Shown here one piece after another: positions 1 to 64,000 of a stretch of DNA of 64,000 nucleotides (within the stretch, counting starts at the first letter, position 1; every line of letters starts with the position of its first letter). The notes beneath the pieces are model-generated. The model was given only the letters and a program-made list of their open reading frames with translations, was not told the DNA's origin and made no database searches. The position numbers were made by a program, and so were the translations under genes. The DNA comes from Hydractinia symbiolongicarpus (taxonomy: Eukaryota > Cnidaria > Hydrozoa > Anthoathecata > Hydractiniidae). The stretch is taken from contig NC_079884.1 in assembly GCF_029227915.1 (NCBI RefSeq), forward strand, positions 19,160,001 through 19,224,000, read 5' to 3'.

Positions 1-167
1 AATTTTTAAATTTGGGAACACATCTAAAACTATTGAAATTTCCTTAATCTGACTGGACTTCACAACGAGTAAACTTTCGTAGCTTTTCCCAAATAACCGG
101 AAGTTCTGAACTCAGTCTAATTCCTGAACACCGTGGAAAAGCTGAATATTTTAAAAACAGAACTAAC

Positions 168-3100
168 CTTCTTCTGTCATAGTTAAATATCGATCTGATA
201 TGTTTAGAAACGTCACCAGCATATTCACTGTCATCAATAAAATCTGAGTCATCTTCATCATCTTCATCAAGGTCATAATCACCATACAAATCTTCCTCCT
301 CCAACTGACTATTACCTAGAAAGTCGAATCACATGCATCTAATCACATTCGCAGTTTCTAAAACTTTTTTTTTTCCAAAATAAAATTGGGAGCTGACAAA
401 GTTTAAAGAAAAAAATTTTAAAGTAACCCGATAAAGAATGTACTATCAATTATTTGCCATAATAGTGCTGTCGGGCATTTGATTTAATGAAGAGGATTGA
501 GGAAATGAGAAAATATCCTTTTTCCAAAAGCAAAACAATAAAATAAAGGTAAAATGGTGTTTGTGTCAATTTGAACTCGAAAAGAAACATTGGTCACACG
601 AACAGAGAATAATAGCCCAGCCTTTGAAACAAAAATTTATTTTTAAGTTTTAAGCATTATCCACATAACGTCGAAAAGTCGTTTCCCAGTTTTTCATGGT
701 TTTAACAGATATTTTGGAATATGAACTAAATTTTTCTGGTATACACAATCTTTTAGCATTTGTCTGAACAATTCAGAAACTAAATAAAGAGCCTGCAGAC
801 AGCATTGAAATGAAGACTATTTGATTTTTAAAAATCTAACGCTACTAATCACAAAAATCAAACGCTTTCAGAGTTAAATTATTAATCAAAATAGTTCTGA
901 ACAAACACATAGGTAAAGCAAAAATTGCTTTTCTTATCACCTGATTCAAGATTTCCAAAGTTGACATTATATACAACTTAGGAACTCACATTTGTCTTGT
1001 AGAAGAAGTTAAAAAAAACACCAAGATAAAATATAGAATCAAAGAAATATATCAACTTTCTGCTCTTACCATGAATCCTTCTCAATTCGAACAAACGTCT
1101 CTTCTTTTCCAGCAAACGCGCTTCTCTAGAAAATTCATCTTCTATGTCATTAGCAGAACGCTTATCTCTTCTATTGCTGTTTTGTGCTGCAATACCACAT
1201 CCGAATTTGACTTGCTTGAAAGTCTTAGTAATTTTTCTGTGGGGTAGCATAGTTTTAGTGCTGGATATTGTTTGTGTAATAACACCACGTCTTACTGGTT
1301 GAATTGAGGGCTTTTCCTTTTTCTGAACAAGTCGTGTCTCTTGGACATGATTTCTATCTTTTACTTTTGGTTTTTGTTTGTTTACATCCCTACGATCTTG
1401 ATGTTTTAGTTTGTAATGAGGAGAAGAAGTTCCGTGTTTAGAAGAATGCTTAGCATGATTATTTACTACAGGTGCATCTTTTTTTCTAACCTTGGTTTTT
1501 ATATTACGATCTGGGTCAAACATTTCTTCTTTATGCTGAGTAGGTGCAGGTCTCTTTAATGTATTTGCACATCTTTTGGCTCTCTTTATCCCAGCGGCAT
1601 TATCTTTTGCAACTTTCATAAGGTCAGCGAAACTTAAACCACTACTAGTGGAAGGAGTATTTAAAGGTTTTTTATTATTAAGATTAGCTTTCATAGTCCT
1701 GTTTTTTTCTTTTCTATGATCACTGTCATGTTTATTTCTCCCGTCCTCACTTTTTATTTTATCACTCTTAGAGTCGTGCTTGTGGCTAGAACTTCTTTTG
1801 GTATGCTCACGTTCTTCCTTATAGTGACTTTTTTTGTCTTTAACTTTATGACTCTCATGAACTTTAAATTTTACTTCATCTTTTTCTTTATGTTTATCAA
1901 CTGCTTCTCGAGTTGTCTGTTTTGTTTCCTTTTTCTTACCAAGATTAGATTCTAACCTAGCTTTAATTCTCCTTCGTCTCGCTTCTTCTTCTTCAGCTAA
2001 AATATAAAAATAACTTTGACATAACAAAACCTTACTGTATTTAAAATATATAACAAAAGAGTGCATTAGGGTGGGAAATTATTGAGTGAAGAAATTTTTG
2101 CACAACTTATTTTGCAATTGTACGCTCTCACAATAATAATGCGGAACCCATGTTTCGATTGGAATGCTTTATTATGGCAGATCTTTAATTTTGTATTTGT
2201 ATTATGAATATTCCCCAAGAAAAATGCCAAGAAAATGTTTTTTTTAAAAAAAAAACATAAAACGTATCATTGCAACTAATAATTTTAAAAAGTAAAATAC
2301 TTTATTTAAAGATCATCGTCGTCAAGAAATCCAACTGTTTTTTCGAGTCAATAGTTGTAATTTTGTGAATAGTACCCAAAATTGCAAAAAGAAATTCTGC
2401 ACCATAACTTCTGCAATAATTTCTTCCTGTAAAAATTTATTCCCCAAAGGCAAACAGTATGTGAAGTATATATGTTTTATTTCACCAAAAAGCTGATATT
2501 CTTCACAAATCCAATAATTCATATTGTTGTAAATATAGGTTTTACTTTTGTTGTATATATGTATTTAAAATATTAAGATATATACAATTTAGGGATGTAA
2601 TTTTTTTGTGATTTTAAATCAATTTTCTAATAAGGACTAGATTCAGATTTTGCAAGAAAAAAACATAACTAAGCAAAAAGATATCCCAAAATTTTCTGGC
2701 ATTGAAATGTTTCACCTTTTTGCTGTTCACGAAGTTTCTTTTGTTTTTCCAGATACTTTGCAACAGAAGCTGATGACACATTGAAAGAATCCCTTTTAGT
2801 TTGATCAAGGCGATCTAACTAAATGTAGAAGTAAAAATATCAATTAAAAATAAAAAATCAATTAAGGATCGGTAACCCCCTGAAACACATACTCAGTATA
2901 TTAAAAATATCTCCTCTGCTCGCTATATTAACCCTAACAAATATGTATATTCTGAAAGCCAAATAAATTATCTCTAGACTGATGAAAAGATATTTTCATA
3001 ACAAAAATCTGAAAAAGAGAAAAAAAAATTATATACAAAAATTCACCCTTCCAGTTTATTTTGTCCAGCAAAATTCTTGTTCCTTGAAAAAAATATCATT

Positions 3101-4611
3101 GCGAAGCTCTTATTCAGCTCTAAAAAACTTTGCTTTTTTTACTCAATATAACACGTGGTTCCGAAAAAAATATAGCATATTTTGTGTTACAATAGCTGTT
3201 TTATGACTGATTTGTCTATTTTAAGCATGATAGCTTAATAACTCGATCTTTCCTCACTTTCTGCATTAGAAAAAGCAAAGTTCTGTAGCAAAAGATAAAA
3301 TTATGGAGTGTTCGACAAAAATATATACCGTTACCACTAAAAATTTCATTTCGAGAAAAAGCAAATCTAAAGGCTGAAATACACTATCTTTTTTCAATGA
3401 TTATTTTCCAATTATCATTGAAAAATGACAGTGTATACAGGAAAAAATGTCATTTTTTACACTCTCATTTCCAATGATCCTTAAAAATTAAAAGTTGAAC
3501 ATGTTTAACTTTTAATTTTATAATGACATTTTTTTCTATTGTTTTAAATCGAATCCATTGTTTTCGCACACGTGTTTGTTGCACGCGATATATATTTAGG
3601 TGTAAACATAGTTGAAAACAAAGATTTGAACAAGATAATTCACCCGAGAATGAAGATGCAAGAAGCGACTGAAAATTTTATTGAGATTTAGAGAAGCCAA
3701 CCTTTTAACAGGATTTGGGTTTCGTAATTGTGCTGTTTTTTTTCTCAATTTCAACTTCTATGGGATTAAGGAGCTCATCAAAAATATTCGGCGGCATTCT
3801 TAAAAATCGCGTATACTCTGCAATTTTCTCCACGCGCAGTTCATACATAAGAGTATTGTAGATGCCAAGTTCAGTTCGCCTATTTAACTACGGCTTTACC
3901 CCATACATTTCTTTGCTTTTTTTCCTATGTTTGACTCTCTTTTTTGATAACATATACACAACAACAGCAGCTGCTATTTCTTCTTTAGAGTCCACGTTTC
4001 AAAGAAAAATATGCTCAAGTTTCATGTTTTTAATGATAGTGTATTCGCGTCAAAATTTGTCATTTTTAATGTCATTGGAATGTATCATTGAAAAATGTGT
4101 ATTTCAGCCTTAAGTTTTTGCTTTTACCTGCAAAAATCATGATGAAGGAATGCTACAACCACTTAAACGTTGTGAATAATTAATGACTTACGAATATTTT
4201 ATTAATAGTAGAATTTCAAATTTAATTATGCTCTGGATTAAATTTGAAATTCTTTAAATGTAAATATCTTGAGACGGAAAAGAGCTGTTTAAAAAATTAA
4301 AAAGACTTGTTAACCAATTTTTTAAGCTCTGTAATATAAGCCCATCATCATTTTATACCTTCGGTTACCTTTAATTAATAATGCTAAATTTGTAAGAAAA
4401 AATCAAAACCAAAATAGTTTAAAAAAAAAATGTTGCTCCATACTTTTTCGTACTTTTGGTAAATTAGGAAATCATGTGCGGACACAAGCTTTTCCAATAA
4501 AATTTCTATTTTAACCAAAAGAGTTTAAGAAACAATTTTTAAACCACTTACCTTTTTCTTTGCAAAGGCACTGTTATCTCCAGCTAGTTGCAAAAGCTGC
4601 TTAAAGTCCAT
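168..4611 (-). CDS. SPTY2D1: SPT2-type chromatin protein (SPTY2D1-like), partial at 3' end
   Basis: SPT2 is a nuclear H3-H4 chaperone acting during transcription. Exons, read on the minus strand: 4611-4552 (starts MDFKQLLQLA, like the family N-terminus), 2818-2716, 1996-1070 and 315-168. All sites are GT-AG and phases agree (0, 1, 1, 2), giving about 412 residues. Exon 2 ends in a Lys/Glu-rich helix and exon 3 opens with EEEEARRRRIKARLE. The middle is basic, Lys/His/Ser-rich and low complexity, with the segment SGLSFADLMKVAKDN. Exon 4 carries the acidic stretch DDEDDSDFIDD followed by HIRSIFNYDRRR, the start of the conserved C-terminal histone-binding region. The last exon is missing because it lies left of base 1; bases 1-167 are intron. 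Head-to-head with ZDHHC17. The reading is firm from domain order and splice phase. Confidence 0.9.
3371..4110. mobile_element. MITE with TAA target duplication (PIF/Harbinger type)
   Basis: Inside intron 2 of the SPT2-like gene. The ends are inverted copies: AGGCTGAAATACAC at 3371 and its complement ending at 4110, extending imperfectly to about 30 bp (including TCATTGAAAAA). It is flanked by TAA at 3368-3370 and 4111-4113. No transposase ORF is visible in the 740 bp. TAA duplication with short inverted ends is typical of PIF/Harbinger derivatives; the superfamily is inference. Confidence 0.75.
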
Positions 4612-5263
4612 AATGGTACTCACACATTCTTACCTAATCTAAAAAAAAACGAGCCTTTTTAAGTGTATAATGGCCATACCATACTGGTGCAATTTCTTAG
4701 ACTTTCACAGATTCAACATTGTTCTACTAAACAGAGCTATATAAGAAAAATGCAACCATGTATCAAGATGTCAGGAAATTCCATCAGGAAAACTACTGTG
4801 TCAATACAATTTTGAAAATTTGAACTCCCAATTTTATTTTATTTTAAAAAAATTCAAGAGCAAGAAAATTCAAGGCTTAAAATTTAACATAATTTAAATT
4901 CCAATGTAATTTATAATTTTTTTTTTTAAATTTAGATAAGCCTAGTGAAAAAATGTTTAAAAATATTTAGCTTACGTAATGTTTAGGAATTCTTTAGATT
5001 TTTTTTTGTATAGGTACTCCCCCTAATTTTAAAACAAAAACAGAAAAGGAAACTAACTTTTTTAAAGGATTAATTTTCTCATTTAAAAAAAAAATTATAA
5101 GGCCTTTGAATTTTTTTAACATAAAAAAAATCGCAAGCACACACTGTTACAACTGTATTTATGCGTTTGATTCGCAGCATGCAAGTAGTTTTTGTCATGT
5201 AAGAGAGAGATATGCATATTTTACATGGCTAGCCTCATAAGATTTTCACAATCAGGTCTTTTC
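4612..5263. other. Upstream region of the SPT2-like gene, no gene seen
   Basis: AT-rich sequence between the SPT2 start codon (4611, minus) and the hAT end at 5264. It should hold the SPT2 promoter and 5'UTR, but no clear promoter motif was identified. Confidence 0.4.
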
Positions 5264-6062
5264 CAGGGGCAGATACAGGTTTAAAAAGTCCTTAGTCAAA
5301 ATTTTTCGTGAAGCCAAAAATATTTTGTCGCAAATGCCCCAATTATCATTTTTTTAATGTATAATTACCAGACCTATTTCATAAGAATAAATTGAAAGAA
5401 AAAACAACATAAATCTAGCTACTTTTTCATAGCAGCTGATATTCCAAAATAATGTTTTTTGAAAACTTGAAGGGTTACATTAATAACCCATAAAAATCTT
5501 CTTTCTTCTTTCTTCTTTCTTGCACATCACGTAATGTAGAAAACCATGGACAAATTGAATCTAACATGAAATGGGTCAAATTGAGCAAATTGTCAAAACC
5601 GGCCAATGGAATAATGAATGAATCTATCAAAACTGACATCTAAACATCAGTATACCGGGTTGACATGATAACAAAGAATTATATAAAAACAAATTTAAAA
5701 AATGAATGTGCAAGAACTATTTCAGTAAAATATATAAAAAACAACAAAGGATATGGCATATAAAAAACAAGGCTCAAAAAGTAAATTTATAAACTGAAAG
5801 GACTCTTGCTGAAAAGCCAGCATTAAGATAAAAATCAGGGGTTGTGCTCAAAGCATTTTAATAAATGTATGTTATAAAATAGGAGTTAGGACTTCAGAAA
5901 ATCCAAAGTTGAGAAACTTTTAGGGTGAACCTAAGATTTTAAGTGTATAATTACCAACTTAAAAGTAAGACAAAGAGTAAGTAAAGGTAAGTATGGGTAA
6001 GTAAGGATAAAGTAAATTGTTTAAACATGTATTAAGTTTTAAGTGAATTTAAATTAACTGTA

Positions 6063-8163
6063 ATCTTCTAGAATCTCGGGCAAAAATATTAAGTACATCA
6101 TCTACCTTTGGAATAATTTCTTGATGAATGTACATTAAAGAAAGGCCATTAAGACGATCTTCTGTCATAGCACTACGGCAATAATCTTTTAATCGTCTTA
6201 ATGATGAAAAACTTCTTTCACATTCACATGAAGTAATAGGGATAGTAGCAAGAATGCGAATAGCAACATTTATATTAGTAAATAGAGACAGGTTTATTGA
6301 CTTTAAAGTTTGAGCAATGGCTTCAGGTCATGTACCCTGATAATCCAAAGCAAACTTTTCCCACAGCTCTAACTCAGACTCTAGAGCAAGAGGATTTGGC
6401 ATGTCAGATTTGTAAAAATCTACAAACCTTTTAAATTTACTCTTCTAATCTTTGTTGGAGTAAACCATTGAAACTACTTTGGGTGGTACAATGCACAATC
6501 CATTATACACTACAAAGTTTTCAAAATCAAACCTTGAGTTAAGTTTACTGTTTAAATGGTCCAAGATTGGTATGGTTAAGACTTTTTTATAATAATCCTT
6601 TGGATTGATAGCAGGTTGGTTGTCCCTTAATGTTTGCCTTCTGATAACCCATTCCATTTCCTTCTAAACTCCTACACTTTCTGCAACATCTAATGCCTCC
6701 TTGTAGCATGAGTTGTGAAAAAAATCTACATTGTTCCTGCAACTCATAGTTGTATTTTTCAAATTAGTAATGTATTGAACATTATCTGTAATATCAATAC
6801 TTCTATCTTAAAGCAAAGTTGTAACACCATGTGTTAGTGCCAAAACATTTCTGGTCACAACAACAGATACAATGAACTTAAAGGTAGAAATTTCATTAAA
6901 AAATGAGTGTGCTTTGGTGGCAGTTTCATTATTGACAATTTTATTTAAATTAACTGTCATATCATCAAGGGTCACATAAATTTCAACATAAAGTTCTTGA
7001 AAAACTTTCATGCCACTTATCAGAATTAGGACAATATTGAATGACATTTTTTTCAAGGAGCTGTTGCCTTTTTTGTGAAAAGTTAAAGAAGTAGGAAATT
7101 TCTTAATTTTGTTCATAGCATTTCTTACCAGCGTGACGGAACAAGATTTAGCAACACAAAGGTTTAAACGGTGGCTATGACAATGAACATAAATAGCCTT
7201 TTTGTTAACCGACAGAAGACGAGCTGATAAACCATTTAAATGTCCAGCAACACTACCAGCCCCATCATAACCCTGGCCCCAGCAATTACTGAAATCTAGA
7301 TTTAAATTTTGCAGAGCAGACAACATAAGCTGGGCTAAATCTGCACCAGTTAAACCCTCTTTACAATGAAGAAATTTAAGAAAATCTTTCTTGATATTTC
7401 TACTGGAATCAACGTAACGGATTACTAAAGAAAGTTGTTCCTTACTAGAATAATCTAAAAGTTCATCAGTCAGGACAGAGAAAAATTTATTCTTCCTAAT
7501 TTCAGAAACAAATTTATTAGTTATTACCTCACCACAACAATTTATTAAATCATTTTGAGTGGTTTTGGAAATATATGTTGCGTTTTTAGGGCATTTTGAT
7601 AAATGCTCTTTCAAATCAGCATCACCACCTAGAACTCTAACTTTCAGCAATTCTACAAAATTCCCAGTTCTCCCTACTAAATATTCCCCTGGAGCTGGAT
7701 GATACTTAGCATCATCACGATGTCCTCTTAGTGCAATACCTTGCCTTCCACACAATATGATGGCATCTGTAATGGGAATCAGTTTTTTTCTGTTTTCTAA
7801 TACAACAGTTTTCCTTTGGTTGTCAATTAAGACATCAATTGGTTGGGATTTACCTTCAACAGCATTATCAGTGAGGTAAAAGCAACTATGGTATCACTAT
7901 GTATGCCATTGGGAACATTTTCATGGTGCTTGAAAGCAACACATGCATCAGGCCAATATGTTAATGGCTCAACAGTTTCTTTATTTTATATGCCTTGGTT
8001 GGAAATCTGTCTCCAAATAAAACACAAGGAGACAGTATGCACCATCTTGGCTTGGAGAATAACATAGCCAACTAAATGACTTAAGCCATTCCTGACGAAA
8101 ACTTCTAGATTTTTTTTTAGTAAAAACAAAATTGTCATCACATTTGTGAACATTTTTTATCAA
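6063..8163 (-). pseudogene. hAT-family transposase (TTF zinc finger, DUF4371, hAT dimerisation), broken
   Basis: Cut-and-paste transposase remnant. From the N-terminus: a TTF-type zinc-finger-like segment (8163-7981, with RSFRQEWLKSF and SQDGAYC); a long DUF4371-like block (7755-6808: ALRGHRDD, HLSKCPKNATYISKT, then GYDGAGSVAGHLNGLSARL and VHCHSHRLNL); a further block at 6657-6445; and at about 6400-6063 the hAT C-terminal dimerisation region with SCECERSFSSLRRLKDYCR. The last block contains an in-frame TGA near 6328, and the blocks lie in different frames, so the gene is dead. It resembles the ZMYM/'52 kDa repressor'-like hAT proteins common in cnidarians and fish. Confidence 0.85.
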
Positions 8164-8521
8164 ATTATATAATTTTTCTGGCCTAAGACCTTTACATTTG
8201 TTCTATATCGGGCAACAACCCACTCATTTATTGAAGAAGTGACAAGATGAGCTACCTGCTTTTGATGATGATTCTGGAAAAAATGAAGGAATCAATAAAG
8301 GCTTTTGGGACAAAAAGGATACAAGGAAAGAAAGATTAGCAGGGGAAGTAAAAGTAGAATTTTTTCCAAAAACTTGGCTGGCATTGGAAGTAGAAATGGA
8401 AACCGTTAAACTATTTTTAGAATTATACGTAGATGAACTTTTTATTGAATCAGTACTATTTATTTTAGTTATCGGCAAACTGTTTTGTGTGGACATACTT
8501 TTTACTTTAGGTAATATAAGC

Positions 8522-9185
8522 TTACAAGCTGCATTTATCGGTCCAAAATGATAGCTTTGCTTGTACTTTATCACTAGTAAACCCTGCAGTTTTAATTTTT
8601 TTTACAAGTTCTTTTTCTTTGGAAAAGGATTTACGCTTACTACTATGATTTAACAAACGTATACAGGGAACAAAATGGTTTGGTTTATAATTTTCACCTG
8701 GTCTGGATACATAACCATGCATAACATAACAAAGCTCTATGTCAGAAGCTATGTTTGCATTGGGGATTCGAGGTTGAACTTTCTCCGCAAACAATAACTT
8801 ATAACATGTTTCGCCGCATTCATTTATATTGTGATTAATGACAGTAGAAAGGGCAAGTATGTCAAGAAGACCTGCCCATCTGCCGTTTTTGCAATTATAC
8901 AGAGCTTCAAATTGCATTTATTCTGTAAGTGAAGAACCATGGGGGTAATCTTTATCAGATATAGCCAGGGACATATCAAATACTTGCTTAAAATTCTTAA
9001 AAAGTTGGTTATTATTTAGTTGTCCTTGTTCAAAAATAGAGTATAGAAGGGGATGCGTAGAATAAAATTCAGCATGAATAAACAACTCTAAAGAAGTAAG
9101 TAACCTTAAATCATGGCACAATGAATTGTCACCTGACAACATTAATGATACCGAGCTGTATAAGCAGTTTCCACTTGCTTCAGAG
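8522..9185 (-). pseudogene. OTU-like/vertnin-like gene carried by the hAT element
   Basis: The exon begins after a TTTTAG acceptor (9186-9187). It has a cysteine-protease-like start, EASGNCLYSSVSLMLSGD, followed by LRLLTSLELF. After an in-frame TAA at 8918-8920 the same frame continues with GRWAGLLDILALSTVIN, then the ENYKPNHFVPC segment typical of transposon-linked OTU/vertnin proteins. The OTU family are deubiquitinase-like cysteine proteases; Cys is seen in GNC and a candidate His in PNHFVP. The bases near 8522-8574 are open in two frames, which suggests a frameshift into the linker before the transposase. The product could once have been one OTU-transposase fusion or a separate protein. 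A related broken copy lies at 53800-54181. Confidence 0.6.
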
Positions 9186-9275
9186 CTAAAACAAGAAAAA
9201 CAAAAGCAAATCTGATTCTTGTGCCTAGCTAGTAATACATTCACAACGTAACAACACAACTCAGCTACCATTTAT

Positions 9276-10026
9276 ATATTTGTTTATGACACCTTTTGTA
9301 AAATAAAATTATTCTGAGAATAAAACAAAAGAATATTCAATAAAAACAATTAAGGTCAGCCATATTAAATCTTTGGCTTTTGTTTCAGTTTATGACTGAA
9401 TTATTGCATTGTTATAGCTGAACAAAACTAAATTGTAAACTTCACAGTCTATTAACAAAAACAAAGCTTTAGGGATTGAAAAAAGTTTAAACAAACCTAT
9501 GATCAGTTTCAAAAATAGTGTGACATTTTCTGAAACTGCCAAAATGAGCATTTTTAGAGTTTCAGCATCAAATGGAACACATCTTGCCCTATTTACTTGA
9601 AATTTTAGTATGTTGGTCTTATGGTGGTTACCACCCTCAAATGACATTTTGATTTCCAAAAAACGTGGTAATTTTGAGGTTACCATCAATAATATAAGTC
9701 TTCCTTGTGATAGCAAATACTTGAGAAATAGTGGGGCTACCAAATCGAATTTTCTTTCATGTTAGTGATTCAAGATATTTTCCTCATAAATATGTACAAA
9801 ACATCTACTTGGGTTTCTTATCAGCTCATGCAAACAAAGGCATAAAATTGAGATAATAAAGGCTTAAGAAAAGAAATAAATTTAAACAACCACTAAAAAA
9901 CATAAAGTAGAATAAAGTTACTTGGAACATGGTGATGAAGAAATTAACAGGAACAAAAAATGTGTAACAAGTGAGGTTACTCAACTACTAAAAATCACAA
10001 GTTTTAAAATACTACTAACAATATCA
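9276..10026. other. No gene recognised
   Basis: AT-rich. The open frame at 9743-9390 (minus) has no recognisable domain. The region begins a cluster of GAGGTTACC-type motifs that continues to 11.2 kb. Confidence 0.4.
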
Positions 10027-11182
10027 CTATTGTGCACTATAATACTCCCAATGAGCAATTATTTCACAGTACTCATTGTCACTGATGCTAACAGTGTTAT
10101 TACCGCATTCCTCAAAGTTTACAAAAGGATAAACAACACTTTCTGGATAAACAAATGTTTTCTTGTCCATTATTTTGTACAAGATTTTTCCACGTTTGGA
10201 AGTGGCTTTCTCCAAATAATGTGCAGTGATGTACTTTTAACCTAAGTGAACAGTGTGACCATAATCATCTGCAAGTTGGTCGACATTGCATATTTCTTCA
10301 ACTGTTCCAACCATGATGAAGAATACTGTTTCACTCGACTTTTCATTTGCTGCAATAGCACATATGGATCCAGGTTGAATGAAATCGTCTGTGATCTGTT
10401 TATGTGCAGTGTCAACAACGTCACTAGTGAAAGATCTTAATGATGTTGCTTTGAGTTGAGTAACGTTTAATGTGTACTTTGAAAATAAATCACAAGATCC
10501 AATATCAAGTTGACACTCTCTACAAAAGCATAACCTCTTTTAATTTTTCTTTTAATTTGCAACTTTTGATGCCTCAAAAAGTTTTTTTTTTCTGTCAAAA
10601 CATTTTTCACACTGTGAACATTTTAACTCAGTTTTCTTTGCATGACTCTTCTTATGTCTGCTAACACTTTTCTGATGCTTCAAAATTTTCTGACAAACTG
10701 GACATACCCACTCAAACTTGCTATTCTCCATACTTATAATATTTCATACAATAATAAAAGATAAACTTATATTTCTGGTGTACACTTTTTCTCACAGTAA
10801 CCTCACTAATGCAACAACAACAACAACTGAAATAAAAACATTTCAAAACAGCTACATTCTGCAACTATTCTATCAGTGTTCTATCAATATTCTAAAACAT
10901 GTTCTAAAAGTGCAATGTAGAGTATTCCTAAATTCTACTTTCTGACTTGTTTTCCATTGTGGAAGTGCTAGTACTACATGTATATACAGTACTTTTTCAT
11001 TCCATTGTAACCTCAGCTTGAACACAAATGTTGAATTCAATTAAATCAGTTGGAAAACATTAGATTCATACTGTTTATTAATTTTATTTGGCTTCACAAA
11101 CTCACACTTTAAAATATAGTTTTATATGCAACATCTAGTAGGTAACCTCACAGAAAACACATTTTGATCAAATGGTAACCTC
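9601..11182. repeat. Cluster of GGTAACCTCA motifs in both orientations
   Basis: The 9-10 base word GGTAACCTCA or its complement occurs, exactly or nearly, around 9628 (GGTTACCACCCTCA), 9675 (TGAGGTTACC), 9972 (TGAGGTTAC), 10797 (GTAACCTCA), 11005 (GTAACCTCA), 11143 (GGTAACCTCA) and 11173 (GGTAACCTCA). It brackets the C2H2 remnant. Such clusters can be subterminal transposase-binding sites; that role is inference. Confidence 0.5.
10027..10731 (-). pseudogene. C2H2 zinc-finger gene remnant with a conserved-looking C-terminal block
   Basis: From the ATG at 10731 the minus strand encodes a C2H2 finger (CPVC ... HKKSH) and a second C-x2-C finger (CSQC) that hits a run of ten A's, where a one-base slip is needed to continue. 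Further down, 10440-10027 is open for about 138 codons apart from one TAA: first PGSICAIAANEKSSETVFF, then VYPESVVYPFVNFEE and ISDNEYCEI. This block looks protein-like (hydrophobic alternation, YPFVNFEE core) but I do not recognise the family. The same strand as the hAT genes suggests it may belong to a larger element. The function is unknown. Confidence 0.5.
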
Positions 11183-11662
11183 ATGTTTAGAAACTGATAT
11201 TTCTTGGAACTAGTGAATATGAGTTTGATACATTAAAATGTTATATTACATAAAAGTTACCTGGAAATATTATAATGATAATTTTGCAAAATGGTAGTAT
11301 ATCTCTTAGAAACATTTCTACATATAACAGAAACCTCAAAATATCAACTAAAATGCATCTCTTAATTTTTCTTCACGATATTCCATACGAATGGTATCGA
11401 CGAAGTCATGCAGTATTACATTTTATAGCCAGCGTTATTTCTATTTTAAAAAAAAATAAAGAAATTAAATACTTTTTTGTAAAAGAACATTCTAATTTTG
11501 AAAGTTGCTTTTTATTGTTAGATCCACGAATCAAAGAATTGCTTGTATAGTTTCGTCATGTTTTTCTTAGAAATTAATAACGTTATATAAGGCCTCTCAC
11601 GGAAGGCTTGGAGTTCTTTCAAGTTAAAAGATTGCATAAAAGCGATGTTCTTGCAAAAAAAT
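10732..11662. other. No gene recognised
   Basis: AT-rich. It holds the right half of the GGTAACCTCA cluster; the 91-codon open frame at 11275-11550 shows no recognisable domain. Confidence 0.4.
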
Positions 11663-11811
11663 TAAATCGCATTTTAAGAACTTAAGAACGAAAAGCGGCG
11701 ATAGAAATGCTTTTTAGATCGCATTTTAAAAACTTAAGAACGAAGAACGGCGATAGAAATGCTTTTTTAGATCACATTTTAAAAACTTTAGAATTATTCA
11801 AGGCTCGAAAT
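11663..11811. repeat. Minisatellite, about 54-bp unit, 2.7 copies
   Basis: Units contain GGCGATAGAAATGC, then TTTTTAGATCGCATTTTA, then AACTTAAGAACGAA. The same unit appears in reverse orientation in two arrays at 23441-23612 and 24349-24537, so it belongs to a dispersed element family. Confidence 0.8.
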
Positions 11812-12186
11812 GTTGATTTTTAACAAACAAACAAAAAAAGAATGATTCTTATATAAAAATGTGTGTAAACTAACAACGTTTTACGCCTCCAGATAAACCC
11901 AGCGAAAAATATTTAATTTACTTTTTATTACTTTTGTCAAAAGTCAGGCAACTTTGTTTAACTTTATTCACACAAAAATTATTATTCCTAAATTATCATA
12001 GAAAAAAAAGAAACTCTTTTAAGCATTGTTTTGTTTCGCTTGAAGTTCAGTATTTAATTTAAAATAAGTATTATAATGCAATTTACGTCATCGAGTAATA
12101 CTACGCGATAGATCGAGATCGCGACATCCTGATAGACACGATATGATTCACTTCTATCGAGACAAAAATATGCTCAAAAAGCTATC

Positions 12187-12223
12187 GATCCTCTATCATT
12201 CGCATCGCGCATGATAGAGGATC
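12187..12223. repeat. Perfect 13-bp inverted repeat (hairpin)
   Basis: GATCCTCTATCAT at 12187-12199 and its exact complement at 12211-12223, separated by 11 bases. It lies in a stretch rich in ATCG/CGAT words (12100-12230) just before the copia remnant; probably part of a decayed foldback or MITE. Confidence 0.6.
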
Positions 12224-12299
12224 GCGATGTTAAGATACCTTTTTACAGTACTGTAGAAGCTGAGTCATCATCAAAAATCAGACGTGCCTTAAAATATAA

Positions 12300-14345
12300 A
12301 ATTAAGGTAAAGTGTACTCAATTTGTAAAGTCTTTTACAAGAAAGACGAATCCAACAAATGGAAAGGACCTGGCACTGTAATAGGTCAAGATGGAAAAAT
12401 TGTCTTTGTGCGACATGGAAATGTTTATGCTAGGGTATCAACCAACAGATTGATTAAAGTTGGGCATGAATTTCAAGAGCCAACATAATCAGATCCTGGC
12501 CCTGAAATAAAAGTTACCTTAGGTGAGACGAATTGCATTCGTGAATCTTCAGACAAAGAAAGCACTAATCAAAGACAGCATGCTGATGCTGCTATACACG
12601 ATGGAGTACAACTTGACGATGCCACCTTGGATCAAAACATGACTGGTAACGTTACGGGTGTGCCAAAGAAAAATGATGAAATTCGCTACAAGCAACCAGG
12701 TGACAACATTTGAAGAGAGGCAACGATAATCAGCTGAGCTGGCAAAGCAACTGGGAAGTATTCTTCCTGGTACAATGTGAAACACCCAGATAAAGAAAAT
12801 CCCATTTGTATAGATTTTCAGAGTATTGACAAATGGGAAAAGGTAGAAAAGGGAAGAACTGAGGAAGTAAACATTGTCTTAGTGCCACAACAACGCCATT
12901 GTGACAAAGATGTTATCACTGCCAAGGAACAAAGATACAGAACTGGAAGGATTTTGAGGTTTTTTGAAGAAGTGAGAAATTCAGGACAAAAGACAATTTC
13001 TACAACATGGGTAATTACAGAGAAAACTGGTCCAGAAAATTTTGTAAAAGCCAGACTCGTTGTAAGAGGCTTTGAAGAGGAGCAAATTTTACAAGTTGAC
13101 TCGCCTACTGCCTTGAAAAGCACCCTGAGAATTCTGATAGCAATTTCTAGTATAAAAGAGTGGCAAGGCAAAACCACAGATATCAAAGCTGCTTGTCTTC
13201 AGGTATGCAAGATCCAGAGAAATGTATTTTTGCAGCCACCAATTGAAGCAGATGACCAAGGCAACCTTTTGAAACTTAAAAAGGTTGTGTATGGATTAAA
13301 TGATGCTGCGCGACACTGGTTTTTAACTGTGAAAAAAGAAATTGATAAGCTTGGATGTGTACAATCCACGTTCGATCCAGCTATGTTCTAGTGCAAACGT
13401 GAGAATATTCTAGAAGGGTTTTTTGTTATCCATGTCAATGATTTTATTTACTCTGGAACAACATCTTTTGAGAAAGAGGTTGTTTATAAATTAAGAGATG
13501 TCTTTCGAATTGGAAAATTTAGGAAAATTATTTTAAATATGTTCAATTAAACATACAGCCTAACAATGGTAACATAGAAGTGTCCCAGAATGATTTCATT
13601 GAGTTGATGCAACTTATACCTCTATCCCCGAAATGTTAAGCAAATAAGTTTGAGAAACATAATACGGAGTTTGATTGGTCAAGCAAATTGGGTGGCCAGT
13701 CAGACCAGGCCTGATGTTAACTTTGATGTTTTGCACTTTAGCATGTGTATCAACAAAAGTCCAGAAGTATGACATCTCATTGAAGCTAATAAAATGGTAA
13801 AGAAAATTAAGTCTGATCAGTTTAAACTGATATATCCGAAAATGAATGTCAACCAGGAGCTTCGATTAGTCGTATTCACAGATGCTTCCCATGCAAATTT
13901 GCCTGGTGCATCTAGTGCAGGTGCACATATCATTTTATTAGTTGGAGAAAATAATGATTGTTGTATCCTAAATTGGTCATCAAACAAAATTAAAAGGGTA
14001 GTGAAGAGTACCACAGCTGCAGAAAGTTTAGCATTATCAGATGGGTTGGACGATGCACTGTACCTATCTGAATTACTGGTGGAATTGCTAAGAAAAGACG
14101 TAAGGAAAATCACAATAAATGCAAAGATTGATAATAAAAATCTACATGCACTTATATATTCAACGAAAGTAATAAGTGAAAAACGAATGCGTATTGATAT
14201 TGCAGCAATAAAAAGAGATGCTAATTCGTAAAGAAATCAGTACAGTGGAATGGATACCCACCGAAAGACAAATAGCTGATTGTCTGACAAAACATGGTGC
14301 TAGTTGTCAGAGTTTACAAGATATTCTGTCAATTGGAAAACTTGA
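12300..14345 (+). pseudogene. Ty1/copia retrotransposon pol remnant (integrase end, RT, RNase H)
   Basis: LTR-retrotransposon polyprotein, 5' truncated: gag, protease and most of integrase are absent. 12315-12490 keeps the integrase C-terminal fold (KWKGPGTVIGQDGK, FVRHGNVYARV). Reverse transcriptase (RVT_2) lies at 12777-13391, with TTWVITEKTG, KARLVVRGFEEE, TDIKAACLQV and LKKVVYGLNDAARHWF. The catalytic box at 13431-13442 reads HVND where copia elements have YVDD, so one Asp is lost. There are frame breaks after the stop at 13389 and near 13530. RNase H is at 13794-14231, with VVFTDASHANLPG, STTAAESLAL and IDNKNLHALI, and runs on after a break with WIPTERQIADCLTKHG. Inactive. Confidence 0.88.
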
Positions 14346-14465
14346 TGTGTGACATTTTAAAATCGACTATTATCAAAGTGTTTCATTTTATTTCATTGTG
14401 CACACAGGTTGTGTACCTTCTTTTGTTGCAGACATTTCAAACATTATGGACGTTCTACGAACTAC

Positions 14466-14850
14466 AAGAAAAAGGGAGGTGTGTGCTTAGTGCTTATCAT
14501 TGTATTTATTATTTGTTTCTTTATAGTAGCATTATAACTGGTGGGTGTAATAAATATATGTGTACATCGTTTCACTTTCTATGGTTATTATCAATTTTAA
14601 AAGTTGATGAAATAGATCTGATTAAAGCGAATTCACATTATGCCCATGTCCGGTTTCCACATGGAAGGGAAACAACGATATCAACGAAACAACTGGCAGC
14701 AGCAGATGTTCGTGATAAAGAGTGTAGAGTAGAAACCCATAATAATAATTCTGAAACTTAGCCTGTAGAAAGTGGTGTTATATATTTTATAGAATAGTTG
14801 AATTTTATCTGGCTATTCACCTCAATTATTATTGATGTTATAAAGTAGTT
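14466..14850 (+). mobile_element. Probable polypurine tract and 3' LTR of the copia remnant
   Basis: A purine run, AAGAAAAAGGGAGG (14466-14479), is followed directly by TGTGTGC at 14480, the usual layout of a polypurine tract before an LTR that begins with TG. The LTR 3' end is not fixed because no second LTR is present to compare; it must end before the SINE at 14855. Confidence 0.45.
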
Positions 14851-14854
14851 TATA

Positions 14855-15204
14855 GCACCGTAGTTTAGTGGTTCTCACTCTTGTACTTTGTGCGGGAGAC
14901 CAGGGTTAGATTTCCCTTCGTGGCGATTTAATATGGGCAATTAAATATTGCCATAGCCCCGGGTTAACCCAAGCCATGTGAGGGAAAATGGGAAAATGGG
15001 AAAATGGCACACTGTGTGGGTTGTTGGATGTTGCAGGGAGTTGTCTGGTAGAGCGCTGACTTTTATTGAGTTTGTGTATAGCTCTAACAGACCATTAAAT
15101 ACTCCAGGACTCCCCATCAGAGTCGTGGCGCCTCCTGGAAATAATAGACAGAGTATTTCCTTTGGTGGGGCTAGCCATGTCAAATATGCACACCTATCCA
15201 TCTA
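14855..15204 (+). mobile_element. tRNA-derived SINE, near full length
   Basis: The head GCACCGTAGTTTAGTGG carries an A-box-like TAGTTTAGTGG; 14904-14915 is a B-box-like GGTTAGATTTCC at tRNA spacing. The body includes ATAGCCCCGGGTTAACCC and CACACTGTGTGGG. The head recurs at 26287 and the body at 21631-21736, so this is a dispersed family. Pol III transcription is inferred from the boxes. Confidence 0.75.
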
Positions 15205-15668
15205 GAAAGAATAAGTTAGTATATACTTAAAATATCTTGCAAACTTACATAATAAAAACTTTTAAGGACTTATGCCCTTGATGACATCTTGACATGTCTG
15301 ACAATGTTTTGTGAAAAAAAATAATGTAGAATAAAATTTGACTAAGTTTGAAAGATATAAAAAAAACATGCACAAACTTTTTTAAAAAAACAATAGTTTT
15401 TGCGCGATTTTTTAAAATTTTTCGTGTAGTTAACAAATCATTACTTCACGCTAATACCTAAGGGGATTTTATTTTTAATAAGTTTTAACAATGAGAAAAA
15501 AATTACAGTATTGTTTTATCGCAAAACTTTTGTTAAATCACTCGCAACATAGCTCTAGCAAAGATCATAAAAGTAGTTATGATAAACAAAAGATTAAAGG
15601 GGTTCCGACTTGCAGGAAAAGGTGTTGTATAGCGCGTACGTGGAAGGTTACATTCGGACTGTACTGTA
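15205..15668. mobile_element. End of a CAGTACAG-type DNA element (TA flanked)
   Basis: 15632-15666 read in reverse is CAGTACAGTCCGAATGTAA and onwards, followed by TA, matching the terminal repeat of the element at 23125. Inside, 15441-15465 (ACTTCACGCTAATACCTAAGG) is the reverse of 23281-23300, so the homology extends at least 200 bp. The other end was not found; the minisatellite at 11.7 kb may belong to the same copy. Confidence 0.6.
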
Positions 15669-16008
15669 TGTAACGTTCTGTAGTTTAAGAATGATCTCAT
15701 CTTTTATATTACAGGTAGCTAGCTAGAAATGTTATATCAACATTTTTCAAAACTTACTTATGACAAATCACAAGATCCCGGATTTAGAAAAATTTAATCT
15801 TGATAAGGCGGACGTCACAAATATTTGGTGTTAGAGTCACCCGACAGACCCTATATTTTTATCCAAATTTTTGATATACTGAGTCGGAAAAGCTAGAGTG
15901 ACAAAAAAAATATTATATGCTCGCTGTCTCCCCACAGCCATCAGTTAGGAAAATCCTACATTTGCGGTATACTCCAATTGCGGTATAAAAATAATCTGAA
16001 AATTTTGT

Positions 16009-16053
16009 CCCGCAATTGCGGGATATACGGGATTCTAATATCCCGCAATTGCG
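16009..16053. repeat. Left subterminal GCAATTGC palindromes
   Basis: CCCGCAATTGCGGG (16009-16022, a perfect 14-bp palindrome) and CGCAATTGCG (16044-16053). A related half site, CCAATTGCGG, lies in the TIR. Candidate binding sites for the element's own proteins (inference). Confidence 0.75.
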
Positions 16054-16086
16054 ATATATCACTTGTTTTATTTTAAAAATGAAAAC

Positions 16087-18739
16087 ATGAAGCGTAGCCT
16101 TAGAAATCCGAAGAAAGATTTTTCAAAAAAATGTAAGTACATTCTGCACAATGATACTGACATCAATGGCAATGGTTGCTACGATATTAGTTCTTCAAAA
16201 AGGTACAAAGCGAGCGTAATTAATGATTTCAAAGAAAAGAAGATATTTCCATTACGAGCGAAATATCTTTGTACAACTTGTTATGAGCGATACAGAAACG
16301 TAGATAAAACGATAGACATGCAAACCACCCAAAAAGAAATAGCTACTACGTCCGTAACTGCAAATGTTCAGGAAACTGTTCCAACACTAGAAACACCTGA
16401 ACTTGCCAAAGAAAATTCAATCGCATACTTATTGCATAACCTCGTTGATAAGTTAGAAAACGAATCCGTAGAAACCTTGCTAAAAGGTAACGAGAACTTA
16501 TGGGCGAATCTTATATTCTTAATCGGCAATAAAATTTGCAATAAGGAAATTTATAAAGACGGTCTAACGATATCAAAAAAATACAAAGATGTCAATTTCC
16601 TGATCCAACAAGATGTAGACCGATACATTAAAGAGCGGAATCGTTTGTTAGTTTTGTTTTTATGTGGAGTAACTGGCTTAGATATGTCCAACACGTCCAC
16701 AGAGAAAAAGATGTCATTTATCAATACTGTTGAAATGTGTTATTATTTAAGAAATTTTCAACTTGTTCTTCCCTTTTCCTTTCTTGGGAACTTTATTCAG
16801 TCATCAATTTCCGGTTCTAAAGTTGTTTCGGTGATGAACGGAAAAACCTCTCCTGGCGGTTGTTATACCACCTTTAAAAACTGGCTATCTGAAAAAGGAG
16901 CGAAACCGCTAACTTGCATTGATGGACCAGTGGATTTATTTTTTGATAACATTGGCAAGTATATCGTAAAGAACTATCGGATTAGCATACTGAAAACGAA
17001 AAGTGCTGATATCATAACGACAGGGATCCAAATAGCACTGACGACGGAAGATCAAAACATACAGAAACGAATTGACTTGAAACCTAGCCGAAGTGCCGAT
17101 GTTAAATCCTCACACAAATTGATGCAATTGGAGATCCAACGCGCCAATGAAGATTTTCGCAAGTTTCGTTTTTGTTTTGTAAAAGAACTTTTTGACTACG
17201 TTGTCATTGGGGACGAATATGACAGGAGCATTGACAATAACATTAAGGTAAATTACTTTGATATGTTTGTTTTAAAAAAGTATGGATTTTATATTTCTAA
17301 CAAGTTGGTTATATTGTAATATTTGAAACTCCTATAATACACCTATATATTTTAATTTTAAGGAAATGTCAGTAAGACGAATCTGCACGAACGAAGCATG
17401 TGGAAAGAAATTTTCGACATTAAATTGAAAATGTGTCTGTGGAAGTGTTGTAGAAGGTGTTTCGAACAATCATACCCCAGTGATGAAGTGTGGAATTAAT
17501 TTGTTGAAAGATGTTGACGTTGGTGCCAAAAAATGCGAACACAAGCCATTGATTCGTATGGTTGAATCGATCATGCTGAATCCGAACAGCTATAAAAATA
17601 TAGAGTCGATATTGATGGAGATGAAAATCATAGCGGAAATCGGGAAAAGTCGAGAATGGGTGTTTTTAGGATGTGATGGTCCTCCGTATTGCCTATCAGA
17701 ACGTATTATTAACAGAGAGGTTGAAAGGTTTGATTTCGCTGCAATGGTACCAGGACTTGGGCATCTTCATATGAATCAACAAAAGACCTTGTTCAAAATT
17801 CTTGATGAAATTATGTTAGAGCCACTTGGAAAAGATGTTTTAAATTTCATTTCGCCAAACGCGTACCAATTTTTTATTAATGCAAAGGATACACACAAAT
17901 CATGGCAAGCGGTCCAAGTCTTGTTATTGGGTACTACTCTTGAGCTTATTAGACAGTACAAACGTGACATTCTTCCGGAAAAAGGAAGCCCTTTTGAGTT
18001 TTTAGAATGGCTTAGTGTGCACGAAAATGCAACACTGAAAATGCTCGGGAACATTATTCTTACTTACATATTGGCAATTTATTTATTTAAGCTTGGCGTT
18101 AGAAATAATGATTGTCAACTGATTACTGCAGCACGGTTGAAATTTGATGACCTATTTTATGCCATATACCGGGAGGTGGAATATCGTGATCTGAAAAACC
18201 GAGCTCTTTATCCAAAAGAGGTCAGGGTTCTGCGTGATAACAACATGTCATTTAGCGAGTCGAAGGTATCTGCAAAAAGTCAAGGAGGTGATTTTATCCT
18301 AGAGGGGAAAGTTAAGCGAGAAAAGCTACTTGCGCCAAAAGGACCTGTTAAAGCATCGACTTGGAAAATGATTGCTCGTTGTTTGGATGAGTTTGATGAC
18401 ATTTATTCAGTTTCGTGTGAGCGTCTTAAGTTGAAAACATGTGATGAGAGTAAGAGTATCGATTTACGGTCAGAGGTATCCAAGTGGCAATCAGTTTTGC
18501 GTTCTTCTTCCTTTTTAAGTAACGAAAATTTTACAGATTCGCCTAAAAATATTTACGGGGAGTTATTATCACCTGATATCGTTAACTTGGCAGAAAACGC
18601 ACGCAAAAAGCGAACCAATATTTGGAAGCAAGTAGAAGAATCTGGTGATATTTGTAATGTAAAAGTAGACTATCTACGCGTTGTGCCTGAAAAGGATATT
18701 CATAATTTACTTTACGTGGAATCTTATGAAGAAGATTGA
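16087..18739 (+). CDS. Putative transposase-like protein (DUF6589-like), two exons, one in-frame stop
   Basis: Exon 1 is 16087-17247 (start MKRSLRNPKK) and exon 2 is 17363-18739, joined by a 115-bp GT-AG intron in phase 0. The total is about 845 codons. Exon 1 begins with a Cys/His cluster (CKYILHND, then YLCTTCYERY), a likely zinc-binding N-terminus. Exon 2 opens with another Cys cluster (CTNEACGKKF and KCVCGS); an in-frame TGA at 17426-17428 separates the two. The C-terminal part has GCDGPPYCLSERI and VPGLGHLHMN, a spacing that recalls the DUF6589 family, whose members have G-D and H-L-x-M-N at similar places. A role as transposase is inferred from its position in the element. It could be inactive, or the TGA could be avoided by different splicing. 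Confidence 0.7.
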
Positions 18740-18783
18740 AATAATAATATTAAACAATATTAGGAACTATACAACTAGAATTG

Positions 18784-19731
18784 TCATTTTTTTGCTGAAA
18801 CTGTCTTTACCCCTTTTTTTTTGCTGGCTGCTTTCGGTGGAGCAGGTGTATGTTCCTGACATGTCCACTTTACCGACTTTATATTACGTGGCATTATCAG
18901 GCCCATACACTTATAATGCTGCCACCGGTCGCAGCCAGTGTGTTCGCAACCAATCCACGATGAGTCATATCGCTTGTCTCTGTCACTATCGTATTCGATA
19001 CCGCAAAGTTGACATACATATTTGAATCTTTTTTTTCTCGCATTTGATGGCGAGTTTTCAGTCAAAAGTTCTATCGACGGCAATGGAGCAACAGCAGCCT
19101 GTGCACCTGAAATCGCTGCTCGGTCATTCAAAAGAACGGGCAGAGTTGCAAATTTTTTGACACAGCAATTGTCTTTGCCATAATCCTTGAAGACTTTTAG
19201 AAACACTTCGTCCCCAGTTGTCATTTTTAAGTCCTGCATTTTCCGTAGCAGCCCATTTGTGTTGTTGTAACGCGATTTTGCCCTAAAGGCGGAGTTTTTC
19301 TGATATTGGGTGCATCTTTTTCCACGTATCTTTACACTCGACAATTTCTTCTTGATTTCTTGCTGGTGCGTTGTTAATTTTCTTCGCTCTAGCTTTATTT
19401 CTCCTTGTTCGCTGTAAATAGTGATGTTGTTGACAGGTTCTTCTTCTTCTTCTTCTTCTTCTTCTTCTTCAATATTTTCAGTTTGAACCTGTTGCTGCTC
19501 ATCAGGAACAGAAGTCCCATTTGAAATATTTGTATGAGTGTTTGTGGAGCGCTGCTGAGTTAAAAAAGTGAATGGTTGAATGGGCGAGGATGCATTAAAA
19601 AATGACGAATTATTAAAATTTGAAATTTCTAACGGGCCGCAATTTCCAATAATGCTTGTGATATCCTTTAACACCGGGAGACTTTCAGATGATTCGTTGG
19701 ATAAATCCAAAGTTGGTTGAAAGGGATCCAT
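18784..19731 (-). CDS. PHD-finger accessory protein of the transposon
   Basis: An intact 315-residue ORF on the minus strand, convergent with the larger gene. The N-terminal 90 residues are Ser/Asn/Thr-rich; residues about 88-98 are a Glu run encoded by a (CTT)n microsatellite at 19438-19470. Then comes a Lys-rich helical region, and at about 238-297 a PHD-type zinc finger: CQLC, GCEHTGC, HYKC and a last pair CQEH, where the usual final Cys is His. It ends in a Lys-rich tail (PPKAASKKKG). PHD fingers often bind histone H3 tails, so chromatin targeting or regulation of the element is a reasonable inference. No intron seen. Confidence 0.8.
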   Translation of the reverse strand: MDPFQPTLDLSNESSESLPVLKDITSIIGNCGPLEISNFNNSSFFNASSPIQPFTFLTQQRSTNTHTNISNGTSVPDEQQQVQTENIEEEEEEEEEEEPVNNITIYSEQGEIKLERRKLTTHQQEIKKKLSSVKIRGKRCTQYQKNSAFRAKSRYNNTNGLLRKMQDLKMTTGDEVFLKVFKDYGKDNCCVKKFATLPVLLNDRAAISGAQAAVAPLPSIELLTENSPSNARKKRFKYVCQLCGIEYDSDRDKRYDSSWIGCEHTGCDRWQHYKCMGLIMPRNIKSVKWTCQEHTPAPPKAASKKKGVKTVSAKK

Positions 19732-20066
19732 TTTGTTGAGTTGATAAGCTATGAAAAAAGCAATTAATTAGCAATTTTTAAACAGGTTATTCCACTTGTG
19801 AACAGTAATGCAAATAAAAGAGACTTACTATCGCAGTCGATCAAGTGTTATTTACCGCTCTAATGACTTCTCTAAGAACACTGAAACAATTTTTCTTAAA
19901 TTTGTTATTTATACATTAGGATTCGAATTTAGAACAGCTGCATTAAAAATCGAACGTCCAAGATTTCTAAGATCATAAGTTGAAGATTTAAAAAATTATA
20001 ATAACACCTGCTGGGGAATTGTAAACTTAAGTTTAACTTAAGACAAAAGTTTCTTTAAAAAATGTA

Positions 20067-20193
20067 TATACTGAAATTGCAGGATATGTACCGCAATTGC
20101 AGTATACCGCAAATTCATATCCTGCAATTGCAGTATACAAACTTTATTCCCACAACGTTCACGCATAGTCTCTTATACTGCAATTGCAGTATA
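20067..20193. repeat. Right subterminal GCAATTGC palindromes
   Basis: At least four copies: near 20067 (CTGAAATTGCAGG, degenerate), 20091 (CCGCAATTGCAG), 20121 (CCTGCAATTGCAG) and 20174-20193 (TATACTGCAATTGCAGTATA, a perfect 20-bp palindrome). They mirror the left-end set. Confidence 0.8.
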
Positions 20194-20575
20194 CAAACGC
20201 GTGATACGTTTTTTTCCCCGCAGGCAAGAATAAAGGTCATAGCCTGGAGCTCCCGATGACATATTTCACTGGATGCGATTTTAGCCATCCAATGCGAAAA
20301 CGAAAAAAACCTTGTTGATGCAAGCCTTCTTGGGCAAGAGCAAAAAATTTTATACCGCAATTGGAGTATACCGCAAATGTAGGATTTTCCTAACTGGCCA
20401 TTACATTATTGTGCTTCGCTTTAAAATGTGAAAAGGGCCATAATGGTGCCCGTTGATGGCTGGATGGTTGGATACAATTTTTCGAATTTTTGAGTTATCA
20501 TTCACCGATCGACTGACCGACTCTATTTTTGGTGCTCAAATGACTCTAACACCAGATATTTGTGTTGTCCGCCTA

Positions 20576-21425
20576 AACAACTTTCTACTCTTCACAACGC
20601 TAGCTAGCTAGCTATAAAATATTATTTTCAATGCCAGGATTACACCTTTTCACAGTTGAGTAAAAATAGGATACCCTTATTTTATCCAACTCAAGTTATC
20701 CGTACAACTATATCATAACAACTATGTGAAGTGAAAACGTGTAGCTATCCCTTCAAGAATATGAGAATATGTTCTTGATTCAAAAAAATTTTTTTATTAA
20801 ACATTTATTTGGATTCAGGTTGTATGGGAAATCCTTTACCCTGGTTACTCTCTTACTGGTGGTGGATGGATTGGGAGATTTCAGCCACTTTTGCTATTTT
20901 CTCTTTCTGACCAGTGTCTAAAAAGCTATAATTTATTTAATAAATAAAAGTCAGCGTAGTTAGAAATGTAAGGAAGAAAGCTCAGCGTCTTCCTAGAGTT
21001 TCTGAACCTAATCAAAAAGTGCTTATGGTATCTACTTCTTCTAACTTGAAAATTAGCTGAGAACGTATACGGTATAGTTCTGCACTACCTCCTCTTTTAT
21101 CTCTCCGCCATCGTCGATGACCAAACAAGAAAGCCTTCTTTGTACGAACCTTCGTGACCTACACATCTTTTGATCAGCAAAGTCGTCCCCAGTCAGCGTT
21201 ATTACTTGTGTCCACAAATCGTTCTGGGTAAACATGTTGTTTCTTTTATTTGCATAAAGTGAAAATATTCATTTTCATGCAGTACGGTGTAAAAAGTATT
21301 TAATAGAGGTCAGGATTTTTTGGGAAATGACATAATTTATAAAATTGATCTGAGGGAAAGATCATGGTGTTGAGCTAGGTCCTAACTTGTTGTGTATTAC
21401 ATGTTGGATATTCTTGGAAAATATA
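20576..21425. other. Gene-poor stretch upstream of the candidate ZDHHC17 first exon
   Basis: Contains a (GCTA)n run at 20602-20614. A 60-codon minus-strand ORF (21235-21053) has no recognisable domain and no clear splice continuation. The 190 bp before 21426 would include the ZDHHC17 promoter if the exon there is real; no TATA box is evident. Confidence 0.35.
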
Positions 21426-21473
21426 ATGGCGGCGCAAGGCGATGAAATTAATCCAAAGTGTGGCCCTACTTCG
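21426..21473 (+). CDS. ZDHHC17: Candidate first coding exon of the ZDHHC17-like gene
   Basis: ATGGCGGCGCAAGG opens a 16-codon frame ending TCG|GTATGTT in phase 0. The next known ZDHHC17 exon (33194) has an AG directly before it and also starts in phase 0, so the two would join in frame. The family's N-terminus is variable and short, which fits but does not prove it. If correct, the intron is 11.7 kb and filled with repeats. The alternative is that translation starts at 33194 and this is chance. Confidence 0.4.
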
Positions 21474-21630
21474 GTATGTTTTTGCAATATTTTAAAGTAA
21501 TTATTTATTATTTATAAAAATAATTTATCTTGATTTAGTGCTTATCATTGATGCGCCCCTAAATTTCTGTTATTTTTACTTTGACTTGGCTATATCCTTT
21601 TTGCTTTTGTTATTTTTCCCCTTTGGATGG

Positions 21631-21736
21631 TGGCGATTAAAAGGTAGGCGAGCGAGTGTTACGTTACCATAGCCTCGGGTTAACCCAAAGAAAGATGACA
21701 CACTGTGTGGGTCATTGGATATTGCAGGGAGTGACA
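21631..21736 (+). mobile_element. SINE body fragment
   Basis: Shares CCGGGTTAACCC-like (CTCGGGTTAACCCAA), CACACTGTGTGGGT and TTGCAGGGAG with the SINE at 14855. The tRNA-like head is missing or decayed. Confidence 0.65.
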
Positions 21737-23440
21737 TCATTGCCAACCAATACAATTAAGGGGAAAGACAAATCTAAGCAAACACACAAGTATAACAATA
21801 TTTCTGCGTTTTAGACATCCTTCTGTTGTGCTGCACTCCTTCAATATAAACACTCAGCTTTCGTGTTTTGTGCGCTTGTGACGTCATTACCCAATGACTT
21901 TGTAACCTACCTCAAATATTGATATAATTGTGTGATTTTTTGGAATCATTTTTATTTTTATGGTATATGAATGAAATTATAACAAAAAATCAAAAAAAGT
22001 CAATTTTGACTTCAATTCTTCCTTAATAAAAGTCTTTTTTTTTTGTAAAGAAAAGAAATAAAATTATACTGGATATAGAAAATGTGAAGCTTGCAAAAAT
22101 GATCATGGGACATACGATCCTTTGTGGAGATAATAATATTTAGCATGGTGCCCATGATAGAATATTTGAATGTTTGTCATATGTGAAGAACACCATTTTA
22201 TTATGGTTCATACAGTCTTGGTCATGAATATTTGCACCCACGTGCGGTGGTACGTACGCCTACACTAATACAGGCGTGCAATCAGTATCGCACGCCTAGC
22301 TTATGATTTTGGCATGCAATTATTACATTCAGGAAAGTGGCAGCGAGGAGTTTTTGAAGCATAGAAGCTGGCAAAAAAATTGCCGACGCAATTTTGTTGT
22401 GAAATTTAAATGAATGGTGTTATTATGAAGAACGTAAGGTATAGAGAACATCAAAGTCGGCCCCTTACCTTCATGCTGACACTCTTATGCTCAGCTGGTG
22501 CATTACACTGAGACTCAAACGAAAGACGGTAGACCATTTGGAACCATGCCGCAAGTCAGTCCGACCTTCATCGTCACAGAGAATACTGCGAGAAGAGTGC
22601 GCACCCATGCAAGTTAAATATAACGAGAACATGGGAGAGGTTAGATGTCCTGTACCTTAATACAGCTTTCAGACGAATGTTCTCGTGATGTAATAATACC
22701 AAAGAAAAAACATGTTCAATAAAGTTTAAAAAATCTTTTTAAAAGGGAAAAGAGAAATCAAATATGTTTAGTAATAATAATCGAAAAAATTGTATATCGT
22801 ATTAAAAAGAAGTCCAGAAGTTCTGTCTCCCACACGACACAGCAGGCAATAAGTCAGCCCTGCCCTCGGTTTTGTGAGAAAAGATGCTTTGAGAAGACTC
22901 TAACAATTGAGTCTCCTGTACAGTTTTGCTTTGCATTGAACTGTGGCTGTGACATATTTTTGTAGCATGTCACTGGCGACTTCTGTGATATTCAACTTAA
23001 TGATGCCCTAACCTTCAGTTCGTAAATAGCAGGTGTACAACTTACTTCCTAATCAGTTTATCTTAAAATTAGAGAGCTAGTTGGGACAGAACTATTAACT
23101 TAAGAAGTACACCATCAGGAAGGTACAGTACAGTCTGAATGTAATCTACCGCGTACACGCTAATATCACACCTGAGCGTTTTGGAAGTTTATATTTGCAT
23201 GTTAAAAACAGTGCGCTCGCGGAGCAATTATATTTTTTCTAATAGCGAGATGCATTGTGTAAATGTATTGATAAGCTATTCCCTTAAGTATTAGCGTGAA
23301 GTAATTAAATAATAAAAATCTTTCGCGAAGTTTTTAATACATTGCGCGAGAATGTATTGTTGATTTAATTACTTAAAAAAATTCCAGCGCGTTTAATCTA
23401 AAAAACATAGGAGAAGCATTGTTCACAACTATTAAATGCC

Positions 23441-23612
23441 CCTTTTCGATTTTAAACTTTTATATTTCGATCTAAAAAAACATTTCTATCGCCGCTTTTC
23501 GATTTTAAACTTTTAAAATGCAATCTAAAAAAACATTTCTATCGCCGCTATTAGTTTTTAAACTTTTAAAATGCAATCTAAAAAAACATTTCTATTGCCG
23601 CTATTAGTTTTT
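23441..23612. repeat. Minisatellite array, 56-bp unit
   Basis: About three units of the form ATTTCTATCGCCGCT, TTTCGATTTTAAACTTTTA, AAATGCAATCTAAAAAAAC. Reverse complement of the 11.7-kb array. Confidence 0.85.
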
Positions 23613-24348
23613 GAATTTCCGCGCCCGAAGGCGTAGGAAATTCTTTAAAACCGTCGTTTTTTTCTTTCGGAGCATTTTTTGAGAAAAAATCGACCCTGGG
23701 ATTTGACATTCCTCTGAGAGGAGGATAGTATTGGTATCACTGACTAACTAACTAACCAAATGGCCAATTGCAACGTCACAAATTTAAACTTCGTACCCAA
23801 GCTCCCTAAGTACTGGGAAGTCATCTAAATGACTTTTCAGGCCAAAATTGGTATTTGTTATCGACAAAATTTGGCACAGTTAACAAAGAAAGTTTGCTAA
23901 ACATAATGGTGACATCATAATTTTGATTTTTGTCACCTAAATGTCATTTCAGGCCAAAATTTGTCCAAAAATTAAAACTACTTTATTTTCGACAAAAATT
24001 GGCACAGTCAATAAAAAAGTATGCTGAAAATGATGGTCACATCAAAATTTTGATTTTTTGTCAACTAAATGCTGTTTAAGACCATAAACGTCTCAATCGC
24101 AAGACTTTCAACCATGAATGATAGGCTGTATTTTTTGATAGCAATTTCTTTTAAAATGTGAGTTTATTATGACACGTTTCGTTTTGTTTGCGTTAGTTGT
24201 AAGATATAATGTCACTTGTGTGCTTCATCTTCAGAGCTTCATGCACCAAACCTCTTCGAATGTTTGGCACGATAACACAACGAATTAGCAGGTTGTCATC
24301 AAATATTTTGGTAGTGAGCGGAAATTCTTAGAGCCCCCAGGGCTTCTT
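23613..24348. mobile_element. Repeat inserted into the minisatellite array
   Basis: Interrupts the 56-bp array, which resumes at 24349. It holds two to three units of about 112-126 bp (CAGGCCAAAATT at 23839 and 23951; GACAAAATTTGGCACAGT at 23864 and, with one change, 23990). Ends carry AATTTCCGC on the left and GCGGAAATT on the right. No ORF. Confidence 0.5.
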
Positions 24349-24537
24349 GTTAAACTTTTAAAATGCGATTTAAAAAAACATTTCTATCGCCGCTATTCAT
24401 TTTTAAACTTTTAAAATGCGATCTAAAAAAACATTTCTATCACCACTTTTCATTTTTAAACTTTTAAAATGCGATCTAAAAAAACATTTCTATCGCCACT
24501 TTTCATTTTTAAACTTTTAAAATGCAATCTAAAAAAA
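24349..24537. repeat. Minisatellite array, 56-bp unit, second block
   Basis: Just over three units, the same unit and orientation as 23441-23612. Confidence 0.85.
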
Positions 24538-25147
24538 CGCTTAATTACTGCAATTAACATTTGCAAAAGAGTTCACGCAAAATAGATTGCTAAAATTGAT
24601 CTTGCAACCTATTGTGATTAAACAATTGATCGCGTGGGGTCATTGTTTATCAGCGAGGCAATTATTTTCTTAAAAAAACAAAAGCTATTGTTCTGTGTAA
24701 CTATTCATGCGAGTTTCGCGTCCGCCGTAGATTACATTCAGACTGTACTGTAGGTCAATAGGACTTGTGCTTCATTTCCATTTGTCATTGTCTTAAGGAG
24801 ATCAATACAAGGTGAATGACGAAATTTTTTGCCAGCTGAAAAACAAAAAAAATATTGTCGATCCAATGCCGACGCAAAACATTTGAAATGTATCTCACGT
24901 CAGCAATTTTAATGAAGGTGGGTATTTAATAGAAATACATTTTAGAGATACATTTTAACATGGAAGAACAATTATGTATTGGGTTAAGTTTGGGTAAGGG
25001 ATTACTCTAAAATAGCTCAGTTCTGCTTGGCGTGTGTACAAAGTAGAACAAGGCATGTGATAAAGAGCACGCCCAAATTTCACATGGCGTGTGCGGAGGC
25101 GTGCGCACGCCACTCATGACCATGCACCCACTCATGACCAAGACTGT

Positions 25148-26286
25148 TGATATGTTAATAAACCTTTTCACAGTACTGTACATATAGGGTAAAATTGTTA
25201 TAAATATTGAAGTTAGAAGGGTAAGAACACAATTCGCTAAATGGAAACTCTGAGCCGTCAAAACATTTACAGGCCACGGGTGGTGTCCACGAATTTGAAT
25301 GGAAAATTTTAATATCTGCACTGATGAACAATAGAGAACGAAGAAACTTGGAAGCATTCCTAATTGCTCTAAAAAAGCCTTAATTAAACAAGAAGCTTGA
25401 GACAAAATTATTAAACCTGTTTAGAAACTTAGTAACTTAAGTAAAATTTAATTGCCACTGTTACAAAGATAACGCGTTAATCCTCATGACATTGTTGCTC
25501 CCATGACGATTACTACGTTTTCTCTGATTTTTGTCTCTTTTTATTCCTTTTACTTGTACAAACAATTTCACATTTGTATATAGCACTTGCTGATTTTTAA
25601 ACTTGTTTTTAACTTTTATATTATTTATGAAATATATTGATAGACTGGCAAAATTATTCTTAACATAACGTAACTTCATTCCTGTGAAAAATTGTTATAC
25701 GTTTATAAAAATTTCTAGACAGGGGTATCCGTGACTAGTGTTGGCTACTTGTTCTGATCGCCATTAAATTTCAGCTGTCTTGTGATCAAGGGTAAAATAT
25801 TTAGTTTGAGTACTGAGCCTGTATACATAATCTCGAAATGAAGCAAATAAATTACTGACGACTATGACAGTATGTACCATTTCTATGTTGATAATTAGCT
25901 TTTTGTTTTTCCACACTTCACACACCACTGACTGTGGGACCAATCATGAAAAAAAAATATATAACAACGAAAAAGAAATTGTTTTTTCTAGATTATAACG
26001 TTGCCTCAGCACTAAATGAAAAGTCATTTAATTTAATGCTGTTTTTCTGCCTTAAATGTTAATATTTTTTATGCATTTGAACTAATGTTTTTCCATTGCA
26101 TATATTATTATTTTTATAGTTTTTAATTATTATAAATATAATAGTTTTCTTTGGTAAATAAGAAATCATTGAAAATTAAAAACATTTAGAAAAGCTATTT
26201 AATTTTAAATTTAAGGGATAGCTTAAACATAAAAACTCACATTTCATGAACTAAACTTTAGCTTTGTGGAAACGCAGAAATATTGT
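25148..26286. other. No gene recognised
   Basis: AT-rich. Minus-strand ORFs at 25405-25007 and 25679-25461 lack recognisable domains; the first overlaps the terminal repeat of the 22.2-25.15 kb element. Confidence 0.4.
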
Positions 26287-26323
26287 GGCGCCGTAGTTTA
26301 GTGGTTATAACTCTCGCACTTTG
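26287..26323 (+). mobile_element. SINE head, truncated
   Basis: GGCGCCGTAGTTTAGTGG followed by TTATAACTCTCGCACTTTG, the tRNA-like head of the 14855 family, cut off before the B box. Confidence 0.65.
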
Positions 26324-27428
26324 TAAAATGTATGTAATATGTATATGTAAAATATGTATTACATAGTACCTTGTTTTTCTGGAGGGTAATGGCAATGCAT
26401 GCAATAATTAAGAGCTCTATTTAAAAAATCAATCTCAAACTTTTTAAGCTTCAACTACATTAAAACAGGCTATAACCACTTAATTGCTTTGGGTTCCTGA
26501 GTAGTAACTTAAAATTGAGGAAAAACAAGGTATGTGTTTTGATTGGAATGAGTCGGTACAACATGTTTTGCAATGTATTGGGCTGTTTAAGGAAAACAGG
26601 TGCCTCCAGGCACATGCTAATTACTGGTGGTTTTTATATCATGAGCCTCAAGCACATAAGACAGTTGAAATACACTTAGCGTCGGTGGGTCAGGGGTTTT
26701 TGTTCATACCACTGAGCGTCAGGTGCTTTGAGTGTCAGACATGTTTTTTATTCAAGTAATGATCACAGTTGAAATTCTCTATGCATCAAGTTCATCAACA
26801 TGTCCTCAGTGCCGGCTTGTTTCAGAGAAAGCAACTTTGAGCAACAAATATGGTTAACACTATGTATCCTTGCCTTCAGGTACGGCTTCCTAAGACTTCA
26901 TTGACTTGCATCAACTTAGTTTCTAAATGGCTACCAAGGAGGTCCAACATTCCCACCAAGATAAATTAGAACCTAACCTTGACAATACGAGGCAAACAAC
27001 GCGTGACTTTGGTATAAAATGTGTTATGTTGTGTGTCCACACAGCATGTTTGACCCAGTTATCTGCAGTTGCATATGAAGATGCCCTGAAATAGATTTTT
27101 AGTGATCGGTGGATTCTATATTACACCGCCTTGATTAATCAAATAAATATTCTGTATCCACTATTTGTAAACGTGTTGGTGACATCACAGTAATATGATT
27201 GTATTGTATATCAGGTCTTTGTGTCATATTACTGTGAGGACAGCAGTTGTTTATCTTTTGTTATAATTAAATCCCTTTATTAAACGGTACCTTTCACAGA
27301 AAATAAAATAATACTTATAGAAATTTAAAACACATTACTTTAACAATACGGTTACATCTGTGTTAACTGCTACCTCTCTAGAACGACTGCTTGAACCACT
27401 TTAAAGAGCACCCCTCTGTTTTTAGTGA
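26324..27428. other. No gene recognised
   Basis: Intergenic or intron 1 DNA. An ORF at 26532-26759 (plus) has no recognisable domain. Confidence 0.35.
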
Positions 27429-28639
27429 TAGTTAAACCTGCTTATTGCAACCTCCCCAGTGCAACCAACGGCCACAAAATTTAGCTCTCTAGTTGCATCA
27501 CAACCAGTATATACCGGTCACTAAAATAAGATTGCTCACTGCTGAAGTTCTTTGTTTTTATTTTTGTGGTAACTTTATTGTTGGGCACTTTATATATTCT
27601 GCACAATGTTTAAAAGTCAGCTTACTAGTTGCATTCTATATATGATTACATTATTTGTTTCTAATAAGCTGTTCTCATCACATGAAAGTTTTATCAAAAT
27701 ATTATTTATCTTGTATAGTGCACTATATTTAATTGTAAAATAATATGTACTGAATAATGTAATGAAGTCAAAATATTTTTTCCAGAACTTTTCAGATTTA
27801 ATGTCGGAAAGTATTTCAACTTTTCTTATTAACTTCTTGAATGATTGAAGCATTATGTGGATCCAATTATTATTTAAATTAGAAACATCAATTTTTTTTC
27901 TACATTGTTTTTTAAACCAAGTTTCGTGAAATTTTAAACCAAGGTTTTGTGAAGCTGTCTTCATTCATTATTTTTGACTTTTTTCCACTTTAAATTGTTT
28001 AAGTTTGTGAGACATTCTTTGTGAGAGCTGGGGTGAATAAAAATTAGTAAATTGTGAAGGCTGGGGTGAATAATGAGTAAATCAAAAAAATGAAAAGCAC
28101 TGACTTTAAAGAAAAAGTTGATGTATAAACTTCAAAGAATGTTTTGGGAACCTGTGAATTAGGAAATAAGTTCAAAGTTGGAAAAAACGCAAATACAAAC
28201 CATATTAAAAAAATAAAGATGGAATACTTAAAAGTTATCAAAATAATGAATCAGCTCAACGAGCGTAAAAGCAGTAAGAATACTGCTTAAAAAGAACTTA
28301 AGAATTTGATGTACGAGTGGTTCAAAGAAACCACTGCAAGAAAGAGTCCTGAAGTTTGCTGATGATCTTTGAAGTGGAAGAGTTTTGAGTGTCAAATGGC
28401 TGGCTTAAAAGTTTCAGGCCACGAAATAATACATCATTTAAACGTTATCAGGGAAAAGTAGAGATGTATGTCAAGAGACCATAAAGATTTAAAGTACAGA
28501 CTTGCAGCTTTAACCCCCAAAAGATATTGTTAACATGGATGAAACCGGGTATAGACAGGTTCTTTCTATAACAGCCACCTGTCTTAAACAGCCAGTTTTT
28601 TTGGTTTCCTTATGTGGTCGTTATGGACAGGTCTGACTG
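27429..28639 (+). mobile_element. pogo/Tigger element relic
   Basis: The right end, read in reverse from 28639, is CAGTCAGACCTGTCCATAAC, followed by TA; the left end near 27429 is a decayed copy (AGTTAAACCTGCTTATTGC). TA duplication and CAGT ends fit pogo. The transposase relic is listed separately; the left 650 bp is non-coding. Confidence 0.65.
28070..28560 (+). pseudogene. pogo/Tigger (CENP-B-like) transposase fragment
   Basis: Spread over three frames. Recognisable in order: ALTLKKKL (start of the CENP-B/psq HTH), KFKVGKN, LKFADDL, VSGHEIIHHLN/LSGKSRDV, and NMDETG at the first catalytic Asp of the DDE domain. Many stops and shifts; the rest of the DDE domain is absent because the right terminal repeat begins just after. 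Confidence 0.6.
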
Positions 28640-30576
28640 TATCTATAATCATTAAAATATATACCAACATAAGTTTATGGTTGTAATACATTGAAACTAT
28701 ATTACAGAATATATTTCTTATAAATTTTTGTGATTAAATTTTGCAGTTAAGCTCATTTGCAAAAATCGAGCATTTTGCTGGGACTTACTTTTGTGATTCA
28801 ACATTTTTAACTATTTTTTTAACTGGCAAAATTAGCTCTTGGTTAATTTTCGTGACAAACAGCCAAATCTATTGTTGAAAAATCTCAAAGCAAATTCCGG
28901 CCAGGGAAACAGCTATGGTGTCACCTTTGGTATTATTGTAAGCTCTTTTTCTCAGTTACAAAGAAAATGATTAAGGAAAACAAACGTGATAAAGTCAAGT
29001 ATATAAATCACACAACAAAATAATACTAATATGTATGTTTTTAACATTTAAAAAGTAATCTTATAGTTCGAATGCATCAAATGCATTACAGAAAAGATTA
29101 ATATCTGTTTTGGGCATCAGATTCCAATTCATATTCTGAATATTTGTCCAATTTTTCTTCTTCTACGAATGTATATTTTTAAAAATATGTGTTTTTTAAA
29201 AAATATGCGTACTTTTTAAAATACGAAATTGTATTTCATATATTTAAAAATATGTGTATTTTTAAACAAAATTCATATTCCTAATTTCAGAAATACGAAT
29301 TTTGGATTTCGTGTTTTAAGAATAGGAATATCGTAGTGGTCAATTTTTCTAGAGAGCATTACATATATGTGTGTATGTCGTTTGACTATCTCTTGTTGTT
29401 ATTGGTTTTCAAAGACTATGTATAATTGATTAGATATTGCGAAAAAATTGTTTAAAAATATTTTACTTTATTTCAAATTAATCACCATTGGAAACCAAGC
29501 TTTAGTTATGTATTAAATCTCCATCATTAATGCATGCAAGGTACAGTGTGAATGTCATCTATTGCATTGGAGAAACTTGCATGAATGGCTGGACAGTAAG
29601 GGTTCGTCTCTTTTCAAAAAAAAATCATTTAAATCTTTTCATTTTTTTAATTACCATAACTTGCCAAACGAATTTGAAACAATTTTAAAATAACAAATGT
29701 TTTTAATGAAATTGTTTCAAATTCTCACAGCATAATATGTTTTAGCATTTAAATCGTTTCAAAATCATGGAAACCTGAAGAGATCAGACTGGACTGGACC
29801 TGACCTGACCACCAAGAGTGAGTTTAGGAACCATCAAACTTTAAATTTTTTCTTGTGTACGATGAGTCTCTAGAGCTTCATTTTAATATTGATATAATGG
29901 AAATTATAGTGATGTTTTTCGCAGTTTGCATTTTGATATCCCAAATAGCTCTGGGGATGAGAATGTTACACAAAAATCTACTTCTGTTCATATATTCACA
30001 CAAATCCCAAGAATCAAATGAGATATCCACACAAATGGCTAGGCTTACGTTCTGAAACAAAACAAGGATTACAACTACAAGGGGTAATTAATTTAATTTG
30101 TTTGTTTTAAAAAATTATTAATGCATGTGAATGCTCAGGCAGGCAGGATCTATGAGTTCTTAAATTATTGCAGAGACGTGTGTGATAATTATATGTGGTG
30201 CTGAGCACCAATGTGCTCAACACATAAACAACCTTTTAAATTATCTGCAACTTCCAGAAAAAATTATTTTGTAATATATATATTTAAAACTACTAACTAA
30301 TATAGTTTAGAAAACTTTCTTACAAAAGAAATAATTTAAAATTGCAATATTAACTTAACTTAACTCGATTGGTAGTTCAAAAAAGGTGGCCGATAATTTT
30401 TTAGTTTATTTTTAGTTTTCCTAGTTTATTATTTCACTACTCGATAAAGCCCGTGGAGAAATCCACTCAAGCAAAAGGACAATGAAAAAATAGGTTGCTT
30501 TTCTTGCTGCATCATGCTGAAAATGCTGATCAAAATAATGTATATATAGGATCATATGTTTTCGACAAACTCCTAA
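28640..30576. other. Repeats, no gene
   Basis: 29160-29330 holds irregular repeats of AAAATATGTGT/TTTAAAAATATG. 29544 starts with CAGTGTGAATGTCATCTA after TA, a diverged end of the CAGTACAG family. 30430-30480 holds CTCGATAAAGCCCGTGGAG and AAATCCACT, a word also seen near 36575, 45630 and 49990. Confidence 0.45.
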
Positions 30577-31635
30577 GGGGTCGTCTCAAAATGTTCGTAT
30601 GTAGTTCCTATAATTCGTATCAAAACTTTGTATCGATTTGTTAAATCTTTCGTATCATTTTATTTTCAATACAAACTTTTTCGTATCATCAAAATTGAAA
30701 GTTTGTATAAAGTTCGTATCATTTAAAATAAAGTTTGTATGTAGTTCGTATCATTTTAGAGAAGTTCGTATAAAAATTTGCTTATACGAAGTTGATTTAT
30801 CAGCTATAATTGGACTATTATCTATAATCGTTATATTGAAAGTTTTACAACAATTATAAAGTTCATTTCATTATACGAACTTCGTTTATTTTAATTGGAC
30901 TTATTATCTAAGGTCTTTAGGGATCGTCTCCACGGCATCTTAGAAAGTAAAAAGATCTCCGTAGATCGTTTAAAAATCATGAAAACGGGATCGTAGAAAA
31001 TGAAAAGATCGCGGTGGATCGTTTAAAAATCATAAAAACGGCATTGTAGAAAACTAAAAGATTGCTGTGGTACATTTTAAAATTATGAAAACGGGATCGT
31101 AGAAAGCGAAAAGATCGCCGTAGATTATGTAGATTGAAACTATGAATACGCAATTTTTCTAGTCTTTTCAAAGAAGTCAATCTTGTATATTTTACTTCTT
31201 TTATTTCTGGTTTCGTATTGAAATAATTTTGCGCAATTATGCTGGTGCTTTTGAAGTTCGTTTTAAGTTTGTATAGCAATTTACTTAGTTTAAATTTCGT
31301 ATCATTTCTTTTCGTATTTCAAAGAAACTTCGTTTAATTCTTTTGTTTCTGGTTTCGTATTTAAATAATTATGCGCAGTTATGCTGGTACTTTTGAAGTT
31401 CGTTTCAAGAACGTATAGCAATTTACTTTGTTTAAAGTTCGTATCATTTCATTTTGTATGATAAAAAAACTTCATTTAAGTTTGAATCATGTATTATAAA
31501 AGTCTGTATAAACTTCGTTTATATTTATTATTTTAAACGAAGCAGTTCGTATGACATTCGTTTAATGAAACGAAGTACTTCATAGCGTTCGTATAATTAT
31601 ACGAAAAAAACATACAAACATTTGGAGACGATCCC
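30577..31635. mobile_element. TAA-flanked MITE with TTCGTAT repeats (PIF/Harbinger type)
   Basis: GGGGTCGTCTCAAAATGTT at 30577 and its near-complement ending GAGACGATCCC at 31635, flanked by TAA at 30574-30576 and 31636-31638. The interior is packed with TTCGTATCATTT-type words in both orientations. A third terminal-like copy (GGGATCGTCTCC, 30920) lies inside. No transposase ORF. Confidence 0.75.
30945..31130. repeat. Tandem repeat, about 54-bp unit, 3-4 copies
   Basis: Units contain GATCGTTTAAAAATCATGAA, then AACGG-ATCGTAGAAA and AAAGATCGCCGTAG, inside the TAA-flanked element. Confidence 0.7.
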
Positions 31636-31638
31636 TAA

Positions 31639-33193
31639 GGAGATATAAAGTTTTAAAAATTTTGCTGATGTCAGAAAATACCCATCAAAACACACAGAAT
31701 TTTTTTTCCTGTTGCCTATATCATATAGATCTTAAAACGCTGATCAAGAAAATGTATAGGATAATGTATCTGTGACAAACAGTTGCAGAGATATTGGGGT
31801 TTGAAGGTTTTTTGATGACGTCATCACACCGTCCATCCTGAAACGGATTCAGGGACCCATGTTGAGAAAACTTACCCAAATTGTTTCCAGGTGGTCCTTA
31901 GTTACCCACTTGATGAAAAAAAGACTGAATCACCACCTCGTTTCCAAGTTATTTGGTCTCAAAGTTTTAAGTGCACTGTAATGGCTTCATTACCTTAAAA
32001 TAGGATATTGAGGTTTAAAGTAGTGATATTGACGTCAGAAAATTTTACATATAAGACATAACTTTTTCGGCTGCATCAAAGAAAAACGAACACATCCACT
32101 CTGCCTGTTACAGACACACCCACACTCTCTGTATTATTATTATGAGATGACAAAAATTGCACTATGTGATACAGATGTATCTGGCTTTCAGAAAATATAT
32201 ACTTTTATGTTATCTTAATTCGTAATTTAGGAGGTATAGACATTACTCTCAATATGAGTACAGTACCACCTGAATGTAATGTTACATGTACACGCATTTC
32301 AAGATGTTGCATAATGAAGTCATGTTTACATAAAAAAACTTTATGTGTCTATTGTTATCACATGTATTTTGCATGTTTCTATTGTTATCTATATTTTCAT
32401 GTGTTTACAATAATATATACGAAAAACTTTTGTTCAAATTAAGACATGCATGTTATTGTTTAAATGTGTTAACAATCACAAAATATCAACTATAATAGTC
32501 ACATTTATAACCATGTACGCATTTTGCATTTTTAACATCGGCCTAAAAAAAGTTTTAATTCTTCTCAGAAACATTTGTTTTTCTCATTGGGCTAAAATCG
32601 CGATAAAAAAAGTTTTAATTTTTCTCAGAACTTTTTTTTTCCCATCACGCTAAAAAAAGTTTCAGTTTTTTTTTGCAAGGGTTTTTTCTTATCGCACTAA
32701 AAAAGTTTTTTTTACATTTTATTACATCGCGCTAAAAATTCCTATTTGTGTTTTTTTTTTAACATTTGGAGAAGTTCTTACAGCACAATATCAAGTATGC
32801 TCACTGTAAACGTAGTATTAAAGTTGGTCTCCCTTATAAAGGTTTACATTTTTAATTAGATAAACAACTGGTGGGTAAGTAAAAGCTGAACTATACTACT
32901 GCATATTGAATAAATTATGCATATCAAATGTAGGTTATTTTCATTTTCCGTCATTTTCATTTATTATTTGGATCCCTGTATGACATTTAAGATTATTTAA
33001 GGTGTAAGTTTTATCTATGGCAATTATAAACTGTTCCACCACCATTGGCTCGACTTTAGTGTAAGTCACTAAAACTTAAAAAACAGTTTTGTAGCTATTT
33101 TATTAAGTCTAAAATATTTATTAAAGTGGCTTATTAATAAACAATTTCACAGTTCTTTAACTTTCTCTAATCAATCGATTATATATACTTTAG
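31639..33193. other. Repeats, no gene
   Basis: 32090-32150 has CTCTGCCTGTTACAGACA and TATTATTATTATGAGA, similar to 36525-36575. 32261 (after TA) starts CAGTACCACCTGAATGTAAT, another CAGTACAG-family end. 32540-32750 is a degenerate tandem array of about 55-60 bp (CTAAAAAAAGTTTTAATT and TCTCAGAA, with ATCGCGCTAAAA). Confidence 0.45.
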
Positions 33194-36100
33194 ATGTTGC
33201 AAACACCAGGAGAAGAACTCTACATTAATATTCAAAATCCCAACAAAGAACACAACCTTTATCCAACTAATACATATGCTCCTCCATCTCATGTGCCAGG
33301 GCGAAGGAATGTAGGACATAGTCATGGTTTAAACGACCCTCCTCAACCTTATCAACCACCATCAATGGATTACAGTGCTTATGACATTGTAAAGGTATCT
33401 GCAGCAATTTCCTATTGTTTTGTCAATATGTATCTGCATAATGTTTTGCGTATGTGATGCAGTAATTAATTTTAAGAAGAAAGCTCTTGTGGTTTGTAAC
33501 ATTAATCCAACTCCTGCGTTGGGATAGTAAAAGTGTTGTGTGTTTTCTAGTTTTATTGATGCTGTCGTCTTTTGTGAACTGTAAATTTGAACAATAATAC
33601 ACTTGCATAATAATTTTCATTAAAACATTGTAACGGGGAATTTACTTTCTTACTTTAATGTATATTACTTTTTGCAATAGCAAAAACTAATGTTTGCTAC
33701 AGAACCTAAGTGTTATAACTTTCTTCACCATGCTAAAAATTGGTAACATGTTAGGCTTGGGTTGAGCCATTGAAGAATTGATGTCACCATTAAAGTTTGT
33801 ACATACTTTTAGTTGGTTTTTATGTGTAAATAAAAATACAAAGCATTTTTTGAGGATAGCTTAATGCTTCTAATAAATCTCAAAGTAAAAAGGGTCCATC
33901 TGTAAAGCCTAGCTCCCACCAACGCGCGTATTATTAAACATATGTTTATTACTAAACTCATGGATGAATTTATTTTCATCTAATTAATTATGCAGTAAGA
34001 TTATGCGTTCACACTGAGCCTAATTTTTGAACGGAAATTAAGATTTGTGACTTTTAAGTATAGATGTGGACAGCAAGGAAAATTTAGAGTTAGTTTATTT
34101 ATTTAAGTATGATACTAAAACTTGTTCATTCCCTAATTTTTCATCATTTTCATCTACCTCTTTTCAAGAGTTCTCTCTCCTGTCTTTTTTTATCCATTGT
34201 CAGCTTTATCCTAGCGACAGGGGTAGAGTCTCATCAGCTCAGACAGTGCTTCCTCTGATACTATTTCTATGTGAGATTTCATTATGTATTATTATTTTCG
34301 TTTTTTGTCACTTTCCGTTCTTTCACTTACTCGCACCCATGAAAGCCACTCTCACTTTAAGCATTGGCGGTAAAAACAGAAGATTTCTTTGATGTTGAAT
34401 AAACTCATGTTAGCACATGATTTTAATATCAAAACTTTTTTATATTAAACGCATGCATATAAACATGTTTATTGCATGTACAATCGTCATGCGTTTATTT
34501 TTAGCAACCCCACCTATAATTTCAGCGTTTTTTTATTGCGTTTTTACTACCCTTGAACGGTAATCTTGAAATTGAGTTAATTAAACTCAATCTTATAAAA
34601 TAAAAGGTAAAAACATCCTTATTTGATTTGATTTTCGAAGTAAAAAGTCTGTAAAAACAGAAATTAAAACATTCAGATACGAAAAAAGTTAAATGATGAT
34701 AAATAAAACATCAATCTGTGTATTATGAACTTCAAAAAAAATTATATAAACAAAGAGGATTAAAAATATATGTTGATATCCTGTTTTGTATGAGGTAGTC
34801 AAAAACCATTTAAGTGCATAAAGAGTAAACTTTTGAAGAAAAAAAATTCAATTTAATGTTTCAGTTACAAGATTGCAACATTGTTTTAAATTGAAATATT
34901 GTGAATATATTTTGTTATCACTTATTCCAACATGAGTTAATTTCAGGCTAATAAAGCTCATTCTTATTCTTCTAATCGCAAAACTTATTCGTCTGGAAGA
35001 AAAGGAAGTGCTTGATAAGAGTTTAGGCACGGGGTATGTTACGGAACAATATTGGTTGTTTGTTACCGTAAAATAATTTTTTAATCAAAACTTATTTTTT
35101 TTTCAAAATAGTGGTTGCGAATTGCGTGTGTGGCTGCCGTGATCTACAATTTGAAGTCTATGGAAAAGCTGTTTTAGCCAGTCTGGGAACACAAAATCTG
35201 AAAATTTTTCTCTGGCACCAACCACAGGTGCCACCTCTGGGAGACTCTAAACTCAATCTTACAGTAAAAATGGCAGTAGCTTTAAATCTTGGAATAATCC
35301 CTGAATTTTAACTTTAAAACTCTTAAAATAAACATATGTTTCTTAGTAAAATACATTAGTGGGAACCAGGCTTAAAGGTTAAAACTTACTTTACATAGAA
35401 ACTAGATTTTAAATTAAATAAATTGTATTTTTGTTAAGTATATGAAGTATGTCACACGTGCCTTGTGCTAAATGCTTTCAGTTTTTGTGTAGAAAAAAGG
35501 ACTATATTTTACTTTTTCAGGCTTCTCAATATGGATATTTTGAACGTGTAAGACAACTTATTGAATATGAAGGTGTTGATGTTAGGCAGCCAGATACAGA
35601 AAATGTTACTGTTTTGCATTGGGCTGCTATTAACAACCGACTAGAAATTGTGCGGTATGTACTTGATATAATTTTATTTCACGCAACCACTGAGTGTCTA
35701 AGTTTATATTATAGTCAAATTGATGGTGTCGCTATGAGCTTGCCTTTCATATGTCATTGTGAAAAGATCTGATTAGATCAAGTTGGCCTGCAGATTTTAG
35801 ACCTAACATTTATAGACATGTAGACGATTTGTTGTGTTTAAGTCACGTCATTGTAAAAATTTTACACCATTATCAACTGTAGGTATAAGAATATCACTTT
35901 CACTTCTGAAGAAGGTGTAAGTGGCCAATTGCCTTTCTTACATGTTTGTATCAAACATGAGAGTGAATCCTTTATCCCTAATTTACATAGGGAACAGCCA
36001 AGTATTCTTCTTCTGTGAGACAAAAATAGTACGATAATAAGTTTGATGTTAAAAATGGGGGACTTTGTTTACCAACAATGACATTATGATGCTATGATAT

Positions 36101-39100
36101 TCATACTGTTAGCCCCTGTTCGATTTTTTTTTACCACTATAGGGCCCAACAATAATGCTTTTTATTGCATTACTACATCAAGGTACAAGGTATATCACAA
36201 TCTGCATGTATTCTACTAGTTGTTACTTATCTTTCTTTTTTTTGTTTAGATATTTCATTTCAAAAGGCGCTATCATTGACCAACCAGGTGGAAATTTAAA
36301 TGCTACAGCATTGCATTGGACTATTAGGTAATAATAAATTGTTGTTGTTTTTTGTGTCGAAGGTATCCATTTTTGAAAGTTAGCTGTTAAATTTTTTTTA
36401 GCAAATCAAATTGAGTCATTTTCATCACGTGACATAAACAAATTAAACCCGCCATCAATTAGACATACTTTGTTCGGCGACTTCAAAGAGAATTTTGGAA
36501 GCTTCAAAGGAAAATAACTACATCAATTTTGCCTGTCACAGACAGACGAACACACTCTGCATTATTATAAGAGACTAGTCGATAAGGCGGTGGAAAAATC
36601 GACTTAGGTAGAAGAACAATAGGAAAGATATGCCATTTAAAATTTTGATGACATCAGCATATTGTATCAGTATATTCAATACTGTCCTTTATCAAAAAAG
36701 CCCCCCCCCCCAAAAAAAAAAAAAAAATACACAAAATGTAAAAATTGACCAGTTAAGAACACAAATTTTTATTTTTAGTATGATGATGCATATACTACCT
36801 TTACCAACCATTTTAAACCTAAATGTCAAAAAAAAGAATAAGAGTAAATTATTTCGAATCAACAAAGATCATTATTTTTGGAAAACATAGTGTATATATA
36901 TATATCTGTTTCGTCCTCACAAATGTTTACACAAAACAGGTCGGTTTTTAGGAGCACATCCAAATCAACAAAAATTAGTTCATTCAGTATGTTGTATATT
37001 GCCATACACATAAATCTTCCACAAAAAGGTTATGAAACACATCAAATTATCGAAAAATCAGGCATTTCAGTGCATACAGTCCTCGCCCAATAGATTACAA
37101 AATATAAAAAACAAAAAAGTCTTAGAACATTTAGTAATTTTTTGTCATCATCACCAAACAGTTATTACTACAATTTTAAAATTCTTAACAAAGACGTGAA
37201 ACCATGGAAAATTCACATATATACAGTTTAGTTATCCTCAACGAAAGTTTATATATAATACCATGTATAAAAAAGCCATTAGCTTACACAGCAGCCTTCA
37301 GTGGAGTCTATTTCCACAAAAGTTTCCACAAAATCTTCAGAAACAGCAGTTTGCAACACAAAATACACACAAAAAAATGCCATCCTCTTGTATATCAAAA
37401 TAAAGTTATAAACCCACGTAAATTTCGAATCAAATGTCTACAACCCCCTGTAAAGATAACCTGGCATTTTGTATATAGGTCGACAAAAGTTTAACAGGAT
37501 GTCAGAAACAAAACAATAAAAATTAAGTTAACACACATGCTTTAAATTCTGAAAAAAATTATTTAACTTGTCATAAGCTTGTTACGTCATAATTAAAACG
37601 AAGAGAAGTTTGGAAAGTAAGGTAGGTAGCTATAGATAACTAACAAAGAGGAATAACAACATAACTCATAGGTTAAAGCTAGCATCCATGGAATGGGGGT
37701 GGATGGGGAGTAGGCATATTGGAGGCTACTGTTACATTAGCTAGCTAACAATAGCTAAGACACCCCGTTAAATATACTTAAACTGGGACCACCTAGCTAA
37801 ATCTGAAGCTAGCTATTTATGCTTAGTAAAACACATATAAAGAAAAAAAATAGTAATGTAAGAATAATAACATTACAGTGAGTTCAACAAACCAAAGTTT
37901 TCCGTTTGTTAGTCAGCTAACAGCTTTATGTAGCATTTTGAATTTTAGGACAAATACATTAGTTACGCGCCAGGGCATATATTAACTATGCAAAATGTCA
38001 ACAAATATGGCTAACTACGCGTTAAAATATAAAACTTTAAGAATTTGAGGCTTTCAGGTGGCTTTTGCTGAAAAAAGGGAGCCTGCTTGCTCTAGTGACA
38101 TAAAAACCAAACGTCTGAAAATATCAAATTTCTTACTATTTGTGATTTTAAATCCACTTCAAGCTCTAGCCTTTATTTTCTACTTCTAACTGTACTTTAC
38201 TTTTGGCTCCACTTCTTAATTCCAACTTCACTTTTCTACTTCTTCACTTGGACTTTTTTCTTTTTAAATATGCTTTTTTTAACCACTTTTTTTTAAGATA
38301 AAGGGATCTTTGTTTTTTTGTTGGCGAGAGGACATCATTTTTCGAAAGTTAGCTGTTAAATATATTTCAGCAAATCAAATTCAGTTTTTTTCATCCCATG
38401 ATGTAAACATAGTAAACCAGGTAGCAAAATGGACGTAATTTTTTCAGCCACTTCAAAATAAATTTCGGCTTCTTCAAAAGAAAATGAATAAGATGATACA
38501 TTATTACAACACAGAAACTTTGCAGTAATGATAAATTTTGAAACCATTTTTTAGACAAGGTCATCTTGATATGTGCATTCTACTGTTAAAGCATGGCGCC
38601 GATCCATCTATTGAGGATTCTGAAGGTTTGAATATATAATTGTTGAAATATTAGATGTAATAAAAGAACTGTTTATTTATGTTTTTTTTCGTGCAGGTTG
38701 TTCTGGTTTGCACTTGGCAGCACAGTTTGGCCATACACCTCTTGTGGCTTATCTTATTTCAAAAGGGACGGTGAGGATATACTATATACACCACTGTGTC
38801 CCTAAAATAGATGTAGCAAGGTCTCTGAAATTCTTAATGCCATTTAACCATGGGTGTTTGGTCATCGGTTACACTGACGATATATTTCTCCTCTTCTTCT
38901 ACTACAATAGTAAGGCGTTCTTGACAGAACAGCTATTTGCTCTTTTCGCTGTAATATTTCGTATCCCACTGTACAATTTTAAGAGGTTATTTTCCATGCA
39001 AACATCTTTCGTGGCCAATAACTCAAGTTGCTTTTAAACATGTATAACCGACGCTTAATGGGGACAGTTAATAAAAAGAACATATTCTCAAAAGAACTGA

Positions 39101-42100
39101 TGAACCAAGCATTTACGAAATTAGGCTTTCTGGCGTAATATATAATAAGGTATTCTTTAGCCCATGCTGAATTTCACAATTATAATTATAAAAAGATACA
39201 CTTTGTGCATTTTAACAATAACATAATTTATGTTGTAATAATTACTCTATGATCTAGGATGTAGACATTATTGATAGAAATGGTATGACTCCACTGATGT
39301 GGGCTACGTATAGAAGTTTTGGGTAAGAAATTATTAAGTAACGAATCAAATACTTCTTTCCTTTCTTGATGCCAATAAGTTTTTGTGTCAGTTGTATTTT
39401 CAATCAAAAATTTTATTTAATTATGGGGGAAAGTAACAAACATGCATGGCAGTTGTTATGTGAATAAAAAAAGGCTGTGTGTGGACATTTTTTCAAATAG
39501 TTATTTTTAAACTTTGTATACACTTAGATTTAGTTTACTGATAAAGGAACATTAGTAAAACTATTTTATACTGATTGACCATATTAATAGTTTTATGAAT
39601 ATATAATTCAATTTAGAACTGATCCAGCCCGACTGATTTTAAACTTTGGTGCATCTGTGAATTTCTGTGATGCTATTCACAAAAATACAGGTATATTATC
39701 AAATAAAAAGTGAGTTTATATGGTCATGTCTGAATTCAACAGTAGACAGATTATGTTTCGGCTTCTACAAATAGCATAGCTTGGTTCTTGAAAAAAAAAA
39801 AAGTGTTTATGTTTATATATTGATAATCACTCGATAATGGTAATGTTGCAAAACATAGTGTGAAGCTACACTCATCCCCTTATTTGTTTTTCATTTTCAT
39901 TCCCAAGTTTAGATATCTATTAAATGTTAGATTCTTTCCTTCAATTTTATATTCGCCATGGCATGAAAAATTTAATATAAAATAATAAAAAAGACATCGT
40001 GAACAAACTGACAAATGTGAGTTAAACACCATCAATTATCTTATATTATATATCTGAACAAAACTTTTGCAATAAATAAATAAAAACTAAATAAAAAAAC
40101 TCCTTTACTCAATTTAAAAAAATATTAAACTATTTATAATCCCCCATTTTTTCACCCCCCATAACCGGTCCCCAAGTAAAAGCAAATTTGAAATTATTTA
40201 TTCAAGTTAACGATGGAGTGAGTGGGTTCGTACCATCAAAGAATTATTTTTCTTTTGTAGCTTTACATTGGGCGATTTCTTCAAGCAATACTAATGTCAT
40301 CAAACAATTGTTAAAGTCTGGTGCCAGTCTAGATGCTGTGAATGCGGAAGGGCAAACACCAGTCGAATTAGCTCTAGATCGAAGAAATAATTGGATCGTC
40401 AACCAATTACAGGAGGAACAGTTTCAAAGAGGTATTGGCAAGCCTGGTTTTATCAAAAAGATAACTAGTGATCCTGTAAGTATTGTAATAGGAAACAACG
40501 AGTTTCCTGTTATTTTGTTGAACACAAAAGAAGAGAAAACAATATAATAGGAGAGAGTAAGGATTCGGCTGTTCTTAAATAAACTCTTATTTGCAGTAAC
40601 CCAACTAACCCTAAATATTACTTACTATGCTTCTGTGAAACTGTAAAGATAGGAAACAAAATGTTTAATGAGATTTACCAATGCCAAAAATGACTTCGAT
40701 TTTTTTGTAATTTAAAATTTGGGGAAGTATGTGCGCACATTTTTTTTTTCGATTGAAAATAATATATATTTTTTCTTAGTTGACCAAAAAATTTTTTGCT
40801 GACGATTAGAGGTCACATATATTGAACAGCTCAAAAGAAAAAAAAATAAGCTGGGTTTGAGAGAGAAAGAAATTGCTTCGATTAACTGAGAATTAGTTTA
40901 AAAGCACAGTTAAAGTCTACCATACCAATAATAGTAATCATTCTTTGAAAAAAGTGTGTGTTCAGGAACTTGTGTGTCAGCTATCTTGTGTGTTAACTAT
41001 CTTGTGTGTCAGCTATCTTGTCTGTCAGCTATCTTGTCTGTCAGCTATCTTGTGATATTCCTTTTGTAGACAACTAAGCGACATGCTTTGATGATCACAG
41101 CAGGTGCACCACTGTTCATTATTGGTGCAATAGTTGAATACTCCCCATGGTGGGTGCATACGATATTCATGTTGACCATCTTAACTGCGGTTCTCCAAGG
41201 CACAGTTAGGTACGTTATTTTTTATCTTTTGGGTCGTTTCTAAACTTTTTTCTGTAAAGTTTACTTTTAAAGCAGTTATATAAAGAGGTAAATATTAGCC
41301 TTTATAGTGGATTCGCACCTATTATAATGTTTTTTAACGAGGCGGATTATGTTCCACTAAACTGAGGTACGTGTCGTGCCTTTCGAAAGACCGGGTATAA
41401 ACACGCCATTTTGATTATACTTTAGCTTGTTCACCAAGCTGCTAAGCAAAGTTTTTTAAAACAAAGAAAAATATTTGGTTAGGTTAGTTTAATTTTTAAC
41501 TCCTTGAATTTTAGTTCTATCAACGGTTAATATATTCTCTTCATTGTGTACATTTTAACTAAGCGGCTTTCTTATACCCCTTTCTTTTGCTAGTCTATTT
41601 AGTTAATTCTAAACCGATGAACGTAGTTCTAACCTTTTTGTTTCTTTCGCCTACTTCTACTTCTTTTTTTTGTTTTTAAACTTAGTAGGATCCAACTTTA
41701 TGGCCCAATCTTAGATATCTTAAATTTTATAACGTTTTTAGTCTTGTATAAATCTTAAACCAATGTCGCAGGTATAAAAAGCATTTAAGGATATCGCTAC
41801 ACCACAAGCAACAATATTTAATAAATTGATATGCTAAAACGTCTTCGTTTCTTCCTGTGTAGAGCAGTATTGTTAAAGTATTAAGTTGCACCGATTACTT
41901 TTTTATATTTGGGGAGACCTTAATTCTATACATTATAATTACATAAAAATAATTTTAAAAAATTAAGCAATTTGTTTGGTTGGCGACTGGCAAACGGCGC
42001 AGGAATAGGATTGGATCCTACCCTTTCGCCTGGTCACTGCGAGCGCGCGTACAAGTGGAGGACCGGCCCTTAAAGTCGATTTTCCAGTAGACGAAATGTT

Positions 42101-45100
42101 CCCATGAGCATCTGATTCTAAAGCCTGATCGGCTTGCGATTTTTTTAGTGCTCTTGGCTACTTAAAATTATGACCCTTGCTTCGCCTGCTAATAGTCGTT
42201 GGTTTTTTCTAGCCTGTATCCTACGCACTACATGAAACATTTGCATGTTGAAGATAATACCATAGGATAATAGCTATCTATTTCAAATGACGGAACAACA
42301 TTGTAGAAGTTCTGTACAAAACAGGCTACTGGCGAACTCGAAGGAACAAAATTACATGCGGACAGGAATCCAAAATCTTTTAGCCTGCAAGAGCTGTTCA
42401 TTGCTATTTTGACCTTAACTTTTTCTTGTTTAATTATTTCGCGTGTATTTCACCCGTGACCGTCACAGAGAAATATATTCCATTGTTTTTTAATTAACCA
42501 TCCGTTTGGCAAATGTGTAAAAATACTTAATTATAAGTAATTCAGCACTCACAAAGATGTAAACAAAATTGATTTATAGTGGTGATTTCTTATTGAGTAG
42601 ACGATCAAGTTAGTAGGTCTGGTCTTTAAAATTAACACTCATCATGAACCATGGCCATGTAACTTTTATTTAGCAGCCGTGCCGCGGCGCAGTTCACCTC
42701 TCCTTTAACAGGTTTAACTTTTTTGGGGAGCGTATGAAAAGTTAAAATGTTTTATAAAAATTTGTAAATTTAAATCTATACTTATCCTGTATCCTTTCAT
42801 GTCTTACTTGTAAATTGCTTCTTTTTTTCTTGCATGTAGTAAAAGGTTTAAAATGGTTGTACTTGTCCACTCAAGAAGTTTTTATTATGTTGACATTACA
42901 TTGATACCTTATTTCGGTATTTGTACAGGGATTATGTGCATTCCTATTTTTTGTAGATATTTATACGATCCCATGAAAAATCCGATGGCATTAGGTTTAT
43001 ATATCGCTACAAAAGCTTACATGTTTACTACGTTATTTATTTATTTTTGGCCATGTATCTTTTCATCCAGTAATGAAGTGTAGTGAATTTTTCACTTATA
43101 GACACAATATCTTAAAATATCTATCATGGCTTTTTCTTATAAGAAACTGTTCAATAATTTTGTCACGCTAAAATTGCCTTTTGAGCTCTTTATAATAAAA
43201 TAACATTTCAGTATCTAAAAGGCTTTTTTCTGTTTCCTAGTGTTTGAGATATATGTGCAATGGGAAATCTATAGAACGCCGTCATCGCTAGAACTTTGAG
43301 ACGTACTGCAGTTCATAATTAAAATAGCGTTTATTATGATTTTTAAATTGTGTTGTTGTTTCTTTTATAACACGTTAAAATTTTCTAACGTTATGTCACG
43401 GACCTAAATCTGATTTCTTATCACGGAGAATCACCATTAACTTGTAGACCCACTTTTTTCCTAAACCATTCACGTAAATTTGCAGCGGTCCCTAATGTGC
43501 TTTATTAATTTCTTTCACCACCACCATTTACTTTTAAAAATATTTAGAACAATATTTTCTTTCCTTTTTACGGCATGAACATATTTTTCTTAACGGGCAC
43601 GTAGTGGTGAACTACCCTAATATACATATACCGTTTTGGATAAATACGACTTGTTTAACGTACTGTTTTTATAAAGCATGGCTTTCTGATCCAGGTTTTA
43701 TAAAAACGTCCCCTTCACAGCAAAAAAAGGTAAGGGACGTTTTTGATAAATTTTTTTTCTCATTTCTTAAAGGCTTGTGTTTATATAAAGAAATCATTGC
43801 AATGATCAAATTGGAACATGTTGCAACGTGCATCATATAATATGCCTGATGAGATAGAGAGGTTGCAGATCTTTACGGACTAGGGTGTGGTGTTTTTATT
43901 TTACCCTTTTTTATATCTTTCTTTCTTTGTTGTAGGAAATAGTTGATTTAGCAGAAGCAAAATTATTAAATGATTTTTCAAAATTTTGTACGACCTGTTT
44001 GGTAAGTTTTTGATTATATTCCAGTTGTAGGACTTGTGTTTGCGAACAGAAAAATTGCGGAGCTGAAGCTACGAAAACAGAGAAGATTTTAAATGAGCAT
44101 TTTTTTAACATAATTATTTTTCTACTTGATTCACACCAATATTTCGAACCATAAAATATCGTAAAATGCGAAATATCGTATAATAAAAAAATTGCGAATG
44201 CAAATTTTGGTTCAAAAACGCAAAATAATAGTTTGCGTATTCGGTGTGTTCATTCATTTCTTTTATTGCTCTAGCACAGAGGCTACGGCGTAATTTGTCC
44301 TGGTGATTGCTAAATCTTAATCTTTTAAATAAAGTGATGTATGTACTAAACACTTATATACACACACCACAATATCTAACTTTACCTTATTCCCTATTTT
44401 TCACCTTCATTCTTTCTTTTTTTAGTGCTTACACATCTTTTGTTTTGCATATTACACAGTTTGTTGCAGTGTTTTTCTCATGTTTTAAATCATTTTCTAG
44501 GTACGGCGTCCTATACGTTCTAAACATTGTCCAATATGCGATCGTTGTGTAGCGCGCATGGACCATCATTGTCCGTGGGTAGACAACTGTATCGGTAAGT
44601 ATTTGATAAATAATCACTGCATTGTATTTATGAAACCTCTGGTAAAACATAGAATTTTAAGTTTTTAAATGTCGTCTATCCGTTAATGTAATGGATTCCT
44701 TTAAAAGATGAAAATTCACTTTAAAAGAAGAAAACTATTGTAAATCTGTCTGCGTTTTTCATCTCTGTGAGACTACTTGCATTCTTTCACTGTGATTATG
44801 TTAATGCTATGTCTTTTATTTTAGGTTGGAAGAATCATCATTATTTTGTTGGATTTTTATTCTTTTTATTTTTTATGAATATTTGGTACATGTGGGCAAC
44901 AATATTATGTAAGTACTTTTTTGTTTTAAATTTTCTTACAAACTCAGCCAGACCAGCCAAATTAAAATCGAGGCTTTAAGTCTTTTTGCCTGAATTAAGA
45001 ACTCTGAACCTTTAGGAGAGTTAGGAGAATTTCAGAAAGAGTTCCATTTCAAAATATTCCTGGCTACAACTTAAAACCAATAACAACAACATGACATACT

Positions 45101-48100
45101 TTCGTTAATAACTCTGGAACCATAAATAATATTACCCTGAAACTCCTAGTAGCTGACTTTTTATCATTTTGGATCGGAATTATGGAGAAAAATAATTCTA
45201 AAAATTTGCAGCAGATGGTGTCCCACGCCCATTTTGAAAGGCACTGTTTCAATTATTTTTAGTATTTTGGTAAATGGATATTATAATGGACTTAAAATGC
45301 TAACATTTATGTTTATATGTCCAAAGTTGTTTAAATAACTTGCGCCCTCGCTTTTACCATGGGGGACGCCAAATTACGCCTTTTCTTTTCTTCTTTTTTC
45401 ATAGTTTTCATTAAAACTTTGATACCTGAGTTGCTTGTCAGTATTTTTTATATGCTTTTCTCATTTGATTGTAAGCATTTCCCAATGAAAAATGTATAGA
45501 ATCAATCTATGAACTAATTTTCCTAAAAATTTATTCTCAAATATTTGTTACGTTGGCCAACTAAAAGGATCTTAAAGTAAGCCAAAATAGCTAAAATGTT
45601 TATTTAATAATTAAACTAGCTGTTTCCCGTGGAAGAATCCACTGTATTCCATTTAATTTATGTAGCAGATATATGTCCATCAAAAAACAAACAATGCAGC
45701 AGTGCGCATCTTACATCTGCATTATTATATAAATGACCAAAAAAATTAAAGGTTTTCAACAACTGCAGTATTTATGTGACATTTAAAATCTAAATCTACT
45801 AAAATTACTTGCTCTGACCATCTGACAAATGCGAAAATTATTCGGAAAGAAGTTTCCAAAAGCATTTCAACATACATCTCACCCATAAAATTTAAATCAC
45901 TCAAAACGCCACATATATACAAAAAAGCTGATCAATGTCAAACACAAATCTCTCTCATTGTATATGTTAAAATCAGTTAGTTTATTGCAAACCCTGCCAA
46001 AGGTTGACACACAATGTGAAAAATAAACAATAAATTGTGCCTCTGACAGAATTTTTTATCTAAGGTGTAAAAAAAGGGATTTGCAAGGACAAATTATAAT
46101 GCAATAAAACATTATTTGATATATTGCATACAGTCCTTCCTCACCAAACTTTAGACAAAATGCCAACAAAATAACGGTGTTTAAATCTAAAATTAATAAA
46201 GTCCTTTTAGCAATTTGCATGCTGTTTTACCATCAATAAAGTAAACAAAATTTCAAATCTCACATAGTATTCTGTCACAAATTTTCATAAAATATATATA
46301 TAAGTCATAATGAGTCATGTTAAACAACAGCAATCAATCTGTATATAAGTTCATTTTATGTCAATTTTTGCACCAATTTTGCAACACAAAATACAAATTC
46401 TAAATAATACTAAAATCTCTTATTTTGGTCCTTCGCATACCGACGGTCTCCCACAAAAGTTTAATCAAAATGTAAAAAATGAGAGGTAACGACAAAATCA
46501 AAGTTTGCAAAATTTAACTATTTCAGTACATATATCTACTGCATATGCCCTCTAAAACAATATTTTAATCCAAAATGCCAAAGAAAAACAGTTTGCAACA
46601 AAAATCAGTTATTTCGATAATATTGCATACACTCTTTCCTCACAAAAGCTTCACAAAGTGTAAATAAAAAGAATGGTTGTAGGGAGTGCTTCTGATTCAA
46701 CAAAAAAGTTTTTTTGACATATTGCATCTAGCCCTTACCCATTAAATCTTACACAAAAATTCCAAAACTATATACGATTTAGAACACATCAAATTTAAAT
46801 CGAGAAGGATCAGTCATTTCGATATATTGCACGGAGTCCTCCCCAGTAAGAATTTATACAAAATATAGAAAAACAAAGCTTGCAAGGTGTAAAATTGAAT
46901 TCTTCTTCTGTGTATATATATATATATGGTCCTTCCTCGCAAAATTAACATAAAATGTCAAAAAGGTTCAGATATAACATCTAACACAACAAAAATCAGT
47001 TCTATCAGTATATGTCATGCCATTGTCTTCCACCAAATGTTCCCCTTAAAGTTTCACAGACACAGCCTGTAAATTAAAAACAACTAAGATCAGGTATTTT
47101 GGTCTATTTCATACCATTCTGTTCCAAATAACTTATAAAATGTAAAAATTGAGTGGTAAAACAGAAATGTCAAAAAGAAGAAAAAATAGCTTACAAAGAG
47201 TATAAAATTAAAATCAACAAAGTAGTTCTTTTGGTGTATTAAATATAAGCCATACGCACAAAAGTTTACACTAATTGTAAGAAAATGGTTGTGTTTAGTA
47301 ATTCTAAATTAAGAAAAGTCAGTTCTTTTAGCATGCTGATTAAGGTTTTTGTCCACAATTTGAAACAAATTAAATTTACATTTTAAAAATAAGTAATTTC
47401 TGAACTTTATTTTCAGAATATTTGGAGGAAAAGAACTTCGCAAACCAAAAAAAACCCAGGAAAATGTTTAAAATTTTCAGGGTTAATAACGTTTGATGTG
47501 TTTTGTGGGAATATATATACTAGGAATCTTTAGTTTAAAGCTAGCATTAGCTAGCTACAGCAGCTAATAGCTAGTCACTTAAATATAAACTGGAGACTTA
47601 GCTAGGTATAAAGAACATGGCTACATATATATATATATATATATTCCTAGCTAGCTAGCTAGGTAGTTGTTGGTGGTGGTTGGCTTTTTATGATGCTAGC
47701 TATAAAACATGTCTGGCAACAATAATATAATCAAAACTGAAAATAAAACATGAAAAAACCTTACAGAACCTTGCTATGATTAATTTATAAAACTATGCTC
47801 TTCTTCAAATGTTTTTTTAAAGATTTATTTTGAATGAAAGAGTAGAGAATACTCAAAAAGAACAGCCATCTTTTTCGTAAACACAATTTCCGTTTTATGC
47901 TAGGAACTTCATTTAACAGTCCGTATGCTTTGTGAATATCTAATACCGTTTCATATGTAGCGATACCTATATATATATGCTAACATAGAGTTTTTTGGCA
48001 TAAGGGTATATATATTTATATCGTTATTAGCAGCGGGTTATATATTTACAGCTTATGTGCGATTTCTATGAAGTACATCCCTAATCTTTTTAGTTAAATT

Positions 48101-51100
48101 TTTGCGTACAGCCACGTCATAAGAAAGTGACCCGTGATTTCCGTGTCGTGGACTCACAGTTTTACTCACGCAAAGGAATTAATATATAAGAATCAACATT
48201 ATTTTCAATATTTACATAAAAGAAATAAAAATCTATCATGAAGCTACACCAAAAAAATTGCTGACAGTCAGCATTTGAGGCATTGATTTTCAATTGTCAT
48301 GTGACAGACATCATCCGTACAAAGTTTTAAAGTTATAACCTAATACAAGGGAAGTTATGGGGGTAGGGCATTTTTGCCCCCTCCCCCATCCCTACATCCC
48401 CCCATCTACTACACTCGCCTCCCTATACCCCAGCCTGAATATTCAAAACTGTGATGGTTCACGGTGGCGGTGGTTATCCGTACAAGTGTTAAGGGTTGCT
48501 AAAAAAAGTAAAGCGAGAAAAAACGGTTGGGTAGGTAAGCTTTAATTAAAGTGAGAATAGTGTACACCTACATGCTTTTTTTATAAGAATATGCCTTATA
48601 AGAATGTCACGCTGGAATTTTTGGTTAAACACAATAGGTTTATTGTTAAAAAAGCAGTTAAATTGATACGTTTTAAAATAAGTTCTGCACGTTAATTGAA
48701 TTGTCTTTTCATTAATCTGCTCAAATTGTTGTCTCTGTTTTTTGCACAACAGAATCGTCATTCATTTTTTATTTTGCACACAGGAATTTTACTGCATTTT
48801 GAAAAATGCTTAGATGAGCGATTACCCAACCGTATAGTACTTTCCAATCGCCTACCCTTTAATGATAAAAAATTGCATGGGTTATGCTTTGCTCATTCCC
48901 TGAATCCCCCTCCCTTCACCTCTATCAAAAAGCGTATCTTCTAATCTTTCTCCATCATACGTCTTTTTCCTTTGAAGTTTACCGTGTTGTGATAAAAAAT
49001 GTTAAACTACGAACATCAAAATTATTTTGTTCAAACAAATGCAACAGTTTTAAAAAAATGTTTTGTAAAGGTTAGCAACTTCAATTAAATATTAAATATT
49101 CATAATTTAGTTCTGTCACGATAGCCCAGTTGGTTAGCGCGTTCTATTTGGATGCAATGTTCTGCTGCGGTGCTGGTTTGAATCTCCCTGGGACGTTTTT
49201 CTAAAATAAAACTTTGCGAACTAAATCTTGCTGATGACGTCGGTCGGTCGGTCGATTGGTCGGTCGGTTGGTTAGTCAGTTAGGAGTTGGAAACCAATAC
49301 TATCCTCACATGCGAGATAGTAAAAATAACCTATACATTCAATTTAATTTTCTAGATTATAACACGCACTGTGGACCCTTCGGGGAAGGAATATTACTTG
49401 CCTTACTGAAAGCTTTTTCGTGTGCTCCGTGGGTGTCTTGGGGTTTCTGTATGGCTAGCTTTCACACCTTGTGGGTCTGTGCTTTGCTGGTCTGTAATAT
49501 ATATCAGGTGAGTATGCTTTTTTATTTAGGTTGGTGTGAAAGAAGGTGAAATTTACATTGTAAATACCTTGAAATGAATACCCTACCTTTCTTAAAGTTT
49601 ATTTTTCTTAAGGTCTTCAGAACTTTTTTATGCCATCCCTCAATTTCACAATAAGCATTTACACTTTGTCTATCTAAAACTTTACTTGAATATTATGTAC
49701 CATTTGAATGTGAATAATATTTGCGGAGATTAATACCCGCAGAAAAGGTATTTGTATTCCCCGACTTTTTTCGACTCGAAATTTGTATGATCAAGGTCTA
49801 TTTTAAAAGATATTGATATAAAGTGATTGCCAAAACCTCGCTACTTTTCTACTTTCTATGATTTCGCCATATATGGAGAACGTTTATTGAGGATTTGAAA
49901 CTAGATCATATATACTATTTTATTATAATACCTTTATACGTCTGTCTTTTACGGAAAATAGTACCGCAATGCAGTATAAAAAGAACGGGCGAACCCGTGG
50001 ATTTATCAACAGGTTATCGAATAGTAGTAAAAACTGCAACATGCAACATATATCTTGTTAAGTTACCATGAATTATTTTTTTTATATCAGGTCTTCATCA
50101 GATGTAGCACTCATAGCGTCTAGCTATCTGTTGTTAATTTTACGATTAAATGTTTTAGATGTTGTGGCTAGGTATGACCACGAATGAACGGATGAACGCA
50201 CCAAGATATAAACATTTTCACGATAAGAAGACAGGGCATATATCAAGTCCGTTTTCGTAAGTTTATCTTTACCCAGATAATCTCGGTTTCCACTGAGCGC
50301 GTCTTTTTAATACCCCGTAACAATTCTTGGCATCAAAGTGTTAGCAGAAAAAATTATTCTAGGTGGGAATTGTTCAAGAAGCGGCGGGAAAATAAGTTTT
50401 TTATTTCCAATGAATGTAATATTGAATGTCCGCTGTACTCAGGTGTCCCTTATACTCCTTTTCATTAATAAAATGACGTAATCTTCTACGGCATGAAAAC
50501 GAGGCAACCTATGCTAAAGTCATTTCAATATGGCCGAGCGTAAGAGAAGTCGTGGGTCATCCTCGTCACTTGGACGTGAATGTGCAGCTTATGGCTGCTC
50601 TGCTCGTGACTATTACTTCGAAAATGAAGAGAAAATACGTTCCGATACTACCTTCTTCTCATTTCCCGGTGAACCAAGCCGAAAACAAGTCTGGTGCAGC
50701 TTGATAAAACGTCAAGATGGCAGGGATGGTTTCAAGGTCACAAAGAACACTGTAGTATGCGAAAAACACTTTGAAGAACAAATGATTTATAGGCATCCAG
50801 GAGGTACGAAGAAACGATTGCTACCAGATGCCAAGCCAAACATACATGCTTGGAATGACGGGACAAAAAAAGCTCGAAAAGAACCAACATTTAGACCATC
50901 TCCGAAGAAAAAGTATCGAGAACCAAAAACTTTAGATGACTCTATGACAGTTGAAAACGAGCCCTCTGAATTGGATATTATTAAAGCAGAACTGCAACAA
51001 ATAAAAGATGAAAATACTTTTTTAAAACAATATAATACTCAAAAAATTCAAAGATACAATAAGTTGATTAGTGAACAATCAGATAAAGTAAAAAACCTTG

Positions 51101-54100
51101 AAACACAAAATAATGATCAGAAATGTTTTATAAAAGATCTTGAACTTCAGAACCAGAGCTTTTCTGTAAAAAGTGAATTTATGGGGCATGTATTAAAATC
51201 AGATGAATCATGTAATTATTATACAGGTTTTCCATTACTGAAAATATTTCAAGATGTTCTCATTTTTCTTGATGCTGGTGAAACTGGTCAAAATATTATT
51301 TTGTACAACCATAAAGAAGGGAAAAACGATGCACGTGGTCGTAGAAGGTGTTTCTCACCATTGGAAAGTTTCGTGCTGACACTTGTAAAATTGAGACGGA
51401 ATTTTGGAATTATTCATTTTTCATACATATTCAATGCATCAGAAGGTACGATAAGCAATACATTCAATACATGGATAAACTTTATGTACATCAGACTTGG
51501 TAGCATATGTATATGGTTAGGAGTGGCACCCAAAACAAAATTTTGCGAATCAATAACTAATCCACATTGATCAACAGAAATCTTCCAACCCGATAGGTGC
51601 ATAAATTTTTCATATGCTTGGATGGCGATGGGCTCAAAAAATTTGCCATATCTCATTTTCATTTGCACAACTTTGTTTTTCTCATTTTTGTCACCAAATA
51701 CAATGTTATGAGCTATAGTTTTGATCCCCTTCTCAGTTTTTTTAGTTAGATCACCAATTTTATTACAATTAGATGCTGTGAATCTGTTTTTGCGGTACAT
51801 AAACCAATTCGCATCTCTTGCTTGGTCACGCGTATTAACTTCGATTTCTACAGCATGTGCAGAATGTGACCTTAATTCATTCAATATGGCCAATTTTTCC
51901 TCACATATTTCACTTTTTAAGTATTCATCAAGCATGTATTTAATTGAATTAAAAGGAAAACTTGGATAAGGTTATATTCAGTTAGGTTTCCTGTGACTGT
52001 AGAAATGCTAGAATATGCAGCGAAATCAGCTGGCATTGGGGAACATTGATGCGATAAAGTAGAACCAATCGGCATTACTCCATACACTGTATCTGTAAAC
52101 AGAAGCGGATTACGATTTATGATTTTCTTAGCATGATTATTGCTATTCTGATTGTCGCTATTCAAAAAAACTTCCAAATTATAAGCTGGCTCATGTTTTG
52201 TATGGTCGGCTCTAGCATCATACAATGTCGTTTTAATTCCACTGCGCTTTTTGTATTCTGTATCCTCATTTGTATTTCTTCGTTTTGAAACTGGGGAAGT
52301 GATGGTTATATCCTATATTGGGACTTTATCAACACGATTTCTACTCTGAGGAACTGACCACTCACAGGCCTTTGATGTGCATGCTTTCGGTTCTGGAATA
52401 ATTTTTAAGTTATCCAGGACCCATTTAGTCAACAACTTCATCAAAGCGTAAGCGTGAGAACAAGTTCCCACCTTTCCAGCTGGACATTGGCAAAAACAAT
52501 ACAAGATTTCATTTGATAATTTATCAATGGCAACAAAAATCCATCTATCTGCTTTCTTCAAGCTTGCACCACACACACCTTTCAATAAAATTTTCTTCCA
52601 GGAATTGTGCACCCCGAGTAAATGGTTTTTTAATTTTGAGAGACTTTTCTAATACCAGGTCATTGATTATTTTATGGTACTGTTCGATTTGGTATATTGT
52701 TATTTTTGGCAAATTCGTGATGTCTTTTGTCCATCCAGCTGCGTTTTTCGGATGACCTATTTCGTTCCTTAACACCTCTGGGCATTGGATAATGATATTT
52801 CCATTATTCGTCTTCCCATTATTCGTCTTCCCCGGTGATAACAAAATTCCAAGTTTCTCAGCTTTTTTTCTCAGCCATTTTTTATCACTAGTTGGATCTA
52901 CAATGTTATTTTGTGTGCCATTTTTGAAGTACTGCAGCACCCTGATAAAAAAAGGAAAACATTTTTGCTTACTGATGTTCAATTTCTACATAACATGTAT
53001 TTAACATGCAGCTAAAATAGAATAGTCACTCAAATAGTGGTTCTCCTTCAAAGTGTCTATTCCTTTCAGGGTATCACCTCTATAAATTAACCACTTTTTC
53101 AAATGTTCAGCTTTATAACAAGCTAGATTTTTAACATCAATGTGAACAGTACAGGGGCGGATCCAGACTTTTTCAAGACTTAGTCAAAATATTGCTGCCG
53201 CGCAGCAATATTTTAAATTAGTCTTGAATTTAGCAGCTGGGGGTCCTGGGGGTGCTGTAAGCGGGTACAAAAATCGCCGAAAATTGTCTTCCGATTTATC
53301 TAGTTATTAATAAAATTGACAAAAAGAAATGCTAAGCTATAAGAAAATCTCCTAAGAACATTAAATCTCCTAAGATTCAACTCTCAGTCTTACACATCTT
53401 ATTTTAGATAGATAAAAGCACTAAAATTAACAGGGATTAACTACAATAAAGTGAGACAATTGTGAATATATTTCAATATTTAGAAACTCTTGCTATTTCT
53501 GCCAATATCAGGCTTCATCAGCATGACTACGTGAATCAAATGATCACACCGGCCATGGACAGCAAAATGAAACACAATCATAACAAAAACAATAAGAATA
53601 TGGAAAGATCAGAATAATGAAGATGAAATGTACATACATGTGACATGATACATACACACCTCAACCCATGTATTTGTTCAGATATATTTGTTTATTCCAA
53701 GGGCTAAACTCAAGTTTCGTTTGAACTTTAAAAGAAGAATTACGAAGGGCAGTTTTCTGCTTTTTGCATGATGAAATAGGAAAATGCAACTTTCGCTTAA
53801 GAAAGTTGCAACCTGGAACAAGGGGGAACGTAATGATTTGGCTTGAAGTCTACACCAGACTTAACGATACCTTCATAACAAAATAATGTCTTTGGGGTAC
53901 AGTTGTTGATTGCTTCTGCTTTAACTGCCTCCTCAGGAGAAAGAGTATCATATCACAAACAATATGGGAAAGGGAAAATCTGAATAAACTTTTTTTTAGA
54001 TATAAAAATATTTGCCTTTTGGTTTTTAAAAGCAAATTAAAAACAAGGATGATTGGAATAAAAGGAAGGATGCAAGAAAAGTTCTGTGGATGTCATGATT

Positions 54101-56258
54101 ATCAAAACATCAACAAGAGAATTATCACCTACCAATACCAACGATGCTGAGCTGTATAGACAGTCTCCTGATGGATTGGATCTAAAAATAATATATTTTG
54201 CCATGACCTTTCACTCAACAAACTTTGTTTCCTAATAGCCATTCGAAGAGTTTTTTTCATCAACAAACTTAGCTACTTATCCAGTTCTTGCTTCTAATAA
54301 CAACACAAATATTAATTGAGAAAGAACTCCTCCACAATGCTGAAAATTCTGTTCAAGGCTCATTTTACAAAAACAATTAGCCAGCTAGCTAGCTAGCTAT
54401 AGCTAGCTAATTTAATATTTTTGTATTTGTTTTTAATAGTCTGTTGTAAAAAGCTCTCCCTCAACTAGCTTTTCGTAGCGAATATACTGAAAACCTTTAA
54501 ATAAATGCAAGGTGTGTTGGAGAGTAAAAAACTTACTTATCACTTTAAATCAATAATTCCTTTATCTTCACACCTCGCCTCAGATGAAATGTATATATCT
54601 GCACCTGAATTTCGATGAAAACTTTTACCAACCAAGGGATAAATATCCCCAGATAACAATAATGTCCGAGAATAAACACTTTCTGAAAGTTCTTTTTGCA
54701 TTTTACGAACAGATTCAACATTATCACACTTTAAATAAATTAGTAAGCACCCGCGTCAACATTCTGCAGCAGCCATGATAGTACGGAAGGAATCCAAGCC
54801 AAAAGGCGTGAGTCTTTGACTAATCCTGACGGATGGGAGTTAAAACTATAGCCTAACAGGTTATAAGTAACCACGCAGTACGGAACCTAAATTTTCTACG
54901 CTGGCTGCGGGCCACATATTGTTGGACTACGCATGGAGTGTGAAAATTACGTCACGATTTTGACGTCACATGCCCCTTAGGTGAGATGGGAAGGGTTGCG
55001 GGACATAGCTATTTGATTTTTGACTGACTGAGTGACTGATTAGTCAAAATGAATCAGTCAAAATCTGTAAGCTATAATTTGCAACCCTCTCAGTCTATAT
55101 GGTAGTGACGTCACAACTTTGACGTCAACATCGCCATAGGGGAAATGGAGAGGGCTGTGAACCATGGCTTTTCGCCGTAAATAAATTACAATCTGATTTT
55201 TTAACGCTCTCCGTCTGCAACACCTGGATCGTCGACATCATTCGCTTGGCTAACATTTTTCGTCAAATTTACACTTAGTCACGCGACTTATCTGACTAAT
55301 CCTGGATCCGCGCCTGCAGTATCATCATCAATGTCATCTTCTTGTAGTTTGATAGACGGAGGATCTAAAAAGACAAGTTTGTGCTATCTAAACCTTCATC
55401 AACCACAATTACAGCCTAGCTACCTAGCTACCTAGCCACCAAAATCACCACAGATTACGATAATATATGGTACTCACCAACAAGAGAATCTTCAAAAAAG
55501 TTGTAGAAATCAGGAACTTCTATGTATAAATCCATATCTGCATTTAAAGTTAGTTGCTCGCAAAAATAAAATCAGAGCTAAACAACAATACTTCTTCCTT
55601 CCTTCGCGAAAAAGAATTGAAGCTTACTGCTTTCGCAATGTTTTGCCATTAGCTGAGTTGCTAGATCATGGAGATATAATGATTACGCCATTTTATAGTG
55701 GAGACACGAGAGAATAAATGGGAGATGATATTATCTCCATTAAAACAAATTCATGTCGTTTGCATTCAAAATGTTTTTCTCGCCGCCTTCCCAATCAAAA
55801 TTTTTGGCATAGGATGCCTCGTTTCCATGAAAATTTTGAACGACGTAATTTTATTAATGAAAAGGAGTATATCATGGTTTTATTTCTGATTTTCCGGAAA
55901 CCTTTTTAAACTATGCATTGTGTGCTATGGTGTAAAAGAAAGAAACTTTAATTTCAAAATTGACGAGCATATTTATCGCCTGTGAAAACAGGAGGATTAG
56001 AAATGCGCTAAATTGCTAAAAATCTCTTAAAAACATCTGGTGTATCAAATTACTACTGTAATTGTGCTATTTTTTCATTTTATTCTATTTTATACTTATT
56101 TGATTTGTAGAAATGGTGTCATACAGAATACAGCCGACTTCTTTAATTTCTCGTATTTTGGATTAGTGAGACCTCGTAAAATAAATTGGATGAAAGAATA
56201 TGAATTAAGGGAATTTCGAGGCCCACAAGATAACTGGAGAAGGTTCGATTATATATGA
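33194..56258 (+). CDS. ZDHHC17: ZDHHC17/HIP14-type palmitoyl-acyltransferase, 17 exons
   Basis: Golgi/vesicle membrane enzyme that moves palmitate to cysteines of partner proteins recruited by its ankyrin repeats. Exons: 33194-33394, 35521-35654, 36250-36327, 38555-38625, 38697-38770, 39258-39322, 39617-39690, 40261-40475, 41070-41209, 42840-43054, 43605-43729, 43936-44001, 44501-44594, 44825-44908, 49356-49507, 50159-50256, 56111-56258. All GT-AG, phases continuous, 677 residues. Exons 2-8 give the ankyrin repeats ([46 protein letters not shown]). Exons 9-11 hold membrane segments. Exon 13 has [20 protein letters not shown], with the DHHC catalytic Cys; exon 16 has the TTxE motif (TTNERMN) and exon 17 the family C-terminus. 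The exon 10 donor (CCAT|GTATCT) is the weakest site. No disabling change seen. Confidence 0.95.
33906..35372. mobile_element. TAA-flanked MITE-like element in ZDHHC17 intron 1
   Basis: AGCCTAGCTCCCACCAACG at 33906 and the complement AGCCTGGTTCCCACTAATG read from 35372, with AAACATATGTTTAT shared further in. Flanked by TAA at 33903-33905 and 35373-35375. 1467 bp with no recognisable transposase. Confidence 0.75.
36345..38545. repeat. Direct repeats and degenerate ~97-bp array in ZDHHC17 intron 3
   Basis: A segment with GAAAGTTAGCTGTTAAAT and AGCAAATCAAATT is present at 36376-36450 and again at 38342-38380, each followed by ACTTCAAA.. and CTTCAAA.GAAAAT. Between them, 36890-37490 is a loose tandem repeat (GTCCTCACAAATGTTTACAC; CAGTCCTCGCCC) matching the array at 45.9-47.4 kb. 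37735-37850 has AGCTAGC-rich sequence shared with 47535-47640. Confidence 0.55.
40969..41048 (+). repeat. 16-bp minisatellite, five units
   Basis: Five units of CTTGTGTGTCAGCTAT with few changes, ending 21 bases before the acceptor of ZDHHC17 exon 9 (41068-41069). Confidence 0.85.
41210..42839. other. ZDHHC17 intron 9, no embedded gene seen
   Basis: 1630 bp. 41970-42190 is less AT-rich than the surroundings (CTGCGAGCGCGCGTACAAG) and may be a fragment of a repeat, but no ends or coding frame were found. Confidence 0.4.
45600..47860. repeat. Long degenerate tandem array, about 97-bp unit, in ZDHHC17 intron 14
   Basis: Words of the type CAGTCCTTCCTCAC followed by AAAAGTTTACACAAAATGT recur near 46131, 46433, 46535, 46627, 46728, 46830, 46925, 47018, 47113 and 47248, mostly 92-102 bp apart. 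The preceding part (45615-45725: GTTTCCCGTGGAAGAATCCA; CATCTGCATTATTATA) and the following AGCTAGC-rich part match the copy in intron 3 in the same order and orientation. Confidence 0.6.
49117..49195 (+). mobile_element. tRNA-like SINE head, second family
   Basis: CACGATAGCCCAGTTGGTTA (A box, TAGCCCAGTTGG) and, 50 bases on, GGTTTGAATCTCC (B box). The segment between is too long for a tRNA anticodon arm and the ends do not pair well, so this is a tRNA-derived repeat, not a tRNA gene. Confidence 0.6.
50530..51570 (+). pseudogene. THAP-domain transposase, truncated inside the DDE part
   Basis: 346 codons are open. Residues about 13-105 form a THAP zinc finger (CAAYGC, W in KQVWCSL, VCEKHF). Residues about 150-215 are a coiled coil. 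From about 225 the HTH/DDE_Tnp_4-like part begins ([55 protein letters not shown]). Family resemblance stops at SICIW (about 51515); the last 18 codons are simply the antisense of the YqaJ gene. The remaining catalytic domain is missing, so no activity is expected. Confidence 0.8.
53152..55316 (-). mobile_element. hAT-like element (5-bp duplication) inserted in the YqaJ gene
   Basis: Ends: CAGGGGCGGATCCAG at 53152 and, in reverse from 55316, CAGGCGCGGATCCAGG, with TTAGTCA shared further in. CAGTA flanks both sides (53147-53151, 55317-55321). 2165 bp. hAT elements usually duplicate 8 bp, but 5-bp families (hAT5) are known. No transposase is left; it carries part of an OTU-like gene, so it probably moved with help from a relative such as the 5.26-kb copy. 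It includes a (TAGC)n stretch at 54385-54411. Confidence 0.8.
53800..54181 (-). pseudogene. OTU-like/vertnin-like gene remnant, second copy
   Basis: Exon start after TTTTTAG (acceptor at 54182-54183): [20 protein letters not shown], then [18 protein letters not shown] and a stop. After a frame change: [20 protein letters not shown] at about 53880-53820. Each block aligns by eye with the 9185-8522 copy, including the position of the exon start. Confidence 0.6.
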
Positions 56259-57825
56259 GAATGTACCAATTTGAACTTGCTGCAACATGACTTTACAGAA
56301 ATTTAGGAAAGTTTAAGAAAATCTTAAATTATCATAGGCAGGAGGAATTAATCGCAATAATTTTTTTTTTGTGGTTCGAGTAAAGCCTTACTACCTATTT
56401 GTTATTCTCCAATTTGCACTATAGCTCCCCCGCACAGTTTCGTTTGGTACCTTCTGAACCCTGCGTCAACTGTCAGAATAAGCAAAGTCTGACAAATTTC
56501 CGTATCCATTGTCTTATGGAACTCTGGTATATTTTTTGCTGGAATCTTTAATCGCTCGTTAATTTGAAATAACATGCATGCTACTAGGCTGTCAATTTTC
56601 TATTTCTTATTCTATTTTCTACAAATTATCTGAGCTGACTGAATTTTAAATTTCATTAAATAGTGTAAAGTGGGCGCGAAATATTTTTCTACTTTTTATT
56701 GTGCTATTTATGTATTTGAATTCGAGTCCATTCCAGCTCATGCGCAGGTTAACTTGTATAAAACACAAACCAGGATCTAGTTTATTTAGGTAACTGTTGT
56801 AACATGTTGTAAATACGGTCACGATATAGCTACGTTTAATAATGATTTCATATTAAAACAATACTAAACCTTTTACCTAGCAACCACACCTTTTTTATGT
56901 CTCATGCCCAATGCGCTTCCAGTTGTCCTTTTAGCTGCAACTTGATGAGAATAAGTTGTTCATACCTTGTCTGCCAAGATCTACATATAAAAGCAAAATT
57001 TGATAAGCCCATGAGGTGGGTGTATACATTACCTAGTTTTTCAATCAATGGCAGGGCGGGGATAATATTTGGATGGGCTTATACTCAATGTGCTCTTACG
57101 TGGCAGTTAAGGCTGAGCGATTGACAAATGATAGCAGCCGAAAATTTTTGACATCAAGATGACGAGCTGGGGAACGAGCTTGTGGCTCGCCAAGTTTAAT
57201 CAAATTTCAAGCAATTACTGAAATCAATTCGCTACAAATGTTTTCCTTATTGAGGTATCTCTAAATTCTTGTCTCCGCGCTTGTTCTGCACCTATGGTAT
57301 GCTGGCTGAATCAGAGTAGTAATTGTCATAAAAATCTGCATATGTTGTTTAAACAACTTGGCAAGTCACACAAGGTCGTTGTCTAGTTGATCAAGAATTT
57401 CAGAGATTTCTGTGCCGAAATTACCGAGGCTAACCACAAAATATAAATTACTAGTTTACGCCACTAGCCTGGCCGGTGAAATTCTGAATAATAAAACCTA
57501 TTGTTTTTAAACTGAAATCCCTGCCTGATATTCTTATAAAGCTTATTATTATAAAAGAAAAACCGTTTTCGAGCTTTCGGTCAGGGTCCGCACTTTTCGC
57601 TGATGTACTAGCTATAACTTGTGGGTGTAAAGACAAGGAGACAGGAGTACGAAATGAAAATTTTTAAGTTGATACGACAAATTATTTTGTACAAACATAA
57701 GTTAATCACCAAAAGGTTATAGCAAAAATAATTTGTGGTAGTAAAATATAAAATACCAGTTTGAATAAAGCTTATTTAGAAACTCGTAAACCTCTACCAT
57801 ACTTCATGGCAAAACAGTTGTCTCG
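56259..57825. other. ZDHHC17 3' flank, no gene recognised
   Basis: Should include the 3'UTR. No AATAAA lies within the first 100 bases after the stop; no coding or repeat structure recognised. Confidence 0.35.
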
Positions 57826-58330
57826 GTGTTAATTGGTATGCAGCATCAAGCTAGCCAGACATGCAATGCTGAGTCTGACATTAATAGTTTGAGATACAGA
57901 GTCAATACTATGATTCAACTTATACTTAAATGCAACGAACTGTTTATTATTGACCAGAATGTTATAAAACTGTTACGTAAAGCAGCAGAATCAATAAAGG
58001 AAAATAAAAATTTCCTTAAAGTCGCAATATCATGCACCTAAGCATGCCACTTTAAACCAAGGACGACCACCTTATCTTCTCGCAAAATCTCAAATTGAAA
58101 TGTAAGATATCAAAAATGGTTTCAGTAAGTGAGAGTACAATTAAGAGATGTCTTCGTCAATTTGGATTGTCCGTCAGTATAACATACATACATACATATT
58201 GATGACAAAAAGCTGGATAAAACTGTTCAACATTTTGTGAAACGTTTCCCTAATTTTGGATATCGACGAATGGATGGCTTTCTTATATCTAAAGAAATTT
58301 GTGTTACTGAAAAAAGAAATCAAACTTATT
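57826..58330 (+). pseudogene. Integrase-type (rve) transposon protein fragment
   Basis: An N-terminal block (57880-58041: LRYRVNTMIQLILKCNELF) is followed by fragments in shifting frames: GRPPYLLAKSQIEM, VSVSESTIKRCLRQFGLSVS (HTH) and FPNFGYRRMDGFLIS (58250-58290). This order matches the widespread animal integrase-core proteins with GYRRM-G-L before the DDE domain. The DDE part itself is absent. Confidence 0.55.
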
Positions 58331-58853
58331 TCCCTAACTAATTAAACACATTACCAAAGATGAGATTCTGAGGCTAGTAAAGATAATGTAGATGAAATAT
58401 TATTCTGTCCGAAGAGTCCAAAAGGTTTTTCACGCCAAATATGTGATCTATTAAATAAAACGTCATTCAGAGTCAACTGCTTCAACATTCTAGTTTATTA
58501 TGCCAGTAGAAAATATTTCAAGTTGTGCAAAAATAGTTTATTTATTATATATATACTAGTAGAGATAGAGAAATGTTCGTTCTGTCGCAGCGCACCCACA
58601 TCAAAGGGAAATTCCCTAAATGCCAGTCATCAACACATAATAATATGAAATGATATATAAATACCAATAACTAACACAAAATAATATTAATACAAATAAT
58701 AACATATAATAATATTAAATGTGAGATACATGACATCATTAACGCATGCGCAATAGCATACATAGTATATATGCTATTATACAGAATATGAGTAAAAATT
58801 ATCATGACCGTGCCAGAAAAATTGTTGATTGAGATCAAAAATATATATAATAA

Positions 58854-61800
58854 ATGGAGAGAACAATTAAAGAATTGAGAGCAATCGCTAAAGCGCGAGG
58901 CCTACATGGATACTTCAGGATACGTAAAGCTGACTTAGTTGCTTTATTATATACACAGCCTACCCTATTCTCAACACAAGCCATGGACATTTTTGAAAAA
59001 CAAGAGATGGCTAGATCCCGTCCTATTAAGAAGAACATCGAGCCTTACGTTCCCACGTTTGAGGAAATGAACGAGTTTGAACGCCAAGAGCTGAAGAAAA
59101 CTTGTGCAGTAATCAAGAGTAAGCTGCGGGAGTGGTCAGAGTGGCTACTATCACATGTACCAGAGAGTATCAAGAAACCAGTGCAAAGTATATATACATC
59201 GATAAAAACACGAATACTTTCACTATATGCTGGCGCCAAGAAGACACTAGTTAGCGAGGTCGAGGAAGAAGCGAGGGAAGATCATGCTTCAGAGCAACCG
59301 AATCAAGATTTTTCGCCGGAGGAACACAAGCATGCATTACACAAGACATTCAGGAGTTATCGTATAGCTGGTATAGATAGAACAGACATTAATGGGTACT
59401 TGGATATGGTTCGATTAAATGTAAAAACACTCATCGAAAACCAAGTGGAAGAAACGGGATCTGCTAAAATCCAATGCTCCCTATGGATTTTGTGGAAAAA
59501 ACAAATCGATGGTACTAACGAGTTTATAGAAATAGACAAGGTCTTTCATAGCAATATGACAGCAGTATTTCAAGGCACCATCGTGGATGAATCGCTGGAT
59601 ACGATGTTCGCGCAAATGAAAACACATATCGAAAACCCTGCACTACCGAAAAGTGGCTTTAGTATCGGTCGCATTCAACACCTCGATGTTGATTTTCATA
59701 AGCTTAAGCTGACGAGAGGTTCCTCGCATATCGAAACACCACGATGGATCAGTATGAAGAAGGCTATAATTAATCCTAATAACAATGATCAAAAATGTTT
59801 CCGATGGGCTTTAGTAGCCGCCTTGCATCATGAGGATATAGCAAAAGATCCTCAAAGAATAAGCAGGCTCCGGTCATATATAGATCGATATAACTGGCAG
59901 GGTATTAAATTTCCAACATCCATCAAAGATATCAACAAATTTGAGCGGAACAATCCCGACATTGCCGTGAACGTTCTATATACAACAGGGAAGAGCTTTA
60001 ATATCCTGCGTAGATCGGCATTTAACGAACGTGAGAAGCAGGCTAATTTGCTACTAATCACCGATGAGAAGAAAAACCATTACGTAGCCATGTAAAATCT
60101 ATCAAGGTTATTGGGAAGCGAGATATCAAAAAACCATGGGAAAATGCACTTTTGTATAAATTGTTTACAAGGATTTTAAACAGTGGAATCCAGAGAATCA
60201 AGAAGTTCGTCGATCATCTAGAGGATGAGGTAAAACGACTCTACAGCACCTACCCTCACCAGGACATGTTACCACTAACGGAAGTACTAAAAAGGGATCA
60301 CGACTCCGCCACAAGTTGTCACATCTGCATGAAGCCATTCAACGATGAAAATCGTAAAGTTCGGGATCATTGTCACTACACGGGATTATATCGGGGAGCG
60401 GCTTATAATACCTGCAATCTTAAGTATAGGATACCCAACCATGTACCCGTGATATTTCACAACCTATCAGGGTATGACGCCCACTTGTTTATTCGCGAGC
60501 TGAGTGAAAAATATGATACTCAGGATATTGGTTGTATCGCTGAAAACACCGAGAAGTACATCAGCTTCAATGTAAAAATCAAAATCCCATTCGCGTGCAT
60601 AGGGTACGGTGATGGTGAATATTACAAAAAGATCGAAATAAGATTTATAGACAGCTGTCGGTTTATGGCATCAAGCTTGGAGAAATTGGCATCTAATCTT
60701 ATTGGTACGAACACATCAGGCATGAAATGTCGGCAGTGTTCTGATATATGTTTGGAATTCTTGAGCATCAATGATGACTACGTGGCAAGATTTTGGTGTA
60801 AAAATTGTGACTCTAGTACAACGAAGCAGTTAGACAAGGATCGAGTGAAGACCAATACACCAGCCATCAGTTACTACTTTAGCGATGATGATTTCTTCAG
60901 ACTGATGCTTCGAAAAGGCATATATCCATACGAGTACATGGATGACTGGCGACGATTCAAGGAAACGGAGTTACCATCAGATTAGCGATAATGACTACGA
61001 ACATGCCCAGAAGGTTTTGGATGTCATCACTCCAAAGGGCGATGAGGTTAATATGGGGGATTATCATGATATATACCTGGTTATTGATGTCCTATTATTA
61101 ACTGATATTTTTCAAAACTTTCGAGGAGTATGCCATGAGAACTACAAGCTCGATCCCGCCCATTTCTATAGCGCACCAGGCTTGGCATGGAAGGCAGCAC
61201 TTAAGTACACAGAAATCAAACCGGAACTCCTTACGGATCCCGACATGCTCCTCATGTTCTAGAAGGGTATAAGAGAAGGTATAACCCAGGCTGTACACCG
61301 CTATGCGAGAGCGAATAACAAATACATGGGGGACCAATATAATCCTGCGGAGGAGTCGTCATACCTTCAGTATCTGGACACTAACAATCTTTATGGCTGA
61401 GCCATGCAACAGCCCCTTCCAACCCATGGTTTTAAATGGGTGTCGAATATTGATATAATTAATGAAAAGAAGATCGAGAAGCTGGTATCGGATAATAAAC
61501 ACGGCTATTTATTGGAAGTCGACGTAGACTATCCGAATGATTTACATGACAAGCATAACGAGCTGCCTTTCCTGCCGGAGCGTAGGATGATTTACAGAGT
61601 TGAGAAACTAATAGCAAATCGGGAATATATAGACCATAACACGAAGCTGAGAACTGCTGCCAAAAATGACTTTGAGAAGGATTTTTATAAGTTGATGAAC
61701 CTAACAGGCTTTGGAGAAACTATGGAAAATATCCGCAATCACCGGAATATTAAGTTAGTCACGAATGAAGCCGCTAACGCAAAACTCACCATGCAACCAA

Positions 61801-62450
61801 ACTTTAAACTTTGATGGGTATTGAAATGGGTAGAACGGGAATCAAAATAAACAAACCCGTATATATTGGCCAGGCCATACTTGATCTTTCAAACACCGCT
61901 ATGTATGAATTCCACTATGATTTCATGCAGCCGAAATATGGTAGCAAGCTACGGATTTGGTATATGGACACCGATAGTTTTATATACCACATAAGGACTG
62001 AGGATTTTTATCGGGATATTGCCGGTGATGTAGAAGCACGTTTTGACACAAGTGCCTATATTAAAGATGACCTCTCCCCATCGGCAAAAACAAGAAAGTC
62101 GTTGGATTAATGAAAGATAAGCTAGGCGGCAAAATTATAACGCATTTCATCACATTGCGGCCTAAGCCTTATGCCTATAAAGCATTAACGAAAGAGGGTG
62201 GTGATCGCAAAGCAAAGGGCGTGAAGAGGATCATGACTAAAAAATGTATAACCTTCGAGGACTATGAGCAATGTCTGAAGGAAGGCATCGATATTAACAA
62301 AACCCGGAGGTGCATTAATAACAAAGGCCATAATTTATACACCCAGGAAGTGAATAAAATTGCCCTTAATGCCGCTGATGACAAAAGGATCGTTCAGGCG
62401 GATCAAATAACAACGCTCGCAAGAGGCCATTACCGGTTGAAGAAATAAAA
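58854..62450 (+). pseudogene. Polinton/Maverick-type protein-primed DNA polymerase B, broken
   Basis: Replicative polymerase of virus-like self-synthesising transposons. Order: SAP-like N-terminus (TIKELRAIAKARGLHGYF, 58854 on); a region ending near 60095; an endonuclease VII-like zinc region (CHICMKPF, DHCHYTGLYRGAAYNTC, about 60325-60420); exonuclease part (FHNLSGYDAHLFI, DSCRFMASSLEKL); a palm motif around 61380-61400 (DTNNLYG, then a stop); and the catalytic YMDTDS at about 61963. Breaks: stop and frame change at 60093-60152, frameshift near 60960-60985, stops at 61260 and 61398, frame change near 61811, stop/frame change near 62108. The motif blocks are otherwise well kept, so decay looks recent. 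A left element end might lie near 58558. Confidence 0.85.
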
Positions 62451-62609
62451 ATGGAGTTATTGCTACTGATCGCAGCGCTACTACCTTATGTCTGTATCAT
62501 CCTTGGTTATTTGAAATATAGACGAGTATTAATAAAGATGTCTGAATTGATTGATATTTTTAATATTGTCGATACACCAGCAGAGGCTGTTGATCAACCT
62601 ATAGATTAA
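62451..62609 (+). CDS. Small membrane protein downstream of the polymerase
   Basis: ATG at 62451, 52 codons: a hydrophobic N-terminus (MELLLLIAALLPYVCIILGY, one membrane span), then basic residues and an acidic tail, stop TAA at 62607-62609. The same frame stays open for 57 more codons after the stop (ending 62782: DARKSKPSPDVIEKIH, Glu/Lys-rich), so it may be the first part of a longer protein cut by a nonsense change. No family recognised. Confidence 0.5.
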   Translation: MELLLLIAALLPYVCIILGYLKYRRVLIKMSELIDIFNIVDTPAEAVDQPID

Positions 62610-62790
62610 CGCCAGGCTGTGAAGGATGCCCGTAAGTCCAAGCCTTCACCTGATGTTATCGAGAAAATACACGCTGAATTCGTTGAAAAGGAACTCCAGG
62701 AAAAGGGGGAAACGACAGCGAAAGCCATCAGCACTCATATGCGTCCATATGCGTTCAATATGTATTTATTATATGGAATGTAAATAAAGG

Positions 62791-63063
62791 ATGGCTGATA
62801 ATCCAGTATTCACGCCCGAGGAGGATATTGGTAAGCATGATGATAAAGGCGACAAAGAGGATACCAAACAATCAACGCAGTTACCTGGAACATCGGGGAC
62901 TTCAACGCCGGGACAACAGGGAGGTGCGCGTAGACGATTGGGGTTGGGCCTGGAGGCGCAAAGGATGGGGCTATTTCATTCGAAAATTGATAGCCGATAT
63001 ACACATCTTAGAGACGGACTCGGTATGACGCCCAATGCAATGCATTACGATAGGTTCCGATGA
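62791..63063 (+). CDS. Small hypothetical protein of the Polinton-like element
   Basis: 90 codons from ATG 62791 to TGA 63063. An acidic start (FTPEEDIGKHDDKGDKED), a Ser/Thr/Gly/Pro linker, an arginine-rich patch (GGARRRLGLGL) and a C-terminal YTHLRDGLGMTPNAMHYDRF. It lies 8 bases after the end of the preceding frame, gene-like compact spacing as in viral or Polinton genomes. Function unknown. Confidence 0.55.
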   Translation: MADNPVFTPEEDIGKHDDKGDKEDTKQSTQLPGTSGTSTPGQQGGARRRLGLGLEAQRMGLFHSKIDSRYTHLRDGLGMTPNAMHYDRFR

Positions 63064-63184
63064 GGGGGGGACTTATATTAAAGAGGGTTTTGACGGGAAA
63101 AAGATCACTACCTGAAGTAGTACTTACGCTGCAATATGGTAATTTTCCAACTATTGGACAACTCGAAAAGAGGCTGGGTAAATT

Positions 63185-64000
63185 TGACTTGTGACGGCAT
63201 TAGAGCGTGAATATTACGTGTATTATAGAAAAACGATTAGATTAACTTATGAGGACATTAGCGCGTGAGTTCGAATATTTCATATATGAGAAAAAATCAA
63301 TTAATTTGACTTGTGAGCCTATTACTGCATGAAACTGAATATCACGTTTATTATAAAAAATCAATTAGATTGACTTGTGAGGACATTAGCGCGCGACTCC
63401 GAATATGACATATATTATTTTGAACTCAATTACATTGACTTGTGAGGTCATTAGCGCGCGAGTTCAAATATCACATTAATAATGAATTTGGCTTGCGAAG
63501 ATATTACTGCATAAATCTGAATATCACATACATTTGAGAAACAATACGTATATTATAGAAAATCAATAAATTTGACTTGCGAGGACATTGTTATTAGCGC
63601 ATTGGTCCAAGTATTAGGCATATTATAAAAAATCAATTATTTTGACTTGTGGGGACATTAGCGCGTGAATCTGTATATCACATTTATTATAGAAAATCCA
63701 TTAGATTGACTTGGAAGGGCAATTGCTCGTTACTCCAAAAATTATATATATTATTTTATAATCAATTAATTTGACTTGTGAAGACATTACTGCATAAATA
63801 TAAATATCACATTTATTATAGAAAATCCATTAAATTGACTCGTGAGGACATTAGCGCGTGAGTCCGAATATGACGTATATTATTTTAAACTCAATTAAAT
63901 TGACTTGTGAGGACACTAACGCGTTTATCCGAAAATTTTATAACCTGCACAAAAAACAATTTGATTGACTTGTGAGGCACTAGAGCGTGAGTCTAAGTAT
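63185..64000 (+). repeat. Tandem array, about 65-bp unit, at least 13 units, open at right edge
   Basis: Each unit starts TTGACTTGTGAGGACATTAG or a variant; starts fall near 63187, 63245, 63309, 63370, 63436, 63490, 63573, 63640, 63707, 63772, 63836, 63901 and 63966. Most units continue GCGCGTGAGTCCGAATAT; units 3, 6 and 10 instead have TACTGCATAAATCTGAATAT. The array continues past base 64000. Confidence 0.9.

Follow-up and report, generated by a model that had tools for sequence, protein, structure and literature searches.

The locus examined here in Hydractinia symbiolongicarpus raises the question of what kind of mobile element carries a large, unclassified protein gene and a convergent PHD-finger gene between perfect inverted ends, and whether the two genes form a functional pair. 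The element occupies positions 15942-20396 (4,455 bp) of the window, that is, of the whole 64-kb stretch of DNA which was analysed (C10:19160001-19224000 of the genome). With a probability of roughly 0.7, it is a decayed cut-and-paste DNA transposon of autonomous type, whose genes encode an RNase H-like, probably DDE-type, transposase and a MADS-PHD accessory protein.

Structure of the Element and Its Copies

A sequence-only reading of this DNA had described perfect 49-bp ends, an exact GCCAT duplication, a length of 4,455 bp, and two convergent genes 44 bp apart. All these features were re-measured and confirmed. The inverted repeats are 100% complementary over 49 nt, and the gap between the genes is located at 18740-18783. 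Open reading frames are found at 16063-17319 and 17480-18739 on the forward strand and at 18784-19731 on the reverse strand. The features are collected in Table 1; among the components of the explanation, the ends, the duplications, and the gene pair with its conservation are directly observed.

Table 1: Features of the element, in window positions.
Feature	Position	Strand	Remarks
Left target-site duplication	15937..15941	.	GCCAT, exact, abuts left end
Left terminal inverted repeat	15942..15990	+	49 bp, begins CAGTTAGGAAAATCC; ends common to five genomic copies
Left subterminal CAATTG-centred boxes	15973..16055	.	CAATTG at 15975, 16013, 16046; repeat families D1/D2
Transposase exon 1	16087..17247	+	ATG 16087; N-terminal Cys cluster; FFDN with first conserved Asp, codon 16945-16947
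Putative intron	17248..17362	+	GT...AG, phase 0, inferred; similar-length gap at same place in copy L011
Transposase exon 2	17363..18739	+	Zinc-ribbon Cys, GCDGPPY, GHLHMN, KDTHK, GGDFILE
Partner gene	18784..19731	-	315 aa, convergent with transposase gene
PHD finger of partner	18853..19014	-	PF00628 E 8.1e-5, 23 bits (cut-off 24)
MADS/SRF-like domain of partner	19132..19389	-	Diverged; KRR of other families replaced in window copy
Right subterminal CAATTG-centred boxes	20090..20365	.	CAATTG at 20094, 20125, 20181, 20358
Right terminal inverted repeat	20348..20396	-	49 bp; ends common to five genomic copies
Right target-site duplication	20397..20401	.	GCCAT, exact, abuts right end

The genome (480.9 Mb) was searched with the 66-nt left end of the element, and 10 ends were obtained which form 5 TIR pairs. 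The tabulation of duplication lengths, which had been proposed as a check, gave exact 5-bp duplications in 5/5 of these same-family copies, all different (GCCAT, ATTGT, GAATA, ATGGT, and ATAGC); the end structure is therefore not due to chance. The five copies measure 2.1 to 9.4 kb. Pieces of both genes are present in 4/4 other copies of the family, each of them internally deleted, and the two genes thus belong to one element. The 9.4-kb copy (L011 501-9913, C5:15389681-15399093) has its matching pieces separated by additional stretches of about 0.45, 2.8, and 2.8 kb, apparently later insertions.

Divergent Relatives

The exon 2 protein as query against the genome returned 31 rows, which outside the window family correspond to 14 places. 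All 14 loci (L044-L057) were retrieved, and they represent fewer independent lineages, since L045, L046, and L048 share 95-99% of their transposase nucleotides with L044. The convergent partner gene adjoins the large gene in 11 of the 14 loci, and at L044 both genes are open (837 and 345 codons). No partner was recognised at L054, L055, and L057; L054 has a CAGTCAGGG end at 2359 and a transposase gene. Exact 5-bp duplications at CAGTYAGG ends occur in 5/14 loci (L046 TCTCA, L047 AATTA, L048 CAAAT, L051 TCTAT, and L056 CCCAT). At L045 both ends were found, one with a mismatch, flanked by TCTAC/TCAAC, and the remaining eight loci have one end or none.

A search with the partner protein P0044 gave 34 rows, which fall in about 22 places; a known transposase piece lies next to 13 of these. 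The other nine partner-like (MADS/PHD) places (C9:14067790, C4:12880963, C11:27097545, C13:21823294, C13:21853767, C13:16547598, C7:5704759, C1:29768563, and C6:21803991) may be deletion derivatives or other relatives. The earlier description of a two-gene DNA transposon is supported in both of its aspects: the genes travel together in the four other family copies and in most divergent loci, the exceptions being 3/14 loci and 9/22 partner-like places, and the large protein has no clear match to a known superfamily, as detailed below. The combination of the two genes is thus found again in divergent relatives, and no family recognised in the analysis accommodates it.

The Transposase Gene

The second conserved Asp (in GCDGPPY) is encoded by codon 17675-17677 and the candidate Glu (in GGDFILE) by codon 18302-18304. 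The first conserved Asp corresponds to D274 of the relative P0043 and is present in 18/18 aligned sequences. D274, D482, and E694 are conserved in the alignment of relatives, where E653 is also invariant, and these are the candidate catalytic residues. A structure was predicted and an RNase H-like fold was sought, as had been suggested. For P0043, transposases, RAG1, and integrases account for 19 of the best 20 VIA rows, with modest Z values and from a model only; Foldseek alone on the same model gave nothing below E 1. An RNase H-like fold of the transposase is supported by this predicted structure.

Exon 2 of the window copy is broken by an in-frame TGA at 17426-17428. The residues FNHP are missing near 18160 of the window protein and are kept in the close relative P0001 (97% identical); they are present in 8/11 aligned relatives, and 94% of 32 sequences retain the His. 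Given the TGA and the loss of FNHP, the window copy is very probably dead. The element had been called near-intact, which is too generous given its coding state. The gene pair had also been correctly recognised, without the MADS-like domain of the partner, the RNase H-like fold, and the broken state.

No transposase family was matched in Pfam at E up to 1 by the window pieces, the ten relatives, P0043, P0045, P0048, or P0049. The P-element/THAP families were likewise unmatched in this set at E up to 1, as were the hAT C-terminal dimerisation domain and any hAT family among the window pieces and relatives and, in the window pieces and relatives scanned, any RAG1/Transib sequence family. No curated transposase family appeared among the scanned relatives, including a set of 37, and the PDB sequence search gave 5 matches at E up to 1, none of which is a transposase. 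The view that the large protein bears no assignable superfamily signature holds against Pfam for the window pieces and relatives.

The hint of DUF6589 (PF20231) is weakly supported. Of 37 relatives, 6 matched this family at E 0.1 or better, the best E being 0.0012, and no other family was matched as often; however, the scores printed (14.0, 14.4, and 17.1 bits) do not reach the curated cut-off of 27 bits, and the profile-profile comparison with PF20231 is not significant (E 0.16). In the genome, 101 PF20231 rows were found, many of them open near 600 codons, and none of them is the window element. Among full-length DUF6589 relatives, several have a zf-AD domain at the N-terminus. DUF6589 is abundant in H. 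symbiolongicarpus and looks like a mobile family of its own. The literature searched contained no relevant paper on DUF6589.

The Partner Protein

The domains of the partner are assigned from profiles. The Cys/His pattern of a PHD finger is present in the window partner, where the PF00628 score lies one bit under the cut-off, and PF00628 is matched by 5/7 partner members. A profile of six partner N-domains was compared with the PDB, and all four matches obtained with E up to 10 were to MADS proteins (Mcm1 0.0027, SRF 0.013 and 0.020, and SEP3 0.18). With the profile of the whole partner, most matches are PHD proteins, including EBS, ING2, and MLL1, with RAG2 at 0.45, and Mcm1 (0.0021) and SRF (0.0028) stand alongside them. 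The Pfam MADS model PF00319 matched 2/7 members at E up to 1, the best E being 0.014 (15.3 bits, under the cut-off of 26), and Pfam gave no kelch or RAG family match in the partner. A MADS-like nature of the N-terminal half is supported by these profiles. The MADS-like part has a basic KRR in L044-L049, L053, and L056, which is replaced in the window copy, L050, L051, and L052.

Subterminal Boxes

Counted from either end of the window element, the first CAATTG box stands at +33. The two ends together contain 5 exact 10-bp palindromes, whatever their sequence, vs 1.6 expected, and 9/300 shuffles reach the observed count.

The sequence CC(A/T)6GG is close to the target of MADS proteins. CArG-like boxes were defined as this sequence with at most one mismatch. 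In the terminal 400 bp on each side of L045, L046, L047, L048, and L056, their density is 8.75-12.5 per kb; the 64-kb window as a whole has 1.38 per kb, and the transposase genes of the same five elements have 0.76-2.53 per kb. The DNA outside L047 is also CArG-rich (3.49 per kb). Out of 200 shuffles of the noncoding ends, the observed count was reached by 0 for L046, L047, and L056, by 2 for L045, and by 4 for L048. The distances of the boxes from the ends are about 33, 51, 74, and 92 bp, partly since the inverted repeats mirror each other. Only L056 (4) and L047 (1), out of the seven elements tested, contain perfect matches. No enrichment is seen in the window family (0 vs 1.7 expected) or in L051 (1 vs 3.0 expected). 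Thus the five elements with KRR have CArG-like ends, whereas the two without KRR do not. This covariation of KRR and CArG-like ends is suggestive, the seven elements representing about four lineages.

Proposed Mechanism and Alternative Explanations

The following steps are inferred as regards catalysis, splicing, box binding, and histone reading. The product of the first gene would be a transposase of some 800 aa, RNase H-like and probably of DDE type, which cuts at the CAGTYAGG ends. As other cut-and-paste elements suggest, the enzyme would bring both ends together, cut the element out, and integrate it through cuts staggered by 5 bp. The second gene, placed tail-to-tail, would provide an accessory protein in which a MADS-like domain for DNA binding and dimerisation is combined with a PHD finger. 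The MADS-like part most likely binds, as a dimer, the subterminal boxes, which are CArG-like in several families and of CAATTG type in the window. The partner may thereby help to assemble the transposase on the ends, and the PHD finger may tether the complex to histone H3 tails, so that accessible chromatin would be favoured.

A role of the partner in transposition could be denied if it were a captured host gene carried as a passenger. MADS and PHD are indeed ordinary host chromatin domains, and the loci without a partner and the partner-like places without a transposase piece (3/14 and 9/22, as above) fit such an origin. This explanation is nevertheless unlikely, as orientation and adjacency are the same in 11/11 partner-bearing loci, among families whose transposases are 40-55% identical, and partner dN/dS versus L044 is 0.20-0.71, below 1 in all 8 estimates of 9 comparisons (L049 gave none), values which are saturated and rough. 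A true relationship with RAG1L-RAG2L transposons is highly improbable: the partner shows no kelch or RAG family match, the ends are CAGTYAGG and not the CAC-type heptamer of RAG, and the P element is a better fit.

The remaining alternatives concern the ancestry of the transposase. It may be a divergent branch of a catalogued superfamily (P, hAT5-like, Transib/RAG-like, or one defined only in Repbase) whose similarity has faded, a reading given less than even odds in view of the Pfam and PDB searches, which returned no transposase. Only a little short of even is the chance that the large protein and the DUF6589 proteins form one superfamily; DUF6589 proteins would then be transposases, one branch of which gained the MADS-PHD partner. 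PF20231 is the family most often matched, some of the hhalign pieces are colinear (an N-terminal block, GHLNMN (His) versus WHTK (His), and GGDFxLE versus NIEDDLxQE), and both families show the order D, D, H, D-x3-E. However, the colinear pieces have E 0.15-0.36 and a probability under 1%, two other runs gave out-of-order pieces (E 0.18; one of three pairs, E 0.54), and global alignments are without signal. The bit scores, far under 27, and the lack of this element among the 101 PF20231 rows of the genome also speak against kinship.

Comparison with Known Systems

The duplication of the P element is 8 bp. The window element differs from P element/THAP9-type transposons by its 5-bp duplications, the zinc-ribbon insert between two Asp, and the accessory gene. 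A 5-bp duplication is common to Transib/RAG and the window element, and hAT elements have 8 bp, or 5 bp in hAT5 (PMC12730594). DUF6589 shares a weak, repeated, and in part colinear similarity below the cut-off and has zf-AD N-termini in several relatives. The likeness to MADS (SRF/Mcm1) transcription factors consists of the partner N-domain and of the CArG-like boxes which several families have at their ends, whereas the partner differs by its PHD finger, its carriage by a transposon, and the loss of KRR in the window family.

The familiar example of a transposase that acts together with a second protein bearing a PHD finger is RAG1/RAG2, and the ends of RAG are heptamers of CAC type. RAGL transposons, according to PMC7204232, also have tail-to-tail genes for a transposase and a PHD protein and 5-bp TSDs. 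The window partner differs by its MADS-like domain and lack of a kelch match, the ends differ, and no sequence kinship was found. Given the absence of kelch and RAG family matches and the different ends, the element is regarded as a parallel to RAGL transposons and not a member.

It is tentatively proposed, at below even odds, that the element represents an undescribed superfamily, in which a second subunit (a MADS-type dimer on CArG-like end arrays, joined to a histone-reading PHD) would handle end recognition and target choice, as an independent parallel to RAG1/RAG2, the box sequence and the MADS basic region changing together. On the comparison with Pfam and the PDB, a new superfamily is a possible reading. 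A literature search found no paper describing such an element. According to PMC11067881, 30% of the H. symbiolongicarpus genome consists of unclassified repeats, so an unnamed lineage in this species is unsurprising.

If another lineage, apparently unrelated to RAG1/RAG2, shares its gene arrangement and inserts with 5-bp duplications, repeated origin of this design would be suggested, and the need of a transposon for a chromatin-reading partner becomes testable outside immunity. A transposon-borne MADS-like domain together with arrays of boxes resembling MADS targets would offer a route for spreading ready-made regulatory sites. The possibility is also raised that the large DUF6589 family encodes transposases.

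Surroundings of the Element

A PF20231 row is located at C10:19231826-19233169, 7.8 kb beyond the right end of the window. Closer by, an outer inverted repeat (15787-15839 / 20541-20593, 53 nt, 79%) brackets the element, which may have inserted into another palindromic element of about 350 bp.
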